Part shown: piece after piece, positions 1 to 64,000 of the stretch
Numbering within the stretch: the stretch's first letter is position 1
Layout of the letters: each line of letters starts with the position of its first letter
Assembly: GCF_003097515.1 (NCBI RefSeq)
Contig: NZ_CP029188.1
Location: forward strand, 6,306,531-6,370,530
Source of the DNA: Streptomyces tirandamycinicus
GTDB taxonomy: Bacteria > Actinomycetota > Actinomycetes > Streptomycetales > Streptomycetaceae
Direction of reading: 5' to 3'
Length of the DNA: 64,000 nucleotides
The notes under the pieces: model-generated
Seen by the model: the letters and a program-made list of their open reading frames with translations, nothing else
The model's database searches: none
What the model was told of the DNA's origin: nothing
Made by a program: the position numbers and the translations under genes

Positions 1-2131
1 GCTCGGGGAGGGGATGGACTTCCGCGAGCTGATCCGGCATGTCCGTGAGGTGGCGATCGGCGGCTACCGCCACCAGGAGGCGCCGTTCGACTCCATCGTC
101 GGCGCCGTCATGGCGGAGCGCCCCGACGACCGGACCGAGGACCGCAACCCGCTCTGCCAGGTGCTCCTGGAACTCCACCCGCTGGACACCGGCCCGCTGA
201 CCATCGGCGGCACCGAGGTCACCCGCGAGCTCCACTCCAACCCGGTCTCCCGCTTCGACCTCTCGATCTCCGTCGACGACCGGGGCACCGACTTCACCGG
301 CCGCTTCGAGTACGACTCCGACCTGTTCGACCCGGCCACCATGGCCGGCCTGTGCGACGCCTGGCTGGGCACGCTCGCCGCCGCCGTGGAAGCGCCGGTG
401 CACAGACTGTTCGAGGACCGGGCCGCCGGGGACCCGCATGCGCTCGCCCTGATCCACGGCGAGGACCGCATCGACTACGGAACCCTCAACGAGCGGGCCA
501 ACCGACTCGCCCACCACCTCGGGGGCCGGGGCATCGGCCGCGGCGACACCGTCGCCGTCCTGACCGAGCGCGGACCGGAACTGGTGGTCGCCCTGCTCGC
601 CGCGCTGAAGGCCGGTGCCGCCTACACCCTGCTCGATCCGGACTTCCCGGCCGAGCGGCTGGCCCGCGCGGCCGCCGACTGCGGTGCCGCCCTGCTGGTC
701 ACCCACGGCAACGCGAGCCCGCCGTTCCCGGTCGCCCGCCACCTCGACCTGGACGCCGCCGCAGCAGCCGTCGCGGCCCGCCCCGCCCACGACCCGGGCC
801 TGCCGGTCACCGGCGCCGACCTCGCCTGCGTGATGTTCACCTCCGGCTCCACCGGCCGGCCCAAGGGCGTCGCCGTCCCGCACCGCGCCCTCACCACCAC
901 CTACCTCGGCCAGGACTACGCCCGCTTCGGACCCGACGAGGTCTGGCTCCAGTGCTCCCCGGTGTCCTGGGACGCCTTCGCCCTGGAGCTGTACGGCGCC
1001 CTGGCCTTCGGCGGGGTGTGCGTGCTCCAGCCCGGCCAGCGGCCCGACCCGCAGACCGTCGCCGAACTCACCCGCCGCCACGGCGTCACCCAACTCCAGC
1101 TCTCCGCCAGTCTGTTCAACTTCCTGCTGGAGGAGCTCCCGGAGACCTACGACGACCTCCGGGTGGCCTTCACCGCCGGCGAGCGGGCCTCCGTCACCCA
1201 TGTCGGCAAGGCCCTGGAGCAGCACCCGGACCTGGTCGTGGCCAACGGCTACGGCCCGGTCGAGAGCCTCGGCCTCACCACCTGCCACCGTGTCACCCGT
1301 CAGGACGCCGCCGGAGCCTCCATCCCGATCGGCCACCCGCTGCACGGCAAGGCGATCCACGTCCTCGACGAGGCTCTGCGTCCCGTCCCGGACGGCGCCA
1401 CCGGCGAGCTGTACGCGTCCGGCGGCGGCCTCGCCCTCGGTTACGTCGGGAGGCCCGGCCTGACCGCCGAGCGGTTCGTCGCCTCCCCGTTCGGAGCGCC
1501 CGGCGAGCGGCTCTACCGCACCGGCGACCTCGGCCACCGGACCGCGGAGGGACTGCTGGAGATCACCGGCCGGACCGACGACCAGGTGAAGATCCGCGGT
1601 TTCCGGGTCGAGCCCGGGGAGATCGAGGACGCGCTCACCCGCCACCCGTCGGTGCGGGAGGCCGCCGTCACCGTCCACGAGCCGGCCCCGGGCGACCGCC
1701 GGCTCGCCGCGTACGTCACCACCGCGGCCGGAACTCCGGTCGCCGACCCGGAAACGCTGCTCGACCATCTGTCCGCTCTGCTGCCCGAGCACATGGTGCC
1801 CGCCACGCTCGACGTGCTGGACGCGCTGCCGCTCAACCCCAACGGCAAGGTCGACCGGCGGGCCCTGCCCGCCCCGGCCGAGCGCTCCGCGGCGGCCCCG
1901 GCCGACCCGTTGACCCCGGAGCAGCGGCTCGTCGCCGACGCCGTCCGCGCCGTACTGGGCCTGGCCGAGGACCTCGGCCCGGACGCCGACTTCTTCCGCG
2001 TCGGCGGCAACTCGCTGGCCGCCGTACGGGTCGCCATGCGGCTCTCCCAGCAGACTGGCACCCGGGTCCCGCCGCAGGCGGTCTTCCGCGGCCGGACGGT
2101 CGGCGCCATCGCCGAACGGATGGCCGCGTGA
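1..2131 (+). CDS. NRPS-1, C-terminal part (C'-A-PCP), 5' end outside window
   Basis: This is the end of a non-ribosomal peptide synthetase. The open frame runs in from the left edge (first full codon at base 2), so the gene starts upstream and the ATG at 14 is internal. It opens in the second half of a condensation domain ([13 protein letters not shown], then the FDLSISV region). A full adenylation domain follows, with [11 protein letters not shown] (A3), YGPVE, YRTGDL and NGKVDRR (A10), then a carrier domain with GGNS. Aligning by eye to GrsA gives the pocket D-A-L-Q-F-A-G-G-L-K, which I cannot assign to a substrate. There is no TE domain, so the peptide must pass to another protein, most simply NRPS-2, which starts 61 bases downstream. 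The NRPS assignment is certain; the substrate is unknown. Confidence 0.95.
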
Positions 2132-2192
2132 TGACCCGCCGGCAGGACAGCCGGCCCGCCAGCCCACCCGCCCGAACGAAGGGAACGAGGCC

Positions 2193-5100
2193 GTGAGCCC
2201 GTCCGCCGACCTGCCCGCCGCGCCGCCGACCCCCGGGCCGCCGTTCGCCGATGAACCTGCCGGGCCGCCGTCCGCCGCGCCGCCGACCCCCGTGCCGCCG
2301 ACTTCCGCGCCGCCGTTCGCCGATGAACGTGCCGCTCCGCCGACCCCCGATCTGGCCGTATCGCCGGTCGAACCGGCCACCGGTCTGGCCGTACCGCCGG
2401 TCGAACCACCCGCCGGTCTGGCCCGTACCGCGCCCGTCTCGGGCCTCCAGCGGGGCCTGTGGTTCCTGGACCGCTGGAACCCGCAGGCCGCCACGTACAC
2501 CACGCCCTGGACGTACGACGTCACCGGTCCCCTCGACCTGGCGCTGCTCCAGCGGGCGCTGGACGGCGTGGTCGACCGGCACGAGGCGTTGCGCACCACC
2601 TTCGCCCTGCACCCCGACGGACCGCGCCAGCGGGTCCACCGCACCCTCGCCGTGCCTCTCGCCGTCACCGACCTCCGCACGCTGCCCGAACCCGAACGGG
2701 GCGACCGCGCGGAGCGGCTGATCGCCGAACGGGCCGCCGCGCCGTTCGACCTGACCGCGGGCCCGCTGCTGCGCGCCGAGGCGTTCCGGCTCGCCGACGA
2801 CCGCACCACGCTCCTGTTCGTGGTCCACCACATCGTCTGGGACGGCTGGTCGGCCGAGCTCTTCGAACGCGAGATCACCGAGTTCTGCAGCGCGCTCGGC
2901 GAACAGCGGGCCCCCCGGCTGCCGGTGCTCACCACCCAGTACGCGGACTGGGCGGAGGAAGAGCGGCGCACCTCCTACGAGGAGCACCTCGCCCACTGGA
3001 AACAGCTTCTCGACGGCGCCCCCACCCTGCTGGAGGTGCCCGGCGACCGGCCGCGTCCCGCCGAGCGCAGCCACCGCGGCGCGACCGAGGCGTTCGGCCT
3101 CGCCCCCGGCACCGCGGCCCGGGTCCGGGCGCTCGCCGAACAGGAGGGCGTCACCCCGTTCACCGTCCAGCTCGCCGCGTTCGCCCTGCTGATGGGGCGC
3201 CGGACCGGCGCCGACGACCTGCTCGTCGGCACCCCGGTCACCACCCGCAACCGCCCCGAACTCGGCGATCTGCTGGGCTACTTCGTCAACCTGCTGCCAC
3301 TGCGCGTCCGGCTCGACCCCCGCGCCACCTTCCGCGGGCTGCTCGCCGGCCTCCAGGACGGCGCCTTCGACGCGTTCGGCCACCTCGACGTCCCCTTCGA
3401 CCAGCTGGTCGACCTGCTCGGCACCCCCCGTACCCCGCAGCACCCGCCGCTGGTCCAGGTGGTGTTCGGTGCCCACGACGAGGACCGCGCACCGCTGAGG
3501 CTCGGTGCCGCCACCGCCGAGCGCACCGTCCGCTCCAACGGCACCAGCAAGTTCGACCTCACCTGGTCCGTCTTCGGCGGCACCGACGGCGGTGAACTGC
3601 GCGGCGAGGTCGAGTACAGCACCGACCTCTTCGACGCCGGCACCGTGCGCCGGCTCGCCGCCGACTATGCGAAGCTGCTCGACGCAGCCCTCGCCGACCC
3701 GGACGCCACCGTGCTCCGGCTCACTTCCGGCGGGCGGCCGCACCGCCCCGCCCGGCTCGAACCGGGCCACTGCCTGCACCGGCTCTTCGAGCGGGCGGTC
3801 GACGCGTACGGCGACCGGCCCGCCGTGAGCGACCCGGAGGGCACCCTCAGCTACGCCGAACTCGACCGCCGCGCCAACCGGTTGGCCCATGCCCTGCTCG
3901 CCCGGGGGGTGCGCCCGGGCGACCGGGTCGGCCTGCTGCTGGAGCGCACCGCCGCCGTGCCGGTCGCGATCCTGGCCGTGCTGAAGACCGGCGCGGCCTA
4001 TGTGCCGGTCGACCTCGCCGCCCCGGCCGGCCGGGCCGCCCTGGTCCTCGGTGACACCGCCGTCACCCTGCTCCTCACCGACCGGCCCGACCGCGCCCCG
4101 GACGGCCCCTGGCAGACCCTCGACGTCGCCGCCCGGGCCGAGGAGATCGCCGCTCACCCGGCCACCCGGCCTCCGGCCACCGGCCGCCCCGGCGACCTCG
4201 CCTACCTCATCTTCACCTCCGGCTCCACCGGCCGCCCCAAGGGCGCCGCCGTCGCCCACGAGCACGTCAGCCGCCTCCTCGACTCCGGCCGGGACCACTT
4301 CGGCTTCGGCCCGGAGACGGTCTGGACGCTGTTCCACAGCTACGCCTTCGACTGGACGGTCTGGGAACTCTGGGGCGCGCTGCTGCACGGCGGCCGCCTG
4401 GTCGTCGTCCCCTACCTCACCAGCCGCTCACCCGACGAGTTCGCCGCCCTGATCGACGGGGAACGGGTCACCCATCTCTGCCTCACGCCCTCGGCGCTGC
4501 GCCAGCTCGAACCGGCGCTGCGCCGGCACCCGCGGGCCCTGCCCGCACTGCGGTGGATCATGCTCGGTGGCGAGGCGCTCGACCCGGGCGTCGTCCAGCG
4601 CTGGTACGGCCTCGACCCGAGGCCGCCCGCCCGGCTCTGCAACCTCTACGGCATCACCGAGACCACCGTCCACGTCACCGTCCACGACGTCACCGTCCAC
4701 GACATGGCCGAGGGCGGCGCGGGCATCGGGCGCAGTCCGGTCGGCGAACCCATGCCGCACCTCACCGCGCTCGTCCTGGACGGATGGCTCCGCCCCTGCC
4801 CGCCCGGCGTCCCCGGCGAGCTGTACATCGGCGGCGGCAGCCTCGCGCACGGCTACTGGGGCCGCCCCGGCCTCACCGCCGGCCGCTTCGTCGCCGACCC
4901 CTACGGACCGCCCGGCGCCCGGCTCTACCGGACCGGCGACATCGCCACACGGCTGCCCGACGGCGGTCTCGAGTACGTCGGCCGGGCGGACTTCCAGGTG
5001 AAGCTGCGCGGATTCCGGATCGAGCTCGGCGAGATCGAGAACGCCGTCGCCGCCCACCCCGAGGTGGACGCCTGCGTGGTCACCGTGCACCAGGACCGGC

Positions 5101-6863
5101 TCGCCGCGTACCTCACCGGGCGCTCACCCGCCGAGCCCCGGGACCTGCGGGCCTTCCTCGCACGCACACTGCCCGAGTACATGATCCCGGCGAGCTTCAC
5201 CGTGCTGGACGCGCTGCCGCTCACCGTCAACGGCAAGGTCGACCGGGCCGCGCTGCCCGCCCCCGACCGGGCCGCGCCCACCCCCGACGGGGGGCACGTC
5301 GAGCCGCGCACGCCGGAGGAGGAGCTGTTCGCCGGCGTCTGGACGGAGGTGCTCGGCGTCGGCGGGATCGGCGTCCACGACGACTTCTTCCATCTCGGCG
5401 GGGACTCCATCCGCGCCGTCCAGCTCGCGGGCGCCCTGCACGAACGGGGCTGGCAGGTCACCCTGCGGGACGTCTTCAACGCCCCCACCGTCGCCGCCCT
5501 GCTGCCGCTGGCCCGCCCGGTGGCCGCCGACCCCGCCGCGGACCGGCCGTTCGCCCTGATCACCGACGAGGACCGGGCCGACCTGCCGCCCGGGATCGTC
5601 GACGCGTACCCGATGGTCTCGATGCAGCTCTCCATGGTCTTCCACATGGAGGTCGCCGGCGGCACCGACAGCTACCACAACGTCAACTCCTACCGCATCA
5701 CCGGTGACCTGGACGAGACCGCCTTCCGCCGCTCGGTCGCCGAGGCGATGGCCCGGCACGCCGTCCTGCGCACCGGCCTCGACCTCTCCGGCTACGGCGA
5801 ACCGCTCCAGCTGGTACACGGCACGCTGCCCGTGCCGGTCGAGTTCGCGGACCTGCGCGGGGCGCCGGAGGAGGAGCAGGACCAGGAGGTACGCCGCGTC
5901 TTCGAGCACCATCGGGACCGGCCCTTCGACCTCGCCGCACCACCGCTCTTCCGGATCACCGTCCAGCGGCTGGCCGACGGCGCCTTCCAGCTCACCGTCT
6001 CCGAGCACCACGCCGTCCTCGACGGCTGGAGCTTCACCTCGCTGCTCACCGAGATCCTCGAACGGCACACCGCGCTGGCCGCCGACCCGGAATCCGCGCC
6101 CACCCCGCCGCCGCGCACCGCCTTCCGGGACTTCGTCGCGGTGGAACGCGCGGCCGCCGCCGACCCCGACTCCCTGGCCTACTGGCACCGGCGGCTCGAC
6201 GGCGTCACCGGCCGGCTCTGGCCCGGCAGCGAGGACGTCCACGAGCTGCCGCGCACGGTGGAGCGGGTGCTGCACGACGCCCCCGGGCAGCTGCGCGCGG
6301 CCGCCGACGCGCTCGCCGTCCCGGTCAAGTCGGTCGCGCTCGCCGCCCACCTGCACGCCCTCGCCCGCATCACCGGGCGCCGCCGGGTCGTCACCGGGCT
6401 GGCGATGAACGGCAGGCTGGAACGGCTCGGCGGCACCGAGGTGTACGGGCTGTTCCTCAACACGGTCCCGCTGGCCGCCGAGCCGGACGGGGATCTGGCC
6501 GCCCTGGTGCGGCACGTGCACCGGGAGGAGCTGGACATGATGCCGCACCGCCGGGTGCCGTTCGCCCGGCTGGCCCGGATGATGGCCGGCACCGCGCTCG
6601 ACAGCCAGTTCGGCTACCTGCGGTTCCATGCGCTGGGCCGGCTCAGCGCGGCCCGGATCGAGGACGGCCGGATCGGCTGCGAGCCGACCCTGCGGCACGA
6701 GCCCAACAGCTTCGCCTTCGGCGCCTCGCTGATCCAGGACCCGGTCTCGCAGCGCGTGCTGCTCGCCGTGGACCACCAGCGCGCGGTGGTGGACGACGCC
6801 ACGGCGGAGGAGTACGTCGACGCCTACGCGACGGCGCTGGCGCGCATGGCCACCGGTATCTGA
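2193..6863 (+). CDS. NRPS-2: C-A-PCP-C
   Basis: A 1556-residue NRPS starting at GTG 2193 behind GGGAACGAGG. Residues 1-75 form a repetitive Pro/Ala-rich tail (PPTP and PPFADE motifs). A condensation domain follows with an intact HHxxxDG at residues 212-218. The A domain spans about 520-1020 ([31 protein letters not shown]). The carrier Ser is at 1072 in LGGDS, and a second condensation domain (about 1115-1556, HHAVLDG from 1272) ends the protein. The read-off pocket D-W-W-C-M-G-L-V-H-K partly matches the Thr code DFWNIGMVHK, so Thr-like is a weak guess. The terminal C domain has no A domain here and should work with the A-PCP protein NRPS-3. A 15-bp in-frame duplication (4675-4704) repeats VTVHD inside the A domain. 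LGGDS is the signature usual before epimerases, yet a C domain follows. Confidence 0.97.
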
Positions 6864-7254
6864 CCCGCCGCGGAGCGCGCTGCCGGACACCTGCCAAGGG
6901 CCGCGTACGGCGGTATCCGCCCGCCCACCCGGCGCTCCGTCCGGCACGCGCCACGGGTGGCCGCTCGTCCGGGGCTCCGTCCCGGCACGCGCCAAGGGTC
7001 CGCCCGGGCGGCGCGGCCGTGACGCCGTCGCCCCGCCGTCGCCTGCCGTCGCCTGCCGTCGTCCGCCGACGCCCGTACCGCCGCCCCGAGGCGGCAGCTT
7101 CCGCCGTGATGCGTCGCGACCCGTCGTGACCCGTCGTGACCCGTGTCATCCGACCTCACCGACCGCACCGACCGCACCGACCGCACCGAACTCACCGACC
7201 GCACCGACCCCATCGACCGCACTGACCCCATCGACCTCCGAGGAGCGTCCTCCC
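6864..7254 (+). repeat. Intergenic region rich in short tandem repeats between NRPS-2 and NRPS-3
   Basis: No gene is seen in these 391 bases. The stretch is built of short imperfect repeats: two copies of a segment around GCTCCGTC..GGCACGCGCCA (about 6930 and 6975), a GCCGTCGCCT series near 7030-7060, a 10-bp GACCCGTCGT series at about 7108-7142, and a 9-bp ACCGACCGC series at about 7158-7230. The Shine-Dalgarno of NRPS-3 (GAGGAGCG) lies at its right end. A promoter may be here but none is recognisable. Confidence 0.75.
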
Positions 7255-9144
7255 ATGACCGCCTTCGCCGATGCGTCCCCCGCCACCCCACCCGTCCGCA
7301 CCCCGCCCGCCACCGCCGCCTTCGTCACCCCGCCCCCCGCCACCGACCTGCTGTCCCGCCTGCGCGCCGCCGTCGCCGCCCACCCCGGGCGGCCCGCCGT
7401 GCACGCCGTCGACGGCAGCCTCGACTTCGCGGAGCTGGACCGCCGCACCGCCGCCCTGGCCCGTGCCCTGCGGGCGCACGGCGTCCGGCGCGGCGACCGG
7501 GTCGGCGTCCACCTCGCCCGCACCACCGACCTGCCGGTCGCGCTGCTCGCCGTCTGGCGGGCCGGCGCCGCGTACGTCCCGCTCGACCCGGCCTATCCGG
7601 CCGAGCGGATCGCCTTCACGGCGGCCGACGCCCGCGTCGCCGTCGTGGTCAGTGCCGACACCGCACCGCCCGTCCCGGCCGGTGTCCCGGTGCTCCGCCC
7701 GGACGCCGCCGCACCGGTGGAAGCCGCCGCTCCGGCCGACCCGGAAACCGACGGCGACGCGGCCGGATTCACCCCCCACGCGCTCGACTCCGCCTATGTC
7801 ATCCACACCTCCGGCTCCACCGGGCGCCCCAAGGGCGTGGAGGTCCCGCACGGTGCCCTCGCCGGCCTCGCCGCCGCGCTGGAACGCAGCGGCGCCTACC
7901 GCCCCGAGCCGGGCGTCGTCGCCTGGAACGCCAGCGTCTCCTTCGACGCCTCCGTCCAGCAGTGGATCCGGATCTGCCGCGGCGACACCCTGGTGGTGAT
8001 CGACGAAGCCCGGCGAGCCGAGCCGGCCCGTCTCGTGGAACTGCTCGCCGGACACGGCGTCACCGACCTCGACCTGACCCCCTCGCACTGGCAGTTGCTC
8101 CGCGAGCCGCTGGCCCAAGCCCCCGTCCCGCGCCTGTTCATGGGCGGCGAGCCAGTGCCCGCCCGCACCTGGCGCGAACTGGCGGGCGCGGGCATCGACG
8201 CGCTCAATCTGTACGGGCCCACCGAGTGCACCGTCGACGCGATCACCACCCCGATCACCGGCCCCGGCCCGCACCTGGGCGAGGCGCTGCCCGGCGTCCG
8301 TGCCTATCTGCTGGACGACCGCCTTTCCCCCGTGACGGCCGCCGGCGCGGTCGGCGAGCTGTACCTGGCCGGGGGCGGCCTGGCGCACGGCTACCCGGGC
8401 CACCCGGGCCTGACCGCGGGCCGGTTCGTCGCCGACCCGTTCGCACCCGAGCCGGGCGCCCGGATGTACCGCACCGGCGACCAGGCCCGCCGCTCGGCCG
8501 AGGGCCTGCTGGAGTACGTCGGCCGGGTGGACCGTCAGATCAAGCTCCGCGGCTTCCGGATCGAACCGGGCGAGGTCGAGCACGCGCTGGGGGCCCTGGC
8601 CGGGGTCACCGCCGCCGCGGTCACCGTGCACGAGCCCGCGCCCGGGGACCGTCGGCTGGCCGGCTACGTCACCGGCGCGGGTGTCCGTTCCGCGGACCTG
8701 CTGGCCGAGCTGCGCCGTACCCTGCCGGGCCATCTGGTGCCGTCCACCGTGACCGTGCTGGACGCCCTGCCGCTCACTCCGAACGGAAAGGTCGACCACC
8801 GCGCCCTGCCCGCCCCGACGGCGGACGCCGCAGCTCCGGACGCGGCCGGCCGGCCCGGCGCGCCCGCCGGGTTGCCCGAGCAGGTCGCCGAGGTCTGGCG
8901 CACCGTGCTCGGTGTGCCCAGCGTCGAACCGGACGACGACTTCCTCTCCCTCGGCGGCCACTCGCTCGCCGCCCTGCGCGTGGTCCACCTGCTGCGCCGC
9001 AGGCTCAACGTCGAACTCCAGCTCCGCCACCTGCTGGACGCCGCCGACCTGGCGGGCTTCACCGAGGCCGTCCGCCGCGCCGCCCAGGCCGGTCCGGCCG
9101 AGGCCCGCCCCGCGCTCACCGCCCGCCGGGCGGCCGTCCGGTGA
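7255..9144 (+). CDS. NRPS-3: stand-alone A-PCP module
   Basis: A 629-residue protein with one adenylation domain and one carrier domain and no condensation domain. The ATG at 7255 was chosen over upstream in-frame starts because GAGGAGCG precedes it and the upstream codons are tandem repeat. After a Pro/Ala-rich leader of about 30 residues come [24 protein letters not shown] and NGKVDHR, then GGHS with the phosphopantetheine Ser at 570. The read-off pocket D-A-Q-D-F-G-L-V-D-K is close to the Gln code DAQDLGVVDK of lichenysin synthetase, so Gln-like is the best guess. It most likely completes the module begun by the terminal C domain of NRPS-2. Its stop overlaps the thioesterase start (GTGA at 9141-9144), so the two are translationally coupled. 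Confidence 0.95.
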   Translation: MTAFADASPATPPVRTPPATAAFVTPPPATDLLSRLRAAVAAHPGRPAVHAVDGSLDFAELDRRTAALARALRAHGVRRGDRVGVHLARTTDLPVALLAVWRAGAAYVPLDPAYPAERIAFTAADARVAVVVSADTAPPVPAGVPVLRPDAAAPVEAAAPADPETDGDAAGFTPHALDSAYVIHTSGSTGRPKGVEVPHGALAGLAAALERSGAYRPEPGVVAWNASVSFDASVQQWIRICRGDTLVVIDEARRAEPARLVELLAGHGVTDLDLTPSHWQLLREPLAQAPVPRLFMGGEPVPARTWRELAGAGIDALNLYGPTECTVDAITTPITGPGPHLGEALPGVRAYLLDDRLSPVTAAGAVGELYLAGGGLAHGYPGHPGLTAGRFVADPFAPEPGARMYRTGDQARRSAEGLLEYVGRVDRQIKLRGFRIEPGEVEHALGALAGVTAAAVTVHEPAPGDRRLAGYVTGAGVRSADLLAELRRTLPGHLVPSTVTVLDALPLTPNGKVDHRALPAPTADAAAPDAAGRPGAPAGLPEQVAEVWRTVLGVPSVEPDDDFLSLGGHSLAALRVVHLLRRRLNVELQLRHLLDAADLAGFTEAVRRAAQAGPAEARPALTARRAAVR

Positions 9145-10097
9145 CCGCCGCGACCACGGGGACCGCCGCCACTACTGCGACCGCCGCGACCACGGTGACC
9201 GGTGCGACCGCGGTGACTGGTACGAGTGCGAGCACTGCGACCGCCGCGAGCACTGCGACTGGTGCGACCACGGCGACCGCCGCACACGGCGCACCCGCCG
9301 CGCGGACCGCCCGCCCCCGGGCCGAGGGCGACTGGCTGCTCGTCCCCGCGCCCCAACCCCACCGCCCCTTACGCTTGTTCTGCTTCCCGCACGCCGGCGG
9401 CGACGCCACCGCCTACACACGGCTGGCCCGTGCCCTGGCACCCGTCGCCGAGGTCTGGGCGCTGCGCCCGCCGGCCCGGGGCGGCCGCAGCCGCCATCCG
9501 ATGCCGCCGGACTTCGAAGCCCTGGTGGCCGCCGTCACCGAGGCCATCACCCCGCACCTGACCGGCGGCGACGGCGGCCGGTTCGGCTTCTACGGGCAGA
9601 GCCTGGGCGCCCTGCTCGCCTACGAGGTCGCCCGCGCCCTGCCCGCCGAACGCCGCCCCGAGCTGGTGGTCGTGGCCGGCGCACCCAGCCCCGCCGAGTG
9701 GACCGGGCGCGGGACCAGGGACCTGGACGCGCCGGAGCTGCTCAGACTCACCGGCCTGGACGAGCTGGTCGGGGCCGATCCGGACCTGGCCGAACTCGCC
9801 CTGGGCGCCATCCGCACCGATCTCGCCGTCAGCGCCACCTACCGCCACCGCGCGCACGCGCCGATCGGTTCCGCGCTGTACGCACTGGCGGGGGCCGACG
9901 ACCCCACGCTCGCCACCACCGCCCTCACCGGATGGGCCGCCCACACCAGCGGCGCCTTCGGCCACGGCGTCGTCCCGGGCGGGCATCTGCTCGCCACCGT
10001 CGACCGGACCGGTCCGGTCGGCCTGCTGGTCTCTCTTCTGACCGGCCGCCGTCCATGGGCCCCTTCCCGCACCGCCCCCAGGGAGCAGCCATGCTGA
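9141..10097 (+). CDS. Type II thioesterase with Ala/Thr-rich N-terminal tail
   Basis: An alpha/beta hydrolase of the editing thioesterase (RifR/GrsT-like) family. These enzymes free NRPS carriers from misloaded or stalled acyl groups. The core begins about residue 60 (LFCFPHAGG), carries the nucleophile motif GQSLGA, and ends with the His region PGGHLL, so the catalytic features are in place. The first 50 or so residues are almost only Ala, Thr, Gly and Ser, encoded by a degenerate repeat of ACCGCCGCGACC type. GTG 9141 overlaps the NRPS-3 stop as GTGA. Internal in-frame GTG codons within the repeat could also serve as starts. The stop overlaps the ATG of the P450 gene (ATGCTGA at 10091-10097). 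Confidence 0.92.
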   Translation: MTAATTGTAATTATAATTVTGATAVTGTSASTATAASTATGATTATAAHGAPAARTARPRAEGDWLLVPAPQPHRPLRLFCFPHAGGDATAYTRLARALAPVAEVWALRPPARGGRSRHPMPPDFEALVAAVTEAITPHLTGGDGGRFGFYGQSLGALLAYEVARALPAERRPELVVVAGAPSPAEWTGRGTRDLDAPELLRLTGLDELVGADPDLAELALGAIRTDLAVSATYRHRAHAPIGSALYALAGADDPTLATTALTGWAAHTSGAFGHGVVPGGHLLATVDRTGPVGLLVSLLTGRRPWAPSRTAPREQPC

Positions 10098-11602
10098 CCG
10101 CCGCCACGAGCACGAACGCCACCGCCTCGACCGCCGCCACGAGCACGAACGCCTCGACTGCCGGCGCCGCCACGTCCGCCACGACCACGAACGCCGCCAC
10201 CACCGCCCCGACGACCCCGACGACCCCGGCCACCCCGACCGCCGTGACGGGCGCCACCGCCCCTGTCTCCACCTCCACCACCTCCGCCTCCACCACCTCC
10301 GCCTCCACCACCTCCGCCTCCACCACCTCCGCCTCCACCACCACCTCCGCCTCCACCACCTCCGCCTCCACCACCTCCGCCTCCACCACCACCTCCGCCT
10401 CCACCACCTCCGCCTCCACCACCTTCGCCGCCGCCGTCGATCTCACCGACCCGGGCCTGTGGGCCCGGCCCGGCACCCCGGCCCTGGTCGCCGAACTGCG
10501 CCGCGAGGCACCCGTACACCGCACCGACACCGTCGACGACGGCCCGGTCTGGTCGGTGCTCACCTACCGGGAGTCGGCGGACGTGCTGCGCAACGCCGCC
10601 GCGTTCAGCTCGGAGTCCGGATCGCTGCTCGGCTCGGGGGAGGGCAAGGTGCCGGTCGGCTCGGGCCGGATGATGGCCCTCACCGACCCGCCCCGCCACC
10701 GCGAGCTACGGGCCCCCGCCAACCCCTTCTTCTCCAAGGGCGGGGTACGCGGCGCCGCCCGCTCGATCGCCGAGCGGGCCGGCGAGCTCTTCGACCGGGC
10801 CGTCGAGCAGGGCGAGGTGGACCTCGTCGACGTCGTCTCCGCGCTGCCGCTCGCGGTCATGTGCGATCTGCTGGACGTTCCCGAGACGGACCGCGACATG
10901 GTGGTCCGGGTCTGCGACACCGCGTTCCTCGGCCGCACGCCGGAGGAGCGCCGCGCCGGGCACCAGCAGCTCATCCCCTACCTGCTGCACCAGGTGATGC
11001 TGCGCCGCACCGACCCGCGCGACGACCTGATCTCCATGATGGCCACCTACCGGGTCGGCGGCCGGCTGCTGCCGGTCGAGGACGTGGTGCTCAACCTGGA
11101 CAACATCGTGGTGGGCGGGGTCCAGACCGTCCGCCACACCGCCGCCATGGGGCTGCACACCCTGGTCCAGCGGCCCGACCTGTGGCGCATGCTGCAGCGG
11201 GGCGAGGTGTCACTGGACTCGGCCGTGGACGAGCTGCTGCGCTGGACGTCGGTGGGGCTGCACACGCTGCGCACCGCGACCAGGGACATCGAGCTCGGCG
11301 GGCAGCGGATCCGGCGCGGTGACCGGGTGGCGGTCTGGGTGTGGTCCGCCAACCGCGACCCGGAGGCCTTCGACCGGCCCGAGGAGATCCGGCTCGACCG
11401 CTCGCCCAACAAGCATCTCGCCCTGGGACTCGGCGCCCACTACTGCATCGGCGCGCCGCTGGCCAAGGCCGAGCTGAGCGCGCTGTACTCGGCCGCGCTG
11501 GAGAAGACGTCCCTGATCGAGCCGGCCGGGCCGGTCCGCCACAACAGGTCGATCATCAACTTCGGCCTCGACCACTTCCCGGTCCGCCTGATCCCCCGGT
11601 AG
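10091..11602 (+). CDS. Cytochrome P450 with repeat-encoded Ser/Thr-rich N-terminal tail
   Basis: A 503-residue cytochrome P450, probably a tailoring oxidase for the peptide or a carrier-bound residue. The P450 fold starts at about residue 115 (VDLTDPGLWARPG) and includes the EXXR-type helix K and the heme loop LGLGAHYCIGAPLA with the thiolate Cys. Two positions are unusual. The I-helix reads GGVQTV, with Gln in place of the common acid before Thr, and Leu replaces the usual Phe at the start of the heme loop. Residues 1 to about 113 are a low-complexity Thr/Ser/Ala tail, including about ten STTSA units from a 15-bp minisatellite. ATG 10091 overlaps the thioesterase stop, which supports translation of the tail. 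The only other in-frame start seen, GTG 10244, would still keep the repeat. The substrate cannot be read from the sequence. Confidence 0.93.
   Translation: MLTAATSTNATASTAATSTNASTAGAATSATTTNAATTAPTTPTTPATPTAVTGATAPVSTSTTSASTTSASTTSASTTSASTTTSASTTSASTTSASTTTSASTTSASTTFAAAVDLTDPGLWARPGTPALVAELRREAPVHRTDTVDDGPVWSVLTYRESADVLRNAAAFSSESGSLLGSGEGKVPVGSGRMMALTDPPRHRELRAPANPFFSKGGVRGAARSIAERAGELFDRAVEQGEVDLVDVVSALPLAVMCDLLDVPETDRDMVVRVCDTAFLGRTPEERRAGHQQLIPYLLHQVMLRRTDPRDDLISMMATYRVGGRLLPVEDVVLNLDNIVVGGVQTVRHTAAMGLHTLVQRPDLWRMLQRGEVSLDSAVDELLRWTSVGLHTLRTATRDIELGGQRIRRGDRVAVWVWSANRDPEAFDRPEEIRLDRSPNKHLALGLGAHYCIGAPLAKAELSALYSAALEKTSLIEPAGPVRHNRSIINFGLDHFPVRLIPR
10267..10424 (+). repeat. Coding minisatellite, 15-bp unit (STTSA), in the P450 gene
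   Basis: About ten tandem copies of a 15-bp unit of TCCACCACCTCCGCC type, all in frame. Two copies are lengthened by one ACC triplet (18 bp), so the frame is never lost. The + strand is almost entirely pyrimidine plus A. The complementary strand has regular GG runs (GGCGGAGGTGGTGGAGG type), a pattern that can form G-quadruplexes. Confidence 0.95.
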
Positions 11603-11805
11603 CCCGGCGGTTCCCGCCGCGGGCCGTCGCGCGCCTGCAGCGGACCGGCCCGCGGCAGGGCGTTCTCGCGGTCCGCCCCGCCCGCCCGGCCGGCGGCAGG
11701 GGCCGTCAGCAGCCGAGCCGCCGCGCGGCGGCCCGGGCCGCGGCAGCCCCGTAACTGCCCCTCAGCTGCCGGGGCTTGTGCCGCTCGGGCCCGTCCGGCG
11801 CCCCT

Positions 11806-11851
11806 ACCTTCGAACCACCTTCGAATCACCTTCGCAGAGCAATCACCTTCG
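11806..11851 (+). promoter_or_regulatory. Direct repeats with 11-bp period before mbtH, candidate SARP operator
   Basis: The heptamer ACCTTCG begins at 11806, 11817 and 11828 (exact 11-bp period, each followed by four variable bases) and again at 11845. SARP activators are known to bind heptameric direct repeats spaced one or two helical turns apart just upstream of the -10. A SARP gene lies within this neighbourhood (28912-32106). The site is 30-75 bases before the MbtH-like gene that opens the NRPS-4 operon. The repeats are plain in the sequence; the binding protein is inferred. Confidence 0.5.
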
Positions 11852-11882
11852 CCAGAGCACCTCTCACCCTACGGAGACCACC

Positions 11883-12095
11883 ATGAGCAACCCGTTCGAG
11901 GACGACAACGCCGCCTATCTGGTCCTGGTCAACGACGAGAACCAGCACTCGCTCTGGCCGGTCTGGATCGACGTGCCGGCCGGCTGGACCACCGTCCACG
12001 GCGAGGCCCCCCGCCAGGAGTGCCTCGACTGGATCGAGGCCAACTGGACCGACATCCGCCCGGCGAGCCTGCTCGCCGCCCTCGACCCGCGGTGA
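11883..12095 (+). CDS. MbtH-like protein
   Basis: A 70-residue MbtH-family protein, a small partner that binds NRPS adenylation domains and is often needed for their solubility and activity. The family signature is complete: [15 protein letters not shown] near the start, QHSLWP, VPAGW, and the C-terminal WTDIRPASL. The length is normal for the family. ATG 11883 follows CGGAGACC. It is the first gene after a 280-base gap and lies directly before the hydroxylase and NRPS-4, so it probably serves the A domains of all the NRPS proteins here. Confidence 0.97.
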
Positions 12096-12103
12096 GTGCC
12101 GCC

Positions 12104-13102
12104 ATGCCCACCTGGGAACTGAACCCGGGCCGACCGGCCCTCACCCGTGTGCCGGTCACCGCCGACCTCGCCGAGGCCTGCGAGTGGCTGCGGCAGCACG
12201 AGGCCGAGCTGACCGCCGCCCTGCACGAGCACGGCACGATCTTCCTGCGCGGGTTGCCGGTGGCGCGGAGCGCGGACGTCGCCGCCGTCCGCGACGTACT
12301 GATCCCCGAGCCCACCCCGTACCGGGAGAAGGCCACCCCCCGCAGCGACTACGGCAACGGCGTCTTCTCGTCCACCGACCTGCCGCCCGCCCAGTCGATC
12401 CGGATGCACAACGAGAACAGCTACACCCTGACCTTCCCCGGCCGGCTGCTCTTCGCCTGCCTGACCGCCCCCGAGGAGGGCGGCGCCACCCCGACCGCCG
12501 ACGTCCGCGAGGTCCTCGCCCGGCTCCCCGGCCACCTGGTGGAGCGGGGCCGGTCCTCCGGCTGGATCCTCACACGCAGCTACTCGGACTACGTCTCGCT
12601 CGGCTGGCGCACCGCCTTCGGCACCGAGGAACGAGCCGACGTCGAGCGGTACTGCCGTCGCAACGGCATCGCCTGGCAGTGGCAGCCGGACGGCAACCTG
12701 CGCACCAGCCAGCTGCGTTCGGCCACCGTGCACCACCCGGTCACCGGCGAGGAGGTCTGGTTCAACCACCTGGCCTTCTGGAACGAGTGGTCGCTCGACC
12801 CGGACATCCGGGAGGCCATGGTCGACGAGTTCGGCCCGGACGGCCTGCCGTTCAACACCGGCTTCGGCGACGGCGAGCCGCTGTCCCGGGAGGACGTGGA
12901 CGCCCTCAACGCGGCCTACGACGCCGCCACCGTCCGCGAGACCTGGCAGGCGGGCGACGTGATGCTCGTCGACAACCTGCTGTGCGCGCACGGCCGCGAC
13001 CCGTTCCGCGGCGACCGCAGGATCGCCGTCGCGATGGGCCGCCCCGTGGACCTCCTGGACTGCCGGCCCACGGTGCACCCCACCGCCGCAGTCCCCGCCT
13101 GA
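12104..13102 (+). CDS. SyrP/TauD-like Fe(II)/2-oxoglutarate-dependent hydroxylase
   Basis: A 332-residue non-heme iron dioxygenase of the TauD/SyrP group. Members hydroxylate amino-acid side chains, often on carrier-bound residues; SyrP acts on Asp. The iron-binding triad is visible: His102 and Glu104 in MHNENSY, and the distal His296 in AHGRDPF. An Arg-rich segment ([12 protein letters not shown]) then follows, where the 2-oxoglutarate-binding Arg is expected. ATG 12104 has a weak GGTGAG ahead of it. GTG 12092, in frame and overlapping the MbtH stop as GTGA, is an equally possible start. The gene sits between mbtH and NRPS-4, so it probably makes a beta-hydroxy residue in the peptide. Which residue is unknown. 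Confidence 0.93.
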
Positions 13103-13149
13103 GGCAGTCCGAACCCCATCCGCGCCGTGACGTGAGCAGAGGAAGCACC

Positions 13150-27024
<13,875 letters not shown>

Positions 27025-27030
27025 ACCGCC

Positions 27031-28350
27031 ATGACCACAGCCCCCGTCGGGCCGCCGCCGCCTCCGTCCCCGGCGCCCTCGCCGCCCCCGGCGGGGGACG
27101 CGCCGCGGAGGAGCCGCTGGGGCCTCTGGGCACAGGGCGACTTCCGCAAGCTCTGGATCGGTGAGACCACCAGCGGCCTGGGCACCGCCGTCGGCAACGT
27201 CGCGCTCGCCCTGGTGGCGGTCGTCACCCTGGAGGCCTCGCCGTTCATGGTCGGCCTGCTGGCCGCCTCCGCCTGGGTGCCGTGGTTGTTCCTCGGCCTG
27301 CTGGCGGGCGCCTGGGTGGACCGCTGGCCCCGGCTGAAGGTGATGCTGGTCTGCGACATCCTCCTGCTGCTGCTGTTCGGCAGTGTGCCGGTGGCCGGCT
27401 GGCTCGGCCTGCTGACCATGGCCCAACTGGTGGTGGTGGCCCTGCTGGCCGGTGCGGTCAAGGTGTTCCTGTCCACCGCGTACGGCGCCGTGCTGCCCTC
27501 GCTCGTCGCGAAGCCGGACCTGCTGGAGGCCAACGTCAAGCTGCGCGCCGGGGACTCGGCGGCGGAGATCGCCGGCCCCGGGCTGGCCGGACTGCTCGCG
27601 CAGGCGTTCGGCGCGGTCAGCGGCCTGCTCGCCGACGCCGTCACCTATCTGGTCTCGGCGGTCTGCGTGGGCACCATCCGGGCCGAGGAGAAGCCGCCGC
27701 CGGTCTCCGAACGGCGCGGCATCCTGCGGGAGATCGGCGAGGGGGTCCGGTTCCTGGTGCGCGACCCGTACCTGCGCACACTGGCGAGCTTCGCGGCCGT
27801 CGGCAACCTCGGCCTCAACGGCATCCAGGCGGTGCAGACCATCTTCCTGATCCGCAACGTGGGGGTGACGCCCGGTGGCGTCGGGGCGGTGTTCGCGCTG
27901 GTCTCCGTCGGCGGCCTCGCCGGGGCGGCGCTGGCGGGACGGATCGCCCGCCGCTTCGGGACGGCGCGCGGGCTGCTGCTCTGCGAGCTGGTGGGGGCGC
28001 CGTTCATCCTCCTGCTGCCGCTGGCGGGGGAGCGGCTGCCGCTGGCGGTGAGCGCGGTGGCCTGGTCGGTCGCCGTCTGCGGGGTGATCGCCGGGAACGT
28101 CATCGCCGGCAGCTTCTACCAGGCCTACTGCCCGCCTGCGATGATCGGCCGGATCCGGGCCAGCGCCTCGACCGTCAACTTCAGCGCCATCCCGGTGGGT
28201 GCCCTGCTCGGCGGCTGGCTGGGCGAGGTGCTCGGCGCCCGCACCACCATCTGGATCATGGCGAGCGTGCTGCTCTCGGCGGGTGCGATCCTGCTGGCCG
28301 GCCCGCTACGGGGGTTGCGCAGCTTCCCCGAGCGCCCCGCGCCGTCCTGA
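27031..28350 (+). CDS. MFS exporter (EntS/MFS_3-like)
   Basis: A 439-residue major facilitator protein, likely the exporter of the peptide. A Pro-rich cytoplasmic leader of about 30 residues (PPPPPSPAPSPPP) precedes FRKLWIGETTSGLG, the usual opening of this exporter subfamily. About twelve hydrophobic segments follow, with the loop 2-3 motif GAWVDRWPRLKVM. It starts six bases after the NRPS-4 stop and so belongs to the same operon. The 3' end including the stop codon lies in a 20-bp tandem duplication (28333-28372). Confidence 0.92.
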   Translation: MTTAPVGPPPPPSPAPSPPPAGDAPRRSRWGLWAQGDFRKLWIGETTSGLGTAVGNVALALVAVVTLEASPFMVGLLAASAWVPWLFLGLLAGAWVDRWPRLKVMLVCDILLLLLFGSVPVAGWLGLLTMAQLVVVALLAGAVKVFLSTAYGAVLPSLVAKPDLLEANVKLRAGDSAAEIAGPGLAGLLAQAFGAVSGLLADAVTYLVSAVCVGTIRAEEKPPPVSERRGILREIGEGVRFLVRDPYLRTLASFAAVGNLGLNGIQAVQTIFLIRNVGVTPGGVGAVFALVSVGGLAGAALAGRIARRFGTARGLLLCELVGAPFILLLPLAGERLPLAVSAVAWSVAVCGVIAGNVIAGSFYQAYCPPAMIGRIRASASTVNFSAIPVGALLGGWLGEVLGARTTIWIMASVLLSAGAILLAGPLRGLRSFPERPAPS

Positions 28351-28372
28351 CCCGCCCCGCGCCGTCCTGACC
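28333..28372 (+). repeat. 20-bp tandem duplication across the MFS stop codon
   Basis: Two exact copies of a 20-bp unit (28333-28352 and 28353-28372), each containing TCCTGA. The first copy supplies the end of the MFS gene and its stop. Confidence 0.9.
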
Positions 28373-28460
28373 CGTCCCGGGCCGCTGGGCCGGCCCGCGC
28401 CCGCGGCCCGGTGCACACCGTTCCCGGGCCTCCCCTCCACCGCGCCACCCCGTCGGGGAG

Positions 28461-28520
28461 GGCGATCGACGTCCCGTCGACGACGGCGATCGACGTCCCG
28501 TCGACGACGGCGATCGACGT
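28461..28520 (+). repeat. 24-bp tandem repeat, 2.5 copies
   Basis: Copies of a 24-bp unit opening with GGCGATCGACGTCCC start at 28461, 28485 and 28509 (partial). The last copy runs into the inverted repeat at 28511-28541. The rest of the 294-base gap (28351-28644) holds no other gene. Confidence 0.92.
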
Positions 28521-28541
28521 ACGGTGCTCGTACGTCGATCG
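28511..28541 (+). promoter_or_regulatory. Perfect 12-bp inverted repeat before the small secreted peptide gene
   Basis: CGATCGACGTAC (28511-28522), a 7-base spacer, then GTACGTCGATCG (28530-28541). A TTGAAC hexamer follows at 28546, where a -35 box could lie, but the -10 17 bases on is poor. The position suits an operator or activator site. It could also end transcription of the MFS operon, though no T-run follows. Confidence 0.45.
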
Positions 28542-28644
28542 GCCGTTGAACGTGCCTTGCCATGCTGGTCCCATCAGCCCGGAGACCTCCGGGAAGTTCC
28601 GCAGAACCTCCTTCCCACCAGGGAAGACGTCCTAGGGAGCAGTC

Positions 28645-28845
28645 ATGGCGAAGCGTTCGAACACCCTTGGTGCCACTCGGATCCGCCTGGCCGCCGCGGG
28701 CCTCGGCCTGGGCGCGCTGTTCGTCCTCGGAGCGGCGGGCACGGCGGTGGCCGACGGCACCACGGACGCCGGCCAGGGCGGGGTCGTCAGCACCACCCCG
28801 ACCGACGGCGCCGCCCACACGGACTGGAACAGCACCGGCTCCTGA
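28645..28845 (+). CDS. Small secreted peptide, 66 residues
   Basis: A short gene with a good Shine-Dalgarno (GGGAG, 6-10 bases before ATG 28645). Residues 1 to about 37 form a clear Sec signal peptide: Lys/Arg start, a Leu/Ala/Gly hydrophobic core, and AVA before Asp. The predicted mature part is only about 30 residues, rich in Gly, Thr and Asp, and ends TDWNSTGS. I recognise no named family. The leader can fold (CTTCCC-ACCA-GGGAAG hairpin, 28611-28626, and CCGGAG-AC-CTCCGG just before it). It converges on the SARP-NB-ARC-TPR gene with 66 bases between the stops. A signalling role is possible because TPR domains of other regulator families bind exported peptides. That is only inference. Confidence 0.7.
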   Translation: MAKRSNTLGATRIRLAAAGLGLGALFVLGAAGTAVADGTTDAGQGGVVSTTPTDGAAHTDWNSTGS

Positions 28846-28858
28846 GCCGCGCCCGCGG

Positions 28859-28893
28859 GCGGCACCCGAGGAGAACCGTTTCTCCGCTGCCGC
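28859..28893. terminator. Hairpin between convergent genes
   Basis: GCGGCA..GGAGAA-CCGT-TTCTCC..TGCCGC: two stacked perfect 6-bp stems with a small internal loop, between the small peptide gene and the SARP gene. It probably ends transcription in both directions. Confidence 0.6.
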
Positions 28894-28911
28894 CGCCCCG
28901 CGCTCGATCCT

Positions 28912-31900
28912 TCAGGGGTCGACCAGCGCGAAGGTCGGCTCCTCCAGCAGCCCGGCCACCTCGACGGCCTCCGGAAGCCCCAGGCGGCGGAAGATCTCGT
29001 ATGCCTGCCGCAGCCGCGCCCCCGCCTCGGCCCACCGCCCGAGGTCCGCCAGCGAGCGGCCCAGCACCACCAGCGCCTGGGCCTGGTCCCGCTCCGCCCC
29101 CAGCTCCTCGCAGAGCACCAGCGCCTGCCCGGCGTGGCCGAGCGCCTCGTCGGCACGGCCGAGCGAGCGCAGACTGTCCGCCAGCCGGTAGCGCGCGTGC
29201 GCGGCCCGGGTGCGCAGCCCGGCCCCCGCCGCCACCGCCAGGCACTCCCCGAACCAGGTCACCGCCTCCTCGTGCCGCCCCAGCCCGTGCAGCGCCAGGC
29301 CCAGTACGTACAGGGCGTACGCCCGCCCGGGGTCGTCCTGCCGGGTCCGCAGTTCGGCGAGGACCTTGTGGCAGATCTCCGCCGCCTCCTCCGCCCGTCC
29401 GCTGCGCACGCGCGCCAGCGCGGCGTTCACGGTCGTCACCAGGGCGCCGGAGCGGTGCCCCAGTTCATGGGCGAGCAGCAGCGCCTCGTCGTAGTGGTCC
29501 ACCGCCTCGTCGAACCGGCTGAGGAACTGGCAGATCAACCCGAGGTCGTTGAGCGCCTGGCGGAGGATCACCGTGTCGCCGGCGGTGCGCGCCGCGTCCA
29601 CGGCCCGGCGGGCCGCCGCCTCGGCCGCGTCCAGCCGGGTAGCGGCCAGCGCGACGTTCCCGCGCAGGAAGTGCGCCCGTCCGGCGGCCCGGACGTCGCC
29701 GTGACGCGTCGCCGCCTCCGCCAGCGCGTCGGCGGTGGTGGCGAGTTGTCGGCTCGGCGGGGAGAGCGCGAACGGGGTGAGCGCGATCAGCAGATCGATC
29801 GCGGCGCGCAGCGCCGGCCCCTGCGTGCCGTCCGGAGGTACCGCGCCTCCCGCCGTGCCCGCTCCCGCCTCCGCGGCGACCTGGGCCGCCAGTGCCACCG
29901 CACCCGCGCACTCCGAGTCCGTCCACTCCCGGGCGGCGTCCCACCCGGCCAGGGCCGCGCCGGGGGCACGGGCCGGCCCCAGGGCGCCCGCCGCCGGATC
30001 GCCCGGCACCGCGTGCTGGAAGGCGGAGCAGGCCGTGGCCAGCAGATGGTCCAGTAACCGGTCCCGGGCCGCCACCGCCTCCCCGCCCTCCGCCGACACC
30101 CGGCCCGGCGGAGCGGAGCGTCCCCCTTCCACCGGACGCCGCCGGGCGAACGCCCGCAGCAGGTCGTGGTACCGGTACCGCCCCGGGAACGGCGACTCCA
30201 CCATCGCCACGTCCACCAGGGCCTCCAGCAGGTCCTCCGCGTCGTACTCGTCGAGGTCGAGCAGTGCCGCGGCGGCGGGCAGCCCGATGTCGGGCCCGTC
30301 CACCGAGGCGACCAGCCGGAACGCCCGGGCCTGGTCGGCGGTCAGCTGGCGGTAGCTCAGTTCGAAGGCGGCGGCCACCGCGAGGTCGCCGATCCGCAGC
30401 TCGTCGATCCGCCGGCGCTCCACCTGGAGCCTGCGGCTGAGCGTCAGCACCGTCCAGCCCGGCCGGGCCGCGAGCCGGGCGGCCACGATCCGGACCGCCA
30501 GCGGCAGGAACCCGCAGGCCACCACCAGTTCCCGTGCCGCCTTCCGCTCCGCGGCCAGCCGCTCCGCACCGATGGTGCGGCCGAGCAGGTCCAGTGCCTC
30601 CGCGGGCTCGAACACGTCCAGGTCGACCTGGACGCCGGCCGGCAGCCCGGCCGGCCGCGTGCGCCCGGTGGTGAGGACCGCGCAGCCGGCGGACCCCGGA
30701 AGCAGCGGCCGGATCTGCGCCGCGTCCCTGGCGTTGTCGAGCACCATCAGCAGCCGCCGCCCGTCCACCACGGACCGGAACAGCGCAGACCGCGCGTCCA
30801 GCCCGTCCGGCACCCCGTCGCCGGGCACCCCGAGCGCCACCAGGAACCCGCTGAGCACCGCCTCCGGATCGGCCGGTACGGGGTCGGAGCCGCGCAGGTC
30901 CACATACAGCTGGCCGTCCGGATAGGTCTCCCGGACGCGGTGCGCCACGTGCAGCGCGAGCGCCGTCTTGCCGACCCCGCCCATACCGGTCACGGTGGCG
31001 ATCACCAGGCCTTGCGCCGGGGGCGCGCCGAGCGCCTCGTCCAGCACTCTGACCGGTGCCCTGCGCCCGGTGAAGTCGGTGGCGTCCGGCGGCAGCTGAG
31101 CCGGCCGCGGCGGCGCGGCCGACGGTCCGGCGGCGGACCCGCGCCCGTCGCCCTCCCCGCGCCGGCCCGGCTCGGCCGCCCGTGGACCGGCCGCGTTGCC
31201 GGAGCCGTCGACGGCGCCGCGGCCCCGGGCCGCCTCCGTCTCGCCCTCCGGCACTTCGGGGGCTCCCGGTTCCGGTCCGGCCCGTGTCACCGCCGCCGGG
31301 CCCGGTGCCGGGGCGGCCAGCGCCGGATCTCCCTCCAGGATCCTGGTGTGCAGCTGCTCCAGTTCCGCTCCCGGCGCGACGCCCAGCTCCGCGAGGAACA
31401 ACTTCCGGACCCCGCGGAACACCGCCAGCGCGTCCGCCTGCCGCCCGGCCTGGTACAGCGCCCGCATCAGCAGCCCGTACGCCCGTTCGTGCAGCGGGTG
31501 CTCGGTGGTGAGCGCGGTCAGCTCGGGGATGCAGCGCGAGTGGCGGCCGAGCGTCAGGTCCAGCCCGATGCGTTCCTCCAGCAGGGTCAGCCGCAGTTCC
31601 TCCAGCCGCTGCCGGTGCCGCTCGGCGAACGGTCCGGGGATGCCGGTCAGCGGCTCGCCCTGCCACAGCTCCAGCGCCTGGTTGAGCAGGTCGCGGGCGC
31701 GCAGCGGGTCGTTGCGGGCGGTGCGCTCCGCCTCGGCGGCCAGCGCCTCCGCCTCGGCCGCGTCCACGGCGAGCTTCGGCAGCGCCAGCCGGTAGCCGTC
31801 GCCCATCGACACCAGCACGTTCGGCCCGGGCCGCGCTGCCCCCGCTCGGGCCCCCTCATCCTCCTGTCCCCCCGCGTCCAGCATCTTGCGCCATCGCCAC

Positions 31901-32106
31901 GCGTAGGTGCGCACCGTGGTCATCGCCGCGTTCGGCGGCTCCTCGCCCCACAGTGCCGCGATCAGATCGCCGGCGCTCGCCGAGTACCCCGGCCGAAGCA
32001 GGAGGACGGCCAGCATCGCCTGTTGCTGCGGGCTCCCCACCTTGAGCGCGGTCGCGCCCCGATGAGCCCGCATCAGACCGAGTAACGAGAAACGGAGATC
32101 GCCCAA
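28912..32106 (-). CDS. SARP-type activator with NB-ARC and TPR domains (AfsR-like)
   Basis: A large pathway regulator of about 1064 residues. The N-terminal part is an OmpR-type winged helix (LRFSLLGLMRAHRG to YAWRWRKML) followed by a bacterial transcriptional activator domain (NPLHERA-like TTEHPLHERAYGLLMRALY). A Pro/Gly/Ala-rich linker leads to an NB-ARC ATPase with Walker A GMGGVGKTALA and VLDNARDA. The C-terminal third is TPR helices (LNDLGLICQFL, GRHEEAVTWFGECL). I chose TTG 32106 because GGGGGG lies just before it and the fold starts there; GTG 32175 is the longer alternative. AfsR-like proteins activate antibiotic genes by binding direct repeats, so this is the likely activator of the NRPS cluster. 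Confidence 0.92.
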   Translation of the reverse strand: MGDLRFSLLGLMRAHRGATALKVGSPQQQAMLAVLLLRPGYSASAGDLIAALWGEEPPNAAMTTVRTYAWRWRKMLDAGGQEDEGARAGAARPGPNVLVSMGDGYRLALPKLAVDAAEAEALAAEAERTARNDPLRARDLLNQALELWQGEPLTGIPGPFAERHRQRLEELRLTLLEERIGLDLTLGRHSRCIPELTALTTEHPLHERAYGLLMRALYQAGRQADALAVFRGVRKLFLAELGVAPGAELEQLHTRILEGDPALAAPAPGPAAVTRAGPEPGAPEVPEGETEAARGRGAVDGSGNAAGPRAAEPGRRGEGDGRGSAAGPSAAPPRPAQLPPDATDFTGRRAPVRVLDEALGAPPAQGLVIATVTGMGGVGKTALALHVAHRVRETYPDGQLYVDLRGSDPVPADPEAVLSGFLVALGVPGDGVPDGLDARSALFRSVVDGRRLLMVLDNARDAAQIRPLLPGSAGCAVLTTGRTRPAGLPAGVQVDLDVFEPAEALDLLGRTIGAERLAAERKAARELVVACGFLPLAVRIVAARLAARPGWTVLTLSRRLQVERRRIDELRIGDLAVAAAFELSYRQLTADQARAFRLVASVDGPDIGLPAAAALLDLDEYDAEDLLEALVDVAMVESPFPGRYRYHDLLRAFARRRPVEGGRSAPPGRVSAEGGEAVAARDRLLDHLLATACSAFQHAVPGDPAAGALGPARAPGAALAGWDAAREWTDSECAGAVALAAQVAAEAGAGTAGGAVPPDGTQGPALRAAIDLLIALTPFALSPPSRQLATTADALAEAATRHGDVRAAGRAHFLRGNVALAATRLDAAEAAARRAVDAARTAGDTVILRQALNDLGLICQFLSRFDEAVDHYDEALLLAHELGHRSGALVTTVNAALARVRSGRAEEAAEICHKVLAELRTRQDDPGRAYALYVLGLALHGLGRHEEAVTWFGECLAVAAGAGLRTRAAHARYRLADSLRSLGRADEALGHAGQALVLCEELGAERDQAQALVVLGRSLADLGRWAEAGARLRQAYEIFRRLGLPEAVEVAGLLEEPTFALVDP

Positions 32107-32211
32107 AGCTGCCCCCCAGCCGCCCCAGAAAACAGTGCCCGCCCCGCTCGGCGCACATGTCGGATTTCGTGTCACCTATTAAGCACAGCGCCACATCAGG
32201 TGTCGAGAGCC

Positions 32212-32242
32212 TGTTGAACCTGTGGTGACCAGGTGTTGAACC
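32212..32242. promoter_or_regulatory. TGTTGAACC direct repeat, 22-bp period, in SARP promoter region
   Basis: TGTTGAACC occurs at 32212-32220 and 32234-32242, start to start 22 bases or two helical turns. It lies in the divergent region between the SARP gene and the gene at 32359. Two-turn spacing of direct repeats is known for SARP binding, so autoregulation is possible but unproven. Confidence 0.4.
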
Positions 32243-32358
32243 CCGCCGGACAGAATCGCCGAGCCGCGGGACTGCCGGAGACGGTCCGGCAACGCCCGCC
32301 CGCCCCCTCGGCCGCCGGTGGCGCCGGGCCCTGACCATACCTTCGGAGGCGGACGTCC

Positions 32359-33420
32359 GTGAATACCTCGCTGCTGTACCGGTTGCTGGACGCCGACCCG
32401 GCCGACGGGCCGGCCGAACTGCTCCGCCGCGCCCGGGCCTGCCACCACCTGCCCCATCTGGTGCTCTCCGCCCTGGTCCGCGACGGCGTCCGGATGGGCG
32501 AGCCCGCCCGTGCCGAACTCCGCCGTGCCCGCGACCGCGCCGCCCACTACGCCCGGCTGGCCGCGGGACTCGCCCGTGCCACCGGCGTCCGCGCCATCCG
32601 CGGGCTCCCGCTCGCCGGCTACTATCCCGACGGTCTCCTCCGGCCGCTGGGCACCCTCGATCTCGTCGCCCCCGACGAGGCCGCCCTCTGGCAGGCCGTC
32701 ATCCGCCTGGTCACCGACCACCCGGTGGAGCAGATCGACGTGGCGCTGCTCGGGGACCGCCCCCGCCACACCACCGTCACGGTCCACTGGCCGGCCGAGG
32801 ATCCGCTGGTCGACCCCTGGTACCGCGTCCACCTCACCACCGCCGCCCTGCCCGGCGACGGGTCGGCCGTGCCCGTCAGGCCGTACCTGGTGGCCGACGA
32901 GCACGTCGAGTGCCTCATCGCCCTCGCCGAGTCCCGCCTCCACCGGCCCGCCCTGCCTCCCGGGCCGGTCACTCTCCTCGACATCGCGGGCCTCACCCGC
33001 CGGCCCTTCGAGCCCACCGAGACCGCCGCCGTCCTCGCCGCCTACCGCCTGGCCCCCGAGGCCGCCACCCTCCTCGACGCCGCCGCCGACCACCTGCCGC
33101 TCGGCCCCCTCGCCGCCGTCCGTACGGCCCTCGCGCCCGAACTCGCCCCCGAACGCCGCCGCCGCACACAAGCCGCCGCCCCGCACCTCCCCACCCGCCG
33201 CGGCGTCCTCCTGCGCCGCACCGCCATCCGCCACTCCTGGGACGAGGCCCGCCTCCTCACCCTCACTCCGGGCACCCTGCTTCTCACACCCGTCGCCGAC
33301 TACCTGCTCGTCCCCACCCTCGGCACCCCCGGCACCCTCGGCACCCCCGGCACCCGCGCCGCGCCCGCCACCCGGACCGCCGCCCTGAAGGCCCTGCAGC
33401 ACTGGGACAGCCGCTGCTGA
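32359..33420 (+). CDS. Possible nucleotidyltransferase-family protein (NTP_transf_5-like)
   Basis: A 353-residue soluble protein starting at GTG 32359. The segment RGLPLAGYYPDGLLRPLGTLDLVAPD resembles the conserved region of the uncharacterised nucleotidyltransferase family (PF14907), where a Lys-Gly and DxDLL motif are usual. Here the acidic pair is reduced to TLDLV, so activity may be lost. It has no signal peptide or membrane segment. The last 30 residues contain a GTLGTPGT repeat from a short DNA repeat. It is divergent from the SARP gene and shares its promoter region. The family assignment is tentative. Confidence 0.6.
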   Translation: MNTSLLYRLLDADPADGPAELLRRARACHHLPHLVLSALVRDGVRMGEPARAELRRARDRAAHYARLAAGLARATGVRAIRGLPLAGYYPDGLLRPLGTLDLVAPDEAALWQAVIRLVTDHPVEQIDVALLGDRPRHTTVTVHWPAEDPLVDPWYRVHLTTAALPGDGSAVPVRPYLVADEHVECLIALAESRLHRPALPPGPVTLLDIAGLTRRPFEPTETAAVLAAYRLAPEAATLLDAAADHLPLGPLAAVRTALAPELAPERRRRTQAAAPHLPTRRGVLLRRTAIRHSWDEARLLTLTPGTLLLTPVADYLLVPTLGTPGTLGTPGTRAAPATRTAALKALQHWDSRC

Positions 33421-33480
33421 AACGGCGGACCGCGCCCGGAAGGTGGGGGCGCCGGTACCCGCCGCGTCCGCGCCGGCCGG

Positions 33481-34917
33481 TCAGCCGGAGCGTGCGGTGG
33501 TGCGGGGCATCAGCCGCCAGGCGATCACACCGAGTACCGCGGCGGCGACGGCGCTGCCCACCGCGATCCAGCGCAGCACCCCCTCGATGGACGCGCCCAG
33601 TCCCTCGCCTGCCGCCCGTACCTCGATCAGGGTCGCACCCGCGGCCACGCAGACGCCCGCGACCCCGATCACGATGGCCAGCGTGACCCCCGAGGCCTGA
33701 CCGGCCCGCTCGGCCGGTACCACGACCTGGGTGCCTGCGCTGCCCATCGCCCATCCCAGGCCGTACCCGAACCCGGTCAGCGCCAGGCCGGGTACATAGG
33801 TCCACAGCCCGCCGCCGTAGGACGCGACGAACAGACCGGCGCCTCCGACCACGGTCGCCGCGGCCATCGTGCGGGGAACGTCGAAGCGCTCGCCGAGCCG
33901 CCCCGAGAGCGGCGCGGCGACCCCCGCGGAGACGGACGCGGCGAGGAAGACCAGTCCGGCCCCGAGCGGGGAGTACCCCTCGACCTGCTGGAGGTAGATC
34001 GTGATGCCGTACATGGCGACGACGAAGGCGATGTTCGCGACCGTGGCCATCAGGGTGATCAGTACGTAGGGCTTGTTGCGGAACAGGTCGAGGGCGACCA
34101 GCGGCCAGCGTGCCACCCGCTCGCGCAGCACGAACGCGACCAGCAGCAGCGCCCCTGCCGCCGCGAGACCGGCGGTCCACGCGGGGGGCCAGTCGGTCGA
34201 GCGGTCGACCGCGTATGTGACCAGGGCGATGCCGAGCGCCACCGAGAGTACGCCCGGGAGGTCGATCGAGCGGGGCACGGTGGTGTCGTGCGACTCGCGT
34301 ACGCCCGCCACCACCATCACGATGGCCGCCGCGCACGTCGGGACGTTGACCAGCAGCACCACGCGCCAGCTCAGCAACTCGGTGACACCGCCGCCGAACA
34401 CGGGCCCGAGGGCCAGCGCCAGGGCGCCCATGCCGTAGGCGTTCCCGATGGCCCGCATCGTGCGGTCCGGGGGATAGGCATCCGTGATCACCGCGATGGC
34501 GAGCGGGAACAGCACGCCCGCGCCGACCCCCTGGGCGATCCGCATGACGATGACCACGCCCGCCTCGGAGGAGAGCCCGGCGGCGAGCGAGCAGACGCCG
34601 AACACGACCAGGCCGCCGACCAGCATCCGCTTGCGGCCGAGGATGTCCCCGAGCCGTCCGCCCGGGATCAGGGTGGCGGCCAGCGCCAGCATGTAGCCGC
34701 TGATCACCCACTGGAGGTCGGTGGTCGTCGTGCCGAGCTCCGAGGCCATGCGGGGCAGGGCCAGGTTGAGTGCCAGGAAGTCGAGCTGCACGACGAAGAT
34801 GCACAGCGAGGCGGCGACGAGCGTCAGGCCGAGACGCGGCTGCGCGGCACCGTGGGCGCCGGAGCGGGGCCCGGGGCTGTCCCCGTCAGGTCTCCGGTGA
34901 GGTCGGCCGAGGTGCAA
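33481..34917 (-). CDS. MFS drug-type transporter (DHA family)
   Basis: A 478-residue membrane protein with about 14 hydrophobic segments. It keeps motif A (GGRLGDILGRKRM), the motif C-like GNAYGMGALALALGPVFGG, and LDFLALNLALPRM in helix 1, where drug:proton antiporters have a conserved acidic residue. TTG 34917 was chosen because AGGAG lies six bases ahead; longer frames upstream are not membrane-like. It is divergent from a second MFS gene (35223) across about 300 bases with unusual repeats. The substrate is unknown; export of the cluster product is possible. Confidence 0.9.
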   Translation of the reverse strand: MHLGRPHRRPDGDSPGPRSGAHGAAQPRLGLTLVAASLCIFVVQLDFLALNLALPRMASELGTTTTDLQWVISGYMLALAATLIPGGRLGDILGRKRMLVGGLVVFGVCSLAAGLSSEAGVVIVMRIAQGVGAGVLFPLAIAVITDAYPPDRTMRAIGNAYGMGALALALGPVFGGGVTELLSWRVVLLVNVPTCAAAIVMVVAGVRESHDTTVPRSIDLPGVLSVALGIALVTYAVDRSTDWPPAWTAGLAAAGALLLVAFVLRERVARWPLVALDLFRNKPYVLITLMATVANIAFVVAMYGITIYLQQVEGYSPLGAGLVFLAASVSAGVAAPLSGRLGERFDVPRTMAAATVVGGAGLFVASYGGGLWTYVPGLALTGFGYGLGWAMGSAGTQVVVPAERAGQASGVTLAIVIGVAGVCVAAGATLIEVRAAGEGLGASIEGVLRWIAVGSAVAAAVLGVIAWRLMPRTTARSG

Positions 34918-35110
34918 GGCGTGCTCCTGATGTCCTGCGTCCGCCGGCCGCCCGGCGGACGCCCTCCCGGTGTCCGTCCGCCCGCCGGTTACCGGCGGGC
35001 GGTTTGAGCATGTCCGCGATGCGCCACCGCATGGCGTTGCGGCGGTGTGGGCCGCAGGTGCGTAGCGAGCATAGTCAATGAACCATGACGATCCCGGAGG
35101 TACTGGATAT

Positions 35111-35155
35111 ATCAGATGTATCGGATGTACCCGATCTGTCGGCCCTATCGGATGT
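35111..35155. repeat. AT-rich 9-bp direct repeats between divergent MFS genes
   Basis: ATC(A/G)GATGT occurs at 35111, 35120 and 35147 (steps of 9 and 27 bases). The surrounding 35100-35170 is much richer in A and T than the rest of the window. It is probably a regulator-binding region for one or both exporters. Confidence 0.6.
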
Positions 35156-35213
35156 TGCGCTGTATGTCGCACCGATGGCGCGGATCCACCGGGGACTACC
35201 CGCCACCCCTTAG

Positions 35214-35234
35214 CGTGTGACGATGCGTCACACG
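35214..35234 (+). promoter_or_regulatory. Perfect inverted repeat centred on the start codon of the MFS gene
   Basis: CGTGTGACG-ATG-CGTCACACG: two 9-bp arms separated by exactly the ATG at 35223. No Shine-Dalgarno precedes it, so the mRNA may be leaderless. A dimeric repressor bound here would block initiation directly; in RNA the same bases form a hairpin holding the start codon in its loop. Confidence 0.7.
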
Positions 35235-36800
35235 AAGCAGCGAACCGGAACCGCCTGGACGAGAACGCAGGTGCTGACCATCGTGGCGACCGGGCTCGGT
35301 CTCTTCATGGTCTTCCTCGACGCCCTGATCGCCAACGTGGCCCTGCCGGACATCCAGCGGGACTTCGGCGTCGGCGAGTCGGGGCTGCAGTGGGTGGTCG
35401 CCGCGTACTCCATCGGCATGGCGGTGTTCATCATGGCCGGGGCGACCGCGGCCGACCGGTTCGGGCGCAGGCGCCTGTACGTCGCGGGCGTGTCGGTGTT
35501 CACCCTCGCCTCCGCCGCCGCGGGCCTGGCGCCCGGGCTCCTCCCCATGGCGGTCGCCCGCGCCGTGCAGGGCATCGGGGCGGCGACGGTGACCGTGACG
35601 TCGCTGGCGCTGGTGAGCGCCGCGTTCCCCGACGACGACGAGCGGGCGAAGGCCATCGGACTGTGGACCGGTGTGGCGAGTGTGGCGACCGCCCTGGGTC
35701 CCACGGTCGGGGGTGTGCTGACCGAGAGCATCAGCTGGCGGGCCGTGTTCATGGTCAATGTGCCCGTCGGTGCGCTGGTCCTGGTGCTGACCCTCCGTCA
35801 TGTCGCCGAGTCGCGGCAGGAGACCGCTCGGGGCTTCGACTGGCCAGGCCAGGCGTTGTTCGTCGTCGCCGTCGGATCCCTGGCCTACGGGCTGATCCAG
35901 GGGCAGAAGGCCGGCTGGACGTCGTCCGGGATCCTGACCCTGCTGGCCGTCGGCGGGGTGGGCCTCGTCGTCTTCGCCCGCTACGAGTACCGGAACCCGC
36001 ACCCGATGATGGACGTCCGTCTCTTCCGCAACCGCGCGTACGCCGTGGGCATCGCCACGATCTTCTCGGCGTTCTTCAGCGCGTACGGAATGCTGCTGGT
36101 GGTCACGCAGTACTTCCAGAACGTCGAGGCGTACTCGCCGGCGTCGGCCGGGCTGCTGATCCTCCCGTTCGCCTTCAACATCATGCTGCTCTCCCCGATC
36201 GCCGGCCGGCTGGCCGCGCGGTTCGGGCCACTGCCCGTCGCCAGGAGCGGCCAGCCGCTGCTGGTCGCCGGGCTGACCGTGATCGCCCTGGGGATGCCGG
36301 TCTCCGTGGCCGTGGTCGCGGCGGGACTCTTCCTCTGCGGCGCCGGAGTGGCACTCCTCGTCACCCCGGTCACCGCCCTGGCCATGAACGCGGTGCCGGT
36401 GGACCGGGCCGGGATGGCCTCCGGCATCATGAGCGCCCAGCGGGCCATCGGCTCCACCTTCGGCTTCGCCGTCCTCGGCAGCATCCTCGCCGTCTGGCTG
36501 GGCAGGACGCTCGGCGCCGACCTGCGCCAGGCGGTCCCGGACGCGACGGCCCGCCGGGCGATCGCCGACCGGATCGTCCAGGAGGCCAACCCCTACGCCT
36601 ACGCGGCCGAGATCGGCCCCGGGAGACCGCTGCCCGGGGCCTCGCCCGAGCAGCAGCACGCCATCGTAAAGGCCGCGACGCGGGACTTCATCCAGGGCTG
36701 CCAGATCAGCGTCGGTGTCGCCGCGGCCCTCTGCGCGGTGACCATGGTGCTGCTCTGGACCGTCGCGGGCGGCGGTACGGAGTCCCGCGCGGCACGGTGA
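35223..36800 (+). CDS. MFS drug exporter, DHA2 family (14 TM)
   Basis: A 525-residue exporter of the EmrB/QacA type. It has MVFLDALIANVALPDIQ in helix 1 with the typical D and NVALP, motif A as GATAADRFGRRRLY, and WRAVFMVNVPVG after helix 6. About 14 membrane segments are present, with an extended loop before the last one. ATG 35223 lies in the centre of a perfect inverted repeat; GTG 35217 is an alternative. No TetR- or MarR-type repressor gene lies next to it, which is unusual for this class. Confidence 0.92.
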   Translation: MRHTKQRTGTAWTRTQVLTIVATGLGLFMVFLDALIANVALPDIQRDFGVGESGLQWVVAAYSIGMAVFIMAGATAADRFGRRRLYVAGVSVFTLASAAAGLAPGLLPMAVARAVQGIGAATVTVTSLALVSAAFPDDDERAKAIGLWTGVASVATALGPTVGGVLTESISWRAVFMVNVPVGALVLVLTLRHVAESRQETARGFDWPGQALFVVAVGSLAYGLIQGQKAGWTSSGILTLLAVGGVGLVVFARYEYRNPHPMMDVRLFRNRAYAVGIATIFSAFFSAYGMLLVVTQYFQNVEAYSPASAGLLILPFAFNIMLLSPIAGRLAARFGPLPVARSGQPLLVAGLTVIALGMPVSVAVVAAGLFLCGAGVALLVTPVTALAMNAVPVDRAGMASGIMSAQRAIGSTFGFAVLGSILAVWLGRTLGADLRQAVPDATARRAIADRIVQEANPYAYAAEIGPGRPLPGASPEQQHAIVKAATRDFIQGCQISVGVAAALCAVTMVLLWTVAGGGTESRAAR

Positions 36801-37035
36801 AGGCCCGGCACCAAACCGCCGCCCCGCCCGTCCGGGGTCTCGGGTCCCCGGCGCGGCCGCCACGCCCGACGGCGTCGGCGGTTCGGGTTCGCCGGGCCGG
36901 CCGGGTCCCACCGCGCGGGCCGGGACGGGCGGGTCCCACCGCGCGGGCCGGGGCGACCCCGCCGAGAGGGCGACGGGCCCGGCCGTGCGGGCCGGCAGAA
37001 GCCGCCCGCCGGGGACGGCTCCCGGCGCCCCGTGC

Positions 37036-39951
37036 TCAGCCGACGGGCGGGCCGTCCGCGAGGACCGGCGGCGGCCTCAGCCCCGGCCAGGCGCTCAGCG
37101 CACCGGCCAGCTGCGCCCGCGAACGCACGTCCAGCTTCTGGTAGATGCGGGTCAGCCGGGCCTCGACCGTCTTCACACTGAGATAGAGCCGGGCCGCCGC
37201 CTCCTGGTTGCTGGCTCCCTGCCCCACCAGCAGCGCCAGATGCAGCTCCGCCTCCGTCAGCGACGACAGCGCGCCGTCGCGGGAGGGCGCGGGCTCGGCC
37301 GTCCCCGACGGGGTCTCCGACGCCAGCGCCAGCCAGGGCGCCGCGCCCGACCGCTCGAAGACCGTCGCCGCGGCCTGCAGCGCCTGCTGGGCGGCCGAAC
37401 GCCTGCGACGGCGGCGCTCCACCCGGGCGAGTGCGATCAGCGCCCGCCCGCGCTCCAGCGGCAGCCCCGCGCCGCCGAACCGGTCGGCGGTGTCCGCCAG
37501 CAGTACGGCCGCCTCGTCGGACTTCCCGCCCGCCGCCAGGTAGAGCGCGTACACCCGGTCGCAGCCGAGCAGCACCGTCGTACGGCCCAGACGTTCCGCG
37601 ACCGGGCGGACGCCGGCGAGCACATCGGCGGCCTCCTCGGGGGCGTCGTTGGCGATCAGCGCCTCGGCCAGCTCCTCGTGCCAGCGCAGCATGGACGGGT
37701 CCACGGCGGACTGGGCCCGCTCCCCGGCCTGGACCCGGCGCAGGGTCTCCAGGGCGTTGGCCACGTCGCCGGTGACGAGCTGGACGCGGCCGAGCGCGTA
37801 GAGGCTGCGGGACAGGAAGACGTGGTCGCCCTCCTCCTCGGACGCCTGGGCGCTGCGGCGGGCGTAGCCGGCGGCGCGGGCGAAGCTGCCGCCCGCCGTC
37901 TCGGCGAGGGCCAGCGAGTACCACGCGGGCCCCGGGGAGAGGCCCGCCTCCAGGGTCAGGGCCAGCGACCGTCCGGCGTGGGACAGTGCCACCGCGCACT
38001 GTCCCCGGCGCGCCTCGACCTCGGCCGACGTGTTGAACAGCTCGATGGCGTCCTCGACCGTGCCGCGACGCTCGACCAGCGGCAGCAGCGCGTTCAGCTG
38101 GTCCCGGGCGTCGCCGAGCCGGTCGTCGAACAGGGCGTGGCGGATCGTCAGTATCCGGGCGGCGTTGCGGACCCCCAGCGGCCGCTCGACCATCTCCAGG
38201 GCGTGTGCCTCGGCGAGCACCCGCTCGGCGTCCGGCGAGCCCAGGAAGCGCTCCATGCGCGCCCGGACGGTGAGCGCCCTGGCCGCCGTCTTCGCGTCGC
38301 CCACGGAGCAGGCCAGTTCGGCCGAGTCGACGGCGGCCGCCCGCGAGCGCACCGGATCGCCGTCGGCGAGCACGTACTTCACCGCCAGCCGGAGCTGCAC
38401 GGCGGCGCGCAGCGCGGTGTCGCCCTCGGAGTCCTCCATCGCGTGCACATAGATCTCGTCGAGGTTGGTGAGCCCCTGCCCCGCGGTGTCCAGCACCGCG
38501 AGCCGGGCGCGGACCCGGTCGGCGGGGGCGGCGTCCCGGGAGAGGAGATCGGTGGCGGCCCGCACCGCCAGGTCGGCCCGTGCGGCGCGGGCGGCCTCCT
38601 CCGCCGCGTCCACGAGCCGGGCGATCCGCTGCCGTCCCTCCCGGCCGGGCGTGGACTCCGCGGCGAGGAGGGCGAGTTCGGCCGCCAGGGCGCTGTTGCC
38701 CCGGCGCCGCGCGGATTCGGCCGCCGCGGCCACCTCGGCCGCCAGCAGCTCGTCGGGCACGTCCGTGGCGAGAGCCCGGTGCCGGACCTCCTCCACCGGG
38801 TCGTCCACGACCCGGGCGAGGGCGGCGTGCCCCTGGCTGCGCTCGGTCCAGCAGGCGTCGTGGACGAGCGTCGAGGGCAGCACGCCGGCCGTGAAGGCCA
38901 CGGACCCGTCCTCGGTGAGGGTGACCAGCCCGGCCCGCTCGGCCGTGGCCAGGTCGGTCTCCGCGGTGGGGCGGCCCGCCCGGCGGATCAGCGACGCCGA
39001 CGGCCGCAGCGCGAGCGCGGCGAGCAGCAGCGTGCCGCGCACCGCGGGGGAGGCCACGCCGAGGAGCTGCCGCGCGAGGTCGCGGGCCCGGCCCGACAGC
39101 GACAGCGCTTCGGCGTGGTGCACCGGAGTCCGCGCGTCGGCGAGGGAGCGGCCGATGGCGAGCGCGAGTCGCGGGTTGCCGCCGCTGGCCCGGTGGATGC
39201 GGCCGGCCATCCGGGACGGGAGGCGGTGGTGGATGAGGAGTTCGGCGATCTCGTCGGCGTGCAGCGGCGGCACGTTCAGCACATCCGCCTCGGAGGGGAC
39301 CCACAGCGGTTCGGGGCCTTCGCCCGGGGAACCGGGGCCGTACGCCTCCGCGGCGGGGGTCTCCACGGCGACCACCCGCAGCGCGGACGGGGTCAGATGG
39401 AGGGCGAAGCGCAGCAGGTCCGCGCTCTCCGGATCCATCCGCTGCACTCCGTCGACGACGAGCAGGACCGGGCAGCGGGCGGCGAGCGTACGGAGGATGC
39501 CGGCGAGGGCCAGTCGCAGGGCGATGCGGTCCCAGCCCCCCTCGGGCACGGGCGCCTCCCGGCACAGCATCGCCACGGCGGCGCGCTGCGGGCCGGGCAG
39601 CCCCCGCAGGACGTCCTGTCCCGTGGCCGCCGCGCCGCCGGGGCCGGTGCGCGGTCCGTCGCCGGTCACCGACGTGGCGACGGAGGCCACCAGCGTGGCG
39701 GCGGCCGCACCCGGGGTCCCGCGGTCGGTGGGGAGCGTGGCGAGCCACAGCACGTGTTCGCCGCGTGCCTCGGCGCGCGCCGCGATGGCGAGCGCCACCT
39801 CGGACTTGCCGACCCCCGCGGGGCCGGTGAGGAGGGCGCGCCCGCCGGTGTGCAGGACCCGGTCGAGGCGGTCGAGGAGCTCGGCCCGGCCGACCGGTAC
39901 GCGGGGTCCCCCCACGCCGGCGCGCAGGGGCGGGTACGCACCGATGCTCAC
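37036..39951 (-). CDS. LAL-type LuxR-family transcriptional regulator
   Basis: A 971-residue regulator of the large ATP-binding LuxR group. The N-terminal AAA-type ATPase has Walker A GPAGVGKSEVA and a Walker B-like VLLVVDGV. The middle is alpha-helical with TPR-like repeats. The C-terminus is a LuxR helix-turn-helix (LTEAELHLALLVGQGASNQ, then AARLYLSVKTVEARLTRIYQKL). GTG 39951 was taken since the longer frame runs into the protease gene region. It converges on the DHA2 exporter. It may act on the cluster or on the exporters; no target site was found. Confidence 0.9.
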   Translation of the reverse strand: MSIGAYPPLRAGVGGPRVPVGRAELLDRLDRVLHTGGRALLTGPAGVGKSEVALAIAARAEARGEHVLWLATLPTDRGTPGAAAATLVASVATSVTGDGPRTGPGGAAATGQDVLRGLPGPQRAAVAMLCREAPVPEGGWDRIALRLALAGILRTLAARCPVLLVVDGVQRMDPESADLLRFALHLTPSALRVVAVETPAAEAYGPGSPGEGPEPLWVPSEADVLNVPPLHADEIAELLIHHRLPSRMAGRIHRASGGNPRLALAIGRSLADARTPVHHAEALSLSGRARDLARQLLGVASPAVRGTLLLAALALRPSASLIRRAGRPTAETDLATAERAGLVTLTEDGSVAFTAGVLPSTLVHDACWTERSQGHAALARVVDDPVEEVRHRALATDVPDELLAAEVAAAAESARRRGNSALAAELALLAAESTPGREGRQRIARLVDAAEEAARAARADLAVRAATDLLSRDAAPADRVRARLAVLDTAGQGLTNLDEIYVHAMEDSEGDTALRAAVQLRLAVKYVLADGDPVRSRAAAVDSAELACSVGDAKTAARALTVRARMERFLGSPDAERVLAEAHALEMVERPLGVRNAARILTIRHALFDDRLGDARDQLNALLPLVERRGTVEDAIELFNTSAEVEARRGQCAVALSHAGRSLALTLEAGLSPGPAWYSLALAETAGGSFARAAGYARRSAQASEEEGDHVFLSRSLYALGRVQLVTGDVANALETLRRVQAGERAQSAVDPSMLRWHEELAEALIANDAPEEAADVLAGVRPVAERLGRTTVLLGCDRVYALYLAAGGKSDEAAVLLADTADRFGGAGLPLERGRALIALARVERRRRRRSAAQQALQAAATVFERSGAAPWLALASETPSGTAEPAPSRDGALSSLTEAELHLALLVGQGASNQEAAARLYLSVKTVEARLTRIYQKLDVRSRAQLAGALSAWPGLRPPPVLADGPPVG

Positions 39952-40141
39952 GTACCCCCACCACCCTCCGGCGCGCGGGCCCCCTGCCCGTTCGAGCAGA
40001 GAATACGAATCCCCTCGCCCCCGTCCAGGCCTGGTGTCCGGGATGCGGACAGGCCCCTCCCGGGCCGACGGCGGGGCGCGCCCGTGGAATGTGCCCACGA
40101 ACGCGCCCCTGACCTGCATGGATACCGGTCGTACCGCTGTC

Positions 40142-41968
40142 TCAGAAGGTGAGACTCCAGCTGTCGATGTAGCCGGTGTCACCCGCTGCCACGTCGCGGA
40201 CCTGAAGCCTCCAGGTCCCGTTGGCGACCTCGCTGGAGGCGTCGACGATGTACGTCGCGAGGACGTCGTCGGCGCTGTCCGAGCCGGACGAGGTCTTCAG
40301 GTTGCGCACGGTCCCGTCCGGGGCGACCAGGTCGATGACCAGGTCCCCGCGCCAGGTGTGCTTGATGTCCACGTCCACCTTGAGGGCGGCGGGGGCGTTG
40401 CCGGTGCGGCCGGTGACCGTGATCGAGGACGACACCGTGGAGTTGTCCGAGATCGTGACGTTCGTTCCGTTGGTGAACGTGGTGCCCGCCGGCGCGGTGA
40501 CCGCGTCGACCGTCTTCGTCGCGTCGGCGATGCCGGCGCCGCAGCCGCCGGTGCAGGTGCCGGGGAGCGGACGGGCGTTCGCCTTGATCGCCGACTCGAT
40601 GTCGGCCGGGGTCAGCGACGGCTTGACCGACTCCAGCAGGGCGGCGAGACCGGCGATGTGCGGTGCGGCCATCGAAGTGCCCTGGTAGGGCTTGTAGTTC
40701 TCGGCCGACTGGGTGGTGGTGCCCGAGTTCAGCGTGGAGAGGATGCCGTTCTCGGGGGTGGTCACCGTGCCGGGGGTGTCGGTGGCGCGGCGGGTCTCGC
40801 CGCCGGGCGCGGCGACGTCGACGATCGAGCCGAAGTTGGAGTAGAAGGAGCGGTTGCCCTCACGGCTCGTGGAGGCGACGTTGATGATGTTGGCGCAGTT
40901 GGCCGGGGTGAACCCGGACGCGTTGGCGTTGCTGTTGCCGGCCGCCACGACCACCGTGGAGCCGCGGGAAACGGCGCCGTTGATGGCGTTCTGGTAGACG
41001 CTGGGGCAGGTGGAGCTGGCGCCGCCGAGGCTGAGGTTGAGCACCTTCGCCGGGGTCGGGTTGGCCGGGACGCCCGGCACGCTGCCGCCGGAGGCCCAGG
41101 TGATGGCGTCGGCGATGTCCGAGGACGAGCCGCCGCACTTGCCGAGCACCCGCACGGGCTGGATCTTCGCGCTGTACGCGATGCCCGCGACGCCCTTGCC
41201 GTTGTGCGTGGTGGCGGCGATGGTGCCCGCGACGTGCGTGCCGTGCCACGAGGAGTTGCTCGCCTTGGAGCCGAGACCGCACTCGTTGTCGGTGGCGTTC
41301 CAGTCGCCCTCGTCCCTGGCGTTGGAGTCGCGGCCGTTGCCGTCCCGGGCGTCCGCGGAGCTGGAGATGAAGTCGTAGCCGGAGACGACGTTGGCGTCCA
41401 GGTCCGAGTGGGCGGCGTGGCCGGTGTCGATGACGGCGACGGTGACACCGCTGCCCGTGGTCTTGTCCCAGGCGCCGGGCACGTTCATGCCGCCGGTGGC
41501 CTCGAACAGGTCCCACTGCTTGGTGTAGTCGGTGTCGTTCGGGGTGACCGCCATCGCGTACGCGCGGATGTCCGGTTCCACCGAGGCGACCGAGGGGTCG
41601 GCGCGGAAGGCGTCCATGACCTCGGCGAGGTCCTTCTTCGAGGCCTCCCCGCCCAGGTCGACCAGCGCGGCACCGCCGGCGAGGCGGCGCTCGAAGCGCA
41701 GGTTCTCCCCGGTCTGGGCGGCCTTGGTCTTGGCGTCCCCGGCCGCGGCGGTGTTCGAACCCGCCTCCGGGGCCTGGGACTTGTAGGTGACGATGACCTT
41801 CTCCACGGGGGAGGCGGGCAGCCCGGTCATCGACTGCGAAGCCGGGGCGGGCTTCGGCGAGGGCTCCCCCGGGGCGGCGGCGAACGCCACGGAGGAAGTG
41901 GCGGCGGCACCCAGTATCGCGGCGCTCGCGGCCACGACGGATATGAGTCTCCGTCCGGAACCGTTCAA
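40142..41968 (-). CDS. Secreted subtilisin-like serine protease with P/Homo B domain
   Basis: A 608-residue S8-family protease. TTG 41968 follows AAAGGGA and opens a Sec signal peptide (RR, then VVAASAAILGAAATSS, AFA). An inhibitor I9-type propeptide leads to the catalytic domain with Asp181 (AVIDTG), His242 (WHGTHVAG) and Ser432 (GTSMAAP), so the triad is complete. The last 125 residues or so are a proprotein-convertase P domain (DVDIKHTWRGDLVIDLVAPDG), known to stabilise such enzymes. It is predicted to be an extracellular protease made as a proenzyme. Confidence 0.96.
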   Translation of the reverse strand: MNGSGRRLISVVAASAAILGAAATSSVAFAAAPGEPSPKPAPASQSMTGLPASPVEKVIVTYKSQAPEAGSNTAAAGDAKTKAAQTGENLRFERRLAGGAALVDLGGEASKKDLAEVMDAFRADPSVASVEPDIRAYAMAVTPNDTDYTKQWDLFEATGGMNVPGAWDKTTGSGVTVAVIDTGHAAHSDLDANVVSGYDFISSSADARDGNGRDSNARDEGDWNATDNECGLGSKASNSSWHGTHVAGTIAATTHNGKGVAGIAYSAKIQPVRVLGKCGGSSSDIADAITWASGGSVPGVPANPTPAKVLNLSLGGASSTCPSVYQNAINGAVSRGSTVVVAAGNSNANASGFTPANCANIINVASTSREGNRSFYSNFGSIVDVAAPGGETRRATDTPGTVTTPENGILSTLNSGTTTQSAENYKPYQGTSMAAPHIAGLAALLESVKPSLTPADIESAIKANARPLPGTCTGGCGAGIADATKTVDAVTAPAGTTFTNGTNVTISDNSTVSSSITVTGRTGNAPAALKVDVDIKHTWRGDLVIDLVAPDGTVRNLKTSSGSDSADDVLATYIVDASSEVANGTWRLQVRDVAAGDTGYIDSWSLTF

Positions 41969-42383
41969 GATGATCCCTTTCAACTGACGGTGCGGAAGCA
42001 GAGGGGCGGCGCATGGCGTCCGCGGTCCGCTGTGGGGGTGCGATCCGTGGAGCCCCGGGCCGGGTTCGCCCGTGCGCCGCCTCCTGCATGACGGCCCCTG
42101 GTCGAGAGCCGCCACCGGACGTCACCCAGAGTTAACATGCACCTGACATTCAGGTAGGTGGCCGGGATCCGCCGGTGCGGCAGACAGTAGGGAACGCCGA
42201 GGTGAACCCGATACGGGGAAAACCCTTGTCGCCCCCTGCACGACCCCCCGTGAGCCGGACCGGGCCGCTCCCCTCACCCGCTGACCTGCGACGACGCTGC
42301 AACTCGAGCGTTCACCGGGCCCGGAGGGCAGCGCGGAGGACAATGGAGGCGGGAACCCTCGCCCACAACTCAGGGAGGTCGGC
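41969..42383. other. Divergent promoter region between protease and DoxX genes
   Basis: No gene is seen in these 415 bases. A small inverted repeat, ACCTGA-CAT-TCAGGT, is at 42141-42155, beside a GTTAAC. The DoxX Shine-Dalgarno GGGAGG ends the stretch. The two gene promoters should lie here but cannot be fixed by eye. Confidence 0.6.
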
Positions 42384-42803
42384 GTGGATGTCCTCGTACT
42401 GATCGGGCGCATCCTGTTCGCGCTCTTGTTCCTGTACTCCGCGGTGGGACACCTCACCCAGCACAAGCAGTTGGGCGCCTACGCCGCGTCCAAGGGCGTG
42501 CCCGCCGCGGAGGCCGCGACCCTGCTGAGCGGGCTGCTCATGCTCCTCGGCGGCCTGAGCGTCCTGCTCGGCGTCTGGGCGGACCTCGGCGCCCTGCTGA
42601 TCGCGGCCTTCCTCTTCCCCACGGCGCTGATCATGCACGCCTTCTGGAAGGAGACCGACCCCCAGACGCGCCAGACGGAACAGATCTCGTTCCTGAAGGA
42701 CACCGCCCTCGGCGGCGCCGCGCTGGTGATGACGGCCTTCTTCGCCCACGCGGGGCACGACCTCGGACTGACCCTCACCGGGCCCCTGCTCTCCATGGGA
42801 TGA
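42384..42803 (+). CDS. DoxX-family membrane protein
   Basis: A 139-residue integral membrane protein starting at GTG 42384 behind GGGAGG. Four hydrophobic segments are visible (VLIGRILFALLFLYSAVGHL, TLLSGLLMLLGGLSVLLG, LGALLIAAFLFPTALIM, TALGGAALVMTAFFA). This is the pattern of the DoxX family, whose members are linked to redox and thiol metabolism but whose biochemical role is poorly known. It stands alone, with a strong hairpin downstream. Confidence 0.88.
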   Translation: MDVLVLIGRILFALLFLYSAVGHLTQHKQLGAYAASKGVPAAEAATLLSGLLMLLGGLSVLLGVWADLGALLIAAFLFPTALIMHAFWKETDPQTRQTEQISFLKDTALGGAALVMTAFFAHAGHDLGLTLTGPLLSMG

Positions 42804-42885
42804 GCCGGGCGCCCTCGTCGTGGCGGCGTCTCCTCGCGCCGGGGGGCCGCTGAGCGTACGGCGGAACCGGACCCCGGCGGGGCGG

Positions 42886-42918
42886 GATCCGTGGCACCCG
42901 GCCCGGGTGCCACGGATC
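42886..42918. terminator. Bidirectional terminator-like hairpin
   Basis: Near-perfect 16-bp arms (42886-42901 and 42903-42918, GATCCGTGGCACCCGG and its complement) between the convergent DoxX and DUF309 genes. No T-run is present, as is common in actinomycetes. Confidence 0.7.
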
Positions 42919-43018
42919 GTCCTCACACCCGGCCGGGGGACGGCCGGCTGCGCCGCACCACGCCGTCCGGCGGCCGGTCCCCCGCAACGGCGGCGGCCCG
43001 GTGCGCGGAGCGACGGGC

Positions 43019-43522
43019 TCAGCGCGCCCGCAGCCGGGGCGCCCGCGCGGCCGCGGAGACCGGCCTCCCGTCCCTCCGCAGGCCGTCCCGCAGCGCCTCC
43101 GCCCAGCGGGTCAGCCCGGCGACGTCGATCCCGTACGGCCCACCGGCCCCGTGCGGCCCACCGGCCCCGTACGGCGCGAGGGACTCGGCGCCGCGGGCCA
43201 GCAGCGCGGCGCCCCCCGTGGGATTGCCGCGTGCGGCATGCGTCAACCCCACCGCCAGCTGCGCCAGCCCCCGCCACAGCCCGCGCTCCTCGCCGGGCCC
43301 GGACTTCCAGGCGTCCTCCAGCACCTCATGGGCGTGGAACGGCATCCCCGCGTCCAGCAGCCGCTGCGCCTCGGCCAGCGTCTCCTCCGGGGAGCGGACC
43401 ACCCCTTCCGGCTGCCGCTCCACGCCTTCCGCGCCGTACGGCAGCGGCCGGCCCAGCCCGTCCCGCGGACGCGCGCTGCGCGCCCGCCCCTCGTCATCGC
43501 GATCCCTCGACGTCCTGCTCAC
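43019..43522 (-). CDS. DUF309-family protein
   Basis: A 167-residue soluble protein beginning at GTG 43522. The DUF309 signature is clear: FHAHEVLEDAWK, then RGLWRGLAQLAVGLTHAARGNPTGGAALL. The biochemical role of the family is not known. The first 45 residues are Arg/Asp/Gly-rich and poorly ordered. The segment GAGGPHGAGGPYG comes from a short DNA repeat (CGGCCCACCGGCCCCGTA type, near 43135-43170). Confidence 0.85.
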   Translation of the reverse strand: MSRTSRDRDDEGRARSARPRDGLGRPLPYGAEGVERQPEGVVRSPEETLAEAQRLLDAGMPFHAHEVLEDAWKSGPGEERGLWRGLAQLAVGLTHAARGNPTGGAALLARGAESLAPYGAGGPHGAGGPYGIDVAGLTRWAEALRDGLRRDGRPVSAAARAPRLRAR

Positions 43523-43667
43523 GCCCCGATTGTCACTCCTCACGCACGATCGGGCCCGACCGCGGACCCACGGCACACGGTGAGGGCCGTGTCTCCGAGC
43601 AGGGCGCGGATTGAGGTAATGTTCTCTTGCGCGCTCGGCCGGGGCAGGCCCCGGAGGGATCGCGCAC

Positions 43668-43741
<74 letters not shown>

Positions 43742-43770
43742 CGGTTTTGCGGGCCTTCGAGCCCGGATCC

Positions 43771-43802
43771 GGGCCCTGCCTCACCGCGGTGAGGCAGGGC
43801 CC
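43771..43802 (+). terminator. Terminator hairpin after tRNA-Pro
   Basis: GGGCCCTGCCTCACC (43771-43785) and its exact complement (43788-43802) are separated by two bases, about 30 bases after the tRNA. It lies between the tRNA and the convergent phosphopantetheinyl transferase gene. Confidence 0.75.
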
Positions 43803-43932
43803 TCGATCGTCTCCGGGGGCCGACGACCGCCTCCCCGCGTGCCGCTGCCCCGGGCCCGTCGATCACCGGCCGGTCCACGCAACGGCGGCCGGTCCGCAGG
43901 CCGCCCCGGGTACGGCCGGGCCCCGCCCCGTA

Positions 43933-44592
43933 TCAGCGCACCATCGCGATCGCCGTGACCACCAGCCCGGATTCGACCAGCCAGCGCCCGTCGAACCCCT
44001 TCAGCGGCTGCCCGTCGACGACCGGTCCGTCCACGAGCAGCCGGGCGTGGAACGTGGCGTCGTCGGGGTCGATCGTGAGGACCGCCTCCTCGAAGTCCAG
44101 CCATCGCCGGGCCAGCGGGTACCAGGCCTTGTAGACACTCTCCTTGGCGCTGAACAGCAGCCGGTCCCAGCAGACGTCCGGGCGCACCGAGGCGAGCCGG
44201 TCCAGCTCCACGCGCTCCTCGGGCAGGGTCACCAGGTCGCGGACTCCCCGGTCGGGCAGGGGCAGATGGGGCTCGGCGTCCAGGCCGATGGTCAGCACGT
44301 CGGCGGCGCGTGCCACCGCGGCCGCCCGGTAGCCCCGGCAGTGCGTCATCGCGCCGACCGCGCCGTCCGGCCACTGCGGGGCCCTCGCGGCCCCGGGCAG
44401 GATCGGTCCGGGCGCGAAGCCGAGTTCGCCGAGCGCCTCGCGGGCGCACGCCCGTACCGTGCCGAACTCCCGCTGCCTTTCGGGCACGGCGTTCGCCACG
44501 GCTGCCCGCTCCTCGGGATACATCTCCGGCACCTTCGGGTCCCCGAACGCCTCACGGACCGCGATCGGCGGGGGAAGCAGCTTGCCGATCAC
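43933..44592 (-). CDS. 4'-phosphopantetheinyl transferase (Sfp/EntD type)
   Basis: A 219-residue enzyme that attaches phosphopantetheine from CoA to carrier domains. Family motifs are present: GAMTHCRGYRAAAVA, IGLDAEPHLPLP (Mg-binding Asp and Glu) and FSAKESVYKAWYP (WxxKEA-like). GTG 44592 overlaps the stop of the metallophosphoesterase gene as GTGA, so the two are coupled. No other such gene is in the window. It could activate the carrier domains of the NRPS cluster, though its distance from it and its partner gene suggest a chromosomal, general-purpose enzyme. Confidence 0.95.
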   Translation of the reverse strand: MIGKLLPPPIAVREAFGDPKVPEMYPEERAAVANAVPERQREFGTVRACAREALGELGFAPGPILPGAARAPQWPDGAVGAMTHCRGYRAAAVARAADVLTIGLDAEPHLPLPDRGVRDLVTLPEERVELDRLASVRPDVCWDRLLFSAKESVYKAWYPLARRWLDFEEAVLTIDPDDATFHARLLVDGPVVDGQPLKGFDGRWLVESGLVVTAIAMVR

Positions 44593-45503
44593 GAGCGCGC
44601 TCCGTCCGGTACCAGCGGGAAGACCTCCACGGGACGGCCGGGCGTGCCCTGGCGCCCGCGCCACTCCCGCGGATAGCCGAGGGACACCTCCTGGTGCGGC
44701 ACGCCCTCCCACCAGATCAGCCGGGGGATGTGCAGATGGCCGTAGACGACGGCGGACGCGCGGAACCGGCGCGGCCAGTCGGCCGTCGCCTCCGTCCCGC
44801 ACCACAGGGCGAACTCCGGGTGCCACAGGACCCTGGTGGGCTCGCGGACCAGCGGAAAGTGGTTGACCAGCACGGTCGGCAGCTCCGGCGGAAGCTCGGC
44901 CAGCCTGGCCTCCGTGATCTCCAGCCGGGCACGGCACCAGGCGTCCCGTGACGCATGGGGATCGGGGTGCAGCATGAACTCGTCCGTGCACACCACACCG
45001 GCCTGCTCCGCGATCGTCAGGGCCTCCTCCTTGGAGCGCGCTCCGTCGGGCCGGAAGGAGTAGTCGTACAGCACGAAGAGCGGGGCGATCGCCACCGGCC
45101 CGCCGGGGCCGTCCCAGACCGGGAACGGGTCCTCGGGAGTGACGACGCCCAGCTCCCGGCAGAGCTGCACCAGATGCTCGTAGCGCCGCTCGCCGCGCAA
45201 CCGCACCGGATCGTCGGGGGGCGTCCACAGTTCGTGGTTGCCCGGCGCCCAGATCACCTTGGCGAACCGTCCGGCCAGCAGCTCCAGCGCCCAGCGCACA
45301 TCGGCGACGTACTCGCCGACGTCCCCGGCGACCAGCAGCCAGTCCCCGTCCGACTCCGGGTGCAGCGCTTCGACGATCTCGCGGTTCTCGGCGTAGCGGA
45401 CATGCAGGTCGCTGACGGCCACGAGCCGGGGGCCGCCCCGGGCGCCGCTCCCGGCGGGGACCTCCGCCGGTGCCTGCGGACCACCACGGACCTCATAGCT
45501 CAC
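44589..45503 (-). CDS. Metallophosphoesterase (calcineurin-like)
   Basis: A 304-residue hydrolase with the metal-site motifs of the calcineurin-like superfamily: SDLHVRYAEN, VAGDVGEYVAD, WAPGNHELW, LVNHFPL and YGHLHIP. These give the usual D-x-H, GD, GNH(E/D), H and GHxH ligands. GTG 45503 was chosen because the fold begins shortly after it and GGGAAG lies upstream. The downstream phosphopantetheinyl transferase is translationally coupled, hinting at a shared job, for example in phosphopantetheine turnover. That link is inference. Confidence 0.9.
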   Translation of the reverse strand: MSYEVRGGPQAPAEVPAGSGARGGPRLVAVSDLHVRYAENREIVEALHPESDGDWLLVAGDVGEYVADVRWALELLAGRFAKVIWAPGNHELWTPPDDPVRLRGERRYEHLVQLCRELGVVTPEDPFPVWDGPGGPVAIAPLFVLYDYSFRPDGARSKEEALTIAEQAGVVCTDEFMLHPDPHASRDAWCRARLEITEARLAELPPELPTVLVNHFPLVREPTRVLWHPEFALWCGTEATADWPRRFRASAVVYGHLHIPRLIWWEGVPHQEVSLGYPREWRGRQGTPGRPVEVFPLVPDGARS

Positions 45504-45523
45504 GGTGCACTTCCCAGCTCCTC

Positions 45524-45567
45524 GGTACGACGGCGGTACGACGGCGGTACGACGGCGGTACGACGGT
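45524..45567 (-). repeat. 11-bp tandem repeat (four copies) before the metallophosphoesterase gene
   Basis: GGTACGACGGC starts at 45524, 45535, 45546 and 45557; only the last base of the fourth copy differs. It lies 21-64 bases upstream of the start codon, so all copies face the same side of the helix in the promoter region. The remaining 45568-45683 has nothing notable. Confidence 0.9.
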
Positions 45568-45683
45568 GCAACGACGGCGGGTGCCGGGCCGGTTCCCGGC
45601 AGGACGGCGTACACCGGGGGCCGGGCGGCCCGCCCGCGGGCGACCGGCGGACCCGTGCCCGGAGCCAGGATACGCAGATCAGT

Positions 45684-46145
45684 TCACTCCGAGAGACCAC
45701 TGCCGTACGGGGCGTACAGGTCGAGCAGCCGCACCCGGGCCGAGTGCAGCCGATGGGCCAGAACCCGCCCGACCCACTGGCCTATCGCCGAGCCGAACGC
45801 GGGGTCGGCCTCCATCAGACTGCGGACGGGCACCGCGTCGAACTCCTGGGCGCGCACCGGGGTCATGGCCTCGGCGCCCAACTGCCAGACGTACGGCGGG
45901 AAGAGCCAGGACCAGCCCACGAGCTCGCCGAAGCCGAGGTTCTCGATCACGGCGGGACGGCGGCCGGGAACCCGGATGTCCAGCGTGACGGTGCCGGACC
46001 GGATGATCCAGAACCGGTCGGCGAGGCGGCCCTCCTCGAAGACGCGGGCTCCTTCGGGGAACTTGACGTCCCTGGCCATCTCCATCAGCCGGCCGCGGTG
46101 CTCGGTGGAGAGGGCGGCCGTGATCCGTATCGAAGAGCTGCTCAT
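45684..46145 (-). CDS. Stand-alone cyclic-nucleotide-binding-domain protein
   Basis: A 153-residue protein consisting of a Crp-type effector domain (FPEGARVFEEGRLADRFWIIRSGTVTLDI, then GFGELVGWSWLF) with a short helical tail. There is no helix-turn-helix after it, so it is not a complete Crp-type regulator. The phosphate-binding cassette GELVGWSWLFPP differs from the usual GELALL..RAA form, so cAMP binding is uncertain. Its partner is not evident. Confidence 0.85.
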   Translation of the reverse strand: MSSSSIRITAALSTEHRGRLMEMARDVKFPEGARVFEEGRLADRFWIIRSGTVTLDIRVPGRRPAVIENLGFGELVGWSWLFPPYVWQLGAEAMTPVRAQEFDAVPVRSLMEADPAFGSAIGQWVGRVLAHRLHSARVRLLDLYAPYGSGLSE

Positions 46146-46480
46146 CGCTAAGCCTCCGTTCGCCTCAAGGCCATCGTGAGCCGTCCGGGCGCCGAACGCA
46201 CGGCCTGCGGCGGCATGGCGTGACCGCCGCCCGGTCCGGCGAGTCGAGGCGTCCCCGAGCCGGAGGGTCCGTGGTACGGGACGTCCGCCGGGCCGGAGGG
46301 TCCGTGGTACGGGACGTCCGCCGTGCCGGAGGGTTCGTCATGGGGGGGAGGGGCGGCCGTGCCATGGCCCGAGCCGCCCCCGCGCACCGGGACGGCACAC
46401 AGGGACGGCACACAGGGACGGTCGTACCGCGGCCCGGGAACGGGAGCGGCGTGCGGGGCCGGGCCGCCTGGCCACGCGGC
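46146..46480. repeat. Intergenic repeats between cNMP-binding and RhoGDI-like genes
   Basis: No convincing gene. A 33-bp unit repeats with starts at 46260, 46293 and 46326 (partial), and a 13-bp unit GGACGGCACACAG repeats at 46390 and 46403. The 33-bp unit keeps frame and could encode DVPYHGPSGPA on the - strand, but no Shine-Dalgarno or conserved context supports translation. Confidence 0.75.
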
Positions 46481-46912
46481 TCACCGGGGCCAGTCCTTGG
46501 TGATCTCGAAGCTGTGGGACTCGCAGCCGAGGATCCGGCCGTCCTTGTCCGCGAAGGTGCCGGTGACCTGGTAGACGTCCCGGGCCATGTGGCCGATGGG
46601 CAGCCGCTCCGGTGGCAGCACGATCTCGTAGGGGCCCCCGCGCCGGTAGTCGCCGAGCAGGATCTCCTGATGGCCGACCGTCACGCCCTGACGCGTCCGC
46701 TCGTCGATGAACCGCAGCCCTTCCAGGTCCCGGCCGGTGCCCACGGCGAACTCCAGCCGTACCCGGAACTCCGAGCCCTCCCGCAGCACCAGCGGTGCGG
46801 GCGGCGGCCCGGCGCCCCCGTCCTGTGCGGGCGCGAGACGTACGGGCATGTCGGGGCGTCCCTCCACCTGGATCGTCACGCCCAGCAGCTCGAAGTCCGA
46901 GGTCACGTTCAT
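46481..46912 (-). CDS. RhoGDI-like (immunoglobulin-fold) protein
   Basis: A 143-residue soluble protein. Residues 40 to the end line up with the C-terminal beta-sandwich of eukaryotic Rho GDP-dissociation inhibitor. VLREGSEFRVRLEF matches VLKEGVEYRIKISF. QGVTVGHQEILLGDY matches KGVKIDKTDYMVGSY. GGPYEIVLPPERLPIGHMARDVY matches [22 protein letters not shown], and EITKDW matches TIKKDW. The N-terminal regulatory arm that contacts the GTPase switch regions is absent or very short. In eukaryotes this sandwich binds the prenyl tail of Rho GTPases. No GTPase gene is in view, and the bacterial role is unknown. The comparison is from memory. Confidence 0.72.
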   Translation of the reverse strand: MNVTSDFELLGVTIQVEGRPDMPVRLAPAQDGGAGPPPAPLVLREGSEFRVRLEFAVGTGRDLEGLRFIDERTRQGVTVGHQEILLGDYRRGGPYEIVLPPERLPIGHMARDVYQVTGTFADKDGRILGCESHSFEITKDWPR

Positions 46913-47198
46913 CGCATGCGCCAGCTTTCGCCGCTTGTAAGAAGAATCGACCGGTATTTCAGCCTAGCCATCCATTCGCCGGGTAGGCGCCGCATGAGGC
47001 CCGGCGTACCGGGGCGCGCCGAGGAGGGCCCGGGCGGCCGAGCCGTCGCGAGCCGCCGGACGCGAGCCCGCCGGGCGGGAGCGAGGCCGAGGAGGCGGTG
47101 CGATAGTCGGGGTTGTCGCCGGCGGGGACGGACCCGGAGCGCCGGCAGTGACGGAGAACCGCCAGGAACGGAGAACCGGCAGGGACGGAGAGCGTCGC

Positions 47199-47591
47199 AT
47201 GGTGGCAGGACAGGACGGTCGGCCCGGTGGCGGCGACGGCCGGTTCACGGTAACGGTACGGCCGGGTCCCGAACCGGGCACCGTGGTCGTCGAACTCGTC
47301 GGTGAGCTCGACCACGACACGGCGGAACCGCTGCGCTCGGCCCTGGAGGACGCGATCGGCGGCGGGGCGCGGCGGATCGTGGTCGACTGCGCCGAGCTGC
47401 GGTTCTGCGACTCCACGGGGCTGAACGTGCTGCTGCGGGCACGGCTCGCCGCCCAGGGCGGCGAGGCCCGGGTGGAGCTCGCCGCGCTGCGGCCGCAGGT
47501 GGCCCGGATGCTCGCCATCACGGGTGCGGGGGCGGTCTTCCCCCGGTACGCCAGCCTCGGCGAGGCGTTCGCCGGCCCACGGCGGGAGTGA
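47199..47591 (+). CDS. STAS-domain anti-sigma factor antagonist
   Basis: A 130-residue RsbV/SpoIIAA-type protein: VVVELVGELDHDTAEPLR, then VVDCAELRFCDSTGLNVLL, where the Ser of DSTG is the expected phosphorylation site. ATG 47199 follows GGACGGAG; GTG 47148 gives a longer form with a poor leader. Its stop overlaps the start of the kinase-like gene (GTGA at 47588-47591). Together they make a likely partner-switching pair, with the antagonist releasing a sigma factor when unphosphorylated. Confidence 0.92.
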   Translation: MVAGQDGRPGGGDGRFTVTVRPGPEPGTVVVELVGELDHDTAEPLRSALEDAIGGGARRIVVDCAELRFCDSTGLNVLLRARLAAQGGEARVELAALRPQVARMLAITGAGAVFPRYASLGEAFAGPRRE

Positions 47592-48094
47592 CCGTGAGCG
47601 CGGCACTTCCCCGGCAGGACCGGACCCGTCGCCTCGGCATCTCGGGGACGAGGGGTGTGGTCGGCCGCTGCCGGGACTTCAGCGCGACGGCCCTCACCGA
47701 CTGGCAGTGGCTGCCCCCGGGAGGTCTCGCCCGTCCTCCGTCGGACGACCCGTACGCCTGGGACACGAGCACCGACACCGAACCGGACTGGGACGAGGAA
47801 CGGCGGGCGGTCGCCGAGGACGTCCTGATGGTGGTCTCCGAACTGGTCACCAACGCCTGTCTGCACGCCGGAGGGCCGCTGGAGCTGGTTCTCGACTGCA
47901 CGCCCGAGCGCCTCCGCATCGAGGTCAGCGACGCCAGCCCGGTAGCACCCCGGCCGCGCCCGCACCCCGACCCCGCGGTGCCCGGCGGGCACGGTCTGGT
48001 GGTGCTGGGCCGGCTCGCCCGTGCGTGGGGCTCGGTGCGAAGCGCCTCGGGGAAGACGGTGTGGGCGGAGGTCGCGGCACCCCGTCCGCCGTGA
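47588..48094 (+). CDS. RsbW-like ATP-binding protein (GHKL anti-sigma factor/kinase)
   Basis: A 168-residue protein with a GHKL ATPase fold: N box VSELVTNACLHAG, acidic IEVSDASP, and G box PGGHGLVVL. It starts at GTG 47588, overlapping the STAS gene stop. Proteins of this class bind a sigma factor or phosphorylate an STAS antagonist. The coupled STAS gene is the obvious substrate. The sigma factor at 55339-56217 is a possible target, but that is inference. Confidence 0.9.
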   Translation: MTVSAALPRQDRTRRLGISGTRGVVGRCRDFSATALTDWQWLPPGGLARPPSDDPYAWDTSTDTEPDWDEERRAVAEDVLMVVSELVTNACLHAGGPLELVLDCTPERLRIEVSDASPVAPRPRPHPDPAVPGGHGLVVLGRLARAWGSVRSASGKTVWAEVAAPRPP

Positions 48095-48144
48095 ACGGGC
48101 ACGGGGCGCCGAGCCGGTCTCCCCGTGCGAGAGTCGTTAGTGGG

Positions 48145-48254
48145 GCCGGGACCGGCGGGCTGCCGCGGGGCCGGGCCCCGGCAGCGGGACGCAGGACGAG
48201 CCGGGACCGGCGGGCTGCCGCCGGGCCGGGCCCCTGCCACGGGACGCAGGACGA
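48145..48254 (+). repeat. 55-bp tandem repeat before the histidine kinase gene
   Basis: Two copies (48145-48199 and 48200-48254) that differ at only a few bases, ending 20 bases before the kinase start. No other feature is seen in this 180-base gap. Confidence 0.85.
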
Positions 48255-48274
48255 TTCGGCACACGAGGTCGGCC

Positions 48275-51200
48275 ATGGATGAACCCGGACGCACTCGGAC
48301 CCATACGGGGCGCGAGCACCCGGAGGGGGCCCGGCCACCGGCGGAGCTGAGCGAGGAAGGGCTCAGGACGATCCTGGCCGGGCTCGCCGCGGTGCGCGAC
48401 GGCGACTTCTCCTCCCGGCTCCCCGAGGAGGCCGGCGGGATCATGGGGGAGATCGCCGCCGTCTACAACGGCATGGCCGACCAGCTGGCGCTGGTCGCCT
48501 CCGAGGTCACCCGGGTCGCCAGTGAGGTGGGCGGCGAGGGGCGGCTCGGCGGGCACGCCCGGGTGGAGGGCGTGGGAGGGGTCTGGCAGGAGCTGACCAC
48601 GGGTGTGAACACCATGGCCGACAACCTCACCTCGCAGGTGCGGTCGATCGCCCAGGTCGCCTCCGCGGTCGCCCGGGGCGACCTGACGCAGAAGATCCGG
48701 GTCGACGCGCGGGGGGAGATCCTGGAGCTGAAGGAGACCATCAACACGATGGTCGAGCGGCTGTCGTCGTTCGCCGAGGAGGTCACCCGGGTGGCCCGCG
48801 AAGTGGGCACCGAGGGCGATCTGGGCGGTCAGGCCACCGTCCGCGGGGTGTCCGGCACCTGGAAGGACCTCACCGACAACGTCAACTCCATGGCTACCAA
48901 CCTGACCAACCAGGTACGGAACATCGCGCAGGTCACCACCGCGGTCGCCCGGGGCGACCTCACCCGCCGGATCGACGTGGACGCGCGGGGGGAGATCCTG
49001 GAGCTGAAGACGACCATCAACACCATGGTCGACCAGCTGTCGTCGTTCGCCGCCGAGGTCACCCGGGTCGCCCGGGAGGTCGGCAGCGAGGGACGGCTGG
49101 GCGGCCAGGCCGAGGTCGAGGGCGTCTCCGGCACCTGGAAGCGGCTCACCGAGAACGTCAACGAACTGGCCGGGAACCTCACCCGCCAGGTCCGCGCCAT
49201 CGCGGGTGTCACCAGCGCCGTCGCCGAGGGGGATCTGACCCGCTCGATCACGGTGGAGGCGCCGGGCGAGGTCGGAGACCTCAAGGACAACATCAACGCG
49301 ATGGTGGAGTCGCTGCGCGCCACCACCCGCGCCAACGAGGAGCAGGACTGGCTCAAGACCAATCTGGCCCGGCTCGCCGGACTGACGCAGGGCAGCCGCG
49401 ACCCCGTCCAGGTCGCCCACGTGATCATGGAGGAGCTGCCACCGCTGGTCTCGGCACAGTACGGGGCGTTCTTCCTGGCGGCACCCGCGGGTGAGGGGCC
49501 GGGCGACGGTGACGGCGACGGCCGGGGTGAGGGGGTGGGCGAGGTGGTGGGGGAGGCCGGAACGGAGCTCGTGAGGATCGCCTCCTACGGCGCACCGACC
49601 GCGGCGGCGTCCGAGCCGCCGGTACGCTTCCGGCTCGGGGAGTCCCTGGTCGGGCAGGCCGCTCTCAGCCGCCGCACGGTGGCCGTGGACGACCTGCCGC
49701 CCGGCTATGTCACGATCTCCTCCGGACTCGGCGCAGCACCGCCGGCGGCGCTGATCGTGCTGCCGATCCTCGTCGAGGACCAGGTGCTCGGTGCCGTGGA
49801 ACTCGCCTCTGTGCGGCCCTTCTCCGGTCTCCACCGCGACTTCCTCGACCAGTTCGTCGAGTCGGTCGGCGTCGTCGTGAGCTCCCTGATCGCCCATGCC
49901 CGCACCGACGAGCTGCTGGAGCAGTCCCAGTTGCTGACCGCCGAACTGCGCGCCCGTTCGCAGGAACTGCAGGTCCGTCAGGAGGAGCTGCAGAGCTCCA
50001 ACGCGGAACTCGCCGAGAAGGCCGCCCTGCTGGCCGACCGCAACCGCGACATCGAGCGCAAGAACCTGGAGATCGAGCAGGCCCGGCAGGAGCTCGAGGA
50101 GCGGGCCAAGCAGCTCTCCCGTACGTCGATGTACAAGTCCGAGTTCCTCGCCAACATGAGCCACGAGCTGCGCACCCCGCTCAACAGCCTGCTGATCCTT
50201 GCCCAGTTGCTCGCGCAGAACCCCGAGGGGAACCTGACGGAGAAGCAGGTCGACTACGCGGAGGTCATCCACTCCGCGGGCTCGGACCTGCTGCAGCTGA
50301 TCAACGACATCCTCGACCTGTCGAAGGTCGAGGCGGGGAAGATGGACATCCACCGGGAGCCGTTCGCGCTGGGGCGGCTGCTGGAGTACGTCGAGATGAC
50401 CTTCCGGCCCCTGGCGACCGAGCGTGAACTCGGGTTCCGGGTCGTCACCGCGCCCGGGGTGCCCGCGGAGATCACCACGGACGAGCCGCGGCTGCGGCAG
50501 GTGCTGCGCAACCTGCTGTCCAACGCGCTGAAGTTCACCGAGCGCGGCGGAGTCGAACTCCGGGTCCAGACGGCGGCCGACGACGAACTTCCCGACCGGC
50601 TGCGAGGTGTGCCGGTGGTCGCCTTCCGGGTGCGGGACACCGGCGTCGGAATCGCACCGGAACACCTGGACACCATCTTCGGAGCGTTCCAGCAGGGCGC
50701 CCTGGCGACCGGCCGCCGCTACGGCGGCACCGGGCTGGGACTCTCCATCAGCCGGGAGGTCGCCCAGCTCCTCGGCGGGGTGATCGTCGCCGAGAGCCGG
50801 CTCGGTGAGGGCAGCGAGTTCACCTTCTACGTGCCCGTCGGCGGCACCCTGCCGCGCGGCCCGGCCTCCGGAGCCCGCGAGGGGCCGCTCGAGCGGGGCG
50901 GAGAGGCCCCGGCCGCCGGCGGTGGGTCGCTCGCGGGGCGCGTGGTCCTGATCGTCGACGACGACGTGCGCAATGTGTACGCGATCACCGAGATCCTGGA
51001 GGCGGAGGGGGCGCATGTGCTCACGGCGGCCGACGGGCGTTCCGGGATCGAACTGCTCACCGCGCACCGGGAGGTGGACCTCATCGTGATGGACGTGATG
51101 ATGTCCGGCATGGACGGCCACACCGCCACCGCCGCGATCCGCGGGACGCCCGGCTTCTCCGACGTGCCGATCATCACCGTCACCGCCAAGGCGATGCCGG

Positions 51201-51307
51201 GGGACCGGGCCCGCAGCCTGGAGTCCGGGGCGAACGACTACCTCACCAAACCCGTCGACGCCCACGACCTGGTCGAGCGCGTACACCACTGGCTCGACCG
51301 CGACTGA
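48275..51307 (+). CDS. Poly-HAMP hybrid histidine kinase (HAMP-GAF-HisKA-HATPase-REC)
   Basis: A 1010-residue soluble sensor kinase. At least three HAMP-like units of [29 protein letters not shown] type fill residues 40-340, followed by a GAF domain (about 365-540) and a coiled coil. The HisKA domain has the phospho-His in [10 protein letters not shown]. The ATPase has [16 protein letters not shown] and GGTGLGLSI, and a receiver domain ends the protein with DDDVRN and the acceptor Asp in LIVMDVMM. No membrane segment is present. ATG 48275 was chosen because the longer frame runs through the 55-bp repeat. Such kinases are linked to osmotic or oxidative stress signalling in actinomycetes. Confidence 0.94.
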
Positions 51308-51348
51308 AGGGGCCGGGGAGGGGGACCGCGACTGACGGCCGGTCGCCG

Positions 51349-53673
51349 TCAGGACACCCGGACGACCACCAGGCTCGTGTCGTCGTCGGTGTCACCGGTC
51401 ACCGCGGCCAGCAGCGCGTCCGCCTGCTCGTCCAGGTCGGCGGGTTCGAGCCGCTCCACCGCCCGCCGCAGCCTGTCCAGTCCCTGGTCGATACCGGTGC
51501 GCCGGCTCTCCACCAGCCCGTCCGTGTAGAGCATCAGCGTGTCCCCGGGCTCCAGCCGCGTCACCGTCTCCTCGTACGCGACGTCCGGGACCGCGCCCAG
51601 CAGGATGCTCCGCGGCGGCTCGAGCAGTTCGGCGGCACCCTCACGCAGCAGCACGGGCGGCAGGTGGCCGGCGCTGGCCCAGCGCAGCGTGTGGTCCGAC
51701 GGGTCGTACAGGCCGCAGACCGCGGTGGCGGTCGGACGCCCGTGCGTGTGCAGGGTGACCTCGTTGAGCCAGGCCATCAGACGGCCCGGGGTGTGGCCGG
51801 TGAACGCCAGTCCGCGCAGGGCGTTGCGCAGCGCCACCATGCCCGTGACCGAGTCGATGCCGTGCCCCGCGATGTCCCCGGTCACCACGAGCACCCGGCC
51901 GTCGGGCAGCGGGAGGACGTCGTACCAGTCGCCGCCCACCCGGTACTCCTCGGCGGCCGGCCGGTAGCGGGCCGCGACCTGCAGACCGGGCAGCCGCTGC
52001 AGTTCCGGCACCTCCGGGACGATCGCCTGCTGGAGCTGGAGGACGAGCTGCTGCCGCAGCGCGGCCTGGGTCTGCGCGGCGGTCAGCCGGTCGAAGGTGG
52101 CGCTCAGCGCGATCTCCGTGTGGTGCTGCGCCGAGACGTCCTGGTACACCCCGGTGATGCCGGTGAGCACACCGCCGGTCAGCAGCGGCTCCGCGGCGAT
52201 CCGCAGATGTCGCAGCCCGCCGTCCTCCCGGACCGCCCGCACCACGATGTGGCCGCCCTCCCGGCGCTGTGTCAGCTCCGTCAGCAGCTCGTCGAGCTTG
52301 CCGGTGTCCTCCCGGTGCAGCTGCGGGGCCAGCCGCCGCAGCGGCACCGGGGAGGTGCCCGGCTCCAGCCCGAAGACGCGGTAGGCCTGCTCGCTCCACC
52401 GGGACTCCCCGGTGATCAGGTCGTCCTCGAAGGCGGCCAGGTTCTCCAGCCGGCCGAGCACCCGGCTGAGGGACAGCCCGGGATCGGTGGCGCCGTGCCA
52501 GAGCACCAGCGTGCGATCGGGGCCGACCGGGAGCACCCGCACGTCGTGCAGCGGGTCGGGGTCGCCGGCCCGGTGCCGCACGGGCACCCGGGCCGCCCGC
52601 TGCGGCGCCGCCGACTCCCGCGCGGCCGCCGCGAGCCGCGCGAGGTCGGCGTGCATGGCGGGGAACACCTGGGCGAGCTGCCGGCCGGCGGGACCGTGCA
52701 CATGGCGGACCGAGTCCAGCGCGGGCCGGTTGAGGTGCTCGACGTGCAGCGTCCCGCTCTCCGGATCGGCGCGCAGGGCCATGGCCGGATGCGTCAGCAG
52801 ATCGAGCAGCGGGGTGAGCGCCCCGGGCTCGGCGGTGCCCGGAGGGCCCGCGTCCAGGATTCTCGCCGCCGGTGCGGCCAGACCGGTCAGCGCCCGCCGG
52901 ACGGGCTCGTCCAGGGCGGCGGGGCCCGGCCAGTCGACGAGGGCGAGCCCCGTCACCACACCGCGCTGGCGCAGCGGCAGGACGGCCCGCGCGGAGTCGG
53001 GTGCCGGGCCCGGCAGTGCCTCGGCCGAGACCGTGCCGTCGGGCAGCCACAGGGGCGTTCCCTCGCCGAGCACCCGGTGCAGAGTGCTGCCCCCGGTCGG
53101 CGGCACCCAGCGCCAGTGGGACGCCTCCAGCGGGTTCGCCCCGGCCTGGCCGGCCAGCTGCAGGCAGTCCGTCTCGGTACGGCGGAACAGCCACAGCGCC
53201 CTGGCTCCCAGCGGCCGCATCCCGCCCTTCAGGAGGGTCGCGGCGATCTCGTCGACCGTGCCGCCCGTCTGCGCCGCGGCCTCGGCGCCGGCCTCGACCA
53301 GCCGCGCTCTGCGGTCGGCGGTCCCGGCCTCGTCGTACTCGGGCCGCGCAACGCCGTCGACGGTCCGCGGGCCGGTGTCTGTCCCGGGCGCCGGGCCTGC
53401 GGCGGTACCCGGCGTGCCGGTGGCGCCGTTGACGATGTCGGCGGCGAGGTCCTCCGTGCTGACGCCCGTCGTCTCGGCCAGCCGGGCCAGGTGGTCCGCG
53501 GCCTCACCCGGGGTGAGGGAGTGCTGTGCGACGAGTACGCCACCGGCCAGGTCGAGCAGATGGCGGCGGGCGGCGTCGCGGCGCAGCGCGGCGAGTTCGG
53601 CGGTCAGCTGTGTGACCGCGTCGGCCAGCCGGTCCGGCTCCGGCTCGACCGGCCCCTGCTCGGGCTTGGTCAT
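51349..53673 (-). CDS. PP2C-type (SpoIIE/RsbU) phosphatase with ANTAR, GAF and PAS regions
   Basis: A 774-residue protein. The N-terminal 70 residues resemble an ANTAR RNA-binding domain (RRHLLDLAGGVLVAQHSLTPGEAADHL). Next come a GAF-like region (about 125-240), a PAS/PAC region (about 395-500: GESRWSEQAYRVFGLEPG and GVLTGITGVYQDV), and a SpoIIE phosphatase domain with VGGDWYDVLPLPDGRVLVVTGDIAGHG and the late LMLYTDGLVE, which carry the metal-binding Asp residues. Such phosphatases dephosphorylate STAS antagonists, so the protein at 47199-47591 is a natural candidate substrate. It converges on the hybrid kinase gene. Confidence 0.92.
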   Translation of the reverse strand: MTKPEQGPVEPEPDRLADAVTQLTAELAALRRDAARRHLLDLAGGVLVAQHSLTPGEAADHLARLAETTGVSTEDLAADIVNGATGTPGTAAGPAPGTDTGPRTVDGVARPEYDEAGTADRRARLVEAGAEAAAQTGGTVDEIAATLLKGGMRPLGARALWLFRRTETDCLQLAGQAGANPLEASHWRWVPPTGGSTLHRVLGEGTPLWLPDGTVSAEALPGPAPDSARAVLPLRQRGVVTGLALVDWPGPAALDEPVRRALTGLAAPAARILDAGPPGTAEPGALTPLLDLLTHPAMALRADPESGTLHVEHLNRPALDSVRHVHGPAGRQLAQVFPAMHADLARLAAAARESAAPQRAARVPVRHRAGDPDPLHDVRVLPVGPDRTLVLWHGATDPGLSLSRVLGRLENLAAFEDDLITGESRWSEQAYRVFGLEPGTSPVPLRRLAPQLHREDTGKLDELLTELTQRREGGHIVVRAVREDGGLRHLRIAAEPLLTGGVLTGITGVYQDVSAQHHTEIALSATFDRLTAAQTQAALRQQLVLQLQQAIVPEVPELQRLPGLQVAARYRPAAEEYRVGGDWYDVLPLPDGRVLVVTGDIAGHGIDSVTGMVALRNALRGLAFTGHTPGRLMAWLNEVTLHTHGRPTATAVCGLYDPSDHTLRWASAGHLPPVLLREGAAELLEPPRSILLGAVPDVAYEETVTRLEPGDTLMLYTDGLVESRRTGIDQGLDRLRRAVERLEPADLDEQADALLAAVTGDTDDDTSLVVVRVS

Positions 53674-53806
53674 GGCGTCTCCAGCGTGGCGAACCGGGTT
53701 CTACCCGTGCGCGGCGACCCGGGCGCCGGGCCGCCGGGCACCCGGCGGCCCGGCACCGGACGGCCGCCGGGCCCGGAGACGGGCCCGGCGGCCGTCGCCC
53801 CGGCGG

Positions 53807-54049
53807 TCAGGTACCACGAGGCCGGTCCGCCCGCCGGTCCTGCGGGCCCCGGGGGCGGTGCGTCTCCTGCCGCGGACGCGCGGGCGCCCCGGCGCCCTCG
53901 GCGTCGCTCTGGCGGCGCAGTTCTTCCGCCCTGCGGTGCAGCCGGGCGCGGTGTTCGGGATCCCTGCAGCGCTCGGCGCCGCGGGTGAGCTCGTCGGCCA
54001 TGAACCGGAGCTCCTCGGACGTTCTGACCGGTTCGCGTGCTGTAGCCAT
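53807..54049 (-). CDS. Small basic hypothetical protein, 80 residues
   Basis: An 80-residue charged protein with a strong Shine-Dalgarno (AAGGAGGAGCC) next to ATG 54049. The first 50 residues are helical (SEELRFMADELTRGAERCRDPEHRARLHRRAEELRRQ) and the rest is Arg/Pro-rich and disordered. I recognise no named family. It lies head to tail behind nothing obvious and 133 bases from the phosphatase start. Confidence 0.7.
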   Translation of the reverse strand: MATAREPVRTSEELRFMADELTRGAERCRDPEHRARLHRRAEELRRQSDAEGAGAPARPRQETHRPRGPQDRRADRPRGT

Positions 54050-54464
54050 GGCTCCTCCTTCCGGGCCCGGACGCCTGACGGGGCCGGGCCAGGGGCCATC
54101 TGCCAGGCAAACACGGCAGAGCCGCACCCGCATCCTCTTCCGTCACCCGGTGTGACGAAGGTGCGTCCCACCGCGCCCGGCCCGTGCCCGGAGCCCCGTC
54201 CGGCCTGCACCCGGTCTGCACCCGGCTTGCATCCCGCCTGTGTCAGGAGCGCACCCGGCCCGTGCCCGGCCCGCGCCCGGAGCGCTCTAGGAGGGCCTGC
54301 GCCCGTACGCGGGGGCGTCCGCCGCGGGGCGGTCGCCCCCGCGGCCGCGGGGCCCGTTCCGGGACCGGCCGCGGGGCCCGTTCCGGGACCGGCCGCGGGG
54401 CCCGTTCCGGGATAACCGGGAGGAACCCGGGCAGGTGCGGTGTGTGAGGGAAGGGAGCCGAGTC
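54050..54464. other. Promoter region of the CBS gene with repeats
   Basis: No gene in 415 bases. A 24-bp unit of GCGGGGCCCGTTCCGGGACC type starts at 54347, 54371 and 54395 (last one partial). Looser GTGCCCGG/GCACCCGG repeats fill 54178-54285. The Shine-Dalgarno GGGAG of the CBS gene closes the stretch. Confidence 0.7.
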
Positions 54465-54890
54465 ATGACACAGCTGGTGAAGGACGTGATGACGACCGGA
54501 GTGCTGACACTCCCGCCCGAGGCGTCGCTCGTCGAGGCAGCCCGGCTGATGCGTGACATGGATGTGGGGGACGTCCTCGTCGCGGACAGCGACCGGCTGC
54601 TGGGTGTGCTGACGGACCGGGACATCACGGTGCGGTCGGTGGCCATGGGGCACAACCCGCACTACATGCCGGTCCGCTCCGTGTGCACGCCCGACGTCCT
54701 CACGGTCGGCCCGGAAGTGGACGCCGCACAGGCGATGAGGGCCATGAGGGACCACGGGGTGCGCAGGCTCGCGGTGGTGGAGGACGGCCGTCCGGTCGGG
54801 GTCGTCAGTCTGGGAGACCTCGCGAGGGCGCGGGAGCCGGGATCCGTCCTCGCCGGCATCAGCGCGGCCCCACCGAACAACGGGGCCTGA
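54465..54890 (+). CDS. CBS-domain pair protein
   Basis: A 141-residue protein made of two tandem CBS domains: VKDVMTTGVLTLPPEASLVEAARLM to VLTDRDITVR, and VRSVCTPDVLTVGPEVDAAQAM to VVSLGDLAR. CBS pairs bind adenine nucleotides and act as energy or stress sensors. ATG 54465 follows AAGGGAG. It has no attached effector domain, so it must work on a partner protein. It converges on the PRC-barrel gene with nine bases between the stops. Confidence 0.92.
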   Translation: MTQLVKDVMTTGVLTLPPEASLVEAARLMRDMDVGDVLVADSDRLLGVLTDRDITVRSVAMGHNPHYMPVRSVCTPDVLTVGPEVDAAQAMRAMRDHGVRRLAVVEDGRPVGVVSLGDLARAREPGSVLAGISAAPPNNGA

Positions 54891-54899
54891 GCCGGGGCG

Positions 54900-55250
54900 T
54901 CACAGGTGCCGGTTCGCGTAGTGCTGCTCGATGAGCCGGACGGTGGCCGCGTCGTCGTCGTACCGCCCCTGCTCGAAGTCCGGTGCCTGCCTGATCCGCT
55001 CCTTGGCGCAGTCCAGGTGAACCGCCCTGCGCTCGTGGTCGATGCGGGAGACCAGCCCCGCCGGGACCAGCCGTCGGTGGCCGAAGACCCACGGCCCGGT
55101 GTCCACGACGAGGTACGCGCGGCCCACGTCCCCGGAGTGCTCGTCGATCTTGCCGATGGATCCGTCGGTTGCCTCGACGCGGTACCCGGCGAGCCGCGCG
55201 CCGGGTGCGTGTCCCGAACCCTCCGGGAAACTCCAGATGCCTGCGCCCAC
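54900..55250 (-). CDS. PRC-barrel domain protein
   Basis: A 116-residue protein starting at GTG 55250. It has a PRC-barrel-like segment (LAGYRVEATDGSIGKIDEHSGDVGRAYLVVDTG, then RRLVPAGLVSRID) and a C-terminal tail ending RLIEQHYANRHL. Members of this group are common in stress regulons of actinomycetes, but their function is not settled. It lies 88 bases downstream of the sigma factor gene on the same strand and may be cotranscribed with it. Confidence 0.82.
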   Translation of the reverse strand: MGAGIWSFPEGSGHAPGARLAGYRVEATDGSIGKIDEHSGDVGRAYLVVDTGPWVFGHRRLVPAGLVSRIDHERRAVHLDCAKERIRQAPDFEQGRYDDDAATVRLIEQHYANRHL

Positions 55251-55338
55251 GGCGCCGTCCTTTCCTCCGGGGCCGCGCGTGCATCCGGCAGGGGCGGCGC
55301 GGCCGGTGGCATTCTCCTCGGCCCGGGCGGGCGCCGGC

Positions 55339-56217
55339 TCAGGGCTCCGGCCGGCCGTCGTCCGCGAGCAGCGCCGCGCGCAGATCGGCGAGGACGTGGG
55401 CCAGCAGCCGGGAGACGTGCATCTGCGAGATGCCGAGCCTCTCGCCGATCTCGGACTGGGTCAGGTCGTCGCCGAACCGCAGCGACAGGATGGTGCGTTC
55501 GCGTTCCGGCAGCCGGGCGATCAGCGGTTTGAGGCACTCCAGGCACTCGACGACGTCCAGGGCCGGATCCTCGTCGCCCAGACGGCGGGCGAGGGGGCTC
55601 TTGCTCTCGTCGTCCTCGAGCGGCTCGATCGAGCGGGCGACGTAGCCGTTGGCGGCCTGCTGGCCCTCCAGGACCTCCTCCTCGGTGAGTTGGAGGTGGG
55701 CCGCCAGTTCCGCCGGAGTGGGCGCGCGGCCCAGGTCCTGCTCCAGGACGTCGTACGCCTTGGCGAGGTCCAGCCGGAGCTCCTGGAGCCGCCGCGGTAC
55801 GCGCACCGCCCAGCTGGTGTCGCGGAAGAACCGCTTGATCTCGCCGACCACCGTGGGCAGGGCGAAGGAGGTGAACTCGACCTCGCGCTCGACGTCGAAG
55901 CGGTTGATCGCCTTGATCAGGCCGACCGTGCCGACCTGGACGATGTCCTCCATGGGCTCGCTGCGGCCCCGGAACCGGGCGGCGGCGTACTTCACCAGGC
56001 TGAGGTTGAGTTCCACCAGCGTGTTGCGGACGTACGAGTACTCCGCCGAACCCTCCTCCAACGTACGGAGCCGCCGGAACAGGGCGAGCGAGAGGGCGCG
56101 CGCGTCGAGCGCGCTGACGGTCCGGAAATCCGGGATCTCCGGCAGATCGTCGAGCGTCGCCGGGCGGTTCGGCCGTGTGGCACCGACGCCGGATCCGCGG
56201 GTGGGGAAGCTGGACAT
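55339..56217 (-). CDS. RNA polymerase sigma factor, SigB/SigF family
   Basis: A 292-residue sigma factor of the stress/sporulation group. Region 2 (LVKYAAARFRGRSEPMEDIVQVGTVGLIKAINRFD, then FTSFALPTVVGEIKRFFRD), region 3 and region 4 (ERERTILSLRFGDDLTQSEIG, then ISQMHVSRLLAHVLADL) are complete. ATG 56217 leads directly into a short variable N-terminus. A perfect SigB-type promoter lies 70-100 bases upstream, so it may control its own gene. The STAS/RsbW pair and the PP2C phosphatase in this window could regulate it by partner switching; which ones do is inference. Confidence 0.95.
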   Translation of the reverse strand: MSSFPTRGSGVGATRPNRPATLDDLPEIPDFRTVSALDARALSLALFRRLRTLEEGSAEYSYVRNTLVELNLSLVKYAAARFRGRSEPMEDIVQVGTVGLIKAINRFDVEREVEFTSFALPTVVGEIKRFFRDTSWAVRVPRRLQELRLDLAKAYDVLEQDLGRAPTPAELAAHLQLTEEEVLEGQQAANGYVARSIEPLEDDESKSPLARRLGDEDPALDVVECLECLKPLIARLPERERTILSLRFGDDLTQSEIGERLGISQMHVSRLLAHVLADLRAALLADDGRPEP

Positions 56218-56289
56218 GGGCGTCCTCCGACGGGAGGGGGCCGACGCCACCGGCGGTGACGGGACCGCCGGTCGGGCTCCGCCGGCCTG

Positions 56290-56314
56290 GTACCCAAATG
56301 TACCTTTTTGACGC
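56290..56314 (-). promoter_or_regulatory. SigB-type promoter upstream of the sigma factor gene
   Basis: On the - strand: GCGTC (fits GNNTN), 14 bases, then GGGTAC. This is the published SigB consensus GNNTN(14-16)GGGTAY of Streptomyces. It is about 70 bases before the start codon. Confidence 0.75.
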
Positions 56315-56486
56315 GTCTGATGTTCGGCGCACCGCAGGTAACCCGGTGCCGTCGGCGTCTGGGGGACCGGGATCCGCCTACGCGCGGTGAGTGTTCGCCG
56401 ACCGTGGGTGGCCGCGGCGGCGGCGGTCGTGCTTGCGGGCGCGGTCGCGCCCGCGGTGGCGAACGGCGGGGGAACGCGACCCGCCG

Positions 56487-56687
56487 TCAGGGCAGGTAAC
56501 GCTCCAGCGCGGCGGCGCCCTTCTCCGCGATCTCCTTGCGGGCGCGGGCCACGTTCTCGGGCGTGCACTCGCGGCCGGACGCCATCACCAGGTCCTCGGG
56601 GTCGAAAGGCCGTTCCGAACCGGTGAAGAACTGAGCCGGCCGCTGCCTGCTCTCGGGCTGCTGCTCTCCGGTGTTGTCCTGCTTCAT
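56487..56687 (-). CDS. Small hypothetical protein, 66 residues
   Basis: A 66-residue charged protein with GGAGG seven bases before ATG 56687. It is Gln/Glu-rich at the start (QDNTGEQQPESRQ) and helical at the end (TPENVARARKEIAEKGAAALERYLP). No family is recognised. The shape (short, hydrophilic, no Cys pair) is common among actinomycete stress-regulon proteins. It lies upstream of, and in the same direction as, the sigma factor gene. Confidence 0.7.
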   Translation of the reverse strand: MKQDNTGEQQPESRQRPAQFFTGSERPFDPEDLVMASGRECTPENVARARKEIAEKGAAALERYLP

Positions 56688-56902
56688 GATCTGCCTCCGG
56701 GCTCATCCCGTAGCTGGGGGACTGACTACCAGCATCACGCGGTATCCCGTGCGATGCAGCCCGGCGGGCGAAGGCGGGCGCGAACGCGGCCCGTTGTGAG
56801 CGGACGGCTACGCCCCGCGAGGTCGTGGACCGCGACGGCGATGTGGACGCCCGCGGGCCCGGCGAGGGGCCCGCGGCGGCTCGCCGTACCCGGCAAGTCC
56901 CA

Positions 56903-57325
56903 TCAGGCGATCGACGCCGAGACGATCGCGGCGACCGCGAGATTGCAGGACGCCGTGACCCAGACAGCCGGATGCGGCTCCGGCTCGACCAGCGTCGCGC
57001 CCAGCCTGCCGGGCGTCACCAGGTCCACCACCAGGAACGCCACGGCCATCAGCACCAGCCCCAGCATCCCGAACGCGGCCGTGGACGCCAGTCCCTTGAC
57101 GAAGTCGTCATACGTCGTCCAGATCGAGGTGAAGACGATTCCGCCGATCCCCAGCAGTGCCGAACTCAGCAGCACCGCCGCGTTGCGGTTGCGCTGCTCC
57201 CAGATCAGGCGGCCGAGCCTGCCCGGCGTCAGCACGTCCACCAGGACGATTCCGAGGATCAGCAGCACGATGCCGAGGGCGCCGTAAGCAGTGGTCCGGC
57301 CGAGTCCGTTGACTATGTCCGTCAT
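56903..57325 (-). CDS. DUF350-family membrane protein
   Basis: A 140-residue membrane protein with four hydrophobic segments arranged as two similar halves. Each half contains the same LVDVLTPGRLG or VVDLVTPGRLG motif after a membrane helix, so it is an internal duplication typical of DUF350 (YjfL-like). The function of the family is unknown. ATG 57325 was chosen since the hydrophobic core begins just after it; the longer frame upstream is not protein-like. Confidence 0.82.
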   Translation of the reverse strand: MTDIVNGLGRTTAYGALGIVLLILGIVLVDVLTPGRLGRLIWEQRNRNAAVLLSSALLGIGGIVFTSIWTTYDDFVKGLASTAAFGMLGLVLMAVAFLVVDLVTPGRLGATLVEPEPHPAVWVTASCNLAVAAIVSASIA

Positions 57326-57715
57326 GGGGAAGAGGTCTCCGTCGTCAGGGATGATCGTGGTCGAGGCGCGGCAAAATGTATCGCACGCGCAGCGGACGCC
57401 GGCCTCACCGGACACCCCGTCACGCGGATGCCCCGGCCCCTCGACTGCTCTCCCCGCTCGCTCGCTCGACTGCTCGCCCGCCCGCTCGCGCGCGTCCGGC
57501 GAGGCGTCCGGCGGTGGGCCTCTGGGCGCGTTGCGGGAGCGGGTGCCGACGGGTTCGGCGCCCGTACGCGAAGCGAACTCCCGGCCCGGCACGGCGCGGT
57601 CGGCCCGGCTGGGCGCGGCCGGGGAGACGAGGGAGACGAGGGAGGGGAGGAAGGGGAGGGAGGGAAGACGAGGGCGGGAGGTACGGGCAGGACGTGCGCT
57701 GGCGGCGTACCGCGG
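57326..57715. other. Low-complexity intergenic region
   Basis: No gene is supported in these 390 bases. It holds a CTCG-type repeat (about 57440-57490) and a purine tract of GGGAG/GACGAGGGAG type (about 57625-57680). Long open frames on both strands here have no Shine-Dalgarno and no protein-like sequence. Confidence 0.6.
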
Positions 57716-59299
57716 TCACCGGCGGTTCATCCGCCGCCGTGCCCCGACGAGCACCACCAGCCCGGCGGCGCCCGCTGCCACCGCCGCGCCGGGCCGCCGC
57801 AGTACGCCGGACGCGACGCTGCGGGCCCTGCCTGCCGGCCCCGCATCCGGCTTCCGTGCCACCTCCCGGGCCGCCTCCCGTGCCCCGTTTCGCGGCGCGG
57901 TCCGCGCGGCGGCCGACCTCGCTCGCGCCCGTCCGGTCGCCCGCAGTGCCTTCTCCCTGGCCTGCGCGGCGACCGCCGAGGCCGTCGCGCCGATCCGGGA
58001 CTTGGCGTCCGTCCCCGCCGTCGGTACCGCCACGGTGCCACCTGCCTTCGTCCGGGTCCTGGGTGCTCCGGGGCGGTTACCCACACCCGACGGGCCCACA
58101 CGGGAGCCGCCTCCGGCCGCGACGCCATCCGGCGGGCCGCCTCCGGCCGCTTCGCCGGGCCGCCCGGCCTCCGCGCACGGGCCCTCGGCCTCCGTCCGGC
58201 AATGGTCCTCCTCGCTCCACGCCGAGGTGTCCCGCGGCTCGACGTACGGTTCCGCGTCCTTCGGGTGACCGCCGGCGATCGCCCGCTGGCGTGCGAGTTC
58301 GGCGTCGAACTCCAGCCCCAGCAGGACGGCGAGGTTGGTGATCCACAGCCACACCAGGAAGATGATGACTCCGGCGAGGGCTCCGTAGATCCTCTGGTAG
58401 GAGCCGAAACGGGAGGCGTAGAGGGCGAACCCGCCCGACGCCGCAACCCAGATGAGAACGGCGAGGGCGCTGCCCGGGGTGACCCAGCTGAAGCCGCGGC
58501 CGCGGGCGTTGGGTGCCGCCCAGTAGAGCAGCGCGATCATCAGCGTGACCAGGAAGACGAGCACGGGCCACTTGGCGATCGACCACACCGTGACGATGGT
58601 CTGCTCGATGCCGAGAGCCTCGCCCGTCCTGCGGGCGAGACCGCCGGTGAGCACGACGATCGCGGCGGAGAGCACGGCGAGCACCAGCAGGACGACGGTG
58701 AGGGCGAGCCGCAGCGGGGCGATCTTCCACAGCGGCCGGCCTTCCGGCATGTCGTACACCGTGTTGGACGCGCGGATGAACGCGGCGACGTAGCCGGAGG
58801 CCGCCCACAGCGCGAGGGCCAGACCGATCACGGCCAGCGCCGATCCGAGCCCCGTGTGCCCCTGCAACTGCTCCACCGCGCCGGTGAGGATCTCCCGCGC
58901 CGGGCCCGGGGCAAGCCGTCTGACCATACCCAGGACCCCGGTGGTCAGCCGCTCGCCCGCGGCGCCGAGCAGCGCCACCAGCAGGAGCAGCGCCGGGAAC
59001 AGCGAGAGGATCCCGTAGTAGGTCAGTGCCGCGGCCCGGTCGCCCAGTTGGTCCTCGCGGAACTCCCTGACCGTTCCCCGCAGTACGGCCGCCCAGGACG
59101 TCCGCGGCAGCTCGGTGGGCTCGTCCGGCGCCCGGTACCGCACGGCCTCCTCCGGCCCCTCGTGGTGCCGGTCCGCACCGGGTCCGGCCCCGCGCCCCGG
59201 GCCCCGGGCCGGGTCCGGCCCCGACGTGCCCGAAGCGCTTGAGGTGGCTGACGTGGCTGACGTGGCTGACGTGCCTGATGTGTCTGACATGGGTGTCAT
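57716..59299 (-). CDS. YihY/virulence factor BrkB-family membrane protein
   Basis: A 527-residue protein. Residues 1-85 are hydrophilic and begin with TSAT repeats encoded by a 9-bp DNA repeat (59246-59290). The membrane core (about 85-350) has YihY features: FREDQLGDRAAALTYYGILSLFPALLLLVALLG, then LLYWAAPNARGRGFSWVTPGSALAVLIWV, and YGALAGVIIFLVWLWI with about six helices. A long Ala/Arg/Gly-rich tail ends in one more hydrophobic segment. The family was once called RNase BN, which is now known to be wrong; the function is open. ATG 59299 or 59290 may be the start. Confidence 0.88.
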   Translation of the reverse strand: MTPMSDTSGTSATSATSATSSASGTSGPDPARGPGRGAGPGADRHHEGPEEAVRYRAPDEPTELPRTSWAAVLRGTVREFREDQLGDRAAALTYYGILSLFPALLLLVALLGAAGERLTTGVLGMVRRLAPGPAREILTGAVEQLQGHTGLGSALAVIGLALALWAASGYVAAFIRASNTVYDMPEGRPLWKIAPLRLALTVVLLVLAVLSAAIVVLTGGLARRTGEALGIEQTIVTVWSIAKWPVLVFLVTLMIALLYWAAPNARGRGFSWVTPGSALAVLIWVAASGGFALYASRFGSYQRIYGALAGVIIFLVWLWITNLAVLLGLEFDAELARQRAIAGGHPKDAEPYVEPRDTSAWSEEDHCRTEAEGPCAEAGRPGEAAGGGPPDGVAAGGGSRVGPSGVGNRPGAPRTRTKAGGTVAVPTAGTDAKSRIGATASAVAAQAREKALRATGRARARSAAARTAPRNGAREAAREVARKPDAGPAGRARSVASGVLRRPGAAVAAGAAGLVVLVGARRRMNRR

Positions 59300-59352
59300 A
59301 TCCAGCCCGTAGCCGTCATTCGGGAGCGCAAACGGCGGCGGTGCCGGGAGGA

Positions 59353-59628
59353 TCACCGGGCGTGCGGCCCGCCGTGCCTCTCGTGCGAGAACCGCCGTCC
59401 GATCACCAGCAGGTCGGCCGCGGCGACCACTGCCAGGACGCCGCACACCACGGCCAGCGCGACGAGCACCGACGGACTCGGGGAGTCCAGGGGGCCCGAC
59501 GCATCGGCCCAGGCCGCGAAGAGCCCGGTGCCCGCGGCGAAGACGGGCAGGGCGACGAGTGAGAGCACCAGGCGCAGGGTCAGCGCGCTCCGTGCGGTGA
59601 CGGGCTCCGTTCCGGTCCGGTGCGGCAT
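59353..59628 (-). CDS. Small two-helix membrane protein (DUF6343-like)
   Basis: A 91-residue protein. RTGTEPVTARSALTLRL is followed by two membrane helices (VLSLVALPVFAAGTGLFAAWA and VLVALAVVCGVLAVVAAADLLVI) and a basic tail. The layout fits a family of small membrane proteins found in Streptomyces; no role is known. ATG 59628 was chosen at the start of the conserved part. It lies 53 bases upstream of the YihY gene and may share its transcript. Confidence 0.75.
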   Translation of the reverse strand: MPHRTGTEPVTARSALTLRLVLSLVALPVFAAGTGLFAAWADASGPLDSPSPSVLVALAVVCGVLAVVAAADLLVIGRRFSHERHGGPHAR

Positions 59629-59881
59629 GAGGCCTCCAGCGGTCGTGCCGGGCCCGGTGCCGGGCCGGATCGTGCCGGGCCGGGCGTCGCGGCGACGCCG
59701 GGCGGCCCTCGTGGCGGCGGACCCGATTCGTTCTCCTGCTTCCCCCGTACCCGCCGGGCGGGGGACCGAACACACCGGGCGCACTCCCCGCCGGTCACGG
59801 CACCCCCGCCGGTCACCGCATCCCCCGCCGGCCGGCGTGGCCGCCCTCGCGGCGGACCGCGCTCCACCGCGACCGGCCGGG

Positions 59882-60484
59882 TCAGTGACGCGTCTCCTCC
59901 GGCAGCACGCCGACGAACGGGTCGCCCTCGCCGGTGAAGGTGTAGGCGCCGTTGCGGATGCGTTCGATGAGGTCGCGGGTCCACTGGGCGCCGGAGTCGG
60001 CGGAGTGCAGCCAGAATCTCATGATCTCGCCGATGTGGCCGAGCTGCTCCGGGCCCTCCGCGGGGACGTAGTCCTTCACCACGGTCGCGCGCCACGCCTC
60101 GATGGCACGCACCCGCTCCGCGAGGAGGCCCAGGGCCTCCTCGCGGTCGAGGTCCACCATGAAGCCGAGCCCGGTGGTGAGCACGTCGGGCCTCTGGTCG
60201 TAGGCGGTGAGGGACTGCCGGAGCAGGGAGAAGTACTCCTCGGTGCCCCGCTCGGTGACCTCGTACTCGGTACGCGGCGGCCCGCCCGCCGTGGAGGGGG
60301 CGATCTCGTGCGCGCGCAGCAGTCCCTGCTTCGCCATCTGCTTCAGGGCGTGGTAGATCGAGCCGGGCTTGGCGTTGGACCACTCGTGCGCGCCCCAGTA
60401 CTCCAGGTCGTTGCGCACCTGGTAGCCGTGGGCCCGCCCGTGCCGGCGGACCGCGCCGAGCACCAGAAGACGGATCGCTGACAT
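59882..60484 (-). CDS. PadR-family transcriptional regulator
   Basis: A 200-residue regulator with the PadR winged helix at the N-terminus (IRLLVLGAVRRHGRAHGYQVRNDL, KPGSIYHALKQMAKQGLL, TEYEVTERGTEEY) and an alpha-helical C-terminal dimer domain. PadR proteins repress efflux or stress genes and release DNA on binding a ligand. It is just downstream of the DinB and UvrA-like ATPase genes on the same strand. A role in controlling them is possible. Confidence 0.93.
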   Translation of the reverse strand: MSAIRLLVLGAVRRHGRAHGYQVRNDLEYWGAHEWSNAKPGSIYHALKQMAKQGLLRAHEIAPSTAGGPPRTEYEVTERGTEEYFSLLRQSLTAYDQRPDVLTTGLGFMVDLDREEALGLLAERVRAIEAWRATVVKDYVPAEGPEQLGHIGEIMRFWLHSADSGAQWTRDLIERIRNGAYTFTGEGDPFVGVLPEETRH

Positions 60485-60508
60485 GGGGCCAGCGTAGAGC
60501 CGGCCCGG

Positions 60509-61057
60509 TCAGCCCCAGGAGCTGCCCTGCTCCTTCGCGACCAGTTCGAAGGCCGTCGCGCCGTCCAGTGACTCGCGGACGATGTCGGCGTGGCCGGCGT
60601 GCCGGGCCGTCTCGCGGATCAGGTGGAGGCACAGCCAGCGCACGGAGACCCGGCCGTCCGGCGGGAACCAGGGCTGGTCCGGCAGGGCGAAGGTGTCGTC
60701 GAGGCTGGGCACCGAGCGGACGAACTCCTCCGTCCGGGCGGCGACCCCGTCCCAGTACGCCAGCTGCGACGCGAGGGTCTCGCCCTGGACCAGGCGGAAG
60801 CACTCGTGCCAGTCGCTCTCGTCCCGTACGACGGCCGGCGGCTCGCCCTTGGCCAGGGAGACCCACATCTGCTCGACCTCGGCGACGTGCTTCACCAGCC
60901 CGGCGAGGGACAGCTCGCTGGCGCTGGGGCGGGAGCCCGCCTGTTCCTCGGACAGCCCGAGCACCGCCCGGCGGATGCCGCCGCGCTGCTCGGCGAGGAA
61001 GGAGAGCAGCGCTCCGCGCTCGTCGCCGGGCTCCTCCGCGGGAACGTGAGTGACCAT
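60509..61057 (-). CDS. DinB-family protein (DUF664-like)
   Basis: A 182-residue four-helix-bundle protein of the DinB/YfiT superfamily. Candidate metal ligands are His in LVKHVAEVEQMWV, His in DWHECF and His in the LIRETARHAGHADIVRESLDG helix; the last is the characteristic family motif. Many actinomycete members are mycothiol- or bacillithiol-dependent transferases or of unknown role. The stop is 24 bases upstream of the PadR start, so they are likely one operon. Confidence 0.9.
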   Translation of the reverse strand: MVTHVPAEEPGDERGALLSFLAEQRGGIRRAVLGLSEEQAGSRPSASELSLAGLVKHVAEVEQMWVSLAKGEPPAVVRDESDWHECFRLVQGETLASQLAYWDGVAARTEEFVRSVPSLDDTFALPDQPWFPPDGRVSVRWLCLHLIRETARHAGHADIVRESLDGATAFELVAKEQGSSWG

Positions 61058-61223
61058 GACCGCCGCCTTTCACCGGGTGGGCCCGCATCGGGGCTCCTGC
61101 TGCCTGACGACGGCCACGCTACGGACCCTTGCGGTCAGGTTCCGTCCGCAAGGGTCCGCGCCTGCCGACTGCCGCGGAGCGGGGCCCGGGCTGCCTGCTG
61201 CCGCTCGCGGATGCTCGGGCCGC

Positions 61224-63509
61224 CTACTGCTGCAGGTAGAGGCTGAGGTGCCGTCCGGTGTGGGAGTGGGCGGCCTTCGCCAGTTCCGCCGGGGTGCCCG
61301 TGAAGACGATCTCACCGCCGTTGTTGCCGCCCTCGGGCCCGAGGTCCACGACCCAGTCGGCCTGGGAGATCACCGCCAGGTCGTGCTCGATGACGATGAC
61401 GGTGTTGCCCCGGTCGACGATCCCGTTCAGCAGTCCGACGAGGTTGTCGATGTCGGACAGGTGCAGGCCGGTGGTCGGTTCGTCGAGGATGTAGACGGTG
61501 CCCGAGCCGGAGAGCCGGTCGGCGAGCTTGAGCCGCTGCCGCTCGCCGCCGGACAGGGTGGCCAGCGACTGGCCGAGCCCGAGGTAGCCGATGCCGGTCT
61601 CCATCAGCGCGCGGGCCTTGGCGCGCAGCGGGCCCGACGGGAAGAACTCCGCCGCGTCCTCGGCGGACATCTCCAGGACGTCGGCGATGTTCCTGCCGCG
61701 CACCCGGTGCCGGAGCACCGACTCCTTGAAGCGGCGCCCCTCGCAGAGCTCGCAGTGCGTGGTCACCGGGTCCATGTAGGCGACCTCGGTGATGAGCAGG
61801 CCGCGGCCCTCGCACTCCTCGCAGGCTCCCTTGGAGTTGAAGCTGAAGAGACCCGCGTCCTCGCCGCTGGCCTTGGCGAAGAGTTTGCGGATCGGGTCCA
61901 TCAGCTTGAGGTAGCTCGCCGGGGTGGACCGCGAGGACCGGGGGATGGGCGACTGGTCGACGAACACGGCCCCCGGGTACTGCGCCCGGAAGGCGTGGGC
62001 GATGAGGGAGCTCTTGCCCGCACCCGCCACGCCGGTGACGGCGGTGAGGACTCCGGACGGGATCTCGGTGGACACGTTCCTGAGGTTGTTCGCCGTCGCG
62101 TTCACGATCGGCAGGGTCCGGCCCCAGGGGCGGGGGTTCTGCTTGATCCCTCCGGTGCGCCGCAGCCCCTGCCCGGTCAGGGTGTCGGCGGCGCGCAGCT
62201 CCGCACAGGTGCCTTCGAAGACGATGGTGCCGCCGTGGACGCCGGCCCGCGGTCCGATCTCGACGACATGGTCGGCGACCGCCATGACGTCCGGGTCGTG
62301 CTCCACGACGAGGACGGTGTTGCCCTTGTCGCGCAGCGCGCGCAGCAGGTCGTTGAGCCGGCTGACGTCGCGGGGGTGCAGGCCGACGCTGGGCTCGTCG
62401 AAGATGTAGGTCAGCCCGGTCAGTTCGCTGCCGAGGTGGTTGACGAGCTTGAGCCGCTGGCCCTCGCCACCGGAGAGCGAGGACGTGGACCGGTCCAGGG
62501 TGAGGTAGCCGAGGCCGATGGCCTGGATCTGCTCCAGCGTCTCGACGATGGTGTGGACGAGCGGTGTGTCGAGCCGTTCCCGGAGCGCGGCGACGACCTC
62601 GATCAGGTCGCTGACCTGCATCCGGCTCCAGTCGGAGATGTTGTGGCCGTCGATGCGGGTGGCGAGTGCCTTCTGGTTGAGCCTCGCCCCCTCGCAGGTG
62701 GGGCAGACGCCCTCGGTGAAGAACTCGGCCGCCTTGTCCCGGGCGGCCTTGCTCATGCCACCGGTGTCCTTCTTGAGGTGGCGGCGTACGAAGCTGTCGA
62801 CCAGGCCCTCGTAGCGCAGCGACAGCACGTTGCCGTTGGGGTAGGTCACCTCGACCGTGCCGCCGCTGCCGTGCAGCAGGGTGCGCATCTCCTCGTCGGT
62901 GTAGTCGGCGAGCTTCTTGCCGGCGTCCAGGCCCTCGTAGTTGGCGTAGAACTGCCAGTTCGCGCTGCCGACGGTGTATCCGGGGAGGAGGATGGCGCCC
63001 TCGGCGATCGACTTCCCGTGGTCGGTCATCAGCTCGGGGCTGGGGCGGCGGGCCCGGCCGAGGCCCTCGCACTCGGGGCACATGCCCTTGGGGTCGTTGA
63101 AGGAGTAGAGCCAGGTCTGGCCGAGGCCGTCGTTGCCGTGGTTGGCGAAGAGCACGCGCATCACGGTGTAGACGTCGGTGACCGTGCCGACGGTGGAGCG
63201 GGCGTTGCCGCCGAGCGGCCGCTGGTCGACCACGACCGGGGTGGTCAGCCGGGTGACCGCGTCCACGTGCGGCCGTTCGAACTTGGGCAGGTCGTGCCGG
63301 ATGTTCCAGGGGAAGGTGGCGTTCAGCTGCCGTTGGGCCTCCACGGCGACGGTGTCGAAGACCAGTGAGGACTTTCCGGATCCGGAGACGCCGACGAAGA
63401 CCGAGATCCGGTTCTTGGGGATGACGAGGGAGACGTTCCTGAGGTTGTTCTCGCGGGCACCGACGACCTGAATGCCCTCGTCGGTTGCGGTGACCGGCGT
63501 CTGGTTCAC
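61224..63509 (-). CDS. UvrA-like double ABC ATPase (DrrC-type drug resistance)
   Basis: A 761-residue UvrA paralogue, shorter than true UvrA (about 950). It has two ABC cassettes: Walker A GVSGSGKSS and GVAGAGKSS, signatures SLSGGEGQRL and TLSGGERQRL, and Walker B YIFDEPSVGLH and YILDEPTTGLH. Zinc-binding CxxC pairs are kept in CPECEG, CPTCEG, CEECEG and CELCEG. GTG 63509 starts in VNQTPVTATDEG, with the fold close behind. Short UvrA paralogues such as DrrC give resistance to DNA-binding drugs such as daunorubicin. No UvrB-type partner gene is nearby. The substrate is unknown. Confidence 0.94.
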   Translation of the reverse strand: MNQTPVTATDEGIQVVGARENNLRNVSLVIPKNRISVFVGVSGSGKSSLVFDTVAVEAQRQLNATFPWNIRHDLPKFERPHVDAVTRLTTPVVVDQRPLGGNARSTVGTVTDVYTVMRVLFANHGNDGLGQTWLYSFNDPKGMCPECEGLGRARRPSPELMTDHGKSIAEGAILLPGYTVGSANWQFYANYEGLDAGKKLADYTDEEMRTLLHGSGGTVEVTYPNGNVLSLRYEGLVDSFVRRHLKKDTGGMSKAARDKAAEFFTEGVCPTCEGARLNQKALATRIDGHNISDWSRMQVSDLIEVVAALRERLDTPLVHTIVETLEQIQAIGLGYLTLDRSTSSLSGGEGQRLKLVNHLGSELTGLTYIFDEPSVGLHPRDVSRLNDLLRALRDKGNTVLVVEHDPDVMAVADHVVEIGPRAGVHGGTIVFEGTCAELRAADTLTGQGLRRTGGIKQNPRPWGRTLPIVNATANNLRNVSTEIPSGVLTAVTGVAGAGKSSLIAHAFRAQYPGAVFVDQSPIPRSSRSTPASYLKLMDPIRKLFAKASGEDAGLFSFNSKGACEECEGRGLLITEVAYMDPVTTHCELCEGRRFKESVLRHRVRGRNIADVLEMSAEDAAEFFPSGPLRAKARALMETGIGYLGLGQSLATLSGGERQRLKLADRLSGSGTVYILDEPTTGLHLSDIDNLVGLLNGIVDRGNTVIVIEHDLAVISQADWVVDLGPEGGNNGGEIVFTGTPAELAKAAHSHTGRHLSLYLQQ

Positions 63510-63562
63510 AAAGCGTCCTCTCTGCGTTCGGTGAGTCGTCGAGGCGGTGTGACGCGTCGAGC

Positions 63563-64000
63563 TCACGGCAGCCGCGCGCGGACGGCGCGCAGCAGTTCGG
63601 GGTCCTGCGGGTCGACCGTGGGGCCGAAGCGCCCCACGCATGCGCCGGTGGACGAGACGAGGAACTTCTCGAAGTTCCAGCGCACGTCCCCGGAGTGGCC
63701 CTCCGCGTCGGCGAAGGGTGTCAGGGCGGTGTAGAGGGGGTGGCGGCCCGCTCCGTTGACGTCGGTCTTCTCGGTGAGCGGGAACGAGATCCGCCGTGCG
63801 GCGCAGAATCCGGCGATCTCCCCGGGGGTGCCCGGCTCCTGCTCGCCGAACTGGTTGCAGGGCACGCCGACGACGCTGAGCCCGTCCTCCCGGTGGCGGC
63901 GGGCGAGCGTCTCCAGTCCCTCGTACTGGTCCGCCAGGGCGCACCGGGAGGCGACGTTGACGACGAGCAGGGTCCGGCCGCGGTGCCGGGACAGCAGATC
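63563..64000 (-). CDS. Glutathione-peroxidase-like thiol peroxidase (5' end outside window)
   Basis: The C-terminal 145 residues of a glutathione peroxidase family protein; the start lies beyond the right edge. The catalytic Cys is in NVASRCALADQYE (where selenoenzymes have Sec). The Gln is in PCNQFGEQEPGT and the Trp-Asn in RWNFEKFLV. The Cys form normally works with thioredoxin or mycothiol-type systems in actinomycetes. It lies 53 bases upstream of the UvrA-like gene on the same strand, so they may be one operon linked to oxidative or drug stress. Confidence 0.92.
   Translation of the reverse strand, partial: DLLSRHRGRTLLVVNVASRCALADQYEGLETLARRHREDGLSVVGVPCNQFGEQEPGTPGEIAGFCAARRISFPLTEKTDVNGAGRHPLYTALTPFADAEGHSGDVRWNFEKFLVSSTGACVGRFGPTVDPQDPELLRAVRARLP

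Follow-up and report, generated by a model that had tools for sequence, protein, structure and literature searches.

Sky32 and OxyD are P450s for β-hydroxylated residues, and Sky32 acts on PCP-bound amino acids, as stated in PMC6920865. We analyzed a P450 gene in 64,000 nucleotides of Streptomyces tirandamycinicus DNA (the window), which belong to a single-contig 7.29-Mb genome. The gene (10091..11602; plus strand, as are all features below unless stated otherwise) encodes a P450sky/OxyD-like protein of 503 amino acids. It shares with P450sky (CYP163B3) and OxyD, which β-hydroxylate amino acids bound to carrier proteins in NRPS pathways, the adjacent genes for a stand-alone adenylation-thiolation (A-T) protein and a stand-alone thioesterase (TE); however, the window P450 is only 32–34% identical to these enzymes, which have no tail comparable to its N-terminal one. 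Coding minisatellites whose in-frame repeats extend the disordered ends of proteins are a known class. The P450 tail resembles this class in that the repeat unit is a multiple of three, the copies are near-identical, the length differs among relatives, and the product is predicted to be disordered. Unlike members of the class, the tail begins a translationally coupled biosynthetic gene and lies beside similar expansions in the neighboring genes. Among the literature matches listed, none described P450 tails of such kind or Streptomyces minisatellites, which is no proof of absence.

The P450 assignment was based on translation, Pfam, and sequence and fold matches in the PDB. The protein matched the Pfam p450 model at 76 bits (3.3e-21) against a curated cut-off of 22.8. 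The heme loop LGLGAHYCIG is located at 445 and ELLR (the ExxR motif) at 381; C452, E381, and R384 were invariant in 17 sequences. The strict heme-loop pattern, which we take to include a leading Phe, was not matched, as Leu occupies that place. Using AlphaFold with 17 aligned sequences, residues 1–114 were predicted to be unfolded (pLDDT <50), and a P450 fold followed after residue 114 with three short weak stretches. In the fold comparison, P450sky with its carrier protein (4pxh) ranked first, CYP125MRCA second and third, and OxyD (3mgx) seventh. By sequence, P450sky and OxyD were among the top four matches and CYP125MRCA was slightly better. The P450sky match was a 446-residue chain with 35 residues ahead of the aligned part. 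The I-helix motif is GGVQT in the window P450, GGNET in OxyD, and GGDET in P450sky; Q345 of GGVQT was invariant in the 17 aligned sequences, and OxyD and P450sky have Glu at this position. An A-T partner is present in the cluster, where the A-T (7255..9144) and TE (9141..10097) genes adjoin the P450 gene. Because of these neighbors and the similarity to P450sky and OxyD, the P450 most likely β-hydroxylates an amino acid held on the neighboring A-T protein, whether or not the tail is present.

The neighboring genes of the cluster also carry repeats. An NRPS with two condensation domains, one adenylation domain, and one carrier domain by Pfam (2193..6863) begins with a repeat-rich leader (2193–2435; TRF arrays at 2199–2292 and 2340–2431). 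For the A-T gene, the ORF list gave GTG 7126, from which the Pfam search was run and which would add a PTAPTAP tail; this tail was rejected, as the orthologues and a retrained gene caller gave ATG 7255, leaving a leader at 7255–7344. Because the A-T gene starts at ATG 7255, the 9-bp array found by TRF upstream of it (7150..7236) is probably intergenic. By eye, the adenylation pocket of the A-T protein (7345–8544) suggested a Gln/Glu-like code, read at what we assume to be the GrsA positions. The TE gene (Pfam PF00975) starts with a GTG overlapping the A-T stop codon, and its 62-residue leader, TAATTGTAATT..., is built from repeats (9141..9326; TRF 9139–9217 and 9228–9283). Downstream of the P450 gene, the same cluster contains a TauD-family dioxygenase gene (12104..13102, start from the gene caller; Pfam PF02668, run from 12020), which is followed by a large NRPS ORF.

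The P450 gene, with its ATG at 10091–10093, overlaps the TE stop codon TGA at 10095–10097, and a Shine-Dalgarno sequence, AGGGAG, precedes the ATG at 10080..10085, in a context that is the same or nearly the same in most orthologues. The start and VDLTDPGLWARPG are separated by 115 codons, mostly for Thr, Ser, and Ala (10091..10435), in agreement with the stretch of about 113 such residues described by the first-pass annotation; the conserved core, defined by alignment, extends from 10436 to 11602. T, A, S, and P make up 92% of residues 2–114, and K, R, D, and E are all absent from the translated tail. A more diverged 33-bp repeat with 2.4 copies (10097..10174) and a 9-bp repeat (10206–10239), both found by TRF, lie in the first half of the tail. 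The second half is a 15-bp array of TCC GCC TCC ACC ACC (10267..10429), for which TRF gave period 15 with 10.5 copies (score 258) and a higher-order period of 48 bp (score 291). Unit splitting gave ten units, the number proposed from the sequence at first sight, i.e., seven identical 15-bp units, two that carry one extra codon (ACC), and the first unit, which differs by one substitution; the description of the copies as differing by whole codons is therefore nearly exact. The array thus consists of tandem copies in frame with a unit that is a multiple of 3, as in coding minisatellites. A 26-bp array probe allowing ≤2 mismatches matched the whole genome nine times, each time within the array itself; therefore, a mobile or dispersed repeat was rejected. 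An antisense poly-Gly ORF (9839–10699, minus strand) was also rejected as a gene, as it was not chosen by the codon-based caller and mirrors the NCC codons.

We compared the tail with those of orthologous P450s. In all 19 orthologues (73–94% identity), the leader was 5–27 amino acids long, compared with 115 here, and that of L038 possibly measures 1. The commonest form, found in eight of the 19, was M(L/P)TTT followed by at most two residues. Intermediate leaders of 27, 24, and 21 amino acids occurred in L054, L028, and L027, respectively; these are T/A-rich repeats with other units, and the units given by TRF measure 24 bp in L054 and 15 bp, with a different sequence, in L057 (same genome as L027). 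The P450 start was ≤6 nt from the TE stop in 15/19 orthologues (exceptions L042, L039, and L040; TE not found in L038), a count that leans towards the junction because the start nearest the TE stop was taken when a locus had several in-frame starts. By this rule, the start codon was GTG in L029, L030, and L038 and TTG in L042, and a Shine-Dalgarno-like motif was present at all 19 chosen starts; the start context of L028, cagggagcagccATGCTGACC, is identical to that of the window over these bases. The core tree paired the window with L056 (leader of 5 amino acids), with weak support (0.46). The dN/dS of the P450 core was 0.10–0.17 against seven orthologues, indicating purifying selection. Duplicate loci were counted once (L010=L054, L011=L055, L012=L057=L027, L013=L056, L014=L058=L041, L015=L059=L039, and L016=L060=L040). 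Outside the 19, six P450 loci at 48–54% identity (L043–L046, L061, and L062) had leaders of 4–18 amino acids save L043, in which the GTG picked by the rule gives 51 and a nearer ATG about 11. Loci at <45% identity (L019–L026 and L047–L053) were left unused; one of these, L021, has a 26-residue T/A/P-rich leader. The first-pass annotation had counted orthologues without the tail and with a clear start at the P450 fold against its reading; the tail is indeed absent from the orthologues, but they start at the same junction. Therefore, the tail is an insertion downstream of the start rather than an error of annotation. The view of the tail as a slippage-driven length variable agrees with the difference between species, and slippage would be the process behind it.

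The neighboring leaders also varied in length. Among 17 scored orthologues, TE leaders measured 9–70 amino acids, compared with 62 in the window, and the longest was that of L029, whose P450 leader has 5 residues. A-T leaders were 2–28 amino acids long in the 18 orthologues scored (30 here); the A-T entry of L033 (409 amino acids) was removed as a wrong match on a cut contig. In L060 (9251–9342, reverse-complement coordinates) and L040 (upstream of 3387), an 18-bp repeat duplicates the A-T start codon (MTDATSMTDATSMTETTS), giving several possible starts. The eight cluster loci compared contain 42 arrays, of which 23 lie in the three junctions; these junctions occupy 5,031 bp out of 70,092 bp (binomial p of 6e-16). 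This test was defined post hoc, the arrays are non-independent, and the window contributes nine of the 23 junction arrays. L059 had no array in the junction comparison.

We then assessed how unusual the tail is. Entropy was 2.32 bits for the P450 tail and 2.22 for the TE leader, both below all N-termini in a sample of 623 proteins (≥200 amino acids) drawn from 1.2 of the 7.29 Mb of this genome, where 0/623 had an N-terminal 60-mer below 2.5 bits; 2/623 C-termini in the same sample fell below this value. In the relative G025, one of 224 N-termini, a P/Q/G-rich repeat, had 2.28 bits. No array scoring >70 was found in Markov-resampled sequence of this genome, so the array exceeds what chance would give. 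Meanwhile, arrays with a score >291 and a period up to 60 were present in the sample of the genome itself. The P450 tail is extreme, not unique in kind. Other repeat-built N-termini were seen in the sample, among them a T/A-rich one in L119 (14386–15507), and a tail of 48-bp repeats of other composition (MPDQASGQASDRTVDGV...) in L088 (10472–11458), whose product contains a Walker-A-like GPNGAGKTT and by eye is an ABC-type ATPase.

Tandem arrays were abundant in the genome as a whole. Using TRF (score ≥50) on 60 evenly spaced 20-kb stretches of this genome (L063–L122) and 20 stretches from each of three same-genus relatives, we found 555 arrays per Mb, compared with 398 in G383, 230 in G025, and 112 in G290 (per-stretch Mann-Whitney p of 0.004, 8e-7, and 4e-9, respectively) and 25–38 in Markov controls. 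The density of G383 is not far under that of this genome, and the lower GC content of G290 (69.4% vs 72.4%) may confound the comparison. The retrained gene caller gave 842 genes in 1.2 Mb (73% coding), probably still under-calling; 141 of the 208 arrays with ≥3 copies were outside called genes, with 73% of the sequence covered by the caller. Inside called genes, arrays showed no enrichment at gene starts: their density per Mb was 60 over the first 360 nt, 74 over the middle part, and 102 over the last 360 nt. Therefore, the concentration at junctions may be peculiar to this operon. Simple loss of NucS or SbcD as the source of the repeat excess was rejected, as both were found in 4/4 genomes. 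In addition, 276-bp repeats occur inside long ORFs, with 2.9 copies in the window (48472–49270) and 9.6 copies in L106 (8518–11170); these presumably resemble repeated sensor-kinase HAMP-type segments.

We postulate that the tail was built by recurrent tandem duplication at the ends of NRPS genes linked by translational coupling, and that this duplication was tolerated as its product is disordered; we consider this explanation probable. The ancestral state would be a short, usually Thr-rich leader separating the P450 fold from its coupled start codon. Short NCC-codon runs (ACC ACC ACC) would seed tandem duplications via replication slippage or unequal recombination, and the duplications that keep the frame would be tolerated because the segment is outside the fold and disordered, its mRNA is almost unfolded, and the start-stop overlap is undisturbed. 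Translational coupling would hold the start fixed while the leader grows, and the same growth would take place at neighboring junctions of the NRPS operon within an array-rich genome. On its minus strand, the array has a G content of 66% and numerous GG steps, which, speculatively, could favor polymerase stalling and slippage. The tail is most likely a lineage-specific expansion of a short leader without a specific role, with slippage as the presumed mutational process and the tail presumably neutral. Several observations count against this explanation, including the lack of enrichment at called gene starts and the caveats given above for the junction test and the comparison with relatives. 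The P450 tail and TE leader are lower in entropy than all 623 sampled N-termini, so something may favor this operon. In addition, the T/S/A frame was kept through repeated expansions, which could mean selection on composition; as another frame of the unit encodes poly-Pro, tolerance may depend on the frame.

Other explanations were weighed against recurrent duplication. A P450 fold normally begins shortly ahead of the aligned region, as would be expected if translation began downstream and the array were leader DNA only. However, the only other in-frame start inside the tail, GTG 10244, is upstream of the array and after a pyrimidine-rich stretch; the frame scan found no in-frame ATG, GTG, or TTG between this codon and the core; and the next in-frame start, GTG 10556 (residue 156), is inside the fold, beyond D117, P121, W124, and R137, each invariant in 17 sequences. 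A late start was rejected because the stretch from the end of the array to the fold lacks a start codon; production of a functional P450 would therefore require translation of the array. The start and the Shine-Dalgarno sequence (10080–10093) also recur in orthologues. We thus regard an unmade tail as highly improbable. The annotated start looks right, as far as sequence can say, and the tail would be translated in vivo, as had been expected from the start overlapping the previous stop. The array may instead act at the RNA level, where an unstructured C-rich stretch would ease re-initiation and the repeat number would tune the P450 dose. Such a benefit is conceivable because no structure is predicted for the array RNA: its MFE was 0.0 over 120 nt from 10300, which 0/207 segments of the 2.2–27 kb region matched, and only 6/207 folded as weakly as the 120 nt starting at 10086. 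The short orthologous leaders are likewise Thr-rich. However, the array starts 176 nt past the start codon, beyond the initiation region, and leaders of 5–9 codons suffice in 13/19 orthologues; we consider an RNA-level role unlikely.

A role for the tail as a disordered linker or a docking segment, keeping the P450 near the A-T protein, would suit the A-T protein, TE, and P450, which are expected to cooperate and carry Thr/Ala/Pro-rich leaders in many compared species, and among the scored loci the window ranks first in P450 tail length and second in TE leader length. However, orthologues with the same set of A-T, TE, and P450 genes lack the tail: P450 leaders have 6 residues in L033–L037, and in L034–L037 the TE leader has 12 and the A-T leader 2. 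The tail is uncharged and lacks a conserved motif, conservation is likewise absent from its repeat units and amino-acid patterns, and P450sky, the closest fold match and solved in a complex with a carrier protein, has 35 residues before the aligned part. A docking role, as suggested by the first-pass annotation, is therefore improbable. The suggestion of a glycosylated segment is likewise not borne out, as the translated tail contains no charged residues and no exporting hydrophobic segment.

The P450 tail and the orthologous leaders form a clean evolutionary series from 5 to 115 residues, in which the start position and the core are constant, and illustrate how a disordered tail is born; a docking function should not be presumed for every low-complexity N-terminus of a high-GC genome. 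As a lead, the repeat excess across the genome is better than the P450 tail, and this excess, measured against three sampled relatives, opens the cause of repeat expansion in actinomycetes to testing. A wider reading, which we hold only tentatively, is that the rate of tandem duplication in this lineage is elevated across the whole chromosome, and that start-stop junctions of coupled biosynthetic operons are permissive sites at which disordered N-termini are repeatedly built from few NCC codons and possibly tuned by selection on how strongly the coupled gene is expressed. If true, new intrinsically disordered protein segments would still be arising in this way.
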